Positions 1 through 64,000 of a stretch of DNA of 64,000 bases are shown here, piece by piece. The stretch spans positions 1 through 64,000 of the forward strand of contig CALEDJ010000049.1 of the NCBI GenBank assembly GCA_937951485.1, given 5' to 3'. The notes under the pieces were generated by a model. The model worked only from the letters and a program-made list of their open reading frames with translations, was not told where the DNA came from and did no database searches. Source of the DNA: an uncultured bacterium. GTDB taxonomy: Bacteria; Hydrogenedentota; Hydrogenedentia; Hydrogenedentales; CAILVY01. Every line of letters begins with the position of its first letter. Position 1 is the stretch's first letter. Made by a program: the position numbers and the translations under genes.

Positions 1-379
1 GGACAGGTTCCGGGGTCGGCTCCGGCGCGGGGGGCGGCGCAGGTTCCGGGGTCGGCTCCGGCGCGGGGGGCGGCGCTGGTTCCGGGGTCGGCTCCGGCGC
101 GGGGGGCGGCGCAGGTTCCGGGGTCGGCTCCGGCGCGGGGGGCGGCGCGACACGGGGCTTTGGCGGCGGACCATCACCAAAAACGACGTCCCCTTTCTCT
201 ATCCGGTCTTTGCCCACACTGATTGAGGATCCGTCCGGCAGACGGACGTAATAGCGCGTACCTGATTCATAGACTTTGACGTTGGTGTACACCTTGCCGT
301 CAATAAGAATTGAATCCGACCACGCCCCCGCCGATGCGACGCATATCACCGCCGCGATCATTCCGAATCGTTTCCACAT
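1..379 (-). CDS. Secreted Pro/Glu-repeat protein, N-terminal part (runs off window)
   Basis: An open frame on the minus strand begins with ATG at 379 and continues past position 1, so only the first ~126 residues are visible. An AGGGGAG ribosome binding site lies about 8 bases upstream of the ATG. Residues 1-21 form a signal peptide (basic MWKR start, hydrophobic core, cleavage near AWS). A short domain follows, rich in beta-type sequence (ILIDGKVY, VRLPDGSS), which resembles small domains of planctomycete-type exported proteins. From about residue 77 the protein becomes tandem 12-residue units of the form PPPAPEPTPEPA. I do not recognise a function. The Pro/Glu stretch looks like an extended spacer across the periplasm or cell wall. 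The frame and start are well supported; the role is unknown. Confidence 0.7.
   Translation of the reverse strand, partial: MWKRFGMIAAVICVASAGAWSDSILIDGKVYTNVKVYESGTRYYVRLPDGSSISVGKDRIEKGDVVFGDGPPPKPRVAPPPAPEPTPEPAPPPAPEPTPEPAPPPAPEPTPEPAPPPAPEPTPEPV
6..149. repeat. Four perfect or near-perfect 36-bp tandem repeats
   Basis: The 36-base unit starting GGTTCCGGGGTCGGCTCC occurs at 6, 42, 78 and 114 with almost no differences (one C/T change at a unit boundary). It encodes the Pro/Glu-rich 12-residue unit of the minus-strand protein. The near-identity at DNA level points to recent expansion or ongoing length variation. Confidence 0.85.
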
Positions 380-434
380 ATGCGCCGTCTCCCCTGAAAT
401 TCGTCCCGGCTGCTGCCCCAATGACCCAAGCATT

Positions 435-684
435 CCGCCTTCGGCAAGGCTTCGGCGCGGCAAGCCCGCCTGCATCCCGACAGGCTGAAGCCTGTGCTCC
501 AGAACAACAGTGTGGGCGTTCCGCCTTCATATACAGCATAAGACTGACAGACGCATGAGTCAACCGGACATGGAGAGAACGGCAACATCTGTGCTATCAT
601 GCGCCGCACGCAATCCCGTGCGCGTTGCGCTGCGGGCTGCATGTCGGCGGGGGGCGTGCCACGCCGAAGCCTTGGCGAAGGCGG
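435..684. repeat. Inverted repeat pair (23 bp, one mismatch) in the 380-948 intergenic region
   Basis: Bases 435-457 (CCGCCTTCGGCAAGGCTTCG and three further bases) and the reverse complement of 662-684 match at 22 of 23 positions. Weaker similarity continues about ten bases inward. The arms are ~200 bp apart and bracket GC-rich sequence without a convincing gene, as in REP/BIME-like or small non-autonomous elements. The rest of the 380-948 gap holds the region upstream of proS and no recognisable gene. Confidence 0.5.
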
Positions 685-948
685 GGCGAATTTCACTCAA
701 GATTATCGTGTGGTTTTTTAGAATTTGCGTAACACTTTAGCGGAATGACATGGATTTTCGTGGAGCACTACATTGCCTTTTACATCCCCCGGCGCTGCGT
801 GCCACCCCCTTCCAAGGGGGATTGGGAACACAACATTTCCCGTTGTACGCCAGTCGGCTGAAATGCAACGAATTTGCGAACGGAAAAATCGCGAGACCTG
901 TCAAGTTTTTGAGCATCTCATCAATTCCTTGTCCAGTTGGAGGCAATC

Positions 949-2376
949 ATGGCGAAGGGCATCACGAAACGTTCTGAGGATTATGCGCAGTGGTACATTG
1001 ATGTGGTGTTGAAGGCGGAGATGGCGGAGTATTCGCCGGTGAAGGGCTGCATGGTGATCCGCCCGACCGGTTACGGCGTCTGGGAGAAAATCCAGCAGCA
1101 TCTGGACCGGATGTTCAAGGAAACGGGCCACGTCAACGCCTATTTTCCGCTGTTCATTCCGGAGAGTTTCCTGAAAAAAGAGGCCGAGCACATCGAGGGC
1201 TTCGCGCCGGAATGCGCGATGGTCACGCATGGCGGCGGGAAAAAACTGGAAGAGCCGCTGGCCATTCGCCCGACCTCGGAGACCATCATCTGGTCCACGT
1301 ACAAGAACTGGATATCCTCCTATCGCGACCTGCCGATCCTGATCAACCAGTGGGCGAATGTCTGCCGCTGGGAGATGCGGACGCGGCTGTTCCTGCGCAC
1401 CACGGAATTTCTCTGGCAGGAAGGCCACACCGCGCACGCCACGCACGAGGAGGCGGAAGAGGAGACGGTGCGCATGGTGCATGTCTATCGGCGCTTCGCC
1501 GAGGAATACCTGGCGATGCCGGTGATCGTGGGGCGCAAGACCAGACGCGAAAAGTTCGCAGGCGCGCTGCACACGTATTGCATCGAGGCGATGATGCAGG
1601 ACGGCAAGGCGTTGCAGGCGGGAACCTCGCACCATCTCGGCCAGAATTTCGCCAAGGCCTTTGACGTGAAGTTCCAGGACAAGGACAAGGAACTGAAATA
1701 CGTGTACGCGACGAGTTGGGGCGTGTCCACGCGCCTGATCGGCGGCATGATCATGACCCACAGCGACGACAACGGGCTGGTCATCCCGCCCAGACTCGCG
1801 CCGACTCCGGTGGTTTTCGTGCCCATCTGGCGCAGTGATGCGGAAAAAAAACTGGTGCTTGACACGGCGCGTGCAATCACCCGCGACTGGGACCCGCTGT
1901 TCTGCCGCATTGACGACCGCGACCAGTACAAACCGGGATACAAGTTCAATGAGTGGGAACTGAAAGGGATTCCGGTGCGGGTGGAAATCGGCCCGCGCGA
2001 TGTCGCCGCCGGCACGGTGGTGGCGGCGCGCCGTGACACGGGCGAAAAGGTCACGCTGCCCGCCGGGACGCTGCGGGAACAACTGGATGCGCTGCTGGCG
2101 GATATCCAGCAAAACCTGTTTGACACCGCCAGGAAACGCATGGAAGAGCGCACCTATACGGTTGATTCTTACGAAGAATACAAGGCGCGCGTGGAGCAGG
2201 GCGGCTTTTTCCGGGTCTTCCTCGACCACGAGAATCCGGAAGTGGAGGAACGACTTCAGGAGGACACGCGGTCCACCGTGCGCTGCATTCCCTTCGATGC
2301 CCCGGATGAGGAAGGCCCCTGCATGATTACAGGCAAGCCCTGCCGGGGCCGCGTCATCGCCGCGCAGGGGTATTGA
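949..2376 (+). CDS. proS: Proline--tRNA ligase (ProS type 3, class II)
   Basis: Charges tRNA-Pro with proline in the cytoplasm. The 475-residue length and motifs fit the short archaeal/eukaryotic-like ProS type, which lacks the editing insertion of the long bacterial form. Motif 2 region [10 protein letters not shown] is near residue 107. A substrate-pocket segment [15 protein letters not shown] is near 226, and the class II motif 3 region with [10 protein letters not shown] is near 265. An anticodon-binding domain follows, then a C-terminal zinc-binding-like region with the tail [12 protein letters not shown]. The ATG at 949 is chosen because GGAGG at 939-943 sits five bases upstream; an in-frame TTG at 937 would overlap that site. 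The ECF sigma gene converges on it from the other side, six bases from its stop. Confidence 0.95.
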
Positions 2377-2382
2377 ACATGC

Positions 2383-2979
2383 CTATTCCGGCTTGCCTGC
2401 GCCGGCGAGGCGGCGATCCCTGGCGTAATCGCCGAGAATGTCGCGCAGCAGTTTGCGCCCCCGATAGAGCCGCGACATGACCGTGCCCAGCGGGCAGCCC
2501 ATCGCTTCTGCGATTTCCTTGTACGACATGTCTTCCAGGTCCGCCATGATGACCGCGCCCCGGAAATCTTCGGGCAGGGCTTCAATCGCCTTCTTGACGC
2601 GGTCATCCAGGAGTTCCATCAATCCTTCGCGGGTGTCGCCGGTGATGCCAATCGGCACTTCGCGATCGGGGCTGCGTTCCTCGGCAGGCTCGGCGCCGGT
2701 CAATTCCACCACGGACGGCCGCCTGGCTTTGCGGCGATACTCGTTGATGAAGGTGTTGCGGAGGATGGTCAGCAGCCACGCCTTGATGTAGGTGCCTTCC
2801 TTGAATTTGTCATGGAACCGGAGCGCTTTCACCAGGGCGTTCTGGGTCAGATCCTCCGCATCCGCCTTGTTGCGGGTAAGGCGCAGGGCCACCGCATGGA
2901 GCATGTCAATATGCTCCAGCACAAGGCTTTCAAAATCGGCCGAACGTTCCGTCAGCCGCTCATTGTTCCTGCCTGCCAT
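2383..2979 (-). CDS. RNA polymerase sigma factor, ECF family
   Basis: A 198-residue group 4 sigma factor that directs RNA polymerase to a specific promoter set. Region 2 (about residues 18-90) contains the -10 recognition segment with DAEDLTQNALVKAL and the conserved IKAWLLTILRN. Region 4 (about 130-185) has the helix-turn-helix MSYKEIAEAMGCPLGTVMSRL. ATG at 2979 is preferred over an in-frame TTG at 3009 because the latter adds only a poorly conserved ten-residue leader. No anti-sigma factor gene is adjacent, so its signal and target genes cannot be read from the context. The gene is a neighbour of recG in the same direction, but a ~130-bp gap separates them. Confidence 0.92.
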   Translation of the reverse strand: MAGRNNERLTERSADFESLVLEHIDMLHAVALRLTRNKADAEDLTQNALVKALRFHDKFKEGTYIKAWLLTILRNTFINEYRRKARRPSVVELTGAEPAEERSPDREVPIGITGDTREGLMELLDDRVKKAIEALPEDFRGAVIMADLEDMSYKEIAEAMGCPLGTVMSRLYRGRKLLRDILGDYARDRRLAGAGKPE

Positions 2980-3107
2980 ATCCCATCCACTGTCGCGACC
3001 GCTGTACAAGGGCGGTTCGCCGAAAAAACTTCCCCCGCCGTTCTCAAAGCATTGATTGTGCGGAATCCTAACAGGTTTTCGGATGATGGGTCAATTGAAA
3101 TACGCGC

Positions 3108-5204
3108 TCATGCGATGAGGCCGGCAAAACGCGCCGAGGCGCGGGCGATGGCCTGGTGTTCCGGTGCGGACAATGCCGGGTCTGCCGCCAGCAATGCCTG
3201 GGCATCTCGCCGGGCGCGGTCGAGCAGACGCACATCCCGGATCAGATCGGCCACGCGCAAATCGCTCAGGCCCGCCTGCCGCACACCGTAGAATTCGCCC
3301 GGCCCCCGCATTTCCAGGTCCGCCTCGGCGATTTGGAAGCCGTCGGCGCTGGCGCACAGGATTTCGAGGCGCTTCTTCGCCTCCGGCGTGCGGGCTTCGC
3401 CCAGAAGAAAACAGTGCGCCTGATCCGCGCCGCGCCCCACGCGTCCCCGCAATTGGTGCAGTTGCGTCAAACCGAACTGCCCTGCATCTTCAATGATCAT
3501 CGTCGTCGCTTTCGGCGCGTCAATTCCGACCTCGATGACCGAAGTACTGAACAAAACATCAATCTCGCCGCGTTTGAATGCGCGCATGGTCTGGTCCTTT
3601 TCCAGGGCGTCGAGGCGACCGTGGATGAGGGCGCAGCGCAATCCTTGGAACGGACCTGCGGAGAGGTCTTCGTAATGCCGGAAGAGCGGGGTCAGGTCGT
3701 CGCGGCGTTGCGATTCCTCGATCAGCGGGCAGATAATGCAGGTTTGCAGGCCCGCCTCGGCCTGTTCGCGCACATATCCGTATAACGCTTCCACTTTTGC
3801 CGGGGGAATCCTGCGGGTCTTCACCGGAAGGCGGCCCGGCGGCATTTCGTCAATCACGCTGACATCCATCGCCCCATAGACGGTGATGGCAAGCGTGCGG
3901 GGAATGGGGGTGGCGCTCATCTGCAGAATGTCGGGATGCAGACCCTTTTCCGACAGGGCGTTGCGCTGCAACACCCCGAAGCGGTGCTGCTCGTCAATCA
4001 CGACAAGACCCAGCCGACGAAACGCGGTGCTTTCCTGAATCAGCGCCTGCGTCCCCACCACCACATCGGCATGGCCGGCGGCGATGCGGTCGCGTGCCGC
4101 CTTGATGCCGCGCATGGACCCGGTCAGCAGTTCCATGCGGAGGCCGACCGGTTCCAGCATATCGCGCAGGTGGATCAGGTGCTGTTCCGCGAGGATTTCC
4201 GTCGGGGCCATCACCGCGGTCTGGAAACCGCCGTCTGCCGCCGCCGCAATGGCGTGCAGCGCCACGACGGTCTTCCCGCAACCGACATCGCCCTGCAGCA
4301 GTCGGCGCATGGGCCGGGGCGAGGCCATGTCGTCCAAGACCTCGGCGATCACCCGTTCCTGGGCCGACGTCAGCCGGAACGGCAACGCCTGCCGCACAGC
4401 GGCGAGATGCGGGCCGTCCAGCCGGTGCCGCCAGCCCTTTTCCTCGTGGGCGCGCGCCGCGCGGTCCCGCAGCACCCCCACCTGGATGGCAAGGAGTTCC
4501 TCGTAGGCGAATCGGCTGCGCGCGGTCTCGGCCTGGCACAGTTCCTCGGGAAAATGCGCCTGGACCAATGCATCGGCGATGGGTGGAAATGCGTGGGCGG
4601 TCAGCAGGGCCGGGGGCAGCGTCTCCCCCACTTCCGCCAGACAGTCCAGCGCCTGGCGCACCCAGCGCCGCAGCATGCGCTGCGTGACGCCTTCGGTCAG
4701 CCGGTACACTGGCACAATGCGCCCCGTATTCAGCACATCCTCCTGGTCGCCGCTCAGCAGTTCATATTCCGGATTCTTCAGGCACGGCCCCTTGCAGTTG
4801 CCCACCCGGCCCGTGAAGATGCCGCGCGCGCCCGTCCGAAACGCCGTATTCGCCATGAACCCGCGTCCGAAGAACGTGGCCGTCATCCCGCCCGTCGCAT
4901 CGCGCAGATGAACCACCGCCATTGAGTTGCGACCACGCAGTCGAATGTTGCGCGCGCGCACGACTTCCGCCTCGACCGTGATGTCCTCGCCGTCCCTGGC
5001 GTCGGCGATGGGTCTGATGTGCCGCCGGTCCTGGTAGGCGCGCGGCAGATGAAAGAGCAAATCCCGAAACGTGGAAATGCCCAGCGCTTGCAGCAGTTCC
5101 AGGCGCTTCGGTCCGATGCCCGGCAGGCACGCCACGGTGACGTCAAGACTCATCCGGAGACCTTGGATTTCCACCGTTGCCGTAACGTTTTCATCGTTGC
5201 CCAT
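3108..5204 (-). CDS. recG: ATP-dependent DNA helicase RecG
   Basis: Superfamily 2 helicase that remodels stalled replication forks and branch-migrates Holliday junctions. The 698-residue length is normal for RecG. The N-terminal part has a helix-hairpin-helix-like start (LPGIGPKRLELL, residues ~24-35) and the OB-fold wedge domain (~65-150). Helicase motifs are complete: Walker A GDVGCGKT near 305, DEQH box near 405, MSATPIPRT near 430, and the C-terminal helicase half ending in QLHQLRGRVGRG near 590. The RecG C-terminal domain carries RGPGEFYGVRQAG. A second start at Met18 is possible. The gene lies with the ECF sigma and isomerase genes on the minus strand, with no sign of disruption. Confidence 0.97.
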   Translation of the reverse strand: MGNDENVTATVEIQGLRMSLDVTVACLPGIGPKRLELLQALGISTFRDLLFHLPRAYQDRRHIRPIADARDGEDITVEAEVVRARNIRLRGRNSMAVVHLRDATGGMTATFFGRGFMANTAFRTGARGIFTGRVGNCKGPCLKNPEYELLSGDQEDVLNTGRIVPVYRLTEGVTQRMLRRWVRQALDCLAEVGETLPPALLTAHAFPPIADALVQAHFPEELCQAETARSRFAYEELLAIQVGVLRDRAARAHEEKGWRHRLDGPHLAAVRQALPFRLTSAQERVIAEVLDDMASPRPMRRLLQGDVGCGKTVVALHAIAAAADGGFQTAVMAPTEILAEQHLIHLRDMLEPVGLRMELLTGSMRGIKAARDRIAAGHADVVVGTQALIQESTAFRRLGLVVIDEQHRFGVLQRNALSEKGLHPDILQMSATPIPRTLAITVYGAMDVSVIDEMPPGRLPVKTRRIPPAKVEALYGYVREQAEAGLQTCIICPLIEESQRRDDLTPLFRHYEDLSAGPFQGLRCALIHGRLDALEKDQTMRAFKRGEIDVLFSTSVIEVGIDAPKATTMIIEDAGQFGLTQLHQLRGRVGRGADQAHCFLLGEARTPEAKKRLEILCASADGFQIAEADLEMRGPGEFYGVRQAGLSDLRVADLIRDVRLLDRARRDAQALLAADPALSAPEHQAIARASARFAGLIA

Positions 5205-5262
5205 ATCCGTTCCACGCGCCGGGGGATGTCATCCAGACGATTCTTTCCAGGCGTTTTCCGCT

Positions 5263-6180
5263 TCAAGCCTGCGGATACTTATAGCGTCCCGTATATAGAT
5301 CGAACAGTGTCCGGTAGTATTTCATGAAGCGTTCGGGCTGCTCGTTGTACTGGATTTCCGCGAGGCAGAACCCCCTGTAGTTGATGCCTTTCAGCAAATC
5401 GAACAGTTCCTGCCAGGGATACTGGTAAATGCCGATGTCCGTGATATGGACCAGTGCGATCCAGTCTTTGAGCAAATCGAAATTGGTCTTGATGCTGCCC
5501 TGCGCGTCCTGTTCGCCGGTGTTGGAATTCCAGCAGACCAGTGCGTTGGGGTGATCCGCTGCCAGAATCATCTTGCGGATATTCGCGGGGTCCGCTGATC
5601 CGCCGCCGCCATGCACTTCCATGCGGACCTCCACGCCGAGATCCGCCGCAAACCGCGCCACTTCGCCCATCGCCTTCCCGATGCGCTCGCAGGTGATGTC
5701 CGGGTCCTCATCCGAGAAAAGCCGGTTGGGCCGCACCTTGATCCCCGGCGCGCCCACATCCGCCGCCAGTTGCGCATAGGCCTTGCTGCCTTCCACATGC
5801 TCTCGCACCTCTTCCGGGTCCTTCGAATGATACTCATAAACGGACCCCAGCCCGGCGATGACGATCCCCGAATCCTCGAACATCTTGCGCACTTCCGTCC
5901 GCTGCGCCTTGCTTAGTTCCAACTCCACCCCGTGCGCGTGCGTCGTGCGCAATTCCACCCCCTCCAGCCCCACCTCTTTGCAGAACCCGATCAGGCGCGG
6001 ACAATCCATGTCCTTGCCCATGTTATAGGTCACCATCCCAAGTCTCATGCATTGCTCCTTCGCCTCATGCGCAGCGGCGCCCGCCGCGGTCTGGCCCGAC
6101 ACCAGGGTCTGTCCTAATCCGGCGCCAATCCCCAGCGCCGACGACATCTGCAGAAAGCGTCTTCGTGTAAGTTTATCCAC
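5263..6180 (-). CDS. Tat-exported sugar phosphate isomerase/epimerase-like TIM barrel protein
   Basis: Predicted xylose-isomerase-like TIM barrel (AP endonuclease 2 superfamily). The start is a GTG at 6180 with AAGGAG six bases upstream. It gives a 305-residue protein whose N-terminus carries the twin-arginine motif RRRFLQM followed by an Ala/Gly-rich hydrophobic stretch. Export folded through Tat is therefore likely. Barrel features include GLEGVELRTTHAHG, GIKVRPN, VRMEVHGGGG and LVHITDIG, with acidic and His residues placed for a metal site. Similar exported isomerases act on sugars or inositol derivatives in planctomycete-like bacteria; the substrate here is unknown. It is followed by recG on the same strand after about 58 bp. 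Confidence 0.85.
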   Translation of the reverse strand: MDKLTRRRFLQMSSALGIGAGLGQTLVSGQTAAGAAAHEAKEQCMRLGMVTYNMGKDMDCPRLIGFCKEVGLEGVELRTTHAHGVELELSKAQRTEVRKMFEDSGIVIAGLGSVYEYHSKDPEEVREHVEGSKAYAQLAADVGAPGIKVRPNRLFSDEDPDITCERIGKAMGEVARFAADLGVEVRMEVHGGGGSADPANIRKMILAADHPNALVCWNSNTGEQDAQGSIKTNFDLLKDWIALVHITDIGIYQYPWQELFDLLKGINYRGFCLAEIQYNEQPERFMKYYRTLFDLYTGRYKYPQA

Positions 6181-6480
6181 ATCACGCTCCTTCTCCGGGT
6201 TCTGCGCGCGGCGCCCAAGCGCCGCTGGCGGCATCCCCCGTGTCTCACCCCATCAGTCTGGGCATAACACGCGGCCATGTCAAGGAACAGCGCCGGAACG
6301 ACACATCAGATAATGGACGCGCCCGACATATTCGGCGGGTATCTGCGGTCATTTTTCTATTGTTGCAAAACCCCTTTGGTGATAGAATATAGTAAAATCG
6401 TGAATTTTTTGAGAGGGAATCGGGATTGGGGGTATGTTTTGGCTAACGGTCAACGCGGCTGCAGCGAAGAGGGGAGAACC

Positions 6481-8970
6481 ATGTTTTTCAATCGCGCCAC
6501 AACAAGCATTTGCATGATCATCGTGATGCTGGCCTTGCCCGTATTCGCCCAGGAGGTAAGTTTCGAGCGGCTTCGCGCGTTGGGCGACAGCCTGACCATC
6601 TGCACGCAGGGCGGGATCATGTCCGACCATCGCACGCAGGTCAAAAGTTGGGCGGTGTTGGTCGCGAATCAGATTGGCACACCGCTGCGGCTGCCGTTGC
6701 TCACGGAAATGAACCTGATCGGCCAGCAGCGCCGCATGGACTACCCCAATTACGGAACGATTGACGTCTATGCCTACAACGGCGTCAGCGTGGACGACAC
6801 GTTCCAGAAGATCGCCCAGGAAATCCCCTGGTATCAGTTCGGCTGGAACCACAATCACCTTGAACTGATATTGGCGGGAAAAGCGGGACATTCCCTGTTG
6901 TCCGCTCTGGTCGCCGACAACCCGACCTTCGTGGTGGGCTTCCTGGGGTCGAATGATTTCATGAACCGCGTCATGGCCCGGGGCACCATCATGGAAGGGA
7001 TTCCGACTTTGGGCCTGCTTGATGAAATAGACCCGCTCGACGCGCGGGGCATGCGGCCGCAACATCTGTTTTACAGTGATTTCAAAACCGTGGTCAGCGC
7101 CATCGCCGCGACCGGCGCCGGCATGTGCTTCGGCACCCTGCCCATGCTGCCGGACATCCCGGGCATCCTGAACAAGCAGGAACTCACCGAATTCATCGGA
7201 CCGAACCCCATGCCGGAGAACTGCCATACCAACTACACCGTCGCCGCTGCCGTGTACGGCGGATTGAAAGGCCCGGAAATCTTCGCCGATGACCGCAACT
7301 ACTACACCCCGGCGGAATTACAGACCATCAACGACGCCATTGTGGGATATAACAACACGATTCGGGAACTGGCGGCTGACCCTGATCACCCCTTCGCCGT
7401 CGCCGAAACGCCCATCCAGATGCCGGAAATTATCCAGGGGACGCTGCGCGTCAATGGCTGGCGCATCAGCCACCGCATCTTCATTAATAACCTGGGCAAA
7501 CCCCGCGCCAGCATCATGACCACCGACGGCGTGCACATGACCGACATCGGCAACGCCCTCTGCGCACAGGTCTATATCCGGGCCATCAACGATTACTACG
7601 GGACCAACATCCCGGAATTAACCGAGGAACAATTGACGCACATCCTCAACAACGATCCCTTCGTGGACAATGATGGCGATGGACGCATTGAAGGACTCAC
7701 CTGCACCGTGCCCTTCCTGTCCCTCAATTTCGTTTATGGCAACCGCGCGACCGGCGATTCCAATGAGATTCCAAGAAACGCCAAGGTCCTTACCAGTTAC
7801 GTCTCCCCCGATTACTGCGGCTGCATCGTCCCAAGCATCGAAGGGCCCGAATACTTCGAGGGACAGCAGGTGGTGTTGACCACGACAAACACCGCGCCTG
7901 ACAGTTATTTCGTGCGCTGGGAGGGCGACCTGCCGGGAGGGACCAGTACGGAAAACCCACTGACGGTCGTCATGGATACGGACAAAACGATCGTCGCTGT
8001 TTTTACTTGCTCCGGCGCGGAAGGAGAAGGCGAGGGTGAAGGTGAAGGTGAAGGTGAAGGCGAGGGAGAAGGTGAAGGGGCGGAGCCTCCCGACTTGCTC
8101 GTCCTGCCGCCCATGTTGAACCTTGGCGAAGTGCCCATCGGTGACTGCGCCTCAGGCATTTTCACCCTTACCAATAACAGCGATTCCCCAATCATTGGCG
8201 TGGCCACGGTTGACCCGCCGTTCATGCTGACCTCAGGATTCCTTCTCAATATCGCCCCCGGCCATTCGCACGAGACGACGGTCCGCTTCTGCGCAATGGA
8301 ACCCGGTTTCTTCTCCCGGCATGTCCGGTTCCAATGGAATAACAACAACCAGGAACACCTTGTCATGGCGGCGGCTGTTGAGGTGGAACCGGAGGGGGAA
8401 GGCGGCGAAGGCGAAGGCGAGGGGGAAGGCGAAGGGGATGGTGAAGGCGAAGGCGAAGGGGATGGTGAAGGCGAAGGCGAAGGGGAAGGTGAAGGGGAAG
8501 GCGAAGGCGAAGGGGAAGGCGAAGGCGAGGGGGAAGGTGAAGGCGAAGGCGAAGGCGAGGGGGAAGGTGAAGGGGAAGGCGAAGGCGAGGGAGAAGGCGA
8601 AGGGGAAGGCGAAGGCGAAGGCGAGGGAGAAGGCGAAGGGGAAGACGAAGGCGAACCTGAGGTATACCATAGCGCGGATCAAAATGGAGACAATCGGATC
8701 AGCCTATCCGAACTCTTGCGCGTGATCCAGTTCTTCAACAGCGGCGGCTATCACTGCGCCGAGCCGCCGGAAAACACCGAGGATGGTTATGCGCCCGGCC
8801 CCAACCCCGCCCAACAATACTGTATTCCGCACGCGTCGGACTACAATCCGCAGAATTGGCATATCAACCTTTCCGAATTGCTGCGTGTGATCCAGTTCTA
8901 CAACTCCAACGGCTACCACTACTGCCCATGGGAGAGCACGGAGGATAATTTCTGTCCGGGCTTGCCCTGA
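6481..8970 (+). CDS. Secreted SGNH/GDSL-type hydrolase with Gly-Glu linkers and C-terminal dockerin-like module
   Basis: 829-residue modular exported protein. ATG at 6481 follows GAGGGGAG and opens a signal peptide ending near VFAQ (residue ~24). The SGNH hydrolase domain spans ~30-370: GDS with Ser37 as likely nucleophile, a GSND block near 157, and DGVH near 350 supplying the Asp/His pair. Next come a beta repeat domain of InlB-B type (~450-510, with YFVRWEGDLPGGT), a Gly-Glu linker, an ASPM-SPD2-Hydin-like Ig domain (~535-630), and a second ~90-residue Gly-Glu linker. Residues ~730-829 contain two EF-hand-like segments of the form DxNxDxxIS-LSELLRVIQF with Cys pairs. The ester substrate is unknown. 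The 3' end overlaps the convergent gene by 107 bp. Confidence 0.88.
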   Translation: MFFNRATTSICMIIVMLALPVFAQEVSFERLRALGDSLTICTQGGIMSDHRTQVKSWAVLVANQIGTPLRLPLLTEMNLIGQQRRMDYPNYGTIDVYAYNGVSVDDTFQKIAQEIPWYQFGWNHNHLELILAGKAGHSLLSALVADNPTFVVGFLGSNDFMNRVMARGTIMEGIPTLGLLDEIDPLDARGMRPQHLFYSDFKTVVSAIAATGAGMCFGTLPMLPDIPGILNKQELTEFIGPNPMPENCHTNYTVAAAVYGGLKGPEIFADDRNYYTPAELQTINDAIVGYNNTIRELAADPDHPFAVAETPIQMPEIIQGTLRVNGWRISHRIFINNLGKPRASIMTTDGVHMTDIGNALCAQVYIRAINDYYGTNIPELTEEQLTHILNNDPFVDNDGDGRIEGLTCTVPFLSLNFVYGNRATGDSNEIPRNAKVLTSYVSPDYCGCIVPSIEGPEYFEGQQVVLTTTNTAPDSYFVRWEGDLPGGTSTENPLTVVMDTDKTIVAVFTCSGAEGEGEGEGEGEGEGEGEGEGAEPPDLLVLPPMLNLGEVPIGDCASGIFTLTNNSDSPIIGVATVDPPFMLTSGFLLNIAPGHSHETTVRFCAMEPGFFSRHVRFQWNNNNQEHLVMAAAVEVEPEGEGGEGEGEGEGEGDGEGEGEGDGEGEGEGEGEGEGEGEGEGEGEGEGEGEGEGEGEGEGEGEGEGEGEGEGEGEGEGEGEGEDEGEPEVYHSADQNGDNRISLSELLRVIQFFNSGGYHCAEPPENTEDGYAPGPNPAQQYCIPHASDYNPQNWHINLSELLRVIQFYNSNGYHYCPWESTEDNFCPGLP
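8019..8080 (+). repeat. Short Gly-Glu coding repeat
   Basis: Tandem GGYGAR hexamers encoding (Gly-Glu)n between the beta repeat and the ASPM-SPD2-Hydin-like domain of the SGNH hydrolase. It acts as a flexible, acidic linker. Confidence 0.85.
8386..8655 (+). repeat. Long Gly-Glu coding repeat (~270 bp)
   Basis: About 45 tandem hexamers (GGCGAA/GGTGAA/GGGGAA variants) encode an acidic linker of ~90 residues with occasional Asp. Synonymous variants are mixed, so the amino-acid pattern is conserved more strictly than the DNA. All other reading frames here stay open as artefacts of the repeat. Confidence 0.9.
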
Positions 8971-11900
8971 AAAATTCAGGGAAGATGGGCCGGTTCCCGA
9001 GTAGTTGCTCAATCGCGCGGGCGATTTGCTCGCGGCGGCGCGTGATGGGTTCGGGGTCAATGGTGAAGCGGGTGAGGTCCGCCGTGATCTCTTCGGGCAC
9101 ATCGAGCAGCGCCTCAAACCGCGCGCGATCTTCGGGCATCATTTTCCCCGCGTGCTGTTCGATCAGCCGGGCCAGCATGGCGAGGTATTCGTAATCCTCG
9201 ATGCCGTCGCGAAGCATATCGAGGCGAATGCTGCCGACGGGCGGGTCGAGCACAGGCCGCGGCGGGTTGCCGTCGGCGGCGGCTTCGGGCGGATAGAGGA
9301 AGCGTCCGTCGCCGTTGCCCCAGGGGATGCGCGCGCCGGACGGCGTATCATAGCCGGAGGTCCAGCCCATGGGGTCCTCGTAGGGGTTCTGCGGATGATC
9401 GGGGTCGGGATAGGCGGCGCTGCTGGTCCAGTAATTCGTTTCCCAGATCAGGATGCCGTCAATGCGCCGTTGCCAGGTCTGCCACAGCCACACCCGCATT
9501 TCCGTGCCGGGATGATCAATGAACAGCGTCACATAGGGCGCTTTCGGCCCGGTGCAGACGTACCACCAGAACTTGTCCCCCGCCTTGCGGCGCTCCTCGG
9601 CGGCCGCCATGTCGAATTCCGGCGTGATCGGACACCAGATGTTCGGCCCGCCGATGAGTTCCGGCTCCACTTGCTCGGTGAGCATGCGCGGGATATCCGG
9701 AGCCGCTTCCTTGAGTTTTCGGAATCCGTTCATGACGAATTCGTAGTCCTTCGGGTCCGGTTCGTCGAACCAGTACACATACGCATAGTCCAGCCAGCCC
9801 TTTTCGCGAAGATGATCCTGGACGGCGCGGCAGTAGTTCGCGAACGCCGCCTGATACTCCGGGGTGTCTTCGGAATAGCCCAGCAGGGTGGGTTCCGTGC
9901 GGGAGTGAAAGGTGCCCCCGCCCAGGCCGACGATTGGAATCCGGAAGGAATTGAAATGAAACCGGTCCATCGCCTCGGTCATGGCGGCGTCCCACGCCGC
10001 CCAGTCAATGCGCGGCACAAGTTGTTCGGGACGCAACGGCCCGCTGTCGCCCGGGGTCGGCCAGGACACCTGAAACGGGTCCAATGCAGCAGGGTCATAT
10101 GGGGAAATGTGATGTGCGCTGAGGGCCTGGAGGTAAGACCGATACACGGCGCGCCGCTCATCTTCTTCCGTCACCCCGTGATAGCGAAACGCGAGCGGGG
10201 CGCTGAACCCGAAAGCCGTCGTGCACTGCTTGCGGTCCGGCAAGGTGAAGTCGAATACCTCCACTTCCAACGGGACCTCGGCGGCGTAACCTTCCGCGCG
10301 CAGGCGAATCGCGCCCGCGTGGCGCCCGGCCGCCGCGTCACGCGGCACATGGACCCGGACCCAGATCGGCTGATTGTGGTCCGCCTCGAGGTCTATCGGG
10401 CCGGCGAACGGCGGCAGGGGGTCCGGCCACAGCCCCACCGTGCCGACGTAGTCCGTGGGGCGCGTCACGGGCACATAACGCACGCGCAGCACCTCGATCC
10501 GTTCTGCCGGGATGACCGACCCGCCGGGGCCGATCAAATCGCCGGCCGTCGGCAGGAACCCGCGCATGGACCGCGCCGGGCGGATCACCGCCTGCGCGGC
10601 CTCGGTTTCGTTGCGTGCGGCCTGGATGCGCATGGCGCGCCCCGCATTCTTCGGAAGTGGCCGGGTCCGGCTCACTTTCCAACCCGACGCACACCACCAC
10701 AGCCCCGCGTCTTCGCCGCTGTCCGGCAGCAATTCCCCGTAGGAACTGTCATGGATCACAGAGACCTCCAGCGTCGTCTCCGCCCGGTAGGGCGACCCAT
10801 CGCCGAGCGTAAATACCAGCCTGTTCGGCCCCGTTGCCGTGAGTTCATAGGGCACTTCCACCCGGTCGGCGTCGGTTCTGTGAACGGTATGGATCGTTTC
10901 AATGGTATGGTCCAATGATGAAACGGTCACGGTCGGGTGCAGCGCCCGCAAGGCTTCCATTGGTGTGATCCTTGCGACAAGCGCGTTCCTGCCGCCGGGT
11001 TCGGCATCGCCGAGGCCCACAATTTCTATTTCCAGATTCGGGTCGGTTTGAGACACCGCGACAAAGCGCGTCGCGCCCTGTGATTGCCCGGCATCACCGT
11101 CCAGCGTCGCCCGGCAGGTGTAGCCGTGAATCTGAAAAGAGCCCGGCTTGGATGGATGCCCCGGGCGCGACTCGGACTGTGACCGGAACCGCACCCATAC
11201 GGCTCTGGCGGGCAGCATCTCCGCTGGAAGCGCAAAGGTTTCCGTGCTGACCCCGTGCATCACGCCCAGTTCCCGCCAGGTTTCCCCGTCGGCGCCCGCC
11301 TCAACCGCCAACTCCCCGCTGACATAATGGCCGAGATTCACTTCCACCGTCGCCTCGGTCTGAGAGAATCCCGAAATCTCATGACAATACACCAGCATGC
11401 TGTCCACCCCGAAAATCAGGCGATTGGTGTTGAAGAAACATCCGATATAGGCGAGTGGACGCGCATAGTTGGCGCAGGCGCTTTGCAGGGGCGCCGTGAA
11501 TTCGTAGCGATTCCTGGAAACGCGCTCGCCCTCCCCCAGCGTCAAGCCGTTGATGCGGCGATGCACCGGCGCAACGCGCACCACCGAGATGTCGTCATAC
11601 GCGACCGTGCCGTTCATCTCCCACTGCCCGAAGCGAATCCAATGCTGGCCGGTGCGCATCTCATTTGGAGTGACAAAGATGGACGAATATGGCTGCCATT
11701 CCCGCGTCAGCCCGCCCAAATCCCGGTTACAGAACACCGGCCCGCTGATGGCGCAACCGCCCGACCCGCCGTCAACGCGCCGCGCCTGAAAGCGCAGTTC
11801 ATAGGTCGTAAACGGCTCAAGGGGCAGGTCCGCGGAATACCAGTAGTTACTCGTTCCCGGTCGTCCGTCTCCCGTCACGGACACCGCCCGCACCCCCTCC

Positions 11901-12079
11901 GCCGCCTCCATAAGCCACGCGCCCGCCCCGCCGGACAGCCTCCACCCCGCCGGGTTGTCCCCGCCTTCCTCAAACGAAGGATTCGGCACATCCAGCGCCT
12001 GCGCGCCCGCCCATGCCGCCAACAGCAACACCGGCAGCCATACCGCAGGCCAATACCAGGTCTTCGTGCGATGCCACAT
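8864..12079 (-). CDS. Secreted DUF4091 / GH123-like glycoside hydrolase
   Basis: 1071-residue exported protein. The ATG at 12079 is preceded by a purine-rich AGAAAGGG site and opens a signal peptide (WPAVWLPVLLLAAWAGAQA). A carbohydrate-binding-like jellyroll follows (PNPSFEEGGDNPAGWRL, ~25-170), then Ig-like segments (~190-450). A catalytic-type region (~560-1000) has the DUF4091 signature: YWFDEPDPKDYEF with an acidic DEP triad typical of GH123-related enzymes, then IDGILIWETNYW and a C-terminal DGIEDYEYLAML. GH123 enzymes cleave N-acetylgalactosaminides; the substrate here is not proven. The last ~35 residues run through the opposite-strand C-terminal-module sequence and look non-homologous, so the gene probably lost an earlier stop. 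Confidence 0.83.
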   Translation of the reverse strand: MWHRTKTWYWPAVWLPVLLLAAWAGAQALDVPNPSFEEGGDNPAGWRLSGGAGAWLMEAAEGVRAVSVTGDGRPGTSNYWYSADLPLEPFTTYELRFQARRVDGGSGGCAISGPVFCNRDLGGLTREWQPYSSIFVTPNEMRTGQHWIRFGQWEMNGTVAYDDISVVRVAPVHRRINGLTLGEGERVSRNRYEFTAPLQSACANYARPLAYIGCFFNTNRLIFGVDSMLVYCHEISGFSQTEATVEVNLGHYVSGELAVEAGADGETWRELGVMHGVSTETFALPAEMLPARAVWVRFRSQSESRPGHPSKPGSFQIHGYTCRATLDGDAGQSQGATRFVAVSQTDPNLEIEIVGLGDAEPGGRNALVARITPMEALRALHPTVTVSSLDHTIETIHTVHRTDADRVEVPYELTATGPNRLVFTLGDGSPYRAETTLEVSVIHDSSYGELLPDSGEDAGLWWCASGWKVSRTRPLPKNAGRAMRIQAARNETEAAQAVIRPARSMRGFLPTAGDLIGPGGSVIPAERIEVLRVRYVPVTRPTDYVGTVGLWPDPLPPFAGPIDLEADHNQPIWVRVHVPRDAAAGRHAGAIRLRAEGYAAEVPLEVEVFDFTLPDRKQCTTAFGFSAPLAFRYHGVTEEDERRAVYRSYLQALSAHHISPYDPAALDPFQVSWPTPGDSGPLRPEQLVPRIDWAAWDAAMTEAMDRFHFNSFRIPIVGLGGGTFHSRTEPTLLGYSEDTPEYQAAFANYCRAVQDHLREKGWLDYAYVYWFDEPDPKDYEFVMNGFRKLKEAAPDIPRMLTEQVEPELIGGPNIWCPITPEFDMAAAEERRKAGDKFWWYVCTGPKAPYVTLFIDHPGTEMRVWLWQTWQRRIDGILIWETNYWTSSAAYPDPDHPQNPYEDPMGWTSGYDTPSGARIPWGNGDGRFLYPPEAAADGNPPRPVLDPPVGSIRLDMLRDGIEDYEYLAMLARLIEQHAGKMMPEDRARFEALLDVPEEITADLTRFTIDPEPITRRREQIARAIEQLLGNRPIFPEFFRASPDRNYPPCSPMGSSGSRWSCRTGSHAAIRKG

Positions 12080-12215
12080 GCTTTTTCCCTTTCTTCCAGG
12101 CGCAGTTCCGCTTGCAGCGCCCCAGCCGCCAAACTCCGGGGTCGAGCATACACGCTCCATCGCACTCCCGCAAGTCCTGCCTGCGCGGTCCGGGCAGGCG
12201 GCGCCTCTTTGGTTT

Positions 12216-12370
12216 GTCGGACCAGTCGGACCAGTCGAACCAGTCGGTCTAGTCCCGTCCAGTCTGACTGCGCAAAGAGAATTGAGATTATGATCCGATG
12301 TGACTTTGCCGCATCTTCCGATTTGTCCAACTGGTCCGACCCGTCCGACTGGTCTGACCCGTCCGGTACC
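12216..12370. repeat. Intergenic GTCCGAC/GTCGGAC degenerate repeats in inverted arrangement
   Basis: Bases 12216-12248 contain repeated GTCGGACCA-type units and bases ~12324-12366 contain the complementary TCCGACTGGTC-type units. The two clusters form an imperfect inverted array around ~75 bp of unique sequence. The same unit recurs at 60659-60711. It fills most of the 12080-12481 gap, which holds no credible gene. Confidence 0.6.
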
Positions 12371-12429
12371 GCTTCGTCCCTGCTGTCCTTGCTGTCCTTG
12401 TCCTTGTTTGCACGCTTTCCCCCAACACG

Positions 12430-12457
12430 AAAGACCCCGCCCGAAGGCGGGGTCTTT
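12430..12457 (-). terminator. Rho-independent terminator hairpin
   Basis: A perfect 12-bp stem (AAAGACCCCGCC / GGCGGGGTCTTT) with a CGAA loop starts ~25 bp beyond the stop of the minus-strand oxidoreductase gene. The stem ends in TTT on both strands, so it may work bidirectionally. Confidence 0.85.
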
Positions 12458-12481
12458 TCTTCCGGCCTCTCAGCCAACCGC

Positions 12482-13837
12482 TCAGACGGGCAATTCCCAA
12501 CCCTTGCGGTATTCTTTGCTCAGCAGCGTATTGGCGCTTGCGTCGTTTGTGATACGCATCTGTTTTACATCATACGTAATTTTCTTCTGCGCGAGCAGGG
12601 CGACATTGCCGAGGTTGGCGACTTCGGTCAGCGGCCCGGCATAGGAGAAATTCGACGCCGGCTGCTCGCCGGTCCTGATGCCGTCGAGCCAGTTGCGGTA
12701 TGGATTCTCGCCGGGGATGCGCGGGATGGTCTGCGGGGGTTTCTGGTAGTCCTTCATGACCTCATCGGGCAGAAGGCGCGCCGCGCCGCCGTATTCGCCG
12801 GCGGTCAGGATGCCCCTTGTGCCGATGAACAGCGATCCGTTGTTGCCGTCGCCCAGTTTCTGGTCTTCCGGAACACCCGCGGGCCGGGGCGGCATCAGGC
12901 CGCCATCATACCAGTACACGTCCACCGGCCCCATGTCGGCGCGGGCCGGAAACTCGTACTTGATGATGGATTTCAGCGGCGGGCTGAGCGGGGTCATGCC
13001 CTCCTGTGTAATGGCTTCGATGGTAAAATGATCGGCTGCGCCAAGTTTCAACGACCAGAAGGCGGGATCCATGATATGGCAGGCCATATCGCCGATGGCG
13101 CCGCAGCCGAAATCCCACCATCCGCGCCACACCCACGGCACATAGGCCTCGTTGTACTCGCAGAAGGGGGCGGGACCGAGCCAAAGGTCCCAGTCCAGTG
13201 TTTCAGGAATGGGCTGCTTGGGCGGGCGTTCGGCCATGCCCTGCGGCCAGATGGGGCGGTTGGTCCAGATGTGCGCCTCTTTCACTTCGCCTATCGCGCC
13301 GCTCCAGAGCATTTCGCAAAGGTCGCGGACGCCATCACCGCAGTGGCCTTGGTTGCCCATCTGGGTGATGACCCCCGTCTTCTTGGCCATATTGGCGAGC
13401 AGCCGCGCCTCGGCGATGGTATGCGTCAGCGGCTTCTGCACATACAGGTGTATGCCCAGATTCATCGCAAGATAAGCGGCGGGAGCGTGCGAATGGTCGG
13501 GCGTCGAGACGGTGCAGGCGTCAATTTCGTTGCCCATCTCGTCCAGCATCTTCCGATAATCTTTAAATTTCTTCGCGTTGGGAAGTCTGTAGAAGGCCTC
13601 CTCGGCGCGTTTCCAGTCCGGGTCACACAACGCCACGATATTCTCGTGCCGGCACGACATGATGTCGCCCATGCCTTTCCCGCCCGCGCCGATGCCGGCC
13701 ACGTTGATTTTTTCATTCGGGGAAAGTTTTCCGGGCACAACCTTTGCCGTGTTGGTTTTGCAGCCCGTGATAACGGCCGCGGCCGTGGTCGTCGTGGCGG
13801 CCAGAAAAGCGCGCCGGGTCCATTGCTGCTCATTCAT
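12482..13837 (-). CDS. Tat-exported Gfo/Idh/MocA-family oxidoreductase, probable lipoprotein
   Basis: 451-residue NAD(P)-dependent sugar or inositol dehydrogenase-like protein. ATG 13837 follows GGAGGA at seven bases. The N-terminus has a twin-arginine motif (TRRAFLA) and a lipobox-like VITGC, so the folded enzyme is likely exported and lipid-anchored. The Rossmann fold begins NVAGIGAGGKGMGD (~45-60). The usual EKP motif appears as QKP in VQKPLTH, a variant I recall as common in exported members. The C-terminal domain includes WWDFGCGAIGDMACHIMD. It is a single-gene unit ended by the hairpin at 12430-12457. Its likely role is modification of sugars outside the cytoplasmic membrane, in line with the exported isomerase-like and glycosidase-like genes nearby. 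Confidence 0.9.
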   Translation of the reverse strand: MNEQQWTRRAFLAATTTTAAAVITGCKTNTAKVVPGKLSPNEKINVAGIGAGGKGMGDIMSCRHENIVALCDPDWKRAEEAFYRLPNAKKFKDYRKMLDEMGNEIDACTVSTPDHSHAPAAYLAMNLGIHLYVQKPLTHTIAEARLLANMAKKTGVITQMGNQGHCGDGVRDLCEMLWSGAIGEVKEAHIWTNRPIWPQGMAERPPKQPIPETLDWDLWLGPAPFCEYNEAYVPWVWRGWWDFGCGAIGDMACHIMDPAFWSLKLGAADHFTIEAITQEGMTPLSPPLKSIIKYEFPARADMGPVDVYWYDGGLMPPRPAGVPEDQKLGDGNNGSLFIGTRGILTAGEYGGAARLLPDEVMKDYQKPPQTIPRIPGENPYRNWLDGIRTGEQPASNFSYAGPLTEVANLGNVALLAQKKITYDVKQMRITNDASANTLLSKEYRKGWELPV

Positions 13838-14006
13838 GTCACTGGTCCTCCACGGAACAAGTATGGTTTGCCGTTATGAACATTGTACTCACTATGAGCG
13901 TCACATCGGTCTTCCGCTGAAAAAATGGGGGCTTGCGCCGTTTTTCTTTGCACATGTGTCCAAGCATAATACATCGAAAGGCCATGAATCAATGCGTTTG
14001 GACCTC

Positions 14007-14117
14007 AGGCATTTGCGAAATGAGCATTTTTTAGCGACCCTGCGATCGAAAACGCTTGCTGTTTCCGACAGAAATTTTTCTGATGTTCCGTGAAAAAAGC
14101 CTGTTTCGCAAATGCCT
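14007..14117. repeat. Perfect 14-bp inverted repeat in the 13838-14331 intergenic region
   Basis: AGGCATTTGCGAAA at 14007-14020 is the exact reverse complement of 14104-14117; the arms are 83 bp apart. It lies between the divergently transcribed oxidoreductase and M6 protease genes. It could be a looping operator pair or an element boundary. No gene is recognisable in this gap. Confidence 0.55.
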
Positions 14118-14236
14118 CACCCGGACGGCAAAACGGGCTATTCAGCGAAATCAAATAAAACATCCTCGAAAATAAGATGGATGCTCGAACGCAAAGGGGT
14201 CACAAAACTCGGTTTCTCCCCTGAAAAAAGTATTCT

Positions 14237-14266
14237 ATTGACAATTCTGTCAATAAAGTGTAAAAT
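14237..14266 (+). promoter_or_regulatory. Sigma-70-type promoter overlapped by a palindromic operator candidate
   Basis: TTGACA at 14238-14243 and TAAAAT at 14261-14266 are separated by exactly 17 bp. The -35 box is one arm of the palindrome ATTGACA-ATTC-TGTCAAT (14237-14254), so a bound repressor would block it. Transcription would start near 14273, ~60 bp before the M6 protease start. Confidence 0.7.
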
Positions 14267-14331
14267 CTCTGTAAGATGAAGGGGGTAGAGAGCATAAAGG
14301 TGCGTACAATGAGTTGAGGGTTCCATAGCAC

Positions 14332-16803
14332 GTGACCGCATACCATCTGAAAATAGGCAGGGGCGCTTCCCTACGGCGGCGGGGAGGCATCATACATTCG
14401 CAATGCAGATTCGCCGCGCTTGCCCTCACCGCGATATGGTTCTATTCGGGCAATGCGTCGGGGGCGCCGTCCAATGCCAAACTGTGGACCTTCACCCAGC
14501 CCGATGGCACAAAATTCCAGGCGACCCTGATCGGTGACGAGTTCCATGCATACCATGAGACGCCCAGCGGAGAATTGGTTGTCCAAGATCGGGATTCCGG
14601 CTATTGGTATTATGCCAGCCCTAAAGCCGACGGGACGCTTGAACGGACCGCCACCGTGGTGGGGCGGGCCGCGCCTCGGACAGCGGAACTCAATCGCGAA
14701 CTCGAACCTTGGATGAAAGCGGTGGGCGAACTGGCCGAAGCCCGCATGCAGGAAATGACCATCGGCTTTCTTGCAAACCAGCGCGTACCGCCGACCGGCA
14801 CCCTGCAGGGTGTTATTCTCCTGGCCAATTTTGCCGACACGACCACCACCTTCACCCAATCGGATTTTGCCAATCTGCTGAACACCCCCGGTTACAACCA
14901 GAACGGCGCGCTGGGCAGCGTCCGCGATTATTATTATGAGTGTTCCTACGGGGCGCTCACCCTGCAGTTGGATGTCTATGGATGGTTCAATCTGCCGCAG
15001 AACCGCAGTTACTATGGGGCCAATACGGGCGGGCCGGGCACCGACACGAGGTCTCGGCAGATGATCATTGACGTCATCAACGCCGCAAATCCCACGGTGA
15101 ACTTTGCGACCTACGACGGAGACGGCGACGGCTGGGTGGATATCTTCGGCGTCATTTTCCAGGGCCAGGGAGAGGAGCAGAGCGGCGCGCCGGCGGACGC
15201 CATCTGGTCGCACCGCTGGAACTTGTCCCCCGCCATGACGGTGGACGGCGTAAAAATTCAGGACTATTTCTGCTCCCCGGAGCGCTACTACAGCAACCTG
15301 AGCACCATCGGGGTCTTCTGCCATGAGTTGGGCCATGTTTTCAACCTCCCGGATTTGTATGCAACGAATAACTCCTCGTTTGGGATAGGGCACTGGGGGG
15401 TGATGGGCACCGGCAACTGGTGTGGCCCGAGCAGCAACGGCGCCAAGCCGTCCCATTTCGATCCGTGGTGCAAGATGGTGCTCGGTTGGGTGACCCCCAC
15501 CGTGATTACAGGTCCGCAGACAGCCATACCCCTGCCGAACTATGATGAAAATCCGACGGTCCTGCTGATTCCAGTCGATGAGTACCGGAATGGCGAGTAT
15601 TTTCTGGTCTGCAACCGCTACAAGCGCACTGGAGGAGCCGGGTCCGGCTTTGACCAGTATCTGCCGGGCAGCGGCGCGTTAATCCTCCATGTGGACGATT
15701 ATGTTCCAAACAACAATACAGTGGCGTGGAAGAAAGTGGACGTGGAGGAGGCGGACGGCCTGAATCATCTGGACACAAAGGCCAACCGGGGCGACGCAGG
15801 CGACCTCTATCCCAACGGCGCCGGCGCTTTCAACGATTCCACCTCCCCGAACTCGCGGGATAACTACGGCAACATCACGGGAATCATGGTGAATACGTTT
15901 ACGGGAGCGGGCACGGCCAACATGACCTGTTCGGTCACGCCGCGCGCATCCCTCAGCGGCACGCACATCGGCTACGATGAAATGGGAGCCGGAACCACTC
16001 ACGGATATAATGGGAATGATTTTGGATGTGTGCGCTTTACAGCCCCTGCCGATTGCATTCTGCGACGGGTTAAGACCTATTTCACTTATACAGGAACAAC
16101 CAACTACACGATTTCCATATTCAGCGGCTGGAGTGGAAGCGCGCCAACGGGTTTGTTGACTTCCCAATCCGGCACCAATACAGGCAGAGGCTACCAGGAG
16201 ATCGTTCTTAGTAACCCGCAATCATTCTCCGCGGGTGCGGATTTTTATGTTCAGGTGCAATATGACTCCGGATATCTGTTTGTTTTTGTGCTTCCCTTCG
16301 GGTACACCTGGCATTGCGACCAACGCAGTTGGGTCAGCAACGACGGGACCTCATTTACGCAACTGACCCCCGCGAACAATCTCCCGTATGATCTGAATAT
16401 CCGGGCAGACATCGAATTGACGGGCACGCCCGAAGTGGTATCGGTCTCGCTCAACAGCAACACCTGGAATATTGGCCCGGTTGACCTGGGCGATTCTGTC
16501 GGTCCGGTATCCTATGCCGCCACCAACGATGGCAACGTGGCCATTGACCTGAGCATCCGGGCAACGAACGGGGCGGGCGGCTGGACGCTGGCTTCCTCGC
16601 CGGGCGCCAACGCTTTTTCGGTGGGGCTGGCCAGCCCCGCAATCCCCCTGACGACATCCGACCAGACCCTGGCCACCAATGTGGCTGTGAGTGGAACCAA
16701 GACCATTGACCTGACCTACAGCGCGCCGACCAGTGACCATTTCGGCGGCGGGGTGAACCAGGAATTCACCGTGACCGTTTCGGCATCAAAACATGTGCCT
16801 TAA
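14332..16803 (+). CDS. Secreted M6-family metalloprotease
   Basis: 823-residue zinc protease of the M6 (immune inhibitor A-like) family. The catalytic motif HELGHVFNLPDLY starts at residue 331 and is followed by the family-typical GIGHWGVMGTG. A signal-peptide-like stretch (ALALTAIWFYSGNASGA) lies at ~30-45. The GTG at 14332 gives a long leader with a weak site. GGGGAGG at ~14381 has no ATG/GTG/TTG in frame after it, so the true start is uncertain. After the protease domain comes a jellyroll/PPC-like region (~540-690). A ~120-residue C-terminal beta module (~703-823, NTWNIGPVDLGDS, IRATNGAGGWTL) is closely similar to the whole next gene. It is transcribed from the promoter at 14238-14266 and heads a four-gene run. 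Confidence 0.87.
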   Translation: MTAYHLKIGRGASLRRRGGIIHSQCRFAALALTAIWFYSGNASGAPSNAKLWTFTQPDGTKFQATLIGDEFHAYHETPSGELVVQDRDSGYWYYASPKADGTLERTATVVGRAAPRTAELNRELEPWMKAVGELAEARMQEMTIGFLANQRVPPTGTLQGVILLANFADTTTTFTQSDFANLLNTPGYNQNGALGSVRDYYYECSYGALTLQLDVYGWFNLPQNRSYYGANTGGPGTDTRSRQMIIDVINAANPTVNFATYDGDGDGWVDIFGVIFQGQGEEQSGAPADAIWSHRWNLSPAMTVDGVKIQDYFCSPERYYSNLSTIGVFCHELGHVFNLPDLYATNNSSFGIGHWGVMGTGNWCGPSSNGAKPSHFDPWCKMVLGWVTPTVITGPQTAIPLPNYDENPTVLLIPVDEYRNGEYFLVCNRYKRTGGAGSGFDQYLPGSGALILHVDDYVPNNNTVAWKKVDVEEADGLNHLDTKANRGDAGDLYPNGAGAFNDSTSPNSRDNYGNITGIMVNTFTGAGTANMTCSVTPRASLSGTHIGYDEMGAGTTHGYNGNDFGCVRFTAPADCILRRVKTYFTYTGTTNYTISIFSGWSGSAPTGLLTSQSGTNTGRGYQEIVLSNPQSFSAGADFYVQVQYDSGYLFVFVLPFGYTWHCDQRSWVSNDGTSFTQLTPANNLPYDLNIRADIELTGTPEVVSVSLNSNTWNIGPVDLGDSVGPVSYAATNDGNVAIDLSIRATNGAGGWTLASSPGANAFSVGLASPAIPLTTSDQTLATNVAVSGTKTIDLTYSAPTSDHFGGGVNQEFTVTVSASKHVP

Positions 16804-16908
16804 AACATGGAGAGTCCTGTCACCAGGAACAGCACGTGGCTGTCCTGAACAAGGTGAATGACAACCAGGTGAAACAGATATGACAATCATGAAACAAAGG
16901 GAAAAAAC

Positions 16909-17382
16909 ATGAGAAAAACAACCTTTCTCGCATGTGCGATGGTGCTCGGGCTTGCCGGTCACGGCTGGGCCGCGCCCTCGGACACCATCACCGTCACCGT
17001 GTCGTTGGCGGAAACGGTCTCGGTATCGCTCGACAACCATACCTGGACCATCGGCGCCATTACCCTGGGCAGTACGGCCGGCCCCGCATTGTATACGGCC
17101 ACAAACAACGGCAACGTCGCCATTAATTTGACCATACGCGCCACAAACGGCGCCGGAGGCTGGACCCTGGCCCCGTCCCCGGGCCCGAATGCATTTTCGG
17201 TAACGGTGGCCAGTCCGTCCATTACCCTGAGGACCTCCGACCAAGCCCTGGCCGCCAATGTGGCGGTAGGAGGCACCAAGCCCATCTCGCTGACATACTG
17301 GACGCCCACCAGCGACACGATTGGCGGCGGGGTAAGCCAGGGTTTTTCGATCATTGTCTCGGCCACAAAGTATGTGCCGTGA
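16909..17382 (+). CDS. Small secreted beta-rich protein homologous to the protease C-terminal module
   Basis: 157 residues with a clear signal peptide (MRKTTFLACAMVLGLAGHGWA). The start ATG follows AAAGGG. The mature part matches the last ~120 residues of the upstream M6 protease almost end to end. Shared blocks are NTWNIG/HTWTIG, the identical IRATNGAGGWTLA, SDQTLATNVAV/SDQALAANVAV and the C-terminal SATKYVP/SASKHVP. This looks like an internal duplication that created a free version of the module. Function unknown. Its predicted all-beta, single-domain structure, its link to a surface protease and the following chaperone-like gene suggest a subunit or partner that assembles through the module. 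Confidence 0.8.
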   Translation: MRKTTFLACAMVLGLAGHGWAAPSDTITVTVSLAETVSVSLDNHTWTIGAITLGSTAGPALYTATNNGNVAINLTIRATNGAGGWTLAPSPGPNAFSVTVASPSITLRTSDQALAANVAVGGTKPISLTYWTPTSDTIGGGVSQGFSIIVSATKYVP

Positions 17383-17468
17383 TGCAAGCGGCTGGCCCGG
17401 CCCGGGCCACAGGGATGCCGCGCTGTGGACCAGACCGGACCCGCGAACAATCGAGGTTCAGATGGTTT

Positions 17469-18371
17469 ATGGGATACACAAATAGAATAGTACTTTATTG
17501 TTCTGTTGTACTCCTTGCTTCCATGCCAGGAGGCGCGGCGAGTCTTAAGGTGTCGCCGGCCCAATTCATGGTTCAGGAGGTGGAACCCGGAAAACTTTAT
17601 GACATCTATGCAGAAACCGGACTGCGCCTCACGGTCTTCAACGAAGACGACGCACCGCGGACATGGCGGCTCTCCACGCATCGTCCCTCAGAGCGCGGAC
17701 GCTGGGAGAAGGGGTACGCCGAGATCCCCGATGCCGGATGGTGCTGGTTCGGCGAGGATGCGATTACCGTATCCCCCGACAGCGCCGGATTCGGTCACCT
17801 GTTCCTGCGCATTCCCGGTGATGAAGAGTTCTACAATCAACATTGGATGGTCACCCTTCACGTGACTGGACAAAACGGAGGCCCGGGCCTTGGCCTCGCT
17901 GTGGACATTCGAATGCAGGTTGAAACGAAGAGCAGGACCGGCCTGACCCGCCCGCCCCATGGCCCCCTGGGGCTCGAACCCGCCACCCTGCTGTTCGAGG
18001 ATGTCCAGCCCGGCATGCCCCGGCGCGCATCAGTGCGCCTGTACAATAACAGTTCCGTGAACCATACCTATGTCATCGGCTCCCTTTTTCTGGATAAAAA
18101 GCATTCGCCAAAAACATATCTGACGCAATCATACCAATTGCTGCCACACCATGAATGGTTAAAACACGATACCGGCGTCACGGTGGAATCCGGCAGCGCC
18201 CGGACGCTGGATTTCACACTGACAATACCGGAGGAAGCGGCGCATTTCGGCAGAAAGTGGGAAGACTGTATCCTGATTCAGCCCGACGAGGGCCTCGCCG
18301 GATTTATCCGCGTGCGGGTTGAAACCAGGCCGCCCCAGGCGACGCAACCTTTCAACGGGGGCAAGTCATGA
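17469..18371 (+). CDS. Exported protein with two Ig-like/DUF916-like beta domains
   Basis: 300 residues from ATG 17469; in-frame GTG/ATG codons at 17379/17382 would precede the signal peptide with a charged leader. The signal peptide is VLYCSVVLLASMPGGAAS. Two similar beta domains follow. One starts LKVSPAQFMVQEVEPGK and the other LEPATLLFEDVQPGM, each with a conserved xxPGx turn and hydrophobic strands. This pattern resembles COG1470/DUF916 and pilus-chaperone-like folds, but no family is certain. In WxL-type systems of Gram-positive bacteria a DUF916 protein works with small and large proteins that share a C-terminal beta module. The arrangement here is reminiscent of that; this is inference. 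The stop overlaps the next start (ATGA). Confidence 0.6.
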   Translation: MGYTNRIVLYCSVVLLASMPGGAASLKVSPAQFMVQEVEPGKLYDIYAETGLRLTVFNEDDAPRTWRLSTHRPSERGRWEKGYAEIPDAGWCWFGEDAITVSPDSAGFGHLFLRIPGDEEFYNQHWMVTLHVTGQNGGPGLGLAVDIRMQVETKSRTGLTRPPHGPLGLEPATLLFEDVQPGMPRRASVRLYNNSSVNHTYVIGSLFLDKKHSPKTYLTQSYQLLPHHEWLKHDTGVTVESGSARTLDFTLTIPEEAAHFGRKWEDCILIQPDEGLAGFIRVRVETRPPQATQPFNGGKS

Positions 18372-19450
18372 TTTCTGCTGTCCAAACGGTCTGCATCATC
18401 TGGCTGGTGTTGGGACTGGGCCTGGAAGATACGCCCGCGCAATCTGCACCGTCTGCGGAAGCCGTCATTACCGTATCGGTCTTTCTGGAAACACCGGCAT
18501 CGCCATTCCAGCCCGTGGAACCCACCGACAAATCCCAGTCCGTGTTCTTCCTCGATGCCGTTGTGAATTGCGCATCCTTAACGAGCGGCGACGAGATCGG
18601 AATCTTTGACGGCGCCCTGTGCGCAGGCGTATGGCGCGTTGACGCATTTCCTTCCGCGACGCCCGCTACTGTCTATCTGCAATCTGCGGACCCGATAGAG
18701 GGGGTACTGCCCGGCGCGCACCCTGGAAACCCGATGCTTTTCAAGGCATGGGATTCAAGCAGCGGCACGGTGACGGTATTACACGTGACGCATGTGGTCC
18801 AGGGCGCAGATCCGCCCGTGTTCCAGGAAGGGCAGACGGTGACGCTTGCTCTGAGCAACGATGAAACCCCGCCTGTGGCGCGTTGCCGGAATATTGTGGT
18901 CGAACTGGACCTGGACGCCACGGTGACCATCACCGCCGAAGACGTGGACGACGGAAGCGCGGACAACTGCGGCATCGCCGCCATGGACGTGCAACCGAAC
19001 TTCTTTACATGTGCGGAAATCGGCGCGAACACGGTTGTCCTCACCGTGACGGATACCTCGGGCAACGCCGACGTCTGCGAAGCGGTCGTGACCGTGGCAG
19101 ACGTGCTGGGCGTCTGCGTCGAAGGCGAGGGAGCGCTGCCCGAATACCACACCGCCGACCAGAACGCCGATTATCGGATCAGCCTATCCGAGTTGCTCCG
19201 GGGCATCCAGTTCTACAATTCCGGCGGGCTCCACTGCGAGGAAGGCACAGAAGACGGCTATGCCCCGGGACCGCCGGGGGACACGGACTGCCCACCCCAC
19301 GCAAGTGATTACAATCCCCAGGATTGGCGCATCAGCCTTTCCGAACTGCTCCGGTTGATCCAGTTTTACAACAGCGGCGGCTACTACTGGTGTCCGGATG
19401 AGGGCACTGAAGACGGCTGCTGCCCGGGGCCGGGGCCGGAACCGGAATGA
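18368..19450 (+). CDS. Secreted protein with HYR-like domain and C-terminal LSELLRxIQF module
   Basis: 360 residues starting at the ATG that overlaps the previous stop, with a signal peptide (IIWLVLGLGLEDTPAQSA). Residues ~30-165 form a beta domain with GDEIGIFDGALCAGV, as in secreted proteins of the same type. Residues ~170-250 resemble a HYR/Ig domain (TPPVARCRNIVVELDLD, TVTDTSGNADVC). A remnant linker EGEG leads into the same C-terminal module as the SGNH hydrolase: DQNADYRISLSELLRGIQF, TEDGYAPGP, then ASDYNPQDWRISLSELLRLIQF and TEDGCCPGP. Translational coupling to the upstream gene suggests that the four-gene run from 14.3 kb makes one surface assembly. No enzymatic motif is visible. Confidence 0.8.
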   Translation: MISAVQTVCIIWLVLGLGLEDTPAQSAPSAEAVITVSVFLETPASPFQPVEPTDKSQSVFFLDAVVNCASLTSGDEIGIFDGALCAGVWRVDAFPSATPATVYLQSADPIEGVLPGAHPGNPMLFKAWDSSSGTVTVLHVTHVVQGADPPVFQEGQTVTLALSNDETPPVARCRNIVVELDLDATVTITAEDVDDGSADNCGIAAMDVQPNFFTCAEIGANTVVLTVTDTSGNADVCEAVVTVADVLGVCVEGEGALPEYHTADQNADYRISLSELLRGIQFYNSGGLHCEEGTEDGYAPGPPGDTDCPPHASDYNPQDWRISLSELLRLIQFYNSGGYYWCPDEGTEDGCCPGPGPEPE

Positions 19451-19487
19451 ATCGCAAAATCGAAATAACCCAAATATCAGCCAACCC

Positions 19488-20447
19488 ATGAATAGTCGCC
19501 CCCAGATAACGGTGGTTATTTGCACAAGGAATCGTGCGGCTTCCCTTTTCGAGACCCTTCAATCACTCCAGCAGACGATAAGGGAAAATCTGCAAATAGA
19601 AATTGTTGTCGTTGATAATATGAGCGATGACAATACAGCGGAGGTGATAGACTCATTCGCTGAAAAACTGTCCATTACCCGGCTTACGGAAAAGCGGCAG
19701 GGTAAAAGTTACTGCCTGAATCGCGCCGTAAATGAGGGTCATCTGGGTGACATTGTCGCCTTTCTCGATGACGACATAACTGTTGCGGAAAACTGGTTTC
19801 AATCTGTGGCCGCATCGGTGGAGCAACACCCTGACTTTCAGATATTCGGCGGGCGCGTGCATCTTCTTTTTCCAACGGATAATGTCCCCAGTTGGGTTAT
19901 GCGCGGCGGTATCCGCTGGTGGGCGCTGTCAGGAGTGGACCGAGGCGAGGAGGACATCGAGATGGCGCCTTGGGAATGGCCATGCGGAGGTCATTTCTGG
20001 GTGCGGTCCATTGTATTTTCCGGCGGCGAACGCTTTGATCACCTTTGGGCCACGGAACCCGAGTTCGTTCTGCGGCTCAGGAATCTTGGCCATAGGAGCA
20101 TGTGGGTTGGACGGGCGGTGGTGACGCATCGGGTCCAGTCGCATCTCCTTGACTATAAGAACCTGCGCCGCCGCGCAGTCAGGCTCGGTCGCGATCTGCC
20201 CCATGTTCGCAGACATCTCTCGGGAACAGATTTGGCGTCGAGGATACGCGCAAAAAGCACACTGCTTTGGCTGATGCTATGCGCGGGCAACTGGTGCAGA
20301 CATGCGATACGCTATCTTCTCTCCTGCGCACTTTGCGCGCAGGATGCGCGGATCGAACGGCGGCTGGTGTCTGTCATGGCAATGGCCAAGAATCTGGAAT
20401 GTCTGCGCCTGGGCCTTGGCTTGGATCGCTCAAGCCGGTGGAGTTGA
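19488..20447 (+). CDS. Glycosyltransferase family 2
   Basis: 319-residue GT-A fold inverting glycosyltransferase, cytoplasmic or peripheral at the inner membrane. It starts MNSRPQITVVICTRNR at 19488; no strong ribosome site is seen. Nucleotide-binding segment VVDNMSDDNTAEV lies near residue 40 and the metal-binding FLDDDITV near 95. An acceptor-side segment contains WPCGGHFWVRS and ATEPEFVLRL. The C-terminus (~240-300) has amphipathic and hydrophobic stretches but no clear transmembrane segment. It is separated from the EPS operon by the NRPS gene, towards which it converges. Donor and acceptor are unknown. Confidence 0.85.
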   Translation: MNSRPQITVVICTRNRAASLFETLQSLQQTIRENLQIEIVVVDNMSDDNTAEVIDSFAEKLSITRLTEKRQGKSYCLNRAVNEGHLGDIVAFLDDDITVAENWFQSVAASVEQHPDFQIFGGRVHLLFPTDNVPSWVMRGGIRWWALSGVDRGEEDIEMAPWEWPCGGHFWVRSIVFSGGERFDHLWATEPEFVLRLRNLGHRSMWVGRAVVTHRVQSHLLDYKNLRRRAVRLGRDLPHVRRHLSGTDLASRIRAKSTLLWLMLCAGNWCRHAIRYLLSCALCAQDARIERRLVSVMAMAKNLECLRLGLGLDRSSRWS

Positions 20448-20545
20448 GTGCGAAACGAACGTTTCTAATCAATCATGATGCGTCGTTTCAGAATTCTGCG
20501 CGTGGATAATTGCCTGCCGGGTCTAAGACCAAGGAAACATCGTTT

Positions 20546-23500
20546 CTAACGGTCGCCTTTCGCCTGCACGGAACAGCATGCTTCGTGGGAGTGATCAATG
20601 CATGCCTGAAGGACTGCCGCGAGTTCGCATACATACGGGTGCAATAACAACGTTGCATGCGACCCTTCAACTACGTGAGTCATGACTGGTTCCGAGGCGA
20701 TCTTTTCCCATCCCAGTCCAGGCGTGCATTTTCCCGCCGTGGCTCTGGTGGTGATAACCGTTATGCGACCGGGATATGGTCGGCATTCGTAGGACAACAT
20801 CGCGACAAGTTTTTCTTTCAATACTTTTGTCACGTGCCGCACGAATGGATCTTCAATTAGAAATAGCCGTTTATCCCTGAAGCGCGGTTTTACAAGACCG
20901 CTTTCTTTCAGGGCAAATTGTTCGTGCATATCGAACCATGCCCATTCCAAGTAGGTTCTCAAAGACACATCCTCCGTTCTGCAGGAAGGTCTTCCCGTCA
21001 CTTTGCGCAGAGACACCTTTACACCGTCTCGCAGATACCCACAAACCAGGGGCCACATGCGCATGACAATGACTATCTTGCTCAGCACGAGAGTACCGAA
21101 TTTCCAGATTCTTGGCAGGATCGGCTCAAGGATGTCGGCATTTTGCCTGGGTACCGGCGTATCAATCAATGCCAGCAGCGCAACTTCTTCCCCGGCCTGC
21201 CTCAGTTTTTGGGCCATCTCAAAAGCAACAAGGCTTCCGAAAGACCAGCCGCCCAGATAGTAGGGACCGTGGGGCGAAATATTGCGAATGGACTGGATAT
21301 AGAGTTCCGCGATCTCCGGTATTGAAGGAAAAGAATCATGTTCTTCATCCACGCATGGGTCTTTGAGGCCATAAAAAGGCTGCTTGGAATCCATCTGACT
21401 GGCAAGCGGGCCCAGGTGGCCCGTAACAGTGCCTGCACCAACTGCCATAAAGAACGGAGGGTTTGTGCTTCCCGCGCGAAGTTGCTCGATGTACGAGTCA
21501 TCCGAAGACGTGATCGCCGGAGACTCCCGCAGAACGGCGCTTTGCGTGTCGTCTATCGCCGCCGATCTTTGAGGCAAACGAGCGACGAAGCGGGCAACGG
21601 TAGGCGCTTCATACAAATCACGCACGCCAGCCTTGATATTCATTTCATGATCGATCTGGCACAGCAATTGAACGGCAAGGAGGGAGTGTCCGCCGATTTC
21701 AAAGAAATTATCGTGAATGCCCACCTTTTCGACCTGTAGAACCCGGCGCCAAAGCAGACACATCTGCGCTTCCAGATCGTTTCGAGGCTCGGCGAAAACG
21801 GCCTCCGAAACGCCTGGAGCAAGAGGCATCGCCAGCAATGCGCGACGGTCCACTTTTTCGTTCCTGGTCAGTGGGATTGCGTCAAGAAACGCGATATCGG
21901 CAGGAATCATGTAATCAGGCAGTTTCTTCCCCAGGTACTCCTTGAGCGCATGAGCAGACGCCATTTGTCCCGGCTGCAGCACCACAAAGGCCGTCAGGCA
22001 TTTATCTCCAGCGACACGTTCCCGCTGCAACACGACAACCTCTTTCACCGCGGAATGCTGAAGCAAAGTCGCTTCAATTTCCCCTGGTTCGACTCGGAAA
22101 CCTCGAATCTTGATCTGGTTATCGCGACGGCCGCAGAATTCAATGTTCCCATCCGGAAGATACCGCGCCAAGTCGCCAGTCCTGTACAATCTGTTCCCTG
22201 GCTCTTCCGAAAAGGGATTCGGAATGAACTTCTCGGCTGTCAAGTCCGGCGCATTGAGATATCCCCGCGCCAAACCATCGCCGCCAATGAACAGTTCGCC
22301 TGTTACTCCAACAGGGACAGGTTGAAGCGATTGGTCCAGAATGTACACTGAGGTATTGGCAATCGGCCTGCCTATCGAAACAGTATCCCCGACATCGGAG
22401 AGGTCTCTCATGGGGTGGCAGCATGCGAATGTGGTGGACTCCGTGGGGCCATAGCCGTTGATCAAGGTGGTGTTCCTCAAGAACTGCAAGGCGCGTCTGA
22501 CGTGTGCTACGGACAAGACATCCCCCCCGGAGAGCAGTTGCCGCACACAGGACAAGGACTCCAGGTCATGGTCCACCATCTGGTGGAATAGACCGGCTGT
22601 AAGCCAAAGGGTCGTGACCCGGTACCTTTTCACCAATGAACCGATTTCAGCCAGGGAAAGCAATCCCGGCGGCGCCACTGCAAGCCTTCCGCCATTGAGC
22701 AGGCTTCCCCACAACTCGAAAGTGGAAGCGTCAAAAGAAAGCGGCGCCAACAACAGATGGCATTCTTCGGGGCCAAAAGACGCATAGTTGGTATTCTTCA
22801 CCAATCGGACCACGCTGCGGTGTTCTACGCATACCCCCTTGGGAACGCCCGTGGACCCCGAAGTATACATGACATACGCCAGGTCCGTTGCGGCAGGCCG
22901 TTCAGGCAGATTGTCAGGAGAAATCGCCGACAAGACATCCGATAGTCCGTCAAAAGAAAAGACCGGGCAAATATCGCCGGGAAGACGCCCTTCAAAACGA
23001 TGGTCCATCAGGATCAAAACAGGCCGCGTCTCTTCAAGGATCAGACGCATCCGGGCTTCCGGTTCGTTGGGGTCAATTGGTACATAGGCGGCCCCCGACT
23101 TGAGGATCGAGAGGACCGCCACTACGGCTTCCTTGCTCCTTTCCATGCACAGCGCCACCAGGCCGCCCTTGAGCGCGCCTTGGCTGCGGAGAAAGCGCGC
23201 CAGACGGTTTGCATGCGCGTTCAGTTGTTCGTAGGTGACGGTTTCCTCTCCCTGGCAAAGAGCGATGGATGCGGGAAACCGTTCAGCCTGTGCTTCAAAA
23301 AGTTCCGAGATGGAAGCGTCACGTGGATACTCGCTGTAGACGCCGCGCCATTGCCGTAGAAGATGCAGGTCCTCTGCATCCAGTAGCGCCAGTTCGCCGA
23401 CAGGCTTTTCGGGGGCGGTAAGCGCATCACACAGAAGATTCTGAAAGTGCCTGAAGAGCCTGTGTGCGGCATCATCATCAAAAATATGCGCCGCATACTC

Positions 23501-26500
23501 CAAGTCGAGCCGCAGACCCTGGTCTTCTTCGTACGGCAGCAACGTCAGCGGCAGTTTTGCCGTGCCATTATGCAGGGCAACAGGCGTAACATTGATGCCT
23601 TCAAAACGCCACTTGCCGCCTGGCACGGTCTGTCCCGCAACCATGCTCTGGACCAGGGGAACACTATCCGCAGTGCGACACGGGGCCAATTCCCGCACCA
23701 ACAACTCAAAGGGGAGGTCCTGATGTTCCAGCGCCGCGACTGTCCCCTCTTGCACCTGGTTCACAAGCGCTTCAAACGGTATTGCAGCGGACACTGTGGT
23801 GCGCAGGACAAGCGTGTTGGCGAAAAGACCTATGATCGGCTCCAGTTCCCGACGCGACCGGCCCGCATTCACAAAACCGACCACGATATCTTCAGTGCCG
23901 GAGTAGCGGAACAGGAAGGCCTTCCATGCTGCCATAAGAACTGCAAACACCGTCGTCTTCTTGTTGCCGCACAGCGCCCGAAGAGCGCTGGTGAACCGTT
24001 GCTCCAGTCGGACGCTCAACAGCCCGCCCCTCCTGGGGCTTTCAGTTTTGGATGCCCGGCGCTTCAGAAAAATCGGTTCGGGCGTGTAGTCGCGAAGATA
24101 GTCCAACCAATAGGCCAGATTTTTTTCGAATCTCTGTTGTGCGGACGCCGACCTTTCCCAGGCTGCGTAATCAAAATAGGTGACGGAAAGATTCGGGAGA
24201 TTCGGTGTGCGCCCTTGAACAAACGCATTGTAGAACTCGGCCAACTCTTGGAAAAACAGACTTTCCGACCAGCCGTCGAAAATGACGTGATGAATGAGTA
24301 TTGCCAGGACAAACCGTTTGTCGTCCAGACGGTAAAGTTCAGCGCGCAGCAACGGACCTTGGAAAAAATCAAAGCGACAGGAAGCAAGCGCTTTCGCCCG
24401 TGAAATGGCTTTCTCATGGCGCAGTTCTTCTGCCTCTTGTGACAAGTCCATGGTCTGCAGAAGGCCCGGGCGAAAGGCGTCCGCAACCTGTGTGGCCATT
24501 CCGTCGGACTCTGCAAAATGTGACCGAAGAGCCTCATGTCGCTGCAATAGCGCGTCGAAGGACCTCGCAAGAGCCGCTTCATCCAGCGGGCCGTTCAATT
24601 CAAATACAAGCGGCACATTGTATTCCACGAGGGAAGGCGACATTTTTTCCAGGAAGTACATCCCCTCCTGCGGGTAAGACAACGGAACCGGCGCACGCTT
24701 GTCCCGGGGCGGAATATCCGGTTGAACTGCAGGCCCGGAGATCGGTCCGCTCTCCGGACCATGCTTTTCCCGCAATGCATCTGCATGTCGGGCGAGGTCC
24801 TGGATGGTAGGCCGCTTGAATACATCGCGTAACGCAATGTCCACCCCCAACCGGTCTCTGATATGAATGGCCATCTCCACCACCAGCAAGGAATGCCCGC
24901 CCAAGGAGAAGAAATCTTCCGTGATTCCAACATTGTCAATTCCAAGAATGGACTGCCAGATAGCCGCCAATACGCGTTCCGTCTCCGTCTTTGGCGCCAC
25001 ATATACGCGGTCTCCAAAGGAAATTCCCCAGTCAGGTACGGGAAGAGAATTCCGATCCACTTTTCCTGTCGTCGTCATCGGAAATGATTCCACGAAAACA
25101 ATGGCGGCAGGAACCATGTAGTATGGCAGGCATTGCCGCAGGGCCGCGCGAATCTCCGAATCAACCGGAGGCGACTCTGCATCGGAAGGAATAACATATG
25201 CCGCGAGGCGAATATCGTCTTCGGCGACCGTGTGTACGACCACGACGGCATCGTGGACTTCCGGAAGTGAGCGCAACGCCGCTTCAATCTCGCCTGGTTC
25301 TATGCGCAAACCCCGGATTTTTACTTGGTGATCAGTGCGTCCTATGAAGACAAGATTATTATCCCCCTCAAGACGGCACAAGTCGCCGGTCCGATACCAC
25401 GGTCCGCAAGGCGTGCCGGGAATATCCAGTGAGACAAAACGTTCGGCGGTCAGTTCAGGTTTGTTGATGTAGCCGTCAGCGACACAAAGGCCACCTACAT
25501 ATAGTTCTCCCACTTCCCCAGGTGCGACGGCTTGCCTTTGGTCATTGAGCACGAGCACTTGGACGTTTGGCAAAGCCCTGCCTATGGGCACTGGATACCC
25601 ATCGAATTTGCGCGGGTTTGAAATGGGGAAAAATGTTACGGCGTCCGTGCATTCCGTGGGTCCATAATAGTTGGTCAAACTTGTGCGAAACGTTTCGCGC
25701 TGCCACCACCGTCGCAGTCGGGAAAGATCCAGCGGTTCCCCCGCCAGAACCAGATGCCGCAGACGGTCGAGCCACGAAAGTTGCTCCTCCGTGGCGCGGT
25801 TGACCATCGCATAAGCGTGCGTCGGCGTGCAATTGATGATGGTGCTTCCCGTGACTGCAATTTCGCGGACAATCATTCGCGGATCAAAGTCTTCCTGTTC
25901 GGGAAGATACAAGACGCCCCCGCACACGAGAGGCGCAAAGATATTCTTTTGAGTGAGGTCAAAAGCGACCGACGTAACCAGCAGCAACGCGTCTTCAGGT
26001 CGCCACTCCAGATAGTTCACATACCAGGAAATAAGATTGTCAAAGGCGTCATGGCGGACGATTGCGCCCTTGGGGCGCCCGGTGCTGCCGGAGGTGTAAA
26101 TAAGGTAGACAGGGCGACGCGCATCCAAGGCTGTTCCAGGTTCCATATCGCTTTGGTTATGCAGCACGTCGGCCAACGCATCAAGCCTGACAACTTCCGC
26201 GGGGGTGTCCGCCAGGCCTTCCGTCAGACTGCTGACCGTAAGCAATATTTTGGTCCCGCTATCGCGAAGCATGTATGCGAGACGATCGCGTGGATAGAGC
26301 GAATCCATTGGCAGGTAGGTCGCACCGCTCTTTTGGACCCCCAGTATTGCAGTGATTGCCTCGATGGTGCGCCCACAATGCACGGCCACAATATCCCCCG
26401 GACCGATGCCACGCGCCAACAGAAAGTGGGCGATGCGGTTGGCGTGCCGGTTCAACGCATCATATGTGAGTGATGCCGTGCCGCGCGCGACGGCAATTGC

Positions 26501-26551
26501 TCCGGGCTTTCTGTGTACTTGTTTCAGAACTTGTTCGTATACGGCCACCAA
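20546..26551 (-). CDS. Dimodular non-ribosomal peptide synthetase A-T-C-A-T-TE
   Basis: 2001-residue cytoplasmic assembly-line enzyme expected to join two amino acids and release the product. A1 (1-~505) has YTSGSTGRPKGA and YYGPTECT. T1 has GGHSLL with the carrier Ser near 553. C (~620-1050) has HHVIFDGWS near 758. A2 (~1065-1575) has YTSGSTGVPKG near 1233 and GYGPTEST near 1368. T2 has GGHSLL near 1621. TE (~1700-1985) has GWSFGS with the nucleophile near 1771. My hand alignment to the GrsA pocket gives A2 as DAFWLGGTF(K), essentially a valine code; A1 reads about DLKNVAYDA(K) and matches nothing I recall. No N-terminal C domain is present, so A1 initiates. TTG 26551 or GTG 26548 lies just after AGGGGA. 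No MbtH, phosphopantetheinyl transferase or transporter is adjacent. Confidence 0.95.
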   Translation of the reverse strand: MVAVYEQVLKQVHRKPGAIAVARGTASLTYDALNRHANRIAHFLLARGIGPGDIVAVHCGRTIEAITAILGVQKSGATYLPMDSLYPRDRLAYMLRDSGTKILLTVSSLTEGLADTPAEVVRLDALADVLHNQSDMEPGTALDARRPVYLIYTSGSTGRPKGAIVRHDAFDNLISWYVNYLEWRPEDALLLVTSVAFDLTQKNIFAPLVCGGVLYLPEQEDFDPRMIVREIAVTGSTIINCTPTHAYAMVNRATEEQLSWLDRLRHLVLAGEPLDLSRLRRWWQRETFRTSLTNYYGPTECTDAVTFFPISNPRKFDGYPVPIGRALPNVQVLVLNDQRQAVAPGEVGELYVGGLCVADGYINKPELTAERFVSLDIPGTPCGPWYRTGDLCRLEGDNNLVFIGRTDHQVKIRGLRIEPGEIEAALRSLPEVHDAVVVVHTVAEDDIRLAAYVIPSDAESPPVDSEIRAALRQCLPYYMVPAAIVFVESFPMTTTGKVDRNSLPVPDWGISFGDRVYVAPKTETERVLAAIWQSILGIDNVGITEDFFSLGGHSLLVVEMAIHIRDRLGVDIALRDVFKRPTIQDLARHADALREKHGPESGPISGPAVQPDIPPRDKRAPVPLSYPQEGMYFLEKMSPSLVEYNVPLVFELNGPLDEAALARSFDALLQRHEALRSHFAESDGMATQVADAFRPGLLQTMDLSQEAEELRHEKAISRAKALASCRFDFFQGPLLRAELYRLDDKRFVLAILIHHVIFDGWSESLFFQELAEFYNAFVQGRTPNLPNLSVTYFDYAAWERSASAQQRFEKNLAYWLDYLRDYTPEPIFLKRRASKTESPRRGGLLSVRLEQRFTSALRALCGNKKTTVFAVLMAAWKAFLFRYSGTEDIVVGFVNAGRSRRELEPIIGLFANTLVLRTTVSAAIPFEALVNQVQEGTVAALEHQDLPFELLVRELAPCRTADSVPLVQSMVAGQTVPGGKWRFEGINVTPVALHNGTAKLPLTLLPYEEDQGLRLDLEYAAHIFDDDAAHRLFRHFQNLLCDALTAPEKPVGELALLDAEDLHLLRQWRGVYSEYPRDASISELFEAQAERFPASIALCQGEETVTYEQLNAHANRLARFLRSQGALKGGLVALCMERSKEAVVAVLSILKSGAAYVPIDPNEPEARMRLILEETRPVLILMDHRFEGRLPGDICPVFSFDGLSDVLSAISPDNLPERPAATDLAYVMYTSGSTGVPKGVCVEHRSVVRLVKNTNYASFGPEECHLLLAPLSFDASTFELWGSLLNGGRLAVAPPGLLSLAEIGSLVKRYRVTTLWLTAGLFHQMVDHDLESLSCVRQLLSGGDVLSVAHVRRALQFLRNTTLINGYGPTESTTFACCHPMRDLSDVGDTVSIGRPIANTSVYILDQSLQPVPVGVTGELFIGGDGLARGYLNAPDLTAEKFIPNPFSEEPGNRLYRTGDLARYLPDGNIEFCGRRDNQIKIRGFRVEPGEIEATLLQHSAVKEVVVLQRERVAGDKCLTAFVVLQPGQMASAHALKEYLGKKLPDYMIPADIAFLDAIPLTRNEKVDRRALLAMPLAPGVSEAVFAEPRNDLEAQMCLLWRRVLQVEKVGIHDNFFEIGGHSLLAVQLLCQIDHEMNIKAGVRDLYEAPTVARFVARLPQRSAAIDDTQSAVLRESPAITSSDDSYIEQLRAGSTNPPFFMAVGAGTVTGHLGPLASQMDSKQPFYGLKDPCVDEEHDSFPSIPEIAELYIQSIRNISPHGPYYLGGWSFGSLVAFEMAQKLRQAGEEVALLALIDTPVPRQNADILEPILPRIWKFGTLVLSKIVIVMRMWPLVCGYLRDGVKVSLRKVTGRPSCRTEDVSLRTYLEWAWFDMHEQFALKESGLVKPRFRDKRLFLIEDPFVRHVTKVLKEKLVAMLSYECRPYPGRITVITTRATAGKCTPGLGWEKIASEPVMTHVVEGSHATLLLHPYVCELAAVLQACIDHSHEACCSVQAKGDR

Positions 26552-26685
26552 GCGGTCCCCTATGCTCTTGGGGCGGCTATGCGGTCTGGTTATCGTATCC
26601 TTCCTGCCGCATTTCCGGGCAGGGATCGAGATACCCCCTCAGACCGAATGGATACCACAAATCAACCCCATCTATCGCAAACAGG

Positions 26686-26691
26686 ATTATA
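26686..26691 (-). promoter_or_regulatory. Candidate -10 box for the NRPS gene
   Basis: TATAAT on the minus strand, ~135 bp upstream of the NRPS start, has only a weak T-rich -35 region at 17 bp. It is one of two signals in the 343-bp divergent gap 26552-26894; the other is the plus-strand site at 26819-26834. Confidence 0.3.
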
Positions 26692-26818
26692 CCTGATCTT
26701 GCGTCAAAAAAAGAATTCCAGACAGTAACGGCTTTGATCTTCTGCCCGCAGACGCGACATTCCACGAATTTGATGCGCTCTCAATAATCAGATATGCTCC
26801 GGGCAAAGTGTATCTTTG

Positions 26819-26834
26819 TGGCGTTCATTCTGCA
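26819..26834 (+). promoter_or_regulatory. Weak sigma-54-type -24/-12 element before the FkbM gene
   Basis: TGGCGTTCATTCTGCA has the required GG-N10-GC spacing (GG 26820-26821, GC 26832-26833) but departs from the consensus in both boxes. It lies ~60 bp upstream of the methyltransferase start. Confidence 0.35.
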
Positions 26835-26894
26835 GTATGGGAAAGATTCTGAATCAGAGGGGCATCGCCAAGTTTTATTTGGAGCGGCTGTGTC

Positions 26895-27650
26895 ATGGGA
26901 ACCAAGCGTCGTTTTCTTTACAGGTACAAATGGTTTATCCAAAAAGCCCTTATGTCGCGCGGCTATATGATTCGGAAAATTGAACACACCACCATAGCGC
27001 CGATAGATGTGTTTGATTTGGTGCTGCGTGACCGCATGTCCCGGGTCAGCGATTTCTTCTTTCTGCAAATCGGAGCGAACGACGGCGTGAGTTTCGATCC
27101 CATCCACCCGTACGTCAGGGAATTTCATTGGCGGGGAATTCTTGTTGAACCTGTCCCCTATTTGTTTCAACGCCTCAAAGCCAACTACAGCGGCGAGCCT
27201 CAACTGCGCTTCGAGCAGGCCGCCGTGGCCGAACAGGAAGGGGAAATCACTTTTTATGCCATCCGCGACGCTTCCAATCTTCCGGCCGACATCCGGGGCC
27301 TTGGCAGTTTGAGCCGGGATGTGATCCTGGCACACAGAGCGGTTCTCCCCAACATCGAGTCGCTCATTGAGGAGATAAAGGTTCCCGCAATCACCGTTAT
27401 GGGCTTGATTGCAAAACACGGGGTGGAAAAACTCGATCTGCTTCAGATTGACACCGAAGGTTATGATTATGAAGTGATCAAAATGATTGATTTCAGTCTC
27501 ATCAAACCCGCGATTGTGCATTTCGAGCATGTACACCTGTCCAGCATGGAATGGCGTGATGCGTGCGCATTGCTGGCTTCCCATGGATACCGTCTGGCGC
27601 AGGTGGGACTTGACACAGTGGCCTACCTTCAGTTTCCAACAACGGATTGA
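26895..27650 (+). CDS. FkbM-family methyltransferase
   Basis: 251-residue SAM-dependent O-methyltransferase of the FkbM type. The SAM-binding motif appears as FFFLQIGANDGVSFDPI (~49-65). The acidic segment ILVEPVPYLFQRL (~82-94) would hold the SAM ribose, and family motif DLLQIDTEGYDYEVIKMID is near 180. ATG 26895 follows GGAG at about nine bases. FkbM enzymes methylate hydroxyls on sugars or secondary metabolites. Placed between an NRPS on the other strand and the EPS operon, it could act on either product. Context favours a polysaccharide or glycan role because it is co-directional with the EPS genes and has a possible sigma-54 site. Confidence 0.88.
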   Translation: MGTKRRFLYRYKWFIQKALMSRGYMIRKIEHTTIAPIDVFDLVLRDRMSRVSDFFFLQIGANDGVSFDPIHPYVREFHWRGILVEPVPYLFQRLKANYSGEPQLRFEQAAVAEQEGEITFYAIRDASNLPADIRGLGSLSRDVILAHRAVLPNIESLIEEIKVPAITVMGLIAKHGVEKLDLLQIDTEGYDYEVIKMIDFSLIKPAIVHFEHVHLSSMEWRDACALLASHGYRLAQVGLDTVAYLQFPTTD

Positions 27651-27787
27651 TTCCGGTAACGGGCATAGTTTTCTCGGGCGAAATTGAACAAACCTGTGCC
27701 CGGATATGAATCAGCGCCCTCAGGAGCGGCCTGATTGAATACCGCCTGGCGGGGCTTTTTGACCGCGCTACAGGGGAGATCGGGGGG

Positions 27788-27824
27788 TGATAAACATTTA
27801 TCTCCAGGCAATAAATGTTTATCA
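27788..27824 (+). terminator. 13-bp perfect inverted repeat after the FkbM gene
   Basis: TGATAAACATTTA (27788-27800) pairs perfectly with 27812-27824 around an 11-base loop. It is AT-rich and lacks a T tract, so it may be a terminator, an mRNA-stability hairpin or a protein site. It lies ~150 bp after the FkbM stop and ~190 bp before the sigma-54 promoter. Confidence 0.4.
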
Positions 27825-27936
27825 GAAGTGACCAACTCTTTTTCAAAATCAGGGGACATAGTGGTCAATTTTACTCAAGGGATTCCAGCCGACCGACATG
27901 AGGGCGGAAACGTAAATTATTGATATATAGAAACTT

Positions 27937-27995
27937 ACAATTTATTGTCCGTTTCTTGGAGTTGTTTTGTCATCTCTTTGGCACAAGACTTGCGC
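27937..27995 (+). promoter_or_regulatory. Sigma-54 promoter with upstream ACAAT...ATTGTCCG motif
   Basis: TTGGCACAAGACTTGCGC (27978-27995) matches the -24/-12 consensus closely, with GG at 27980-27981 and GC at 27992-27993. Upstream, ACAATTTATTGTCCG (27937-27951) is nearly repeated before the sigma-54 promoter at 46690. Transcription would begin near 28005 and serve the activator gene and probably the EPS operon behind it. Confidence 0.8.
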
Positions 27996-28073
27996 ATAGA
28001 ACGGCATTGTAAGCCATCGCAGAAGGAACATGAGACGTGGGCTGCGTTCCGCGATCGAAAGAGGAGATTTCCA

Positions 28074-29120
28074 GTGTCCGCTAAAGCGTGCTTGGACAAA
28101 ACGTTTGAAGCGCAGATCATGACGCCGATGCACGAGCGACTCTTGGGAAACAACCCGCGCATCCGCGAAATCAACGAATTCATCCGTGAATTGGCCCGGA
28201 CAAACCTGACGGTTTTCGTGACAGGGGAAACGGGGACCGGCAAGGATATCGTCGCCACTTTGATTCACAACCGTTCCACGCGCGCCAACAGGCCATTCAT
28301 CAAGATCAATTTTCCCAGTATTCCGGAAAGCATCCTGGAAAACGAACTTTTCGGTCATGAACGGGGCGCGTTCACCGGCGCGCACAGTTCCCGTCCCGGA
28401 CGCCTTGAATTGGCCCGCGACGGCACCATTTTCCTGGATGAAATCTCGGAAGTGCCGTTGTACGTGCAGAGTAAACTGATCCATGTGCTGGACAAAGAAC
28501 CCTTCATGCGGATCGGCGGGACGCGCTCCATCACGATGAAGGCACGGATCGTGGCCGCAGCAAACATGGGATTGGATGAATCGGTCGCCCAGGGGCGCCT
28601 GCATTCGGACGTTGCATTCCGTCTCCGGGAAGCGGTGATTGACCTTCCGCCCCTGCGGGAGCGCCCGGATGATATTCCCCTGCTTGCAGAGCATTTCAAC
28701 TACCACGCCTGCAAAATGCTCGGCAAGGACTATCAACGATTAAACCAGGAAGTTGTGGAATACCTCAAGACCCTGCCCTGGCCCGGCAATGTGCGCGAAC
28801 TCGCCGGCCGAATCAAGGAATTCATCACCACCGGCTCTTACAATGCGCTCTTCGGGCAGGAAAACGACAGGGGTGACGGGGGGGGCAATGGAAGAAGGAA
28901 TCTGGAGGATGTTGCTTCTTCCTTGTCAGGGCTGGTGGAGAAGCGGTTCATGTCACTCAATGAAGCGCGCCGCATGGCGGCGGAACAGGCGGAACGGTCG
29001 CTCATCGAAGCGACATTGCGATACACGCTTTGGAATCGGCGCAAGGCCGCAAAACTTCTGAACACAAGTTACAGTTCCCTGTTGCGGCGTATTGACCGAT
29101 ACAAAATCGGAAGGGTGTAA
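28074..29120 (+). CDS. Sigma-54-dependent transcriptional activator without receiver domain
   Basis: 348 residues from GTG 28074, chosen because GAGGAG sits seven bases upstream and because any start before ~28005 would precede the transcription start. The AAA+ domain (~20-250) has Walker A GETGTGKD, the sigma-54-contacting loop in the form GAFTGAH, and Walker B TIFLDEIS. The PWPGNVREL motif is near residue 240. The C-terminal Fis-type helix-turn-helix (~305-345) reads ATLRYTLWNRRKAAKLLNTSYSSLLRRI. No receiver, GAF or PAS domain precedes the AAA+ core, so control must come by expression level or a partner, as with PspF-type activators. It heads the EPS operon and probably controls its own promoter and that of the GH9 gene. 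Confidence 0.9.
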   Translation: MSAKACLDKTFEAQIMTPMHERLLGNNPRIREINEFIRELARTNLTVFVTGETGTGKDIVATLIHNRSTRANRPFIKINFPSIPESILENELFGHERGAFTGAHSSRPGRLELARDGTIFLDEISEVPLYVQSKLIHVLDKEPFMRIGGTRSITMKARIVAAANMGLDESVAQGRLHSDVAFRLREAVIDLPPLRERPDDIPLLAEHFNYHACKMLGKDYQRLNQEVVEYLKTLPWPGNVRELAGRIKEFITTGSYNALFGQENDRGDGGGNGRRNLEDVASSLSGLVEKRFMSLNEARRMAAEQAERSLIEATLRYTLWNRRKAAKLLNTSYSSLLRRIDRYKIGRV

Positions 29121-29149
29121 ATTCACTATTATTGAGAGGAGGATGGGCG

Positions 29150-30400
29150 GTGTTAGTAAGAGCATTCATTTCAACGGCTTGTACGGGAGCGCTTCTGCTA
29201 GGGTTGTGCGCACTTTCCGGGTGCGCCACCACTCCCGCTCCGGACGCACTGAACGAAAATGCAGGCGCCTCCGATGCCGAGACCATCGGCGAAGCGGTCG
29301 TCGTCCCCACGGAGACGCTCAAGGAAGGGGCGGGCGTCGCACCGCAGGACTCCCCGCCGCCGGAACAACCTGAACCGGATGTGGACCTGGCGTACCGAAT
29401 CACGCCGGGAGACATGCTGAGTTTCCGTTCGTTCGACGATGAAAAACTGAGCATGCAGACGGTGGTACGCTATGACGGCTGCATCTCCCTGCAGATGATA
29501 CCGGACCTGCACGTGGCGGGCCTTTCCCGGGAAGAGGCGGAAGAGGCCATCCGTGAGGCCTACTCCACCCTTTATGTGGACCCGCAACTGACGCTGACCA
29601 TTATGGACGCCAAAGGAAAGGTGTTCACCGTGCTTGGTGAAGTGGCCCGACCGGCGGAATACCCCTACACCCGCCCAATCAGCCTGTTGGATGCGATCTC
29701 CGCCGCAGGCGGCATGCGGGTGAATCAGCGCAGCGGCGACTCGTATATCGGCGGGCAGGGCCAGCTCGTCAAGGCCTTCATCATTCGCGAGCACAGCGGG
29801 GAACGTCAGGTAATGGATTTCGATCTCCGCAATTTCCGACACTCCGGCCCCCATCCATCCGATGCCAGGGTGCTGCCCGGCGATATCGTTTACGTGCCGG
29901 AAAGCCAGAACCTGGTCTATCTGCTCGGCGAAGTGGGCAGGGCCAACGTATATGCCATTACGGAAGGGCTGACCCTGCTGCGGCTCCTGGCCTTCGCCAG
30001 CGGTTTCCAGGAGTCCACCGCGCGGCTGCGCCATGTGCTGCTGCTCCGCGAAATCAACGAAACAGAAACGAAAATCATGGTGGCGGACGTCCGTCACATC
30101 ATAAAGACCGGCCAGGATGTGCTGCTGGAGCCGGGCGACGTCATCTATGTGCCCCGCAAACGCCTGGTGAACGCGCGAGAGTTTGTGCAACAGGCCACAG
30201 GCACCATCAGCCCGATCCTGAGCCTTGGGCAGCAGGTGATGAGCCTCTACACACAGGCCTATGACGCTTATTACATGAAGGACCGCATGGACCTGCTGTT
30301 CAAGAGCGGGGCCGACAGGACCAACCTGATCCTGGACAATGCGCTCAGAAACATAGCGGCGACTTCGCCGTTGCAATTTGCGCCGAGTTCGGCAAGATAG
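29150..30400 (+). CDS. Outer-membrane polysaccharide export lipoprotein (Wza-like, SLBB)
   Basis: 416 residues from GTG 29150, with GAGAGGAGG seven bases upstream; a TTG at 29132 would overlap this site. It is a lipoprotein: hydrophobic leader with LSGC, Cys near residue 25. The polysaccharide export domain (~75-160) carries YRITPGDMLSF. SLBB-type repeats follow (~165-245, with VLGEVARPAEYPYTR, and ~260-340, with YLLGEVGRANVYAI). Wza forms an octameric outer-membrane channel for capsule or EPS. The C-terminal ~70 residues form the region that would cross the outer membrane or interact outside. It is followed by the Wzc-like kinase after 15 bp, as is usual in capsule loci. Confidence 0.92.
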   Translation: MLVRAFISTACTGALLLGLCALSGCATTPAPDALNENAGASDAETIGEAVVVPTETLKEGAGVAPQDSPPPEQPEPDVDLAYRITPGDMLSFRSFDDEKLSMQTVVRYDGCISLQMIPDLHVAGLSREEAEEAIREAYSTLYVDPQLTLTIMDAKGKVFTVLGEVARPAEYPYTRPISLLDAISAAGGMRVNQRSGDSYIGGQGQLVKAFIIREHSGERQVMDFDLRNFRHSGPHPSDARVLPGDIVYVPESQNLVYLLGEVGRANVYAITEGLTLLRLLAFASGFQESTARLRHVLLLREINETETKIMVADVRHIIKTGQDVLLEPGDVIYVPRKRLVNAREFVQQATGTISPILSLGQQVMSLYTQAYDAYYMKDRMDLLFKSGADRTNLILDNALRNIAATSPLQFAPSSAR

Positions 30401-30415
30401 GAGTTCTTATTTCTT

Positions 30416-32716
30416 ATGGGTTTCAATGACAACGGCAGATCGGTAATTCTTGAAGCGGCCGGCGGTGGTGTGCCGCAGTTCGGGTCCATGATGGACATCA
30501 AGCGTTTCCTTTGGACTCGCGTCCCCGTCATGGTGCTTGTCGCGGTGTGCGTGGCCATCCCGGCAGTCACGGCGGCATGGTTCCTGGTGCCCGTGGGTTA
30601 CACGGCAAGCGTCGAGTTGCGCTTTTTGGCCACGGCCCCCTTCGTGCTCAGTCGGGAAGATATGCAGACTCCCTACGACAAGTTCCTGAGCACCCAAATC
30701 AGCCTTATCACCGGCAACGCCATTCTCTCGCGGGTGCTGGACGTCCCGGCCATCCGGGAACTCCCGGATGTGGCCAACGCCAACGACCCCCTGGAATACC
30801 TGAAGAAGCGCGTGGCGGCGCGCGTGCAGCGGGGCAGCGAAATCGTGGCCATCACCTGCACCATGCCGGACAAAGACGCCGCGCAGCGCGTATTGCAGGA
30901 GATTGTCTCGGCGTACATGAACTATGCCATGGGCGAAGAGGCGATTGTCGGCAGTGACCGTCTTGCAACCCTTATTAAGGAACGCGATGCGCGCCAGATC
31001 GAACTCGATGCGCAACTGAAACGCATCGGCGATCTCCAGGCCTCGCTGGGCGTGCCGATTGTGGGGCAGACACCGCTGGAAACCGGCGAAGGGCAACTGT
31101 ACAACGAACGCCTCGCCAAAGCGGAAGAAGACCTCGCCAAGGCTGAGAATCAACAACGCGAAGTCCAGTCACAATTGATCCAGATTGAGGGCCTCATACG
31201 GAGCGCCGCAAAGGACGCCCCCATCTACGATTTCGGGGTGGAGGACAGGGTAAGCAGCGACGGGCGTGTTTCCACACTCCGACAGGAAGTGGTCCGCGCA
31301 CAGGCCAATGTCGCCCTTATGATCGAATCGCAACAGGAAAACTCGCCTCAAATCAAAGTGGAGCAGCGCCGCCTCAACAGCCTCAAAGACAGCGTGGCGG
31401 ACTTGGAACTCCTTGTTCGTAAAGAGGCGCTCGAATCCCTGCGCACCCAGAAGATGCTGCAACTGGCCGCCATCAGGAAGGAAGTCGAAGAAGCACAGGC
31501 GCGCGCGACCAAATTCAAGGAACTGACGGAAGGCTACAAGGAACGCCTGAAAAACACCACGGACCAGTTTGCCCAATTGGAGGACCTGAAGAGCAAGGCT
31601 GCGGAAACGCGCCGGACGCTGGAGGCCGTGCGCAACAGCATTGCGACCATCAACGTGGAAAGCAATGCGCCGGCGCGCATCCGGCTCGCGGCCCCGGTGA
31701 CGGTGCCGGGCTCCGGCCCGAATTATCTGCCGCGTGTCATGGCCATTTTTCTGGCGCTGGCGATGAGTGCCGGCGTGGGATTCGGCGTCGGCCTTCTCCT
31801 GGAACTTGCCGACCAGCAGGTGCGCTCTTCCCGGGACCTCGCGCGCCTGACCAAAGTGCCCGTGATCGCCGCCATCCCCCACGCCAGCGAGGATGGCCTG
31901 ACCGAAAAGGCCCACACGCAACTCCCCATGGAAAAAATGCCGTTTTCCATACTGGCCGATGAATACCGCCGGGTGCTGGCGCGCCTCTTGTACCCCGGGC
32001 CGGAAATGGGGAGCGCAAAATCCTTTGTGGTGGTCAGCCCTTCCCGAGGCGATGGAAAGAGCACGCTGACCACCAATCTGGGCGTCGCGCTGGCGCGCGC
32101 CGGTCGCCGGGTGCTCATTGTTGATGTGTCCTATCGGCGTCCCACGCTGGAAAAACGTCTTGACATGCAGGAGCAGCCGGGATTGGCGGAAATCCTGAAC
32201 AGAACCAGAGGCCCCGAACAGGTCATCCGATTCGCGCGCGTCCCGGGCCTCTTTGTGCTGGGTCCCGGAAAAGACACCGGCACCCTTTCCGGCAGGCTGG
32301 CCTCGCGGCGCATGGCAAGGTTCCTGAACTTCGCCGCGGAACGCTTCGACCACGTCATCATTGACACCCCGCCGTGGCTCCTGATGGCTGACGCCAAGTT
32401 GATCACGCCCCTCGTTGACGGGGTCTTTGTCGTGGTGGGATCCGGAGTATCCACGGTCGGGATGGTGAAACGCTGCCTTCAGGAATTGCAGGAGATCGGA
32501 GCGAACGTCATGGGAATTGTCTTGAACGGGGCGCGATGTACGCCGGGCGGCTACATGGCCAAGAACCGCCGCCTGTATTACGGCTATGAACACGAAGATG
32601 AACATGAGAAGCCTCTTCGCCCTTCGGAAAAATCAGCGCAACTGGTCAAACAGACGCTGGCCGAGGCGGCAACGGAGATCTCGCATACTGCGCCGTCATA
32701 CAGGCCATGGACATGA
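30416..32716 (+). CDS. Wzc-like chain-length regulator / tyrosine autokinase
   Basis: 766-residue inner-membrane protein. The Wzz domain lies at ~25-110 after TM1 (VPVMVLVAVCVAIPAVTAAWF). A long periplasmic coiled coil (~180-400, rich in Lys/Glu/Gln heptads) is followed by TM2 (PRVMAIFLALAMSAGVGFGVG, ~436). The cytoplasmic BY-kinase domain has Walker A SPSRGDGKST at ~541, Walker A' VLIVDVSYRRP (Ser where the second Asp of DxDxR is usual) and Walker B HVIIDTPPW. The tail has a modest Tyr cluster (RLYYGYE) for autophosphorylation. Such proteins cycle phosphorylation to control polymer length and export through Wza. The missing A' Asp may lower kinase activity. Confidence 0.9.
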   Translation: MGFNDNGRSVILEAAGGGVPQFGSMMDIKRFLWTRVPVMVLVAVCVAIPAVTAAWFLVPVGYTASVELRFLATAPFVLSREDMQTPYDKFLSTQISLITGNAILSRVLDVPAIRELPDVANANDPLEYLKKRVAARVQRGSEIVAITCTMPDKDAAQRVLQEIVSAYMNYAMGEEAIVGSDRLATLIKERDARQIELDAQLKRIGDLQASLGVPIVGQTPLETGEGQLYNERLAKAEEDLAKAENQQREVQSQLIQIEGLIRSAAKDAPIYDFGVEDRVSSDGRVSTLRQEVVRAQANVALMIESQQENSPQIKVEQRRLNSLKDSVADLELLVRKEALESLRTQKMLQLAAIRKEVEEAQARATKFKELTEGYKERLKNTTDQFAQLEDLKSKAAETRRTLEAVRNSIATINVESNAPARIRLAAPVTVPGSGPNYLPRVMAIFLALAMSAGVGFGVGLLLELADQQVRSSRDLARLTKVPVIAAIPHASEDGLTEKAHTQLPMEKMPFSILADEYRRVLARLLYPGPEMGSAKSFVVVSPSRGDGKSTLTTNLGVALARAGRRVLIVDVSYRRPTLEKRLDMQEQPGLAEILNRTRGPEQVIRFARVPGLFVLGPGKDTGTLSGRLASRRMARFLNFAAERFDHVIIDTPPWLLMADAKLITPLVDGVFVVVGSGVSTVGMVKRCLQELQEIGANVMGIVLNGARCTPGGYMAKNRRLYYGYEHEDEHEKPLRPSEKSAQLVKQTLAEAATEISHTAPSYRPWT

Positions 32717-32741
32717 GACATTGTTTTTCGGGATTGCTTTA

Positions 32742-35351
32742 ATGCTGGTTTACTCGATATGGAGATCAATTGCGCGCATTGCGCTCGACATCTGTTGTTT
32801 GGGGGCAGCGTATGCATTCGCCGTGTGGGTGACGGTGGGGCCGGATCAGTCATGGCAGGATGCCGCGCGTGTTCATGGCCTTTATTTCGCGGTCTTTGCA
32901 CTCATCTGGTGTGCCACGGCATTCGATCATCGCCTTTATATGTCGCGACGCGGCGAATCGTTGACTGCCATGCTTTTCGCGGTCACCAGAGTGTATTTCA
33001 TCACGGCGCTGGTAAGCGGCTTTGCACTGGCGCTCTTCCTTCGCAGCGGATACGACCGCGCGTTTTTCGTCGCGTTCGCGTTGAGCGGGCTCGTGATGAT
33101 GCCGGCCGCTGTCCTGGTCTCGCGACCCGGCGTCATGGCGTTGCGCCGCCGCTACAACGTCTGCCGCGTGCTCTTTGTGGGGGCCAACGATAACGCCGCC
33201 CGCCTGGCGCGCGCCTTCCTGGGCGACGAACACCACAGTTATCTTGTGGAGGGGTTTCTGGATGATGACCCCGGTCGCGCCGCCGCCATGCAATCGGACG
33301 ATTTCCCTTGGCTGGGCGGTCTGCGAAACCTCGAACAAGTGCTTGTCGAACGCATGATTGACGAGGCCTATGTGGCGCTTCCCCTCGACCAGCACTACGA
33401 AACCGTCCAGCGAATCGCGCATCTCTGTGAAACATTGGGGGTGCCCCTCCGCCTGGTGGGCGACATGTTTCCCATGCGGCTGGCCGCATGCGATGTCACG
33501 AGCATTGGAAACGTCCCGCTGCTCTCGCTCATGGCCAAGCCGCGCTATCTCTCCAGCATTCAGTTAAAACGCGCCATGGAAGCGGCCATCGCCCTGTTGC
33601 TGCTGGCGGTGTTGACGCCGCTCCTGGCGGTCATCGCAATCCTGATTAAACTGGAATCCAGGGGGCCGGTATTGACGGCCAAGAAATCCCCGGAAAACGG
33701 CGCAGGCAATGGCTGCTTGCCGGGATTTCGCGTACACAACCTCTCTTCCGGGCCCAATCCTGAAACGGAAAAGCCCCGGTTCACACGCATCGGAGGATTC
33801 CTCCGCCGCTCCGGACTGGAAGACCTGCCGCAATTGTTCAATGTTCTGCTGGGTCAGATAAGTTATATGGGCGTGGCTGTTGCGCCCGCAAAAGCGAAGC
33901 ATCCCCCCGCAAATGTCCGTGAGGCACAACGCAGCCATTTCAGAGGACAACTGGCCAGGATATTGCTGCTGGCGGGATTGGACGCATGCTGCATCATTGC
34001 CGCCTATGTCGCCGCCATCTGGCTCACCGCGCCCACACCCGAAATCATGCGCATGAGCCTCAGCGGCAACCTGCTTTTCCTGTGCGTCCAACTGCTGGCC
34101 TGGTACGCCGCCGCGATTGACGGGCGCCTGTGGCGCTGGCGGACAGTCGAGCCAATCGGCCCGTGTGCGTCCGGGCTGCTCCGGGCGGTGGGGCAGGCGG
34201 CCCTGGTCTGCGGGTTCCTGCTCGCGATATTCATCCCCGCCGTGCCGTACACCCGGCGCTTCCTGATGATGTTCTTCATGTTGTCCTTTGCGGCGCTGCT
34301 GACATTTCGCATTGCCATCCGCTTCCTGGCGCGCGTGCTGTATCTGCTCGGCTACGGCATCCGCCGCGTGGTCGTGGTCGGCGCGAACGAGCGCACCGCC
34401 CAACTCATCGAGGCGCTGGGCGGCAAGACCCGCTTCGGCTATCAGATTGCCGGTCTCATCGAAAATGAACAGGACCGCGCCGGCGATATATGCCATTACC
34501 ATCTGCCCTACCTGGGAGATCTCGCCGCCCTGGAGGAACTCCTCACGAAGCAGCAGGTGGACGAGGTCTATATCACCCTGCCCATCCGGTCTCATTTCGA
34601 CGCCATCAAGACCATTGTCAACCGCTGCGCAGAGGCGGGAAAAACCGTCCACATCGTCGCCAATGTGCTCCCCCTCGGTATCGCCCGGAGCAGGGCCATC
34701 ATGATTCATGACATTCCCCTCATCTCCCTCTCCCCTGTGCCGGAAAACTACACGTGGCTCGCGCTGAAGCGTCTCACCGACCTGGTCGTTGCATCCGCGC
34801 TCATCGTGGTCCTGGCTCCCCTGTTCCTCATCGTCGCCCTCCTCATCAAGTGCGACTCTTCAGGCCCGGTTTTCTTCGTCCAGGACCGCATCGGCCGGAA
34901 TCACCGCCGCTTCAAAATGATCAAATTCCGGTCCATGGTCGCCAATGCCGAGACACTCAAAAAGGACCTGATGCACCTGAACGAGGCCGACGGGCCGGTC
35001 TTCAAAATCAAGAACGACCCCCGCGTCACGCGCCTCGGCGCCATCCTCCGCAAGTACAGCATTGACGAACTGCCCCAACTCTTCAACGTCTGGCTCGGCC
35101 AGATGAGCCTCGTCGGACCACGGCCGCTCATGCCCCACGAAGTGGAAAAATTCGAGTGGTTCGAGCGCCGCCGACTCAGTGTCAAGCCAGGCATGACCGG
35201 ACTCTGGCAGATCAGCGGACGCAGCGACATCCCCTTCAGCGAATGGGTCGCCATGGACCTCGCATATATTGACTCCTGGACCTTCTGGGAAGACTTCCGC
35301 ATCCTCGTCAAAACCTTCAACGCCGTCATCTCAGGGCGCGGCGCCGCATAG
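32742..35351 (+). CDS. Tandem-fused undecaprenyl-phosphate sugar phosphotransferase (WbaP/WcaJ-like), first unit degenerate
   Basis: About 869 residues, roughly twice the usual length. The family unit appears twice: N-terminal transmembrane helices, a Rossmann-like domain, then a sugar-phosphotransferase domain. Unit 1 (~1-400) has [17 protein letters not shown] and a transferase that lacks the FRSM segment, ends before the KPGMTGLWQ block and has LEDLPQL where the catalytic pair Asp-Glu (DELPQL) is expected. Unit 2 (~402-869) has [14 protein letters not shown] and an intact transferase: [39 protein letters not shown] and [15 protein letters not shown]. Unit 2 should transfer a sugar phosphate to undecaprenyl phosphate and so start EPS repeat-unit synthesis. 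The exact start is uncertain; ATG 32742 avoids overlapping the previous gene. Confidence 0.88.
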
Positions 35352-35366
35352 GATTCACCCAAAACC

Positions 35367-36599
35367 ATGACACAACCTGCAAAAAACGGCGCAGACATGG
35401 GCGAAAGGATCAGCCTCTTCGTCTTTATCGACGCGTTCGGATGGGAACTGGTCAAATATTATCCCTTCCTCGACGACATCCTCATGGTCAAGGCCCCCAT
35501 GGACACCGTGTTCGGCTACAGTTCCACCTGCATCCCCACCATCCTCACCGGCAAAATGCCCCGCGAACACGGCCACTTCGCATTCTTCACCCGCGCCAAC
35601 GGCGACAACACCCCCTTCGCACGATACAAACTCCTCGCCCGCATCCCCCGCGCCATCACCCGCCGCGGACGTGTCCGCGCGCGCATGAGCAAAATCCTCA
35701 AGCCCCTCCACGGCATCACCGGATACTTCCAACTCTACAACATGCCCTTCGAGCACCTCCACCGCTTCGACTACACCGAAAAACACGACCTCTTCCAGCC
35801 CGGCGGCATCAACGGCGGCATGCCCACCATCTTCGACTACCTCCGCATCAACGACATCCCCGCACACATCGCCGACTGGCACCTCAGCGAAACACAAAAC
35901 CTCGCCGCCGCCCGGCGCGCCCTCCGCAACCCGCGCATCCGATTCGCCTTCGTCTACCTCGGCGCCATGGACAGCATCCTCCACAACGAAGGCAAATTCG
36001 GCGACGGCGTCCCCAATAAAATCCGCTGGTACGGCCACGAAATCCGCCGACTCCTCGACATCGCCCGCCGGCACTACCGCGAAGTCCGCCTCTTCGTCTT
36101 CTCCGACCACGGCATGACCGACACCACCGACTGCTGCCCCCTCATGCAACGCATCGAGCGCCTCGGCCTCGAATTCGGCCGCGACTACCTCGCCGTCTAC
36201 GACTCCACCATGGCCCGCTTCTGGTTCCACACCCCCGACGCCCGACACCGCATCACCGACGCCCTCAGCGCCGAACCCCGCGGAAGCATCCTTAGCCCCG
36301 AACAACTCGCCCGATGGGGATGCGACTTCCCCGAAAACCACTACGGCGAATGCTTCTTCCTCATGAACCCCGGCATCCTCCTCTGCCCCTCCTTCATGGG
36401 AGAAAAACCCCTCGCCGCCATGCACGGATACGACCCCCAACACCCCGACTCCACCGCCGCTTTCATGAGCAATATCCCCGACACCCCGCGCCCCCACCGC
36501 CTCGACAACATCTTCGCACTCATGCGCGACGAAGCCGACGCCATATCCGGCGCAACCGCCACCGAAGCCGCCAAATCGTCTCAAGAGGTCGCGCCATGA
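35367..36599 (+). CDS. Alkaline-phosphatase-superfamily protein (phosphodiesterase/phosphatase-like)
   Basis: 410 residues. Metal-binding and nucleophile motifs of the superfamily are visible. [11 protein letters not shown] gives an Asp near 20. [20 protein letters not shown] supplies the Thr nucleophile near 55-60. FSDHGM carries the Asp/His pair near 250 and HGYDP the last His near 353. No signal peptide is seen, so it is likely cytoplasmic, unlike many family members. Such proteins remove or transfer phosphate or phosphonate-type groups. In an EPS operon it might process a sugar- or lipid-linked phosphate. Third codon positions are almost always C, in contrast with the genes after it. The stop overlaps the flippase ATG. 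Confidence 0.75.
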
Positions 36600-38122
36600 G
36601 TTCCCTGGCATCCCCAGTTGCGGCAGAGGTGCCGGTCCAATCCCTTGGGAGACAGATAATCCTGGGCGGAGCGGTGCTGTCTGTAGCGCGCTTGATGACG
36701 CGCGCGCTGGGGGTCCTTTCCGCCCTCACCATACCCCGGTGGCTTGGCCCCGCCGAGACGGGAATATTCGCCGTCGCAATGCTGGCGATCGGCGCAATCA
36801 ATGCCTTCACGGAATCCGGCCTTGTGGCCGCGTTCATCCAACGGAAAAATGATTACGACCAATATATTCTGCCCGTCCGGACCTTTAATGCACTCCGGGG
36901 CGTGGTGTTGGCGGCAATCGTTTTCTTTTGCGCGCCCTATGTCGCCCATTGGATGGACAGTCCGCGTTCGGCGGACGTGCTGCGGGTCCTCGCGATCGTT
37001 CCGCTGGCCAACGGTTTGACGCCGATGATCTGGACACTGGCCACGAAGCGGCTCCAGTTCGCAGGGCCGGCGAAATACAATGTGTTCATCACCGCCGTTA
37101 ATCTCGCAATCACCATTCCCCTCGCCTGGTACCTGATGAGCGTATGGGCGTTGGTCTGGGGAACAGTGATATCCACCCTCGTCGGCCTGGCAGTTTCCAC
37201 GCTTCTGAGCCGGGAAGGACGTGGATTCACCCTCAAATGGCGTCCTCTCAAGGATTTGCGCCGCTTCGGATTCTGGATATTCCTGACTTCTATCACTGGT
37301 TACATATATATTACCGCCGGAAACTGGATGATCGGCATTTTGCTGAATGTGCAAATCCTGGCGGTTTATACCCTGGCCACAAAGTTTTGCACGTTGTTCA
37401 CCAGTGAGGCCGCCGGAATCGTCAACCAGATGATGCTCCCCGTCTTCTCCCATATTCAGGACGATCTGCCCCGTTTGCGGACCGCTTTCAGGAAATCCTT
37501 TGGAACACTTTCAATGATTGTCATCGGCGTAGGCGCTTTTTTCTGCGTCGCATCGCGCGATTACTTTGTCATCGTCCTGGGCGCAAAATGGGCGGACCAC
37601 ACCAATCTCTTCAACAGCCTTCTCCCCTGGTTGACGATCTGGGGCATCTGCTGGGCCTTTGCCGGCGCTCAAAGCGGCGTCTTCCAGGCGCTCGGAAAAC
37701 CCAACTGGTGGCTGGCGACCACTGTCATCATGTGCATAGCAATACTTTTGCTGACGTGGCCTGCCGTGCGACTTTGGGGCGCGCTCGGCGCGGCCGCTTT
37801 CATGGGCGGCATCGCGGCTGCGATGCAATTTATCCGCAATCTCATTCTTGCCCGCATGCTCCAGTTGCGCTACCGCGAAGTGCTGGACCATGTCGCCACG
37901 CCCGCGTTTGCGGGAATCCTGTCGGTAACCCTCGCGACCCTGGCGCGAGGTCATCTCACTGACAACATCTGGGGACAGGCCATCCTGGCGAACAGCGTTG
38001 TTGTGACCGTTTATCTGGGGACCCTCCTGGCTTTCTCCCGCCACCTCCACCCCAATCCGTTCGAGATGCTCGCACTCTTCAGGGATACGGTCATGGCCAA
38101 ATACAGGGAATGGCGTGCATAA
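36596..38122 (+). CDS. Oligosaccharide flippase (Wzx / polysaccharide transporter family)
   Basis: 508-residue integral inner-membrane protein with roughly 12-14 hydrophobic helices. It begins LILGGAVLSV-like segments after a short cytosolic start ([15 protein letters not shown]), followed by ARLMTRALGVLSALTIPRWLGP, the typical MATE/MOP-type first helix and loop. It would move undecaprenyl-linked repeat units to the periplasmic face. ATG 36596 overlaps the upstream stop (ATGA) and has AGAGG about eight bases before it, so translation is coupled. The end overlaps the start of the next gene by eight bases. Confidence 0.9.
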   Translation: MSSLASPVAAEVPVQSLGRQIILGGAVLSVARLMTRALGVLSALTIPRWLGPAETGIFAVAMLAIGAINAFTESGLVAAFIQRKNDYDQYILPVRTFNALRGVVLAAIVFFCAPYVAHWMDSPRSADVLRVLAIVPLANGLTPMIWTLATKRLQFAGPAKYNVFITAVNLAITIPLAWYLMSVWALVWGTVISTLVGLAVSTLLSREGRGFTLKWRPLKDLRRFGFWIFLTSITGYIYITAGNWMIGILLNVQILAVYTLATKFCTLFTSEAAGIVNQMMLPVFSHIQDDLPRLRTAFRKSFGTLSMIVIGVGAFFCVASRDYFVIVLGAKWADHTNLFNSLLPWLTIWGICWAFAGAQSGVFQALGKPNWWLATTVIMCIAILLLTWPAVRLWGALGAAAFMGGIAAAMQFIRNLILARMLQLRYREVLDHVATPAFAGILSVTLATLARGHLTDNIWGQAILANSVVVTVYLGTLLAFSRHLHPNPFEMLALFRDTVMAKYREWRA

Positions 38123-39491
38123 AGTTCTTATGGTGATGAAATCGAAAACAGAAAAGGAAGATCGCGGCTTCGGGTTGCTTCAAAAAGAAGTCATCGATCC
38201 CGACTTGTGCTGCCGGTGCGGCACCTGTGTAGCGGTGTGCCCGGAGGACAATATCCATTTCCCCGACCCCACAGGCAAATGCCTGCCGGCGGACAAGGGA
38301 ACATGCCGCGACGGGTGCGCGCTGTGCAGCAGGGCATGCCCGGGCGCGGACAGTGATATGTCCCGCTTCTGTGAACAGGCACCCGGAGATCGCGATCCGG
38401 GCTTCGGCCTGGGGCCTTACCGAGAGATATGTCTCCTGAAAGCGGCAGACCCGGCGATTCGCGCCAAGAGCACCTCAGGCGGCGCGGTGACGGCCTTGTT
38501 GACCTATTGTCTGGAACATCGCATTGTTGACGGCGTTCTGAGCGTGGGGCCGGACCCCGGAGACCCGCGCCGCAGCGCCGCCAGAATTTCCCACAGCGCC
38601 GAGGAACTTCTCCAATGCATCCAGAGCCGCTATTGCGTGGTCCCCCTCAACGCTGCGCTGCGGCAACTAAACCCCGATAAAAAATATGCGATGGCCGGCC
38701 TGCCCTGCCAGGTCGAAGGATTGATGAAACTCCGGAAGCGCAGTCCCGTCCTCGTCGAAAATGTGTCGCTTGTCCTGGGACTCTTCTGCCACTCGACCAT
38801 GTATTTCGAGGCCACGGAACGCTTGCTGGAATCCGCTGCGGGAAACGGGCATACCCGCCTTAGCGCTGTTAAATACCGAGACGGCGATTTCCCCGGGCAT
38901 TTCACGGTCCACCGGGAAAACGGCAGCGAGAAGATCGCGCATCTGGACCAACTTATGGTCTATTTCGACTTTTTCTCCCTGAACCGGTGCCGCCTCTGCA
39001 TGGACCATGTCGCCGCGCTCGCCGATATCAGTTTTGCGGACCCCTTCCCGTTTCTCCGCGAACTCGCGGAAAACGACCGCAAATGGACCGCGGTCGTGGC
39101 GCGCACGGAAAAGGGTTCTTCCCTGCTGGAAGCGGCCCTGGCGGATGGCGAGTATCTCACCCGACGCGAGGTCCGGGACAACCATGTGCGGGACTGGGAC
39201 CGCGGATTGCACTCCAAGCAATGGATGCATCTCCTGCAAGTCGCCTCGGACAGGCGCTTGGGCTTGGCGGTCCCCGATTTCCATGCCCCCCTGCCCCCCA
39301 TAGGCTTGATTAAAGCGCTGATCAATGCCGCCAAGGCGCGGGTCTTCTTCAACATCACGCTGGGATCGGTTGAAATGCTTAAGAATGCCATGTGCAGGGA
39401 TTCCCGGATGAAGACACTGAAACAGTTCAGACGATGGCGGCGCAAGCGCAACCGTTGCCGTGTGAACAACATTGAAGGCGGTGCAGGGTAA
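38115..39491 (+). CDS. FrhB-type (F420 hydrogenase/dehydrogenase beta subunit) iron-sulfur protein
   Basis: 458 residues. The N-terminal ferredoxin-like part has two cysteine clusters, CCRCGTCVAVCP near 33 and CRDGCALCSRACP near 64, for one or two 4Fe-4S centres. The body matches the FrhB family: KSTSGGAVTALLTYCLE near 115, GLPCQVEGLMKL near 195 and CRLCMDHVAALADISFADP near 295, with further Cys. FrhB-like proteins bind flavin and reduce deazaflavin-type or related substrates. Members found beside polysaccharide pyruvyltransferases in EPS loci have no settled reaction. GTG 38115 overlaps the flippase end and has AGGGA upstream. The pyruvyltransferase ATG follows immediately (TAAATG). Confidence 0.87.
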   Translation: MHKVLMVMKSKTEKEDRGFGLLQKEVIDPDLCCRCGTCVAVCPEDNIHFPDPTGKCLPADKGTCRDGCALCSRACPGADSDMSRFCEQAPGDRDPGFGLGPYREICLLKAADPAIRAKSTSGGAVTALLTYCLEHRIVDGVLSVGPDPGDPRRSAARISHSAEELLQCIQSRYCVVPLNAALRQLNPDKKYAMAGLPCQVEGLMKLRKRSPVLVENVSLVLGLFCHSTMYFEATERLLESAAGNGHTRLSAVKYRDGDFPGHFTVHRENGSEKIAHLDQLMVYFDFFSLNRCRLCMDHVAALADISFADPFPFLRELAENDRKWTAVVARTEKGSSLLEAALADGEYLTRREVRDNHVRDWDRGLHSKQWMHLLQVASDRRLGLAVPDFHAPLPPIGLIKALINAAKARVFFNITLGSVEMLKNAMCRDSRMKTLKQFRRWRRKRNRCRVNNIEGGAG

Positions 39492-40721
39492 ATGCTCAGC
39501 CAGACAAGAAAGGTCAAGGTGCTATTGGGCGGCGTCCCTTTTGGCCGCGACAACATCGGCGACGAGGCCATCCTGGAGTGCTCCATCGCCCTGTTGCGGC
39601 AATACTGCCCGGAAGCGCAGATCACGGCGGCCACCGGCGATCCGGAAAACACCGCCCGGCGCCTCGGCATCAACACCTGTACTCTGATCGGCTTTCCCGG
39701 CCATGAGGATGAAGAAGAAATCGGAGCGGAACTCCAGAACCACGATGTCTTCATCTGGTGCGGGGCGACCGGTCTGTCCGACTACCCCGAAACGCCGCTG
39801 CGAATCATGGCCATCGCGCAGCGCCTGGGAAAAAAAACCATGCTCTGGGGCGTCGGCATGAATTCGGAACTGAATCCGGCGCTGTATCGCGTCCAACCGG
39901 GCAGGCGCAGCCGTGTCTTGTCGCTTGTCAACACGCTTTCCCTGCATGCCATAGACGCCATCCGCTGGCAGGAACGCCTGTGGGAACGCCGCGTCCACCG
40001 GAAGATTCGCGCCTGTCTCAACCGCGCCGACCTCATCGTCGTGCGCGATGCAGAAACAAAGCAGTTGCTCCAGAATATCGGCGTTGTGAATGAAATCACT
40101 GTTGGCGGCGACGCCGCCATATCGCTGGAACCCGCCCCATGGGACGCCCTGCCCCTGGACGACGCCACCCGCGACGTCCTCCAGTCCCCCAAACGCAAAC
40201 TCGGCGTCTGCATCTCCGCACAGCGCGCGGTCAGGGACAGGGCCGGGCTGATTGACTGCCTTGACCGCGTCACCGAAAACGGGTTCGCCCATATCGTTTT
40301 TATTCCCATGAACCCTGTGACGGACCGCGCCCTCATGCGCGAACTCCAACAGGCCATGAAACATCCCGAAAAAACCACTCTGCTCCACGACATCCGCGAA
40401 CCCCGGCATGTCATGACCGTCGTGTCCGCCCTCGACGCCGTCCTCAGCAGCCGCCTCCATCTCCTCATCTTCGCCTCCAACGCCGCCATCCCCATGATCG
40501 CCATCGCAAGAGGGTCCAAATTCGACAACTATCTCCGGCATTATGACCTGGCGCCGACAGGCTCCGTGGAAGCATGTGACTTTGTTGGGCTCGCGCGCAG
40601 GACAATGGAAATGACAGTGGAGGAAGAAGGATATCGCACGCGCAATGCCGATATACACGCCAAACTCGAAAAAGAATTGAGAACCGCCGCCGCGGTATTG
40701 GCCGCCACCATACGGAAATAG
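39492..40721 (+). CDS. Polysaccharide pyruvyltransferase family protein
   Basis: 409 residues of the CsaB/WcaK family, which transfer pyruvate from phosphoenolpyruvate to sugars as ketals, adding negative charge to EPS. The N-terminus has GGVPFGRDNIGDEAIL, the family's nucleotide-fold start with the NxGD motif. MLWGVGMNSE is near 118, DLIVVRDAETKQLL near 178 and VVSALDAVLSSRLHLLIFA near 310, with the conserved SRLH segment. The start abuts the upstream stop directly, with CAGGG just before, so the FrhB-like protein and this enzyme are made together. That pairing suggests linked action on the same sugar, which is inference. Confidence 0.9.
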   Translation: MLSQTRKVKVLLGGVPFGRDNIGDEAILECSIALLRQYCPEAQITAATGDPENTARRLGINTCTLIGFPGHEDEEEIGAELQNHDVFIWCGATGLSDYPETPLRIMAIAQRLGKKTMLWGVGMNSELNPALYRVQPGRRSRVLSLVNTLSLHAIDAIRWQERLWERRVHRKIRACLNRADLIVVRDAETKQLLQNIGVVNEITVGGDAAISLEPAPWDALPLDDATRDVLQSPKRKLGVCISAQRAVRDRAGLIDCLDRVTENGFAHIVFIPMNPVTDRALMRELQQAMKHPEKTTLLHDIREPRHVMTVVSALDAVLSSRLHLLIFASNAAIPMIAIARGSKFDNYLRHYDLAPTGSVEACDFVGLARRTMEMTVEEEGYRTRNADIHAKLEKELRTAAAVLAATIRK

Positions 40722-40832
40722 TGTTAAATGCGCAACATGAAGAGAAGCATCTTACGTACACATCATCGGGCATGGCGGGATTAGCATGAAAATTTTCCGA
40801 TCAGAAATCATGATTCCAGGGTTGCCGCTCGC

Positions 40833-42200
40833 ATGGAAATGAAGCATATTGTTTTTCTGGCGGGGCTTTTCCTTTGCATCCCCGCAGGTACTATCGCCGC
40901 TTCCCTTTCGCGGCGTATTCAAGCAATTGTGCTGATGGCCTGCGTTTTCTCCACAGCATTTATAGATAGTGTTGATGTAAATTTCATGGAGCGATGGTGG
41001 TACCGCGGCACCACACGCGCCATTGAGATTTCCTTTGTAGATTTTTTTGTCTCTGTCTTGTTGTTAAGCGCACTTGTTTCCGGCCTGCGCGGGAAAAGCC
41101 GCCTGTTCTGGCCTGCCGGGTTGGGATTGATGTTTGTTTTTTTTCTCTATTGCGTTTGCAGCGTCCTGCTCTCCGATCCCCGATTGTTTGGCCTGTTTGA
41201 GTTGTCGAAAATGATTCGCGGCCTTCTGGCTTTTCTCGCCATCGCGCTTTATGTGCGCACACCGCGCGATGTGTACCTGTTTATCGTTGTTATAGGGGTG
41301 GTTCTTGTTTTTGAAGGCTCTTGGGCGATTATGCAGCGCTATTTATGGGGATATATGCGTGTCCGCGGTTCCTTTGTTCATCCAAGCGCGCTTGCCAATT
41401 ATTGCTGTCTTCTGGCCCCCTTGCTGCTGGCGACCGCCTTGGCCAAAGTGAATCCGCTGGTGCAGGGCTTGTGTATTCTGGCGTGGACGCTTGCCGTTGT
41501 CGCGGCCATTCTCTCCATCACAAGAATGGCTATTATCACTCTCGTGGTCGTATCTTTCGGCATACTGGTCTTCGCACTGGCCTCTCATTTCAATCCCAAG
41601 AGGTTGTCGCTGGTGGCGCTGTTGGGCATCGTGGGATTGGGACTTTTTATCCGGGGCTACGACAGAATGATGGAGCGTCATCTGGGAATGGTGGCGCTGG
41701 AGGAAGCCGGGGTGGAAGGGGCTGGCCGCCGGGTCTATTACGCCGAAGCCCTGAACATGGCGAGCACCCATGTATTTGGCGTGGGATTGAACAATTGGTC
41801 GTGGTGGCTGAGCGAGGAAAAGGGGTATCCTTATCATAGCACCGACGAACCGGGGGATGGATATCGGGCCGTGATGGCGCATTCCGCGTTTGCACTGGCG
41901 CTGGGGGAACTGGGCTGGCCCGGCCTGTTCATTTTTGTGGCGCTATGGGGGCAATGGCTTTTTCTTTCCGGGCGTTTTCTTTTCGTGCCCAAACCGGACC
42001 TGTTGACCAATGTGTTGTCCGGGTGCTTTTTTTCCACCATCGCAGCCGCCTTGTCGGCGGTCACCGAGCACAATTTCAGAAGTCAGTTGTTTTTTATTGT
42101 CTTCAATATGGTGCTGGGCTTCATGGTTGGGGTGCGCAGAACGAAGATGCAAAGTGAATGTCGCCAATTCACCGTCCAGAACCTGAACCAATGGACATGA
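40833..42200 (+). CDS. O-antigen ligase/polymerase family membrane protein
   Basis: 455 residues with about 10-12 predicted transmembrane helices. A large extracytoplasmic loop (~265-350) contains GAGRRVYYAEALNMASTHVFGVGLNNW and MAHSAFALALGELGWPG. The latter is the Wzy_C/O-antigen-ligase signature with a His near the helix start. In this operon it is the best candidate for the Wzy-type polymerase, though it might instead be a ligase. A 111-bp gap before it contains no gene. ATG 40833 opens a short N-terminal hydrophobic helix. Confidence 0.85.
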   Translation: MEMKHIVFLAGLFLCIPAGTIAASLSRRIQAIVLMACVFSTAFIDSVDVNFMERWWYRGTTRAIEISFVDFFVSVLLLSALVSGLRGKSRLFWPAGLGLMFVFFLYCVCSVLLSDPRLFGLFELSKMIRGLLAFLAIALYVRTPRDVYLFIVVIGVVLVFEGSWAIMQRYLWGYMRVRGSFVHPSALANYCCLLAPLLLATALAKVNPLVQGLCILAWTLAVVAAILSITRMAIITLVVVSFGILVFALASHFNPKRLSLVALLGIVGLGLFIRGYDRMMERHLGMVALEEAGVEGAGRRVYYAEALNMASTHVFGVGLNNWSWWLSEEKGYPYHSTDEPGDGYRAVMAHSAFALALGELGWPGLFIFVALWGQWLFLSGRFLFVPKPDLLTNVLSGCFFSTIAAALSAVTEHNFRSQLFFIVFNMVLGFMVGVRRTKMQSECRQFTVQNLNQWT

Positions 42201-43468
42201 AGAGCACCATGCGTATTGTAGCCGTCCCCCGTCGCTTCGTTCATGAGGATTGGGGCGGGGTGGAGACGTATGTTCTGGAAACCGGCCAGCGGATTCAGGC
42301 CATGGGGCATCATCTGGAGGTGTTGTGCCCGGCCATTTTGACCGACAAGATGCGGGAGGATGTCGGGGGCCTGCCGGTGACGCGCACGCCGTATTTCTAC
42401 CCTTATTGGGGGCTGTCGGCCTCGGCGCGGATGCAACTGGACAAGGTGGGCGGCAATCTCTTTTCTTTTTCCTTGCTTCGGGCGTTGAAACGCATTCCGG
42501 ATATAGACATCATCCACCTGCATACCGGGAAACGCTTGGGCGGCATCGTACGGACGGTGGCGCAGCGCCGGCGGATTCCTTATGTCATCACCCTGCACGG
42601 CGGCTTCTATGACCTTCCGGACAGCGAGGTGCAGGCCATGATGGCGCCGACGCGCGGCGCGTTCGAGTGGGGGAAAGTGCTGGGCTGGTGGGTGGGGGCG
42701 CGCCGCGTACTGGATGACGCGGCGGCGGTCTTCTGCATCGGGCGGAAGGAACAGCGGGAGGTTTCGGCGCGCTTTCCCGGGAAACGGGTGGAATACATGC
42801 CGAACGGCGTACACGTGAAGCGCTTCACGCAGGGCGACGGTCCGCGTTTCCGACAGACCTGCGGTATTCCCCAAAACGCCCGCCTGCTGACGACCATCGC
42901 CCGCATCGCGCCCCCGAAGAACCAACTGCTGTTGGTTCGGGCATTGCCCGCATTGCGCCGGAAGGACCCCTCGGTCCATGTCGCCCTTGTCGGTTCTGTC
43001 AATGACCACGCTTATCATCAGGAATTGCTGCGCACCGCACGTGAACTCGGAGTCGCCGACGCGGTGACCATCATTCCCGGTCTGCAGCCCGAAGACCCGC
43101 TGCTCGTGGACGCCTACCACGCCGCCGATGTCTTTGTGCTGCCCTCCGTCCACGAACCCTTCGGCATTGTCGTGCTCGAGGCGTGGGCCGCCGGACGACC
43201 GGTCGTCGCTGCCCGCGTAGGCGGTGTCCCCGACTTCGTGGACGACGGTGTCAACGGCCTGCTTTTCGATCCCAGCGACCTGGAAGATTTCCTCCGCGCC
43301 TGCAACGCGCTTACGCCCGACCATGCCGCAGATCTCGTGGCTGCCGCCCGTCAAAAGGTGGACCAGTACGACTGGGATGCAAACACGGCGCGCTTGCTTC
43401 AAACCTATCTCGATGTGATCCAGGAATACGGACAAGGCCGCGAGAGAGATGATGGAAAAGTCAGGTGA
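42197..43468 (+). CDS. Glycosyltransferase family 4
   Basis: About 423 residues, GT-B fold retaining glycosyltransferase. The N-terminal domain begins MRIVAVPRRFVHEDWGGVETY (acceptor side, GGVE loop) and has VITLHGGFYDLP near 145. The C-terminal donor domain has IARIAPPKNQLLLVRAL near 242, LPSVHEPFGIVVLEAWAAGRPVV (EX7E motif) near 320 and GGVPDFVDDGVNGLLF. Possible starts are the ATGs at 42191, 42197 and 42209; the overlap ATGA with the previous stop favours 42197, while GAAGAG favours 42209. This is the last gene of the continuous plus-strand EPS run. Confidence 0.9.
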   Translation: MKSTMRIVAVPRRFVHEDWGGVETYVLETGQRIQAMGHHLEVLCPAILTDKMREDVGGLPVTRTPYFYPYWGLSASARMQLDKVGGNLFSFSLLRALKRIPDIDIIHLHTGKRLGGIVRTVAQRRRIPYVITLHGGFYDLPDSEVQAMMAPTRGAFEWGKVLGWWVGARRVLDDAAAVFCIGRKEQREVSARFPGKRVEYMPNGVHVKRFTQGDGPRFRQTCGIPQNARLLTTIARIAPPKNQLLLVRALPALRRKDPSVHVALVGSVNDHAYHQELLRTARELGVADAVTIIPGLQPEDPLLVDAYHAADVFVLPSVHEPFGIVVLEAWAAGRPVVAARVGGVPDFVDDGVNGLLFDPSDLEDFLRACNALTPDHAADLVAAARQKVDQYDWDANTARLLQTYLDVIQEYGQGRERDDGKVR

Positions 43469-43558
43469 TGCAGGCACTCATTACGGGCAGCACGAGATGC
43501 GCCGTATGGCGTCATTAAAGATCAGAATGCCCTGATATTTCTGCAAGGTTCAGTCTTG

Positions 43559-45007
43559 TTACCACTGCCATCCGACGCGGCGCCGGAAATCGCGGAATTG
43601 GGGGAAGCGCATGAGGCGTTTGTAGACGGCGTACATGGAGGGACTGGAGCGTATCCAGGTGCCGAGGGTTTTACGGGCGATGGCAGGCAGGGTCCATTTT
43701 CCTTTGTACACTTTGTAGGCGAAGAGGAGATATTCCCGGCGGATTTGGCGTGGCGGGAAGCCGGGCAGGTTGAGGACGGGGCGGCGCCGTTCGAGAGTCA
43801 TGTCCAAATCTCGGGGGATGAGGTTCATGGCGAGGCATTGGTCGTAGAGGACGGTGCCGGGGTAGGGGGTGAAGATGGAGAGGTAGTAGAAGTCGGGCAC
43901 GCACTCGCGGGTGCATTGGACGGTTTCCTGGAAATCCTGCCAGGTCTCGCCCGGCAGCCCTTCGAGCACGTAGAGGCTGACCTTGAGTCCGTGGGCGCGG
44001 GCGGCGCGCACCGCGCGCAGCACGTCTTCGTTGCTGTAGCGGCGATTGAGCACCTCGCTGCGGATGCGGGGGCTGCCGGATTCCAGACCGATGTTGACCG
44101 ACGTGAAATGGGCGTTTTTGAGCGTTTCGAAAAAAGGCGCGAAATCCTTGTTCGGCGTGATGCGGAGGTTGACGGAAAAGGTCATGGGCGCGGGACGTTT
44201 CCGGTTGAATTCGTTGAGTTGCGCGCAGAGGGCCTCGGCGTAGTCGGGCTTCGCGCCGATGGTCTCGACTTCGAAGTACACGTGCTTTACGGCGGGGTGG
44301 CGCGCGGCGAAGGCCTCCACTTCCTGAATGACGTTCTCCGGGGACCGGAATCGCACGTATTGGCCGTCGGCCAGGGTCCGCAGTTTGTGGTTGCAGCAGT
44401 AGGTGCAACTGTAGGGGCAGCCCCGGCCCAGGAGGATGCAGGGGACCGTGTCGGGGTCGTCCATCCATTCCAGCCACATGTCGCGGTCGGGAAGGGGCAG
44501 CGCGTCCAAATCCTGCAGAAAGGGCCGGGTCGGATTGCGCTGGACGGCGTCGCCCTGTTTGATCCAGAGATTCGCAATCTCCGATGGCGTCCGGCCCGCT
44601 TCGAGTTGCTCCACCAGTTCCAGCATGGGGTGCTCCCCTTCGCCCACGCACACTGCATCAAACGCGTCCTGAATCCCTTCCTGCGGATTCAGCGACACAT
44701 GCGGCCCGCCCGCCACCAGGTACAGTTCGGGATGCATGCGCTTGACGTGGGCGGCGATGTCGCGGATAAAGGGATACTCACTGAAAATGGCGGTGAATCC
44801 GACCAGGCGGGGCTGAAACGCGCGGATGGCGTCGTCAAGCACGGCGCGCGGCGTGTCCGGCGTCAACACAACCATGCGCGTCTCATGTCCGGCCTGTTTC
44901 AGGAAAGACGAGACGTAGGAAATGCCGAGGGGGATGGCGTTCTGATCATAGAGCGGTTTTTCAATACTGCAATAGTGTTGAAAACTGGAGACGAAAAGTA
45001 TCTTCAT
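43559..45007 (-). CDS. B12-binding-domain radical SAM protein
   Basis: 482 residues. The N-terminal B12-binding-like Rossmann domain (~1-140) has IPLGISYVSSFLKQAG and LVAGGPHVSLNP, without the DxHxxG cobalamin motif. The radical SAM TIM barrel has GRGCPYSCTYCCN near 194 for the 4Fe-4S cluster and the SAM-binding GLESGSPRIRSEVL near 315. LPGETWQDFQETV is typical of the family. Such proteins catalyse methylations, ring rearrangements or similar radical chemistry. Placed between EPS glycosyltransferase genes, a role in sugar or lipid modification is plausible. The reaction cannot be named. It is transcribed after the minus-strand GT4 with a 43-bp gap. Confidence 0.88.
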   Translation of the reverse strand: MKILFVSSFQHYCSIEKPLYDQNAIPLGISYVSSFLKQAGHETRMVVLTPDTPRAVLDDAIRAFQPRLVGFTAIFSEYPFIRDIAAHVKRMHPELYLVAGGPHVSLNPQEGIQDAFDAVCVGEGEHPMLELVEQLEAGRTPSEIANLWIKQGDAVQRNPTRPFLQDLDALPLPDRDMWLEWMDDPDTVPCILLGRGCPYSCTYCCNHKLRTLADGQYVRFRSPENVIQEVEAFAARHPAVKHVYFEVETIGAKPDYAEALCAQLNEFNRKRPAPMTFSVNLRITPNKDFAPFFETLKNAHFTSVNIGLESGSPRIRSEVLNRRYSNEDVLRAVRAARAHGLKVSLYVLEGLPGETWQDFQETVQCTRECVPDFYYLSIFTPYPGTVLYDQCLAMNLIPRDLDMTLERRRPVLNLPGFPPRQIRREYLLFAYKVYKGKWTLPAIARKTLGTWIRSSPSMYAVYKRLMRFPQFRDFRRRVGWQW

Positions 45008-45050
45008 ACATAACCTTTTTGCGACATTTCACGAAGATTCTTATCAGCGT

Positions 45051-46196
45051 TCACGTGCAGTTTATGGTGGCGATAATTTCCTTTATGGTGTCCTCCGCGG
45101 CGTGCCGCCAGTGGAACTGCGCCGCCCGGTCCAGCCCGGCGGCGATATGCGCCGTCCGGCGTTCTGCATCGGATATCAACTCGGTCATTGCCGTGGCAAT
45201 GGCGTTTTCGTCTTTTGGGTCAAAGAGGAGTGCGGCGTTGCCGGCGACTTCGGGCAGTGAGGAAATGTCCGCGCAGGCGACGGGCACGCCGCAGGCCATC
45301 GCTTCGAGGATGGGCATGCCGAAGCCTTCATAGAGCGAGGCGAAGACGAAAAGGTCCGCGCCCCGGTAGATGTCGGGCAGGTCCCGTCCGTCCACAAATC
45401 CCGTAAAGCGGATATCCCTGCGCGCGCCGGATTCCGCGGCCGCCTGATGCACTTCCTCCGCGCGGGTCCAGTCGCTGCCCGCCAGCACAAGTTGATGCGG
45501 CAGAGCGGTGTTCTGCTTCATCTGCGTAAAAGCGCGAATGAGGCGCACATGGTTCTTGCCGGGATGTTCGATGCGGGAGATGTAGAGGATGTAGGGCGGT
45601 CGGATGCCATATTTCCCGCAGACGCGGTGCTGTGCCTCGGCCTTATCGCCGGGGTGATAGGTGTCGCGGTCAACCCCGTGGGGGATGACGGCGATGCGAC
45701 CGGCCGGTACACGGGCGAATTGGACAATGTCCCGCTTGGTGCATTCACTGACTGCAATCACTCTCGTCAGACGACGGACCAGGAACGGCAGGATGTGCCT
45801 GATGTAGAAGTCGCGCAGGGGATCATACTTTCCCGCCACATGGATGCTTGAAAAATCGTGCACCGTGCCGACGGTTGGACATGGGAGCCGGAGGGGAAGC
45901 CGCCTGTTGGCAGCGGGCAGAAACACCGCGCCATAACGCCGCGTCCGGCATATCAGGGGCAACATTACGTTCTGCCACAGGATGTTGAGAATCGGATGTT
46001 GCCACCGCGTGCTGACTGGATAAATGGCGTAATTGTGCTGCGGCGGCAGAAAGACGCTTATTTCATCTTCATGGCCGATGACTTCAATGTGCAACTCAGG
46101 CGCCACCGCAGGGAACTCCCGCATCAGATGGATCAGATACTGCCCGATTCCCGAACGGCCTGCGTCACATGCAAACGTGACCACCCCGATTTTCAT
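45051..46196 (-). CDS. Glycosyltransferase family 4 (GT1-type)
   Basis: 381-residue GT-B enzyme. ATG 46196 is chosen because GGGAGA lies about six bases upstream; upstream in-frame codons give an unconserved leader. It starts MKIGVVTFACDAGRSGIGQYL with the glycine-rich acceptor loop. VIAVSECTKRDIVQF is near 155 and ILYISRIEHPGKNHVRLIRAF near 205. SLYEGFGMPILEAMACGVPVA (EX7E) is near 292. This pattern is typical of mannosyltransferase-like members of polysaccharide clusters, but the donor is unknown. It forms a two-gene unit with the radical SAM gene. Confidence 0.9.
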   Translation of the reverse strand: MKIGVVTFACDAGRSGIGQYLIHLMREFPAVAPELHIEVIGHEDEISVFLPPQHNYAIYPVSTRWQHPILNILWQNVMLPLICRTRRYGAVFLPAANRRLPLRLPCPTVGTVHDFSSIHVAGKYDPLRDFYIRHILPFLVRRLTRVIAVSECTKRDIVQFARVPAGRIAVIPHGVDRDTYHPGDKAEAQHRVCGKYGIRPPYILYISRIEHPGKNHVRLIRAFTQMKQNTALPHQLVLAGSDWTRAEEVHQAAAESGARRDIRFTGFVDGRDLPDIYRGADLFVFASLYEGFGMPILEAMACGVPVACADISSLPEVAGNAALLFDPKDENAIATAMTELISDAERRTAHIAAGLDRAAQFHWRHAAEDTIKEIIATINCT

Positions 46197-46587
46197 CCGG
46201 ATTCTCCCGACGACGGCATCATATGTCAATACGTTATAAAAATGCAATCCGCATTAAATTAGAGGCATCCGTTGTTGTGGCAGCCGTTTCCTGTAAAAAT
46301 CACCACACACGCCTGCACCACAAGAACAACGCAGCGCAGAAACGGGACTGAGCCGGGTGCGTCCGTCGCTGACGGACGAGAGGGGCCTGTCTTCTTTTTT
46401 TGCGCAATCAGCACAATCCCTTGGAAGCACAATGCTTTGAACGCGTGTGACGGGTACGGCGCTTCGTTTGCCCCAGTGCCGTGTGATTTCTGTTTTTCCC
46501 CTTGAATTGTCATGCTACAGCCTCCCTGATTGCCAACCGCAGGTTTTGGCAATTTGACGGATTTTGGGCGGCCGATGCGTCTTGTAC

Positions 46588-46603
46588 TGACAGATTTCTG
46601 TCA
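46588..46603. promoter_or_regulatory. TGACAG-ATTT-CTGTCA palindrome
   Basis: A perfect 6-bp-arm palindrome ~88 bp upstream of the -24 element at 46691, a usual distance for a sigma-54 activator site. It resembles the palindrome overlapping the promoter at 14237-14254. The remainder of the gap 46197-46802 holds no convincing gene. Confidence 0.5.
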
Positions 46604-46663
46604 ATCTCCGCGGCGGCGCGTCTTTCATCCGTTTTCAACATTTTATCTAAGTCGTTCTGGCCA

Positions 46664-46705
46664 ACAATTTATATTGTCCGGCACTGAAATGGCATGCGCT
46701 TTGCC
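46664..46705 (+). promoter_or_regulatory. Sigma-54 promoter with ACAAT...ATTGTCCG motif before the GH9 gene
   Basis: TGGCATGCGCTTTGCC (46690-46705) has GG at 46691-46692 and GC at 46703-46704, the exact spacing for sigma-54. ACAATTTATATTGTCCG (46664-46680) just upstream is almost the same as the motif at 27937-27951. Transcription would start near 46715, ~90 bp before the GH9 ATG. Confidence 0.75.
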
Positions 46706-46802
46706 TGTTCAGAAGTCGAATCAGAACGGATTCGGACAAAGGCGCATGGAATGCCATCGATCCAGAAGGAATCAAAAAGGTGAACCCAGGAGGGTCGCAG
46801 CC

Positions 46803-49800
46803 ATGAAAAATTTCAGCGTCGTTCTTAGCGCTCCTGTTGCCATCCTGGCAATAATGATGATCACAGGTTGCCCGTCCGAGCCTGTGATGACGGTGACGCC
46901 GGAGCACGTCACAATATCGGTGGGCCGCATCGCTGTGCTGAATGTGCGGTCGCTCATCTATTCCGGCGAGTTCATATGGACCAGCAACAACCCCCAGGTG
47001 GCGACGGTGGATAACCAGGGCATTGTGAGGGGCGTGTCCGTGGGTGTGGCGGAGATAACGGTTGTGGAGCCATCAATCGGAGCATCGGCGGTCAGTACGG
47101 TCTACGTTGTCCCGAAAGAAAAAAGCGCGCTCATCTGGGATGGAGAGGCGCCCTTCAATTACTCATTCGGAAATCCGACAACAGAAAATCCTTTCCGCGG
47201 AAATTTCTGCTTCGAGGCCAATCCGGGTGTGGGGCAGCGCGCAAGAATAGAATTGCCGCGCCATTCCTGGCGTATGGATATTTCTAAATATGACGAAGTG
47301 TGGCTGTTTGTTCGGATGAGCGAGGAAGGTCGTTCTGCAAGCATGGACATCGGCGGGTGGCCGTATACCAGCAACCGGGTGGATCTGAGCGCGTATTCAG
47401 AGCAAAGAATGCTGAACACCTCCTGGCAACTTGTGCGGGTGCCCTTGAGTGCATTGAAAACCAGTGAGTATGACCTCTCAAAAGTGGAATCACTTTATTT
47501 TTATAAGGATGGCGGGAGTGTCAATTACAAGTTCTGTGTTGATGAGATATGGGCGGTATCACTTGATTCTCTCGGAACGGATGGAGGGCCGTTGATCGGT
47601 CAGTTAACCGGCCAGAATGCCGGCGAAATCCCCGTTCCAGGGTTCAGTACCCTCTCTCTGCCTGTCACCAATGTCGGAAGCGATACGCTCGAAATGCACT
47701 ATGTTGAGTTTACGGGTGACGGCGCGTCCGCCTACAGTTGTTCGTTGCCCAAGGATCACATTGCGCTCGACCCGGGCGAAACCCGTTACCTGGAAATCAT
47801 CTTTTCTCCTCGTGAAGCAGGATTGTTCGAGACAAGACTGGTCCTTCACCATTCCCTGACGGCCATGGGCACTACAACCTGGGTGCCGTTGCGGGGCGTT
47901 GGCATAGCGCCCAGGATGTCCTTTGGCGAGACCCGAATTGATTTCGGACACGTGGCCGTGGGTCGGTGCGTCACGCGGGTGTTGCAGATAGGGAATTCCG
48001 GCAATGCCGATTTGGTCCTGACGGATATCAACAGCAGTGGCGGTTGTTTTTCGGTTGCTCCAAACGCAGGCGTGTTGCGTCCGGGTGAAGTGTTGCATCT
48101 TACGGTAACCGCATGCCCGGAGACAACCGGTAATCTTCCTGGAACCTTGAATTGGCTTTCCAACGACCCCAACAAGCCTCGGACCACCTTGCGGCTGACC
48201 CTTTATGGACTGGAACCGGGCAGTATCGGCAGGCTTGCTGTTTCGGTGGATGAAGTACGGTCCAGCAGTGTACGCCTCTCATGGGGAGTCTTGAATGACA
48301 CAGATGAGATTCGCGTGCTGATAGGCCCCGAGCCGCCCGCGAGGCAGGAGGCCCCGCTGCCACTGCAACATGAGGTGGCACGACTTTCCGGGACGGCCAG
48401 CCGTTACGTCATTGACAATCTGGCGCCGGAGGTCAACGTTTTCATCCGGGTTGAGGCGTTCCGGGAAGGTCGGATAATTGCAGAAAGAAACACGCATGCC
48501 CGAACGCTGGGAGGGCCTCGCGCTCCGCTTGACACACCGGTCAGAAATGTGCACATGTACGCACCGCATATTGTGCAGGTCGTCCTTGCAGACCAGCGCG
48601 TCCATTCATTCTCCGACACCTACGACTGGTATGATGGCGGGATCGACGAAGTTGTGGGATATACGGGCGAACAATGGCAGCAGGGACCATGGACGGTCCG
48701 GCGCGCGAATGGAACTGAGATTGCGGTCTCCGCTGTCTACAGGAACTCGATGCCCGTGGGTGACATCTACTATGAGATTGGCTGGGCAAGCAACGAAAAT
48801 ATCCAGTTGCACGATGTTGATCATCATCTGTTCCTGGTGCTGCGGGAAGCGGTGGGGAGTCCTGAGATATTGGAAATTCAGGGACCTTCTTTCGATTATG
48901 CAATCCTGACGGCAAATCGGCAACGGGAGACCCGCCACGCCGCTGCATATTTTCGCATGCCATTCAGTGATCGTTATCTTGAAACGCCGGTGATTCAGGT
49001 CAATCAGGTCGGATACAACCCGGCAGCCTCCATGCGGTACGCGTATGTCTCGGGATGGATGGGGGACGGTGGTCCTCTTTCGCTCAACAACTTTCCAGGG
49101 ACGGCGGATGTGGTTGTCGTTTCCGACAGTCCCATGAAGCCCCGGACATCGCTGCCACTGCGTTTTGATATAACGCCGCGTTCAGATTTCGATGGGGAAG
49201 CCGGAACAGAGGTGAAGGAAATTGATCTGGCCGCCGTTCCCGCATCTGAAAACGCCGTATATCATGTCCGCATCCCGGGAATCGGGGTTTCCTGGCCCAC
49301 CCGTGTCAGCAGGAACGCAGTGTTTGAATCCTTTTATGTTGTTGCGCGCGGGATGTTTCACAACCGCTGGGCGGGGGACCTGCGACCGGAATTCACGGAA
49401 TGGTCAAGGCCCCAGGATCACCTGACTGTTTTTACGGCGGACGTGCTGGATGACCCGTGGAAGATGTTTCCCCCCGACACGCCACAAACAGAGGAACGTC
49501 CATTGTTGGGCGGGCACCACGATGCAGGAGATTTCGACATCCGCGTTTTCCACGGTGTTGTCGCCCCTCTGCTCATGACGGCATTCGAAACCAGGCCGGA
49601 GGCCTTTACCGATGGCCAACTGGATATTCCCGAAAGCGGGAACGGCATTCCTGACTATCTTGATGAGGCGCTCTGGAGCGTCGCGGGGTGGGAACACCTT
49701 CAGGAGGCTGACGGAGGCGTACGACTTGGCGCGGAATCACATCGCCACCCCTATGGCATGTATCTGGCCAGTGACGATCCATTGCCTTACTGGACCTATA

Positions 49801-50759
49801 ACCGATGCCCGATTCACACAGCGCGCGTCGCAGGCATATTCGCACAGGCAGCGAGGCTGGTAGAACCATACGATGCGTATCGTTCGGCAATTCTGCGGCA
49901 GCGCGCTGTCAAGGCCTATGAGTATGCCGTCAACAACGGCGTAGACGCATCCGTGGGCGGCCCCATCATGTATGCCGCGAGCGAACTGTTCCGATTGACC
50001 GGCGAAGAGCAATACAGGGAGATGGTCCATGCCACCTGGGAAGCGCACCGTCCAAGTTGGTCCGGACTTCCGAACATCTACTGGCGCGCAATCCAGTGGA
50101 CAAGTTCCTTCATTAATCCCACCCAGCCCATCATGTGGGACTATCTGACCGGGTACCTTAACAGCGAATATGCCGATGCGGCGCATGTTACAGCCGCGTG
50201 GAACAACCTGATGTTTGCGCCCTCGCAGATGTTGCGTGACATGGAAACACGATATGCGCATCGCAATCTGAAGCCTGCAGGCTGGTCGCCAACGTGGGGA
50301 ATGTCCACCTGTGTTGGGCAGTTTCTTTTCAAAATATATGCAGCGATGCAACTGCATATTCTGGACCCTGTGGAATATCAGGCCGCGGTGGACGCCATCA
50401 GTCTTTCAGCAGACTATGTGCTGGGCTGCAATCCCCTTGGGCGCACCTGGATTACCGGTCTGGGTTCCCGGCCGCCCATAACCCCCCGCCACGCCGACTC
50501 CCTTGTTTTCATTAAAAAGGGTCTGGGGCCTATGCCGGGATTGGCCGTTCCGGGGCCGTGGGAAAAACTTGATACGAATCTGAGACCGTATACCCGCTAT
50601 GCCGGGCGTCTGGCATATCCAACCTATCCCGAACATCCCGTGCTGAGGCGTTATGCGGATGTGCATTGCTTCATCGCCTGCAACGAACCCGCCATCTGGC
50701 AGAATCAGGCTCCGCAGGCGCAACTGTTTGCATTCCAGTATCTGTCCAGTCTTCAGTAA
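46803..50759 (+). CDS. Large GH9-family glycoside hydrolase lipoprotein
   Basis: 1318-residue exported enzyme. ATG 46803 follows AGGAGG at eight bases. The N-terminus has a lipobox (MMITGC), so it is anchored in a membrane. A BIG2-like Ig domain (~30-95) is followed by a carbohydrate-binding-like beta domain (~105-255), ASPM-SPD2-Hydin-like domains (~265-470) and a fibronectin-type region (~475-570). The GH9 N-terminal Ig-like domain (~730-890) starts IQVNQVGYNP. The catalytic (alpha/alpha)6 domain has GGHHDAGDFD near 902, where GH9 enzymes carry the catalytic base Asp. VLGCNPLGRTWITGLG is near 1210. GH9 enzymes usually cut beta-1,4-glucans; here the likely target is the locus's own or a host polysaccharide. 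Sigma-54 control links it to the EPS activator. Confidence 0.9.
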   Translation: MKNFSVVLSAPVAILAIMMITGCPSEPVMTVTPEHVTISVGRIAVLNVRSLIYSGEFIWTSNNPQVATVDNQGIVRGVSVGVAEITVVEPSIGASAVSTVYVVPKEKSALIWDGEAPFNYSFGNPTTENPFRGNFCFEANPGVGQRARIELPRHSWRMDISKYDEVWLFVRMSEEGRSASMDIGGWPYTSNRVDLSAYSEQRMLNTSWQLVRVPLSALKTSEYDLSKVESLYFYKDGGSVNYKFCVDEIWAVSLDSLGTDGGPLIGQLTGQNAGEIPVPGFSTLSLPVTNVGSDTLEMHYVEFTGDGASAYSCSLPKDHIALDPGETRYLEIIFSPREAGLFETRLVLHHSLTAMGTTTWVPLRGVGIAPRMSFGETRIDFGHVAVGRCVTRVLQIGNSGNADLVLTDINSSGGCFSVAPNAGVLRPGEVLHLTVTACPETTGNLPGTLNWLSNDPNKPRTTLRLTLYGLEPGSIGRLAVSVDEVRSSSVRLSWGVLNDTDEIRVLIGPEPPARQEAPLPLQHEVARLSGTASRYVIDNLAPEVNVFIRVEAFREGRIIAERNTHARTLGGPRAPLDTPVRNVHMYAPHIVQVVLADQRVHSFSDTYDWYDGGIDEVVGYTGEQWQQGPWTVRRANGTEIAVSAVYRNSMPVGDIYYEIGWASNENIQLHDVDHHLFLVLREAVGSPEILEIQGPSFDYAILTANRQRETRHAAAYFRMPFSDRYLETPVIQVNQVGYNPAASMRYAYVSGWMGDGGPLSLNNFPGTADVVVVSDSPMKPRTSLPLRFDITPRSDFDGEAGTEVKEIDLAAVPASENAVYHVRIPGIGVSWPTRVSRNAVFESFYVVARGMFHNRWAGDLRPEFTEWSRPQDHLTVFTADVLDDPWKMFPPDTPQTEERPLLGGHHDAGDFDIRVFHGVVAPLLMTAFETRPEAFTDGQLDIPESGNGIPDYLDEALWSVAGWEHLQEADGGVRLGAESHRHPYGMYLASDDPLPYWTYNRCPIHTARVAGIFAQAARLVEPYDAYRSAILRQRAVKAYEYAVNNGVDASVGGPIMYAASELFRLTGEEQYREMVHATWEAHRPSWSGLPNIYWRAIQWTSSFINPTQPIMWDYLTGYLNSEYADAAHVTAAWNNLMFAPSQMLRDMETRYAHRNLKPAGWSPTWGMSTCVGQFLFKIYAAMQLHILDPVEYQAAVDAISLSADYVLGCNPLGRTWITGLGSRPPITPRHADSLVFIKKGLGPMPGLAVPGPWEKLDTNLRPYTRYAGRLAYPTYPEHPVLRRYADVHCFIACNEPAIWQNQAPQAQLFAFQYLSSLQ

Positions 50760-51281
50760 TCATAGGCAAACGCTCAGAGCGTTGTATTTCAATGCTCTGG
50801 TGGAGGTTCCGTAAAAACAAGGGACAGTTCCCCGTCGGCCGTCTGCAACGGACCCGGCGGGGAACGTCCTGTTTTTGCTTTGTCGTCCTGCTGTTTTCCA
50901 AAAGCGGGCGCCGATTTTGTCCGGGAACGCTTCCGGTTTCAGGAAAAGCCGTGCATTCCCCGTGGCTGTACACCACCAGTCGGCGCGGCGTTGGGAGCAT
51001 CGGCATTCGTGACGAGGGATATCAGTGTCGCAGCGCAAAGCCTTTGTCGGAGAAGATTGTGGCGTGGGAGAGCAGAAGAATTTGTTGAAAACAGCGGGGC
51101 GCAGGGGCTGCGGAAATGCTTATTGCGCCAATGCTTCCCGGAAGCGTCGTCATGGCCGGGCCTCCCGGCAGGATTCGCCTGTGCGCGGGAACCGCACACA
51201 GGGAAAGGATGTGCGAGGTGTCGGTGCGTGACGGATACGCGGCCGCATGCGTGCGAAGCGTCACGGCATCCCCAGCGGGAT
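50760..51281. other. Intergenic region with hairpins, no gene seen
   Basis: The ~520 bp between two convergent genes contain AACGCT-CAG-AGCGTT (50768-50782), close after the GH9 stop. A TTCCCCG/CGGGGAA pair near 50828-50862 is a second possible hairpin. Either could end transcription, though neither has a T tract. Open frames here lack ribosome sites and recognisable domains. Confidence 0.4.
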
Positions 51282-52193
51282 TTATCCCTGATAGCGTTTC
51301 AGTATGACGCGCTGTCCTCTCTTGGCGTCCTTGTCGCCGGTGGCGAGGCGCCATTCGCCCAGTTTGTGTCCCTTGTAGTAGGCCCAATGCATCACCGCAC
51401 GCCTGACAGGGATGTAGGGCAGGTCGGCAAATTCACCTTGGCGCATGGCATACGCCCATTCCTTCAGAATGGCGGAGAATGCCCTGCCGCATTCTGCGAG
51501 CGGGTTGTTTTTATCTCCGAGAAAGAGGGCCAGCGCTTCGCCGTCACAAAACAGACGGCCGTACAACTGCCGCAGATTATGGTTGTGGGAGTGCATCGCG
51601 AGGACATTTTTGAGATATCTGATTTTTTTCCCATTCTTCTTCGCCCAATACCCCCATTCCGTGTCTTCTGAACCCCATGCGTTTTCAAAAAACGGGTGTT
51701 CCTCCCACGCCGTTTTTCGCATGATGGAAAAAGGCGCCTCGAAGGTAATCCATGGGGGCGTGGCGTCGCTGTCCGGGAAAGCAGATTCGAGTTCGAGCCG
51801 AACCCAACTCCATGCATCCGGGCGCGCGACCTGGCGCGCATAGGCGGCCTGCACGTCAGGATCGTCCAGCGCAGCCACCAGAAGAGTCAGCGCATCGGGG
51901 GCGAGCGGGACAGTATCCGAGTTTTGAAACACGAGCCATTCCCCGCGCGCATGTGCGGCGCCCAGATTGAGGGCCTTTCCGGAAATATACTCTTCCGGCG
52001 GCATATGAATCAGGGTGCAGGGATATTTCCCGACAATTTCGAGCGTGCTGTCTGTTGATCCTGAATCAACAACAATCACTTCAAAGTCTTGATAGTCCTG
52101 CGAAAACAGCGCGGCAAGCGATTGGCCGATGACATTCTCGCAGTTCTTGGTGCGCACGATCACAGATACGCGGGGACGCTTTTCGTTCGTCAC
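51282..52193 (-). CDS. Glycosyltransferase family 2
   Basis: 303-residue GT-A enzyme. It starts at GTG 52193, overlapping the upstream stop by four bases (GTGA). PRVSVIVRTKNCENVIGQSL forms the donor-binding start, VIVVDSGSTDSTLEIV follows near 39, and the metal-site segment is FQNSDTVPLAPDAL, with NSD in place of the usual DxD. FFENAWGSEDTEWGYWAKK near 168 fits the acceptor-side ED motif. It is the last gene of a four-gene overlapping minus-strand operon and probably elongates or decorates the same polysaccharide. Confidence 0.9.
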   Translation of the reverse strand: MTNEKRPRVSVIVRTKNCENVIGQSLAALFSQDYQDFEVIVVDSGSTDSTLEIVGKYPCTLIHMPPEEYISGKALNLGAAHARGEWLVFQNSDTVPLAPDALTLLVAALDDPDVQAAYARQVARPDAWSWVRLELESAFPDSDATPPWITFEAPFSIMRKTAWEEHPFFENAWGSEDTEWGYWAKKNGKKIRYLKNVLAMHSHNHNLRQLYGRLFCDGEALALFLGDKNNPLAECGRAFSAILKEWAYAMRQGEFADLPYIPVRRAVMHWAYYKGHKLGEWRLATGDKDAKRGQRVILKRYQG

Positions 52194-53020
52194 AGTGCTG
52201 TGTCCTTTCTATCGTATGGCCGGCACACTTCGCCCATATGCACGGTCTGACGGGATGCGATGAATGCGAGGAGTCTCTCGAAAGACTTGAACCGGTCACA
52301 GAGGTACATGACGATGGGATGAACAAGCATATTGGACAGAATGCCTTGTTCTTCATGGTGGCGGAGTTCTTCCAGCACGCGCTCGGTCCATTCTTCGATG
52401 TAGAAGGATTCCGGGCCATAATCATCCGACCAGTTATAGCGGCGCACCCACCAGTTTACCCACTCCGGGGTGCGCTCGGCATGGTAAAGGTGCTCGTGAT
52501 CGGGCATGACATTGATAGGGAAATTGAGAATGCCGCTGTGATGCGGCACAGGCCCGATGGCGTCGCGTTTCACGCCGTCGGAACATATGGAGATATGGCA
52601 TTCGTGGAGCACCTTTTCGGTGAACGGGCCATGCATATACATGTGGTTGCGCCAGGAGCAGATTCTCCGTCCGCTTTTTTTTCTGATGATGTCCACCGTT
52701 TTGCGCACGTCGCGGCGCTGATACCATTGAGGGCCGTTGTAACTGCCGTTGATCTTGTTCCAGGCGCGGTGCCACCAGTCCGGTTTGAATGCGGCATAGG
52801 TGTGACCGCCGATTTCGACCAGGGGATGGTCACAGATGGGCTTCAGATCGTCCCATTCCTCCGCGAAACATTTCCCTGTGACAAAAAACGTAACCTTGAC
52901 GTTGGCTTCTTCCAGCATCTTGAGATACCGTCGGGCGACCTGCACTTCCGTGATGTCGCAATGCGCCTGATTGCCGTTTTTCAGGCTCATGTGATGGATG
53001 TCTCCAGTCAGGCAGATCAT
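52190..53020 (-). CDS. Polysaccharide deacetylase-like protein (NodB fold)
   Basis: 276 residues. The start MICLTGDIHHMS provides the catalytic Asp and a metal-binding His pair in the form TGDIHH. VKVTFFVTGKCFAEEW (~41-56) is the typical family strand, and HPLVEIGGHTYAAF the H-x3-5-H region, here reading EIGGHTY. The rest diverges: WRNHMYMHGPFTEKVLHE and NMLVHPIVMYLCDRFKSFERLL. Such enzymes remove N-acetyl groups from amino sugars. There is no signal peptide, so it would act in the cytoplasm on a precursor or lipid-linked sugar. It overlaps both neighbours by four bases, which indicates translational coupling. Confidence 0.85.
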   Translation of the reverse strand: MICLTGDIHHMSLKNGNQAHCDITEVQVARRYLKMLEEANVKVTFFVTGKCFAEEWDDLKPICDHPLVEIGGHTYAAFKPDWWHRAWNKINGSYNGPQWYQRRDVRKTVDIIRKKSGRRICSWRNHMYMHGPFTEKVLHECHISICSDGVKRDAIGPVPHHSGILNFPINVMPDHEHLYHAERTPEWVNWWVRRYNWSDDYGPESFYIEEWTERVLEELRHHEEQGILSNMLVHPIVMYLCDRFKSFERLLAFIASRQTVHMGEVCRPYDRKDTAL

Positions 53021-54243
53021 GGTGTCTCACCCGCTGTGAGCGGCATGCGCCATTTTCCGGCCAGGCACAGAAAATTAGGCTCAACGATGTTTCCCCACGC
53101 ATGCAGATATGCGCGGCGCAGTTCATCTCGCGCGGTGTTTTCCGCATGGAGAAAGCGGGCCGTGAATTCCCGATAATGTTTATCATCGGGAGCGTATGCC
53201 ACGGCGGGGAACAGAATGGGCAGAATGCCGCGTTTGCCAAGCACGCGATATCCAAGCCGGGGGCCGATGCCCGATGCATCGGACCATGCGCCTGGAGTCC
53301 TCAGGCAGTTGACCGCCTTCTTCGCCCAGGCCCGCAGGCTGCGCATATCCGCATGCAAAGCGTTCCGGAACGCCGCCTCGGGGTATGCATGCCACGTCAA
53401 ATCGGAGCGTCCCAGCCGTTTTCTTTCACATGCGAGGTGTATTGGTTCCAGTACCTGGCGCAATTCCGCCATCCATGCGCGCAAATCAGCAGTGCTGTAC
53501 GGCGCGACATCGGGCTGAAACCTGAATTCAATCGCCATGTCATAGAGGTGACGCATCGCTTCGGGCGCTGCGGCGCTGGCGCGCATGCGTTTCTGTTTTT
53601 CCACGTAACTCCAGTGATATTTCCCTTCGAAAAAAAGGTGCGCATCGCCGTAACCGATAATGGCTTTCATGGCGTGCTTCACGATCATTTCCCTGTCTTC
53701 GGGCGACATCGGGCGCGACGCCATGAGTTGTTCGTTGATGAGGAGCAAGGTGCCGCGGTTCACGAGCAGATTCAGAACATCCCAGGCGGGAATACGCGCC
53801 ACAGCAAACTGTTTCAGTGACGGCACGAGGTCGGCATCACCCCAGATGGTCTTGTGGCCGAATCGCATGTCATACCACATCACCAGGCTGGGCGACCGGC
53901 GAAGGCGTGTTTCGTCAACAAGAGAAAAATCAAATTCGATATGTTGTTCTCGTGTCAAGGGAAAGAGGACATTTTTCAGACGGGTTTTGAGCGCCTGCTG
54001 TTGCTTCCGGGACAGCGACCGCGTTATGACGAGAAAATCCAGATTGTTGTGAGGGTGTTCTTCGTTATCCGTCACCATCACGCCGCCCTCTCCCCTGCCA
54101 TAACCACCGAGCAAAACCATTGCCCTGCATGCGGGGGGCGCGAGCACGTCATTCGCTTTCGAGGCGATTTCACGAAGAAGGGCGGTCATCCGCTCCTCGA
54201 AAGCCGGGCTGCCGCGCACCGAAAACCGTCCCCACGGGCGCAT
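53017..54243 (-). CDS. Nucleotidyltransferase-like protein of unknown role
   Basis: 408 residues from ATG 54243, which has AAGGAGG seven bases upstream and shares one base with the previous stop (TAATG). Residues ~42-75 (VLLGGYGRGEGGVM, then NNLDFLVITR) and HIEFDFSLVDE near 105 follow the G[GS]-x-D-x-D pattern of the polymerase-beta nucleotidyltransferase fold, with Gly-rich loop and acidic residues. The remainder is largely helical (RAWAKKAVNCLRTPGAW). I know no named family with certainty. Tight coupling to a glycosyltransferase and a deacetylase suggests nucleotidylation of a sugar or lipid precursor, or a regulatory modification. Confidence 0.65.
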   Translation of the reverse strand: MRPWGRFSVRGSPAFEERMTALLREIASKANDVLAPPACRAMVLLGGYGRGEGGVMVTDNEEHPHNNLDFLVITRSLSRKQQQALKTRLKNVLFPLTREQHIEFDFSLVDETRLRRSPSLVMWYDMRFGHKTIWGDADLVPSLKQFAVARIPAWDVLNLLVNRGTLLLINEQLMASRPMSPEDREMIVKHAMKAIIGYGDAHLFFEGKYHWSYVEKQKRMRASAAAPEAMRHLYDMAIEFRFQPDVAPYSTADLRAWMAELRQVLEPIHLACERKRLGRSDLTWHAYPEAAFRNALHADMRSLRAWAKKAVNCLRTPGAWSDASGIGPRLGYRVLGKRGILPILFPAVAYAPDDKHYREFTARFLHAENTARDELRRAYLHAWGNIVEPNFLCLAGKWRMPLTAGETP

Positions 54244-55406
54244 TATCGCGCCCTCCTTTCCAGGATTGCATGGAAACACGCCAGCAGTTCATGAACATGC
54301 TTTTCCGGCCGGAACAATTCGTGGTATTTTGTGCGTGCGTTTTCTCCCATCTTGTCCCGCAACCCATTTGTTTCGACGATGCAATCCATGGCCTGTGCCA
54401 GCGCCTGTGGATTGTTCGGGGGAACGGTCAGGCCGGTGTGGCCATGTTCCAGCCACGTTGAGACGCCGCCGATATCTGTGGCGATTACAGGTGTCCCGTA
54501 ACTCATGGCTTCCGGTCCCACCAGCGCAAACGATTCCGGTTGTCGGACAGGCAGCACCACGCAGGCGGCCCTGCGATACCAGTCGGACAAGGCCTCATGG
54601 CTGAGTCGTCCCAGGAAAATCACCCGTTCGTGCAGGCCCAATTCGTTGCACAACGCAAGGAACATGGCTTCCTGGCGGCCCTGACCGGCAATGACAAGTT
54701 TTGTCGGGCGTCTGGTCAGCGCCATCGCCCGCAAAAGCGTATCCACGCCTTTGCTGCGCACCAGGTGCCCGACAAATAAAAACAAATCCGGCTCGCGCGC
54801 AATCCGCGCGCCATCCTGCGGCGGCAGCGCATACAGCGGAATCACATGGACACGGTCGGGGGGGAAACCATGTTGGATCATCAGTGCCGCCATGTAACAC
54901 GAAGCCACCACCAGGGCATCAAGTCTTTTGTTTACCTTGCCAGCAGCCCGAAGCGTTCGCACAAGGCGCAGGCGAATGCCGGGAAAGGCGTCCATGCGAT
55001 TGATGAATCCCAGACAGGGAAAATAGCAGCGCATCCCCATCGGTTTGTGGCATGTCCGATGTCTTATTGCCGTGTACCGGTGCTCGCGTGGACAAAACAA
55101 TCGGGTGTCATGAAAGAAACGCACCGTGGGAATTCCGCTTTCAACGATGGCTTCAATGGTTCCGAGGTTGTCAAGATGGTGGATGTAGACAAGGTCCGGC
55201 TGGATGGCCGCCACCTGGGCCTGGATAGCCGCCATGGGGAAGGCCTGGTCGAATGGCTTCACAAATTCGGTGGAGAAGGGGTGTCGGCAGTCGTACAGAA
55301 GGGAAGACTGGACGTTGTACGCCCGTAACAGGCCGGCGGTATTAGAAATATACTGTTCGCAGCCGCCAATGAAATCCGCTGCTTCATTTACCCACAACAC
55401 ACGCAT
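54243..55406 (-). CDS. Glycosyltransferase family 4
   Basis: 387-residue GT-B enzyme opening the four-gene minus-strand operon. It starts MRVLWVNEAADFIGGCEQYI with the GGCE acceptor loop. A cysteine-rich insertion, typical of some GT4 subfamilies, spans FCPREHRYTAIRHRTCHKP to MGMRCYFPCLGFI (~105-140). Donor-side features are LFVGHLVRSKGVDTLLRAM near 210, RQPESFALVGPEAMSYGTPVIA (EX7E) near 290 and GGVSTWLEHGHTGLTV near 315. The four Cys in the insertion could bind a metal. Confidence 0.9.
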   Translation of the reverse strand: MRVLWVNEAADFIGGCEQYISNTAGLLRAYNVQSSLLYDCRHPFSTEFVKPFDQAFPMAAIQAQVAAIQPDLVYIHHLDNLGTIEAIVESGIPTVRFFHDTRLFCPREHRYTAIRHRTCHKPMGMRCYFPCLGFINRMDAFPGIRLRLVRTLRAAGKVNKRLDALVVASCYMAALMIQHGFPPDRVHVIPLYALPPQDGARIAREPDLFLFVGHLVRSKGVDTLLRAMALTRRPTKLVIAGQGRQEAMFLALCNELGLHERVIFLGRLSHEALSDWYRRAACVVLPVRQPESFALVGPEAMSYGTPVIATDIGGVSTWLEHGHTGLTVPPNNPQALAQAMDCIVETNGLRDKMGENARTKYHELFRPEKHVHELLACFHAILERRAR

Positions 55407-55766
55407 GGGCGCATAATGCCTTTTCTTGTTTTAGTGTCACGTTGCCGCCATGGCGCCTTCGCATGTCCTGCCGCACGCCCGCACGCGGTTGCCTCAGACT
55501 GTTCCGGCTCATACCCTGGCCCGCCTTTGATACTCACACAGGTGTGTCCCCCCTCTGTGGGCAAATTCCATACCACTGTTATCCTGGTTGTCAATTGCTG
55601 TTATAGCAACCACTTAGTGTGGGAAATAATTGTTCTTTTCTGACCAACGTGTTCATTTTTGACAAACATTTGCTGCCGTGTTTCCCGCCAACCCTGCACG
55701 CGCTTGCAGTTTCCGCACTGGTGACACCCTCCGCGCAGGCAGCACAGTCGCCCACCCAAGGGGCGG
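55407..55766. other. Intergenic region between two minus-strand operons
   Basis: It contains a TTGCT-GTTAT-AGCAA hairpin (~55594-55608) and a GC-rich imperfect stem (AGTCGCCC/GGGCGGCT, ~55745-55767) right after the regulator gene, which may serve as its terminator. No gene or tRNA is recognisable. Confidence 0.35.
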
Positions 55767-57161
55767 CTACGATTCCCCGATGAGGTTGTACTTGGAAATA
55801 CGGCGGCGGAGCGTCTGATAACTCATATTGAGTATCTGACATGCTTTTCGGCGGTTCCATTGGCATTTTTCCAGTACTTCCATAATCCGTTCGGGGCTTG
55901 GTTCCTTGGTCCCCTCCGCACCGTTTGCACTTGGGGCCGCCACGCCGGTGTCTGTGCCATGGGTGCGCTCGCCGTAGGCGTCCGGGCCGATATGCAGTTT
56001 CCCCAGGGTCAACCAGCGCTTGATGGTGCTCTCCAACTCACGCACATTCCCCGGCCAATGCCAGTCGCACAGGGCCGCCATCTCCTCGGGGGTGATGTCG
56101 GGCGCATTGCGCCTGTCGAGTTCGTGGTGCTTTTGCACAAAATGGCGCACCAGCAGCGGGATATCCTCTTTGCGTTCGGCAAGCGACGGCACGCGAATGC
56201 AGATTTCATTCAGCCGGAAAAAGAGGTCCTGCCGGAAAAACCGGTCCAGAATGCGTTGCTCGATGGGCGCATTGGTTGCGGCGATGATCTGCACATCCAC
56301 CTTGACGGATTTTTTTCCGCCCAGTTTGGTGAATTCCTTGTGCTCGATCACCTGCAGCAATTTCGCCTGAATGCTTGGGGACACATCGCAGATTTCATCC
56401 AGGAAAATAGCCCCCTTGTCAGCAAGGATGAAACGCCCCGGCTTCGGGGCGGTCGCCCCGGTGAAGGCCCCCTTTTCATATCCGAACAGTTCACTTTCCA
56501 GCAATTGTTCGGGCAATGCGGTGCAGTTGACCTTCACGAAGGGCATGTCCCGGCGGGGCGACAGGCGGTGGATTTCACGCGCCACCACGTCCTTGCCGAC
56601 GCCGCTCTCGCCCCGAATCAGGCAATTCAGATTGGTCTGGGCCACCTGCCGGATGACAGCACGCAATTCCTGGATGGCCTGGCTCACCCCGACGAGCAGG
56701 GAAGGTTCCTGGTCGGTGTCGCCCTCCGCCATCGGCGCGATTTTCCGGCGGGCCTTCACCGCGCGCTGCAATTCCGCGCGCACCTCTCCCAGGCTGAACG
56801 GACGCGGCAGGAAACCGGAGGCCCCCCGCTGTACGCAATCCATCACCAGGCGCGGCGAAGCGTGCACCGACGAACACAGCACCACCGGCCTGTTGCCGGT
56901 ATTCATCAACCGCGACAGCACCTCCATGGTAAACCCGGATTCCGGACGAATCTCCATCAAAATGGAGGCGATGCCGTTGTGCTGGGCGAGTTCAATGGCC
57001 TGTTCGGGCGTCGTGGCGTTTTTGACGCGGTATCCTGAATGGGAAAGGCCGCGCTCCAGGGACCATCGCACTCCCGGATCGCTTTCCACAACCAGCACGT
57101 TGACCTCTTTCTTTTCCCTTGCGATGGATTCAGACATTCCGGAAACGTGTGCCTGCATCAT
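55767..57161 (-). CDS. NtrC-like sigma-54 activator with degenerate receiver (Asp to Glu)
   Basis: 464 residues starting at ATG 57161, overlapping the upstream stop (ATGA). The N-terminal receiver-like domain (~20-135) has VVESDP instead of VDDD, LMEIRPESG where the phospho-acceptor Asp (LxDIRMP) is expected, a Ser at the switch Thr position and FLPRPF with Arg for the invariant Lys. The central AAA+ domain is intact: GESGVGKD, GAFTGAT and AIFLDEIC, plus HWPGNVREL. The C-terminal Fis-type helix-turn-helix is CQWNRRKACQILNMSYQTLRRRI. Glu often mimics phospho-Asp, so the protein may be constitutively active or controlled by its partner protein. Its Fis-type tail resembles that of the 28-kb activator. 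Confidence 0.9.
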   Translation of the reverse strand: MMQAHVSGMSESIAREKKEVNVLVVESDPGVRWSLERGLSHSGYRVKNATTPEQAIELAQHNGIASILMEIRPESGFTMEVLSRLMNTGNRPVVLCSSVHASPRLVMDCVQRGASGFLPRPFSLGEVRAELQRAVKARRKIAPMAEGDTDQEPSLLVGVSQAIQELRAVIRQVAQTNLNCLIRGESGVGKDVVAREIHRLSPRRDMPFVKVNCTALPEQLLESELFGYEKGAFTGATAPKPGRFILADKGAIFLDEICDVSPSIQAKLLQVIEHKEFTKLGGKKSVKVDVQIIAATNAPIEQRILDRFFRQDLFFRLNEICIRVPSLAERKEDIPLLVRHFVQKHHELDRRNAPDITPEEMAALCDWHWPGNVRELESTIKRWLTLGKLHIGPDAYGERTHGTDTGVAAPSANGAEGTKEPSPERIMEVLEKCQWNRRKACQILNMSYQTLRRRISKYNLIGES

Positions 57162-58825
57162 GATACGCCTATCTCCTCCAGTTCCTGGGTTGAACTCAGC
57201 GCGTTCCTGGGAAGAATCACGCTGAATGCGCACCACCCCTCCATTTTATGCTCAATTGTCAGCGTGCCTCCGCAGCCCCGGATGGTCCGCTGCGCCATAA
57301 TGAACTTCGGATGACTCCATAGGGCGGCCGGAACAAAGCGGTCCGTCACCCGACGCGCCACGCCGAATAACTCCGAACTCAACCCGTCGTAACTGACCTC
57401 AAAAAGGACCGTGTCGGCCCCGTTGTCGCGCAGCCGCAGGCAAACTTGACGTCCGTTTTCCACCGAACGCACGGCGCTCGTGATAAGGTCCAGAAAGGTG
57501 CGCGCCAAAGCGGCGCCATTGAACAGCACGCACTCGCTGCTGGTGTGGAAATCCTTGTTGATCACGATGCCCCGCTGCTCGATCACGCCCGCCAGGAAGT
57601 CGAGCGCCTGGTCCACAAAATGTTCCAGATGCACTGTCTCCACTGTGTTCCTCTGTGGGGAGGACAAGATGCGGAGTTCCTTTAACTGTTGTCGCAGGTG
57701 TTCCACGTTTTCGTTGATAATGGCCATCCCCTCCATCCCCTCCTGCGACAGGCCGCTTTCCATCACCACATCCGCCGCCGTCCGAATCGCGGTCAACATC
57801 TGCACCATTTCCCGCGAAATGTCCAACGCCAGATTGCCGACGCTGGCCCGCCGCGCCGCGTAGTGGAACAGGCGCATTTCCTGCCATTTCGAGGCGATGA
57901 TCCCGGCGCATGCGGCCAGAAACGCATCGCATTCGGCGTCCGCTTCGAAATCGCGCGGCAAGAAGAAACCCACCGTGCAATAGAGCCGCCCCAGGACCCC
58001 CTGGGGATAGGTCCGCGCTTGCCAGGCGCTTGTGTCCAACCCTAAATGCGATTCCACCGCAGCCGCGAGGTCGCCATAGGCAGTCCCCGATCCGTCGGAC
58101 ATTTCCGCCGCCGGGTTGTCCGCTGACGGCTCCGCCGTCACCACCACCGGCCTGCCATTCTCGGCGGGCGTCACCGCGATGAAGCATTCGCGCGAATGCG
58201 TGGTCGCCAACGCCACGCAGTGCAGCGGCACGCACGGCGCCAGTTTGTCAAACAGGCTCCGGAACAGCGCCTCTTCCGTATGCGCTTCCTCCGGCAGCCG
58301 GTTCAGTTGGAGCAGCACTTCCTGGCGAATATTCACCAGTTCTATATGACTGGCATGACGCCGCAGGTCCGCTGTCGCTTCCGCAACCCGCGTCCGCAGC
58401 AGGTCCCGTTCCTCAGCCAGCGCCTTCAGCAGTTCGTCGCGTTCACGCGTCACCTCGTGGTGGTGCAACGCGCGCCCCAGCGCCGCCTGAAACGTGGTGA
58501 AATCCACCGGCTTCACCAGATAGTCAAATACCCCCGCCCGCATGGTTTCCACGATGGTCTCAGGGCGCGCGTCGGCCGTCAGGATGATGGGGGTACAGCA
58601 CGGATTGCATTGCCGGACAATCGGCACCAGAGACAGGCCATTGCCGTCCGGTAGCCCCAAGTCAATGATGGAACACGCAAAGGCACGCTCCGCAAGCAGC
58701 GCCTTGGCTTCCCCGCACGACGCGGCCTCGGTGTAGGCATGCCCCAAACGCTCCAGCAATGCGCACACAGCGGTGCGCACCACGAGATCATCCTCTACCA
58801 CCAATATGGATAAGTGAACCCCCAA
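57158..58825 (-). CDS. Receiver-GAF-pseudokinase hybrid regulator
   Basis: 555 residues. Residues ~5-120 are an intact receiver: VVEDD, phospho-acceptor in IIDLGLPDGNG, ILTADA and YLVKPVD. A coiled coil (~125-180) leads to a GAF-like region (~195-315). The C-terminal half aligns with NtrB-type kinases but lacks their chemistry. ASVGNLALDISREMVQMLTAIR has Arg where the phospho-acceptor His of AHEINNPL should be. The N box reads FLDLITSAVRSV, without the conserved Asn residues, and the glycine-rich G2 box is absent. It is probably a signal receiver that acts on the adjacent NtrC-like protein by binding rather than phosphotransfer. TTG 58825 is the most likely start but is uncertain. Confidence 0.85.
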   Translation of the reverse strand: MGVHLSILVVEDDLVVRTAVCALLERLGHAYTEAASCGEAKALLAERAFACSIIDLGLPDGNGLSLVPIVRQCNPCCTPIILTADARPETIVETMRAGVFDYLVKPVDFTTFQAALGRALHHHEVTRERDELLKALAEERDLLRTRVAEATADLRRHASHIELVNIRQEVLLQLNRLPEEAHTEEALFRSLFDKLAPCVPLHCVALATTHSRECFIAVTPAENGRPVVVTAEPSADNPAAEMSDGSGTAYGDLAAAVESHLGLDTSAWQARTYPQGVLGRLYCTVGFFLPRDFEADAECDAFLAACAGIIASKWQEMRLFHYAARRASVGNLALDISREMVQMLTAIRTAADVVMESGLSQEGMEGMAIINENVEHLRQQLKELRILSSPQRNTVETVHLEHFVDQALDFLAGVIEQRGIVINKDFHTSSECVLFNGAALARTFLDLITSAVRSVENGRQVCLRLRDNGADTVLFEVSYDGLSSELFGVARRVTDRFVPAALWSHPKFIMAQRTIRGCGGTLTIEHKMEGWCAFSVILPRNALSSTQELEEIGVS

Positions 58826-58938
58826 ACCTCGTATACCCCTCGGTTAATATTCGCCCCTTCTTATTAACCAAACCCTTTTCCTTCCCCTGGATGCGCCGTG
58901 CGGCCCCCAGAAGATTAATCACTTTTGAATCAAATTTT

Positions 58939-58967
58939 ATTATACACCATAAACTTCCGATATGCAA
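58939..58967 (-). promoter_or_regulatory. Sigma-70 promoter for the regulator operon
   Basis: On the minus strand TTGCAT (58967-58962) and TATAAT (58944-58939) are separated by 17 bp. The -10 box is perfect. Transcription would start near 58930, leaving an untranslated leader of ~105 bases before the pseudokinase gene. Confidence 0.7.
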
Positions 58968-59471
58968 GCATATTTTTCTGCCACAAGACGGTGCGATATT
59001 CCCCAGATTTGCTCGAGGAATCATACAGCCTCCGGCATTTTATGACTTCCGACGAACCATCATGACCCCAAAAAAAGCACCGGGCGGCCGCGTAAGGGGC
59101 ACAAACGCGACCGCCCCGCCCTTATGAGTTGGCAACTCACCTTGTGCTTAGAAGTTTTTCCACTGTTCCTCCAATTCATCAACATCACGCCGACCGCCGG
59201 CGCACCCACCTGTTGCCACCCTCACAAGATCGATGTTGATAATCCCGTCCGTCGCCCGTTCCGGACCGGCAACCATTCACCCGATGAAGCGTTGTGTCTT
59301 CTCTTCGTCTTCCTCGTTCCTGCAGGGAGACGCTTATTCACCTTGCTTTGCAGGCATAATTCATACCAAAGATGAACGAATACGAAAGTTCTTCTAATGG
59401 AAGAATTTATGAAGAATGACATTCTCAAATAAATTTTCCAACCAGTAAATTGTTTGTCAATCCAGCACAAC

Positions 59472-59487
59472 ACGTGACCGTTCACGT
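59472..59487. promoter_or_regulatory. ACGTGA-CCGT-TCACGT palindrome in the 58826-59859 intergenic region
   Basis: A perfect 6-bp-arm palindrome flanked by two TTGTCAAT direct repeats (59454-59461, 59487-59494), suggestive of an operator. The 1-kb gap around it is AT-rich relative to the genes. Apart from the minus-strand promoter it shows only weak open frames without domains. Confidence 0.4.
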
Positions 59488-59859
59488 TGTCAATACACCT
59501 CTCAATACATCGGCGGATTGCGGAACAAAGCGGGGCCGGTTCCGATGGGAGCCGATGGCACATTTCCAAATACCGCGGCTCTCCCCAAAGAGGGCGGTGC
59601 GTTCTGATGTCTCGTTTCATGGAAGCGCCGTTCGTTGGGTGGTTTGGATATCATCGAGCATGTCAGTACACAGCATATTTATGTCCACACCGACCAGACA
59701 GGATTCTTAATCGGAAAAGGACCGCCCTTTGGTTTCTGGAAAAGACGAGGTTTTTTTTACTGGTCCCGGCTGGACATCGCCGCGCAGAGGAATGTGGTAA
59801 ACTTTGGATATGCCCGGCGCGTTTGCGTACACGCCGGCATTTTCGGGACTTATTCGACG

Positions 59860-60579
59860 ATGATGAAACCCATCAAGACAGTCTGTGTTGTCTCCGACCT
59901 CCATATGTTCTGCCGCCGCTCCCAGTGGCGGGATGTCATTGACATGATCCGGAAGGCGGCGGCGGGCGTTGATCTGTTTGTGTTCAACGGCGACACCTTC
60001 GATTTCAAGTGGACCATGCTGCGCAGCGTCGAGGAGACGGTGGAGCAGGCGGTCGCGTTTCTGCGGGAATTGGCGACCTCGTGTCCCCATACCCGGATTC
60101 ACGTGAACCTCGGCAACCACGACCACGTGCAGGCGTTCATCGAGGCGCTCGATGCCCTGACCCGCGAAACGCCCAATCTCACCTGGCATCCCTATTACCT
60201 GCGCGTGGGCAACACCATGTTCCTGCACGGCGATGTGGCGCAGCGCAAGATGCGTCACCATCAACTGGAGCGGTACCGCGCCGGCTGGCTTCACCACAGA
60301 AAACAGGGCCAATGGAAAAACCGCGTCTATGACGCCCTGCTCGAAGCGGGCGCGCATGTCACCGTGTCGCGCCTGGCCTTTCCCCGGCGGCGCACCGCGC
60401 GCCTGCTCGCAGCCTACCTCAAGGACATCGGCCACGGCCCGCATAACGGCGTGGAGCAAGTCTGCTTCGGGCACACGCACGTCCGCATGAGCGCCTACGA
60501 ATACCGCGGTCTCACCTTCCACAACGGCGGCGCCCCGTTCCGCGGCATGGACTTCCACCTCATCCATGTCGAAGTCTGA
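59860..60579 (+). CDS. Metallophosphoesterase, LpxH-like
   Basis: 239-residue calcineurin-like phosphoesterase. Metal-binding motifs are complete: VVSDLHMF (DxH) near 10, FNGDTFDF (GDxxD) near 43, VNLGNHDHV (GNHD) near 82, MFLHGDVAQ near 120, and FGHTHVRMS (GHTH) near 204. The size and the GDxFDF motif match UDP-2,3-diacylglucosamine hydrolase relatives, which act on a lipid A precursor. Without other lpx genes nearby the substrate is uncertain. ATG 59860 and ATG 59863 are equally possible starts, preceded by only a weak site. Confidence 0.85.
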   Translation: MMKPIKTVCVVSDLHMFCRRSQWRDVIDMIRKAAAGVDLFVFNGDTFDFKWTMLRSVEETVEQAVAFLRELATSCPHTRIHVNLGNHDHVQAFIEALDALTRETPNLTWHPYYLRVGNTMFLHGDVAQRKMRHHQLERYRAGWLHHRKQGQWKNRVYDALLEAGAHVTVSRLAFPRRRTARLLAAYLKDIGHGPHNGVEQVCFGHTHVRMSAYEYRGLTFHNGGAPFRGMDFHLIHVEV

Positions 60580-60658
60580 TCCGCTGCCTCCACTCCCGAC
60601 CGCCCCCCGCCACACCCTGTTCGGACCACGCCCTCCAACCCATCCACAGCGATGCCTT

Positions 60659-60711
60659 TGTCCGACCTTTCCGACTGGTCCGACCTGTCCGATTCGTCCG
60701 ACCCCGCAACG
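60659..60711. repeat. TCCGAC-type degenerate tandem repeats
   Basis: Units such as TCCGACCTTTCCGACTGGTC and TCCGACCTGTCC recur every 9-10 bases, in the same form and orientation as the right-hand cluster at ~12324-12366. They lie ~80 bp after the phosphoesterase stop in a 359-bp gap without a gene. Confidence 0.6.
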
Positions 60712-60798
60712 CGCGACCTAAACCGGTTTTCTCTAAAAAAACGACCAGACCAACATTTCTGGGAATAGGGTCGAGATATTCGTTGTTTTCTTACCATT

Positions 60799-60848
60799 AA
60801 GGCCCTTGGATGACTCCGAGTTCTCCCTCGGGGCGTGAGGGGCCTTTT
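60799..60848 (+). terminator. Nested hairpin ending in TTTT
   Basis: AAGGCCC (60799-60805) pairs with GGGCCTT (60840-60846), followed by TT. Inside it CCGAG (60816-60820) pairs with CTCGG (60827-60831). It could terminate upstream transcription or be a leader structure of the large gene starting 90 bp later. Confidence 0.4.
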
Positions 60849-60938
60849 CCGAGGGCGTCATCACAATGAGGGTAGTGGAATGACGGGGTCGCGAACGTTG
60901 ATACCGCCGCAAGCAGCCGGAGAGAAGGAGTGTGCAAA

Positions 60939-63900
60939 ATGATATGGAACCTGAATTTTTGCGAAGGTGCGCATGTGGGTATGGGCCGACAATTATGTGC
61001 CGTGTTGTTGTCGTTGCTCTTAGCGTCCACGGGCGGCTGGGCGGGCGAAGGGGGCGACGGCGATGAAGACTGTGGCGGCGGCGTTGCGGTGCGGGGCCAG
61101 TTCAAGGCTAAGCATCGGCACCCGCAGGGACTGGCGGCCAGTGATCTCCATTTCTACATGTATCAGAATGATCGGCCTGGGGTGGAGGTCATCGGGGCCA
61201 AGGCCAGTTGCGATAATTTCGGGTCCGTAGGGGTGGGCATGGACTCCGACAACGGCCGCAACCGGGGTCCGGGCGAAGGCCCGCCTTATCATGGCGCAAA
61301 CGTCAACATGGAAGGCGGTTCGGTCGCTAACGGCGAGACGGTTACGATCAATGTCACGCTGTGCATGAACGAGCGCAACATCTTGAAAATCAAGGATTTC
61401 CAATGGACCTACGACGATCAGGGGCAGCCGCCCCAGCCCCGACCCGGACGCGGCGGCTGGCGCATTCACCGGCCTTTCCCAGGCGGCGACGGCGGGGAAA
61501 CCGATAATCCCAGTGGCGGAGGGCGCGGCGCGCAGGAAGGCAATGGCGGCGGCGATGGCAACTTCGTGCATTTTGTCTGCCTGGAAAATGACGACCCGAC
61601 GTTGTGCATGCGGGTACGGGAACTGAAACTGCTGGCCTCGGACCAGACCTATCCCGATATCGGCGCGATTGACTGGGATGCCATTCAGCCGGTGCGGGAT
61701 GTCAAGGGCCGGCCGCCAGTCATCATTCCCCCCGGTGAATCCTGGTGCTACCCGTTCTATACCACCGGCTCCTACCTTGGCGGCCACATCTACGTAAAGT
61801 ATGACGCGGTATGGGAGCCGTGCGGCAAGGCGACCGGAGCAACTGGCGAAAAGGACGAAGAAGAAGACCCGGACATGATTTCCATCGGCGATCACCCCGT
61901 GGATGATCTCAGCCATGACACGGACGGCGACGGCTTGTGGGATTCCTGGGAGGAAGTCTATGGCCTGGACCCCGAAGATGACGGCACGGTGAATGTCACC
62001 AACGGGCCTCTGGGCGATCCCGACAACGATGGATTCGATAACCTGATCGAACAGTCGGCGCTCAGCGATCCCATGGATCCATCCGATCCCGAGGGCATTC
62101 GGGAAGGGTATGATTTTTACCGTCTGGAAGGAACGGTCGTCACGATGTTGCCGCCCCTGCCCCCGGACTTCTTCGGGCCAGGTTCAGACCCGTTTATCAT
62201 TCCCGTGTCTTTTGCAGGCACCCCCGTGCCGCTGACTGCAATCCCGCCCTGTTCGGAAGGCGTCGGCGCGCCGCACGTGATAATCCATCGCCAGCAGTCC
62301 GTGCCGCTGGATGAACTGCTGGCCTTCGGGGTAACGCCCATCGAGATCACCGCCTGCGCCATGCGGAGCACCGAACCCATTCAGGTCACCTATGAAGGCG
62401 GAGGCATGCGGTTTTTCGATGTGTTTTACAGTGTTTCCCCGGATTTTCCGCAGGATGGGCTGTTGGCATTCGAACGCACGCACGGCAATGGCGGACTCCT
62501 CAATTTCAGCATTCTGTTCAGTCCGAGACTTGAGTTCGTCGATCTGGAAGACCCCGCCAATGTCTTTGTTCTGGACGGATTTACAATGGATTTCATCGAA
62601 ATTCTACAAGCGGCGAATGTTCCCTGGGAATTTGTTTCGCCCCGCTATATCTGCACCCCGTGTGCCCCGGACTTTCATCCGGGGATCCAAATGAATGGAT
62701 CACTGACGCCGATTCCGGTGATCGGAATGCAAGCCCCCTATCTCTTCGCGCCCGAATGCGACCTGGCGACCTTTCAGCCCGGAGATGTCATGCCGGGCGT
62801 TGACCTGCTTTCGTCGCGACCACTGTCAGAAATCCGCTTCGGTACACATATCCCGCCCATTCCGGAGGATTTTTTCCATCCGGGTTCTGAACCATTTATC
62901 CCGTGGCCGTGGATTCAGTTGACCGGAGCAGGGCCCGTGAGCATCGAAGAATGCACCACCGAAACGGGCGATGCGGCGGCGGTGGTCCATCGGCGCGACC
63001 CGGCGGCGGTGGCTATCGAAGGCAGCAGCGCCACCATCCCCATCGAACTCGTGGAACTTTCACTGGTCAGCGTGACGCCTATCCGGGTGCTGGATTCCTT
63101 CTTCGACGTGTTTTTCAAGGTATCACCGGACGCCCCTTGCACCGGCACAATGACCATCACACGGACCCATCCACACGGCGGCACATTTGATGCAACGCTG
63201 TTTCTGCAGCCGGAGTTTGTTTTTGTGGAGGTCGGCAATCCCTCGAACACCCGGATATTGTTTAATCCCCGCAAATATTCTTTGCGCCTGGAATGCTCCA
63301 ATATTCCCTGGAGCGATGATCCTTCCCCCCTGGGGTGGCCGCCTTGCGCCTCCAATTTCGTTCCCGGTATGGATGACCTGGGCCGCGTGCCCATTCCACT
63401 GGACAGCGTGCCATCCACCTTGACCTTTGTCGCTTCAGACCTCATCGGCGGCGAGGGCGAGGGTGAAGGTGAAGGCGAGGGCGAGGGCGAAGGCGAAGGT
63501 GAAGGCGAAGGCGAAGGTGAAGGGGAAGGTGAGGGTGAAGGCGAGGGCGAAGGCGAGGGCGAAGGTGAAGGGGAAGGTGAAGGCGAGGGCGAGGGAGAAC
63601 TGCTGTGCGAAGTCACCTTGACAGGCGCCTTGGAAGTGCCGCCCAATCCCAGCACTGCCACCGGCGTGGCGTCGTTTGTTCGGACCGCACCGGATGAAGT
63701 GGTGCTCACGGTGATACATGACGTGAGCAGCCCAATAGGCGCCCATATCCACATGGGCGCACCCGGCGTGAACGGCCCAATTGTCATCGGTCTGGGAGGC
63801 GGCATAAGTCCTATCGTCTTCACCATGACTCTGGCCGAATACAACGTTGTCACCGCCTACGGGCATTACATCAATGTGCATAGCGGCGCATATCCCGGCG

Positions 63901-64000
63901 GCGAAATCCGCGCGGATTTGAATTGCCCGGCAGCAGAAGGCGAAGGCGAGGGTGAGGGCGAAGGTGAGGGTGAAGGCGAGGGTGAAGGCGAGGGTGAAGG
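60939..64000 (+). CDS. Giant secreted protein with duplicated module, CHRD domain and Gly-Glu linkers (3' end outside window)
   Basis: I read one frame without stops from ATG 60939 (AAGGAG eight bases upstream) to the window edge, at least 1020 residues. A signal peptide lies at ~15-38 (LCAVLLSLLLASTGGWA). A beta domain follows (~50-310), then a calcium-binding-type segment DTDGDGLWDSWEEVYGLDP (~327-345). Two copies of a ~200-residue module follow (nt ~62146-62740 and ~62863-63440). They share GPGSDPFI/HPGSEPFI, FFDVFYSVSPD/FFDVFFKVSPD and ANVPW/SNIPW. After a ~49-residue Gly-Glu linker comes a CHRD domain (~888-995): LTGALEVPPNPSTATGVASF, AHIHMGAPGVNG and YINVHSGAYPGGEIRADL. A second Gly-Glu linker begins at ~63941 and likely precedes a further domain or the C-terminal module. 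Confidence 0.85.
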   Translation, partial: MIWNLNFCEGAHVGMGRQLCAVLLSLLLASTGGWAGEGGDGDEDCGGGVAVRGQFKAKHRHPQGLAASDLHFYMYQNDRPGVEVIGAKASCDNFGSVGVGMDSDNGRNRGPGEGPPYHGANVNMEGGSVANGETVTINVTLCMNERNILKIKDFQWTYDDQGQPPQPRPGRGGWRIHRPFPGGDGGETDNPSGGGRGAQEGNGGGDGNFVHFVCLENDDPTLCMRVRELKLLASDQTYPDIGAIDWDAIQPVRDVKGRPPVIIPPGESWCYPFYTTGSYLGGHIYVKYDAVWEPCGKATGATGEKDEEEDPDMISIGDHPVDDLSHDTDGDGLWDSWEEVYGLDPEDDGTVNVTNGPLGDPDNDGFDNLIEQSALSDPMDPSDPEGIREGYDFYRLEGTVVTMLPPLPPDFFGPGSDPFIIPVSFAGTPVPLTAIPPCSEGVGAPHVIIHRQQSVPLDELLAFGVTPIEITACAMRSTEPIQVTYEGGGMRFFDVFYSVSPDFPQDGLLAFERTHGNGGLLNFSILFSPRLEFVDLEDPANVFVLDGFTMDFIEILQAANVPWEFVSPRYICTPCAPDFHPGIQMNGSLTPIPVIGMQAPYLFAPECDLATFQPGDVMPGVDLLSSRPLSEIRFGTHIPPIPEDFFHPGSEPFIPWPWIQLTGAGPVSIEECTTETGDAAAVVHRRDPAAVAIEGSSATIPIELVELSLVSVTPIRVLDSFFDVFFKVSPDAPCTGTMTITRTHPHGGTFDATLFLQPEFVFVEVGNPSNTRILFNPRKYSLRLECSNIPWSDDPSPLGWPPCASNFVPGMDDLGRVPIPLDSVPSTLTFVASDLIGGEGEGEGEGEGEGEGEGEGEGEGEGEGEGEGEGEGEGEGEGEGEGEGEGELLCEVTLTGALEVPPNPSTATGVASFVRTAPDEVVLTVIHDVSSPIGAHIHMGAPGVNGPIVIGLGGGISPIVFTMTLAEYNVVTAYGHYINVHSGAYPGGEIRADLNCPAAEGEGEGEGEGEGEGEGEGEGE
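63451..63597 (+). repeat. Gly-Glu coding repeat
   Basis: About 24 GGYGAR hexamers encode an acidic linker before the CHRD domain of the giant secreted protein. Confidence 0.88.
63941..64000 (+). repeat. Gly-Glu coding repeat cut by the window edge
   Basis: A second Gly-Glu hexamer array directly after the CHRD domain, continuing beyond the last base. Such repeats are also difficult for assemblers, which may explain a contig or window end here. Confidence 0.85.

Follow-up and report, generated by a model that had tools for sequence, protein, structure and literature searches.

Phosphoglycosyltransferases (PGTs) commit the limited pool of undecaprenyl phosphate, and their control therefore matters for the synthesis of capsule, O-antigen and exopolysaccharide. 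WbaP is a homodimer held together mainly by the β-hairpin 251–268; its DUF binds uridine nucleotides, and the enzyme is inhibited by UMP (PMC10942596). Catalysis by PglC has been assigned to an Asp-Glu dyad, one lysine and two arginines (PMC12802240). For EpsZ of Myxococcus xanthus, a large PGT, the partner protein EpsW has been proposed to switch the enzyme on by promoting the active dimer (PMC12802240).

The locus described here lies in a 64,000-nucleotide stretch of DNA (the window) from a draft genome of Candidatus Hydrogenedentota (4.55 Mb, 77 contigs) and encodes a double-length PGT. We propose, with a probability of roughly 0.6, that its first half (unit 1) is a non-catalytic pseudo-PGT, the obligate regulatory or dimer partner of an active PGT (unit 2), and that the two form one covalent pseudo-dimer in this protein. 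No paper on a PGT pseudoenzyme or an inactive PGT heterodimer was found in the open-licence literature. Judged by this literature, unit 1, if it is a pseudoenzyme, would have no described precedent among the monotopic PGTs; an earlier mention is possible, the superfamily network study (O'Toole 2021) lying outside that scope.

Overall architecture

The frame 32742–35351 (+ strand) is free of stops, and its 869-residue translation contains two Lg-PGT units in tandem. When residues 1–392 and 393–869 are aligned with each other, they share 32% identity over 384 columns (E 2e-57). Pfam places two Bac_transf and two CoA_binding_3 domains on the protein, which bears out an earlier reading of the window made from the sequence alone (the sequence-only reading), namely that the WbaP/WcaJ architecture occurs twice in one frame. 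We prefer 32742 as the start because extension to a further in-frame ATG at 32586 would overlap the Wzc-like gene (30416–32716). The features of the protein are as follows.

32742–33872, + strand: unit 1, the pseudo-PGT half (residues 1–377), with four TM helices, DUF (CoA_binding_3), re-entrant helix and a remnant of the catalytic domain
Residues 2–32, 38–62, 74–99 and 106–138: TM helices of unit 1 in the AlphaFold2 model
33156–33482, + strand: Rossmann-like DUF of unit 1 (residues 139–247; Pfam and AlphaFold2 model)
33486–33533, + strand: predicted β-hairpin of unit 1 (residues 249–264) at the position of the WbaP dimerisation hairpin; model strands 249–255 and 258–264, pLDDT about 56–66
33561–33656, + strand: re-entrant membrane helix of unit 1 (residues 274–305), with the Pro of the DX12P motif kept and the Asp replaced by Glu
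33816–33836, + strand: LEDLPQL, remnant of the Asp-Glu dyad of unit 1, swapped
33873–33953, + strand: linker between the units (residues 378–404), where the split relatives show a stop and a new start
33954–35348, + strand: unit 2, a complete Lg-PGT (residues 405–869) that matches TIGR03025 and has all catalytic residues
34926–34937, + strand: FRSM motif, in unit 2 with no counterpart in unit 1
35064–35081, + strand: DELPQL with the catalytic Asp-Glu dyad of unit 2
35184–35210, + strand: KPGMTGLWQ block, in unit 2 with no counterpart in unit 1

The motifs named in the sequence-only reading were thus found in the units to which it had assigned them, LEDLPQL at 33816 and DELPQL at 35064, with FRSM (34926) and KPGMTGLWQ (35184) occurring once only, in unit 2. 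In a genome-wide profile search, the Bac_transf stretch of unit 2 spans profile positions 1–178 of 179 at 230 bits, well above the cut-off of 27, and that of unit 1 spans positions 1–114 at 61 bits. Unit 2 alone scores 407 bits against TIGR03025 (cut-off 295.6) and 352 bits against TIGR03023, under the cut-off of 410.8. Unit 1 stays below the curated cut-offs of TIGR03025 (179.5 against 295.6 bits), TIGR03023 (178 against 410.8) and TIGR03022 (110 against 403), and the full chain clears the TIGR03023 cut-off solely by summing both halves. Unit 2 has both residues of the DX12P re-entrant helix, D288 and P301. Unit 1 has the TM bundle, DUF and re-entrant helix and lacks a complete catalytic domain with its active-site residues.

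The full chain was modelled with AlphaFold2 from 34 aligned sequences (mean pLDDT 75.7, pTM 0.64); the model does not establish the relative arrangement of the two units. Two strands are predicted after the DUF in each unit (249–255 and 258–264; 652–655 and 658–662), with a low local pLDDT of about 50–66. The best solved structural match of the model is WbaP (8t53), followed by PglC, and unit 2 scores up to 182 bits against the solved WbaP chains.

Loss of the catalytic residues in unit 1

Aligned to complete PGTs, unit 1 retains the TM bundle, the DUF, the hairpin region and the re-entrant helix; a 20-residue segment is then gone, the DELPQL-like helix is retained, and the sequence ends where VGPRP would be expected to start. 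In the window, the segment missing from unit 1 includes KFRSM, and nothing follows the DELPQL-type helix. No variation was seen, across 17/17 unit 2s and 23/23 single PGTs, at the positions equivalent to K336, R378, D383, E384 and R402; the correspondence of the Lys and Arg residues to the PglC numbering was mapped by motif, and residue roles were taken from PMC12802240. Among the unit 1s, the K336 equivalent is present in 2/17, the GPRP arginine in 4/17 and the C-terminal aspartates in none of the 17. These aspartates are invariant in unit 2s and single PGTs, barring one unit 2 whose C-terminus is unaligned and three singles in which the second Asp differs. The dyad fares differently, the Asp being retained in 12 and the Glu in 10 of the 17 unit 1 proteins. 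Across the unit 1s, active-site residues disappear piecemeal. In the window's unit 1, the two dyad residues have changed places (D to E, E to D), and acidity is not lost.

Judged from these alignments, the missing catalytic C-terminus is the main lesion of unit 1 and the dyad change a side issue; the stress that the sequence-only reading laid on the altered dyad was misplaced, because dyad residues are often kept in proteins that have lost the other parts of the active site. Loss of the dyad as the hallmark of unit 1 was rejected, since one or both residues survive in most unit 1s. From the missing residues, we infer that unit 1 is catalytically inactive.

Unit 1 might instead have its own chemistry or ligand, binding another nucleotide, sugar or lipid, or carrying out transfer alone or with parts borrowed from unit 2. 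In favour of this, several unit 1s have an unaltered Asp-Glu dyad, the Pro-containing re-entrant helix persists, and most of the domain is still present in one genome, G019. Nearly all unit 1s, however, are without the Lys, the GPRP Arg and the entire C-terminal third; the whole remnant is gone in G001, and the DUF-only forms described below have none. We regard this explanation as improbable, and the suggestion in the sequence-only reading that unit 1 uses a different lipid or sugar finds no support because residues for substrate binding and turnover are missing.

Two forms of unit 1 stand at the ends of this series. The unit 1 of G019 (L052:4226–5533) is transitional, with most of the catalytic domain, the loop segment and an Asp-Asp dyad, and stops soon after KPGMTG. 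In G001, the entire catalytic remnant is absent. Five split unit 1s from five genomes (L039, L041, L045, L047 and L050) carry a conserved K-x-DSPV tail before the stop that is seen in none of the fused proteins; it is possibly an interaction tail.

Distribution in the phylum and beyond

In a protein search that covered 60 related genomes, split unit 1 genes of 400–450 aa turned up immediately upstream of complete PGTs. In the profile search of 68 genomes of Candidatus Hydrogenedentota that followed, 17 have a complete unit 1 beside a complete PGT, as a separate upstream gene in 13 (G016, G021, G007, G024, G009, G037, G013, G034, G054, G026, G019, G060 and G005) and fused in four (the window's genome, G000, and G042, G003 and G001). 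The units of the split pairs are 7–106 bp apart (eleven pairs measured). In G005, unit 1 and unit 2 are on different contigs, with unit 2 at a contig end; in G056, unit 1 is broken at contig ends and the pair is probably cut there.

The search for other genomes with the same fusion, which the sequence-only reading had proposed as a check, bears on whether two genes were joined into the double-length frame by an error of assembly or sequencing. The draft is fragmented (77 contigs), and the two genes of G016 share one frame with only a TAG stop between them. The fusion nevertheless recurs in the assemblies of G042, G003 and G001, making four separate assemblies, and the G000 and G042 proteins are 58% identical over their whole length. 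We therefore give such an error almost no weight.

In G055 and G047, the complete PGT is preceded by a short protein that consists of the DUF and a C-terminal hydrophobic stretch only.

L033:809–1357 (G055): DUF-only (CoA_binding_3) gene directly upstream of a complete PGT
L034:684–1364 (G047): DUF-only (CoA_binding_3) gene directly upstream of a complete PGT

These proteins are nearest to the unit 1 DUFs, with weak tree support. In G055, a stand-alone receiver-domain protein is encoded just upstream of the DUF-only gene (L055:3634–4083), recalling EpsW/EpsZ (PMC12802240).

Outside Hydrogenedentota, a contig scan with the unit 1 alignment gave no truncated-plus-complete pair among the best 80 matches. 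The full protein was used as query at a strict threshold, and nothing that covered both units came up in 301 Chloroflexota, 294 Planctomycetota, 299 Verrucomicrobiota and 297 Acidobacteriota genomes, a limited sample of about 1,190; for Verrucomicrobiota, there was no match at all above the strict threshold, which makes that negative a weak one. Plasmid records gave single PGTs only, the matches listed spanning about 1.0–1.3 kb, and PHROGs gave no match.

Ancestry and fusion history

A tree of 71 sequences was built from shared columns by a quick method, and its deeper branching order is unreliable. The 17 unit 1s are all placed in a single clade (SH-aLRT 98) that excludes unit 2s and single PGTs, and in no genome do unit 1 and unit 2 group together. 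Recent duplication is rejected on this tree: the unit 1s stand together, apart from the unit 2s, and the clustering of unit 1 within unit 2s of the same genome, named in the sequence-only reading as an argument against its own interpretation, was not found. On a tree of concatenated pairs, calculated with more care, the fused state takes three changes, and the starred branches by themselves force two. A single clade of the four fused proteins is rejected (p-AU 0.02); G001 is a long branch on this tree. Recurrent fusion of one pair of genes, each time in one order, points to products that work together. Distances among unit 1s and among unit 2s are correlated (r=0.88; reached in 0/5000 shuffles), and such mirrored trees are also expected from plain co-inheritance of adjacent genes.

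Selection and domain conservation

For close pairs with estimable dS, dN/dS of unit 1 is 0.06–0.13, similar to unit 2, with dS near saturation; by this measure, unit 1 is under purifying selection. Compared pairwise, the DUFs of unit 1s are 53% identical; for the unit 2s of these genomes the figure is 44%, a per-column difference of 0.088 (95% CI 0.041–0.135, column bootstrap). In the same per-domain comparison, the TM bundles of unit 1 and unit 2 are equally conserved, and the catalytic segments reach 73–82% in unit 2 and are mostly absent or diverged in unit 1. Single PGTs, with a DUF identity of 51%, are about level with unit 1. It is therefore the relaxed DUF of unit 2 that stands out; the contrast may reflect relaxation in unit 2 rather than added constraint on unit 1. 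We read the conserved DUF of unit 1 and the conserved catalytic segments of unit 2 as a putative division of labour.

These values bear on whether unit 1 is a functionless, decaying relic of a tandem duplication. The catalytic domain is eroded stepwise, from nearly whole in G019 to gone in G001 and G047/G055, as decay would have it. The low dN/dS and the DUF conserved at 53% do not fit a relic, nor does one old clade that extends across many families of the phylum, with frames open throughout and repeated in-frame fusion. This explanation was already disfavoured, and we consider it very improbable.

Gene neighbourhood

The double PGT lies among genes of polysaccharide export and assembly.

27945–29120: sigma-54 activator
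29132–30400, + strand: Wza-like outer-membrane polysaccharide export protein (Poly_export and SLBB domains)
30416–32716, + strand: Wzc-like chain-length protein/tyrosine autokinase, directly upstream of the double PGT (TIGR01007, 110.9 bits, cut-off 108)
36608–38122, + strand: Wzx-like flippase, downstream (Polysacc_synt_3, 196 bits)
40833–42200, + strand: Wzy-like polymerase/O-antigen ligase, downstream (Wzy_C, 52 bits)

After the double PGT, the order is a phosphodiesterase-like protein, the Wzx-like flippase, a pyruvyl transferase, the Wzy-like polymerase and a glycosyltransferase. Given these neighbours, the double PGT most likely serves a Wzx/Wzy-type exopolysaccharide cluster as its initiating enzyme. 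A constant syntenic site downstream of wzc was considered and dropped, being seen for G000 and G042 only. A type I phosphodiesterase/nucleotide pyrophosphatase-like protein adjoins or lies near the PGT in three genomes (window 35367–36599 in G000; L038:7331–8551 and L041:15022–16152 in G042 and G021), and its substrates might come from the pool of UMP or sugar nucleotides. Also adjoining the cluster, a 2001-aa protein (20546–26551, − strand) resembles a two-module nonribosomal peptide synthetase with a thioesterase-like end.

A sigma-54 activator occurs in the flanks of 13/20 pair or DUF-only loci, the window's among them, and of 0/12 single-PGT loci (Fisher p 0.0004, a value that ignores shared ancestry and unequal flank length). 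This association bears on an explanation in which unit 1 is a scaffold or sensor bound at the side that brings in export machinery or a response regulator, while unit 2s homodimerise as in WbaP (for the fusion, a dimer of double chains). Unit 2 does have a DUF and a TM bundle of its own and a predicted hairpin; genes for regulators (sigma-54 activators and receiver-domain proteins) are found close to 13/20 pair loci and to no single PGT (0/12), and the reduction to a DUF in G047 and G055 fits a detachable sensor. The regulator association is weakened by the shared ancestry it ignores, however, and the faster evolution of the unit 2 DUF than of the unit 1 DUF would be odd if the unit 2 DUF alone built the dimer. 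We consider this explanation unlikely, although the strongest of the alternatives.

Proposed role of unit 1

Our preferred reading remains that of an enzyme and its pseudoenzyme partner. Unit 2 would be an active Lg-PGT, predicted from its sequence to transfer sugar-1-phosphate from a UDP-sugar to undecaprenyl phosphate. Unit 1 would be an ancient paralog that lost catalysis but still has its membrane bundle, its nucleotide-sensing DUF and the predicted hairpin for dimerisation, and it would stand in for the second protomer of a WbaP-type homodimer. By dimerising physically with unit 2, it may keep unit 2 in a working state, with gating through a ligand bound to the DUF, UMP or UDP-sugar. In most relatives, two chains from adjacent genes would give a heterodimer; in the window, the chains are fused.

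What the analysis shows is the anatomy of the pair, active-site residues lost from unit 1, inheritance together over a long time, purifying selection, fusion on several occasions and the relative conservation of the DUF; catalytic inactivity, dimerisation and ligand gating are the predicted parts. The sequence-only reading suggested that unit 1 may be a partner in regulation or dimerisation, in imitation of a heterodimer. This idea is well supported, though indirectly, by the two-gene pair in 13 other genomes, the old clade, the repeated fusion and the retention of the DUF after loss of catalysis; contact between the units is the predicted part of it. The DUF-only forms in two genomes are a counterpoint, since the membrane bundle and hairpin are dispensable there.

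We hold at even odds the broader proposal that this phylum has a PGT class of its own, in which paralogous protomers divide catalysis and nucleotide sensing between them, as an obligate enzyme/pseudoenzyme heterodimer that was repeatedly fused and in one lineage reduced to a free DUF regulator. Evolution would here have separated the two functions, once down to a free-standing DUF, so that the question can be tested by adding or removing one chain.

Comparison with known systems

The structural prototype is WbaP of Salmonella enterica (PDB 8t53; PMC10942596), whose parts follow one another as here: TM bundle, DUF, hairpin (predicted in the units), re-entrant helix and catalytic domain. Both chains of the WbaP homodimer are active, whereas here one half lacks the catalytic C-terminus and is either joined to the active half in one chain or specified by a neighbouring gene. 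Among the WcaJ/EPS sugar transferase families TIGR03023 and TIGR03025, unit 2 passes TIGR03025 only and unit 1 neither. The small monotopic PGT PglC of Campylobacter concisus (8e37, 8g1n) has the catalytic core and Asp-Glu dyad seen in unit 2; it is a monomer with neither DUF nor TM bundle. In the EpsZ system, EpsW is a single-domain response regulator and not a PGT paralog like unit 1, and EpsZ is without the hairpin that is predicted in both units of the double-length protein (PMC12802240).
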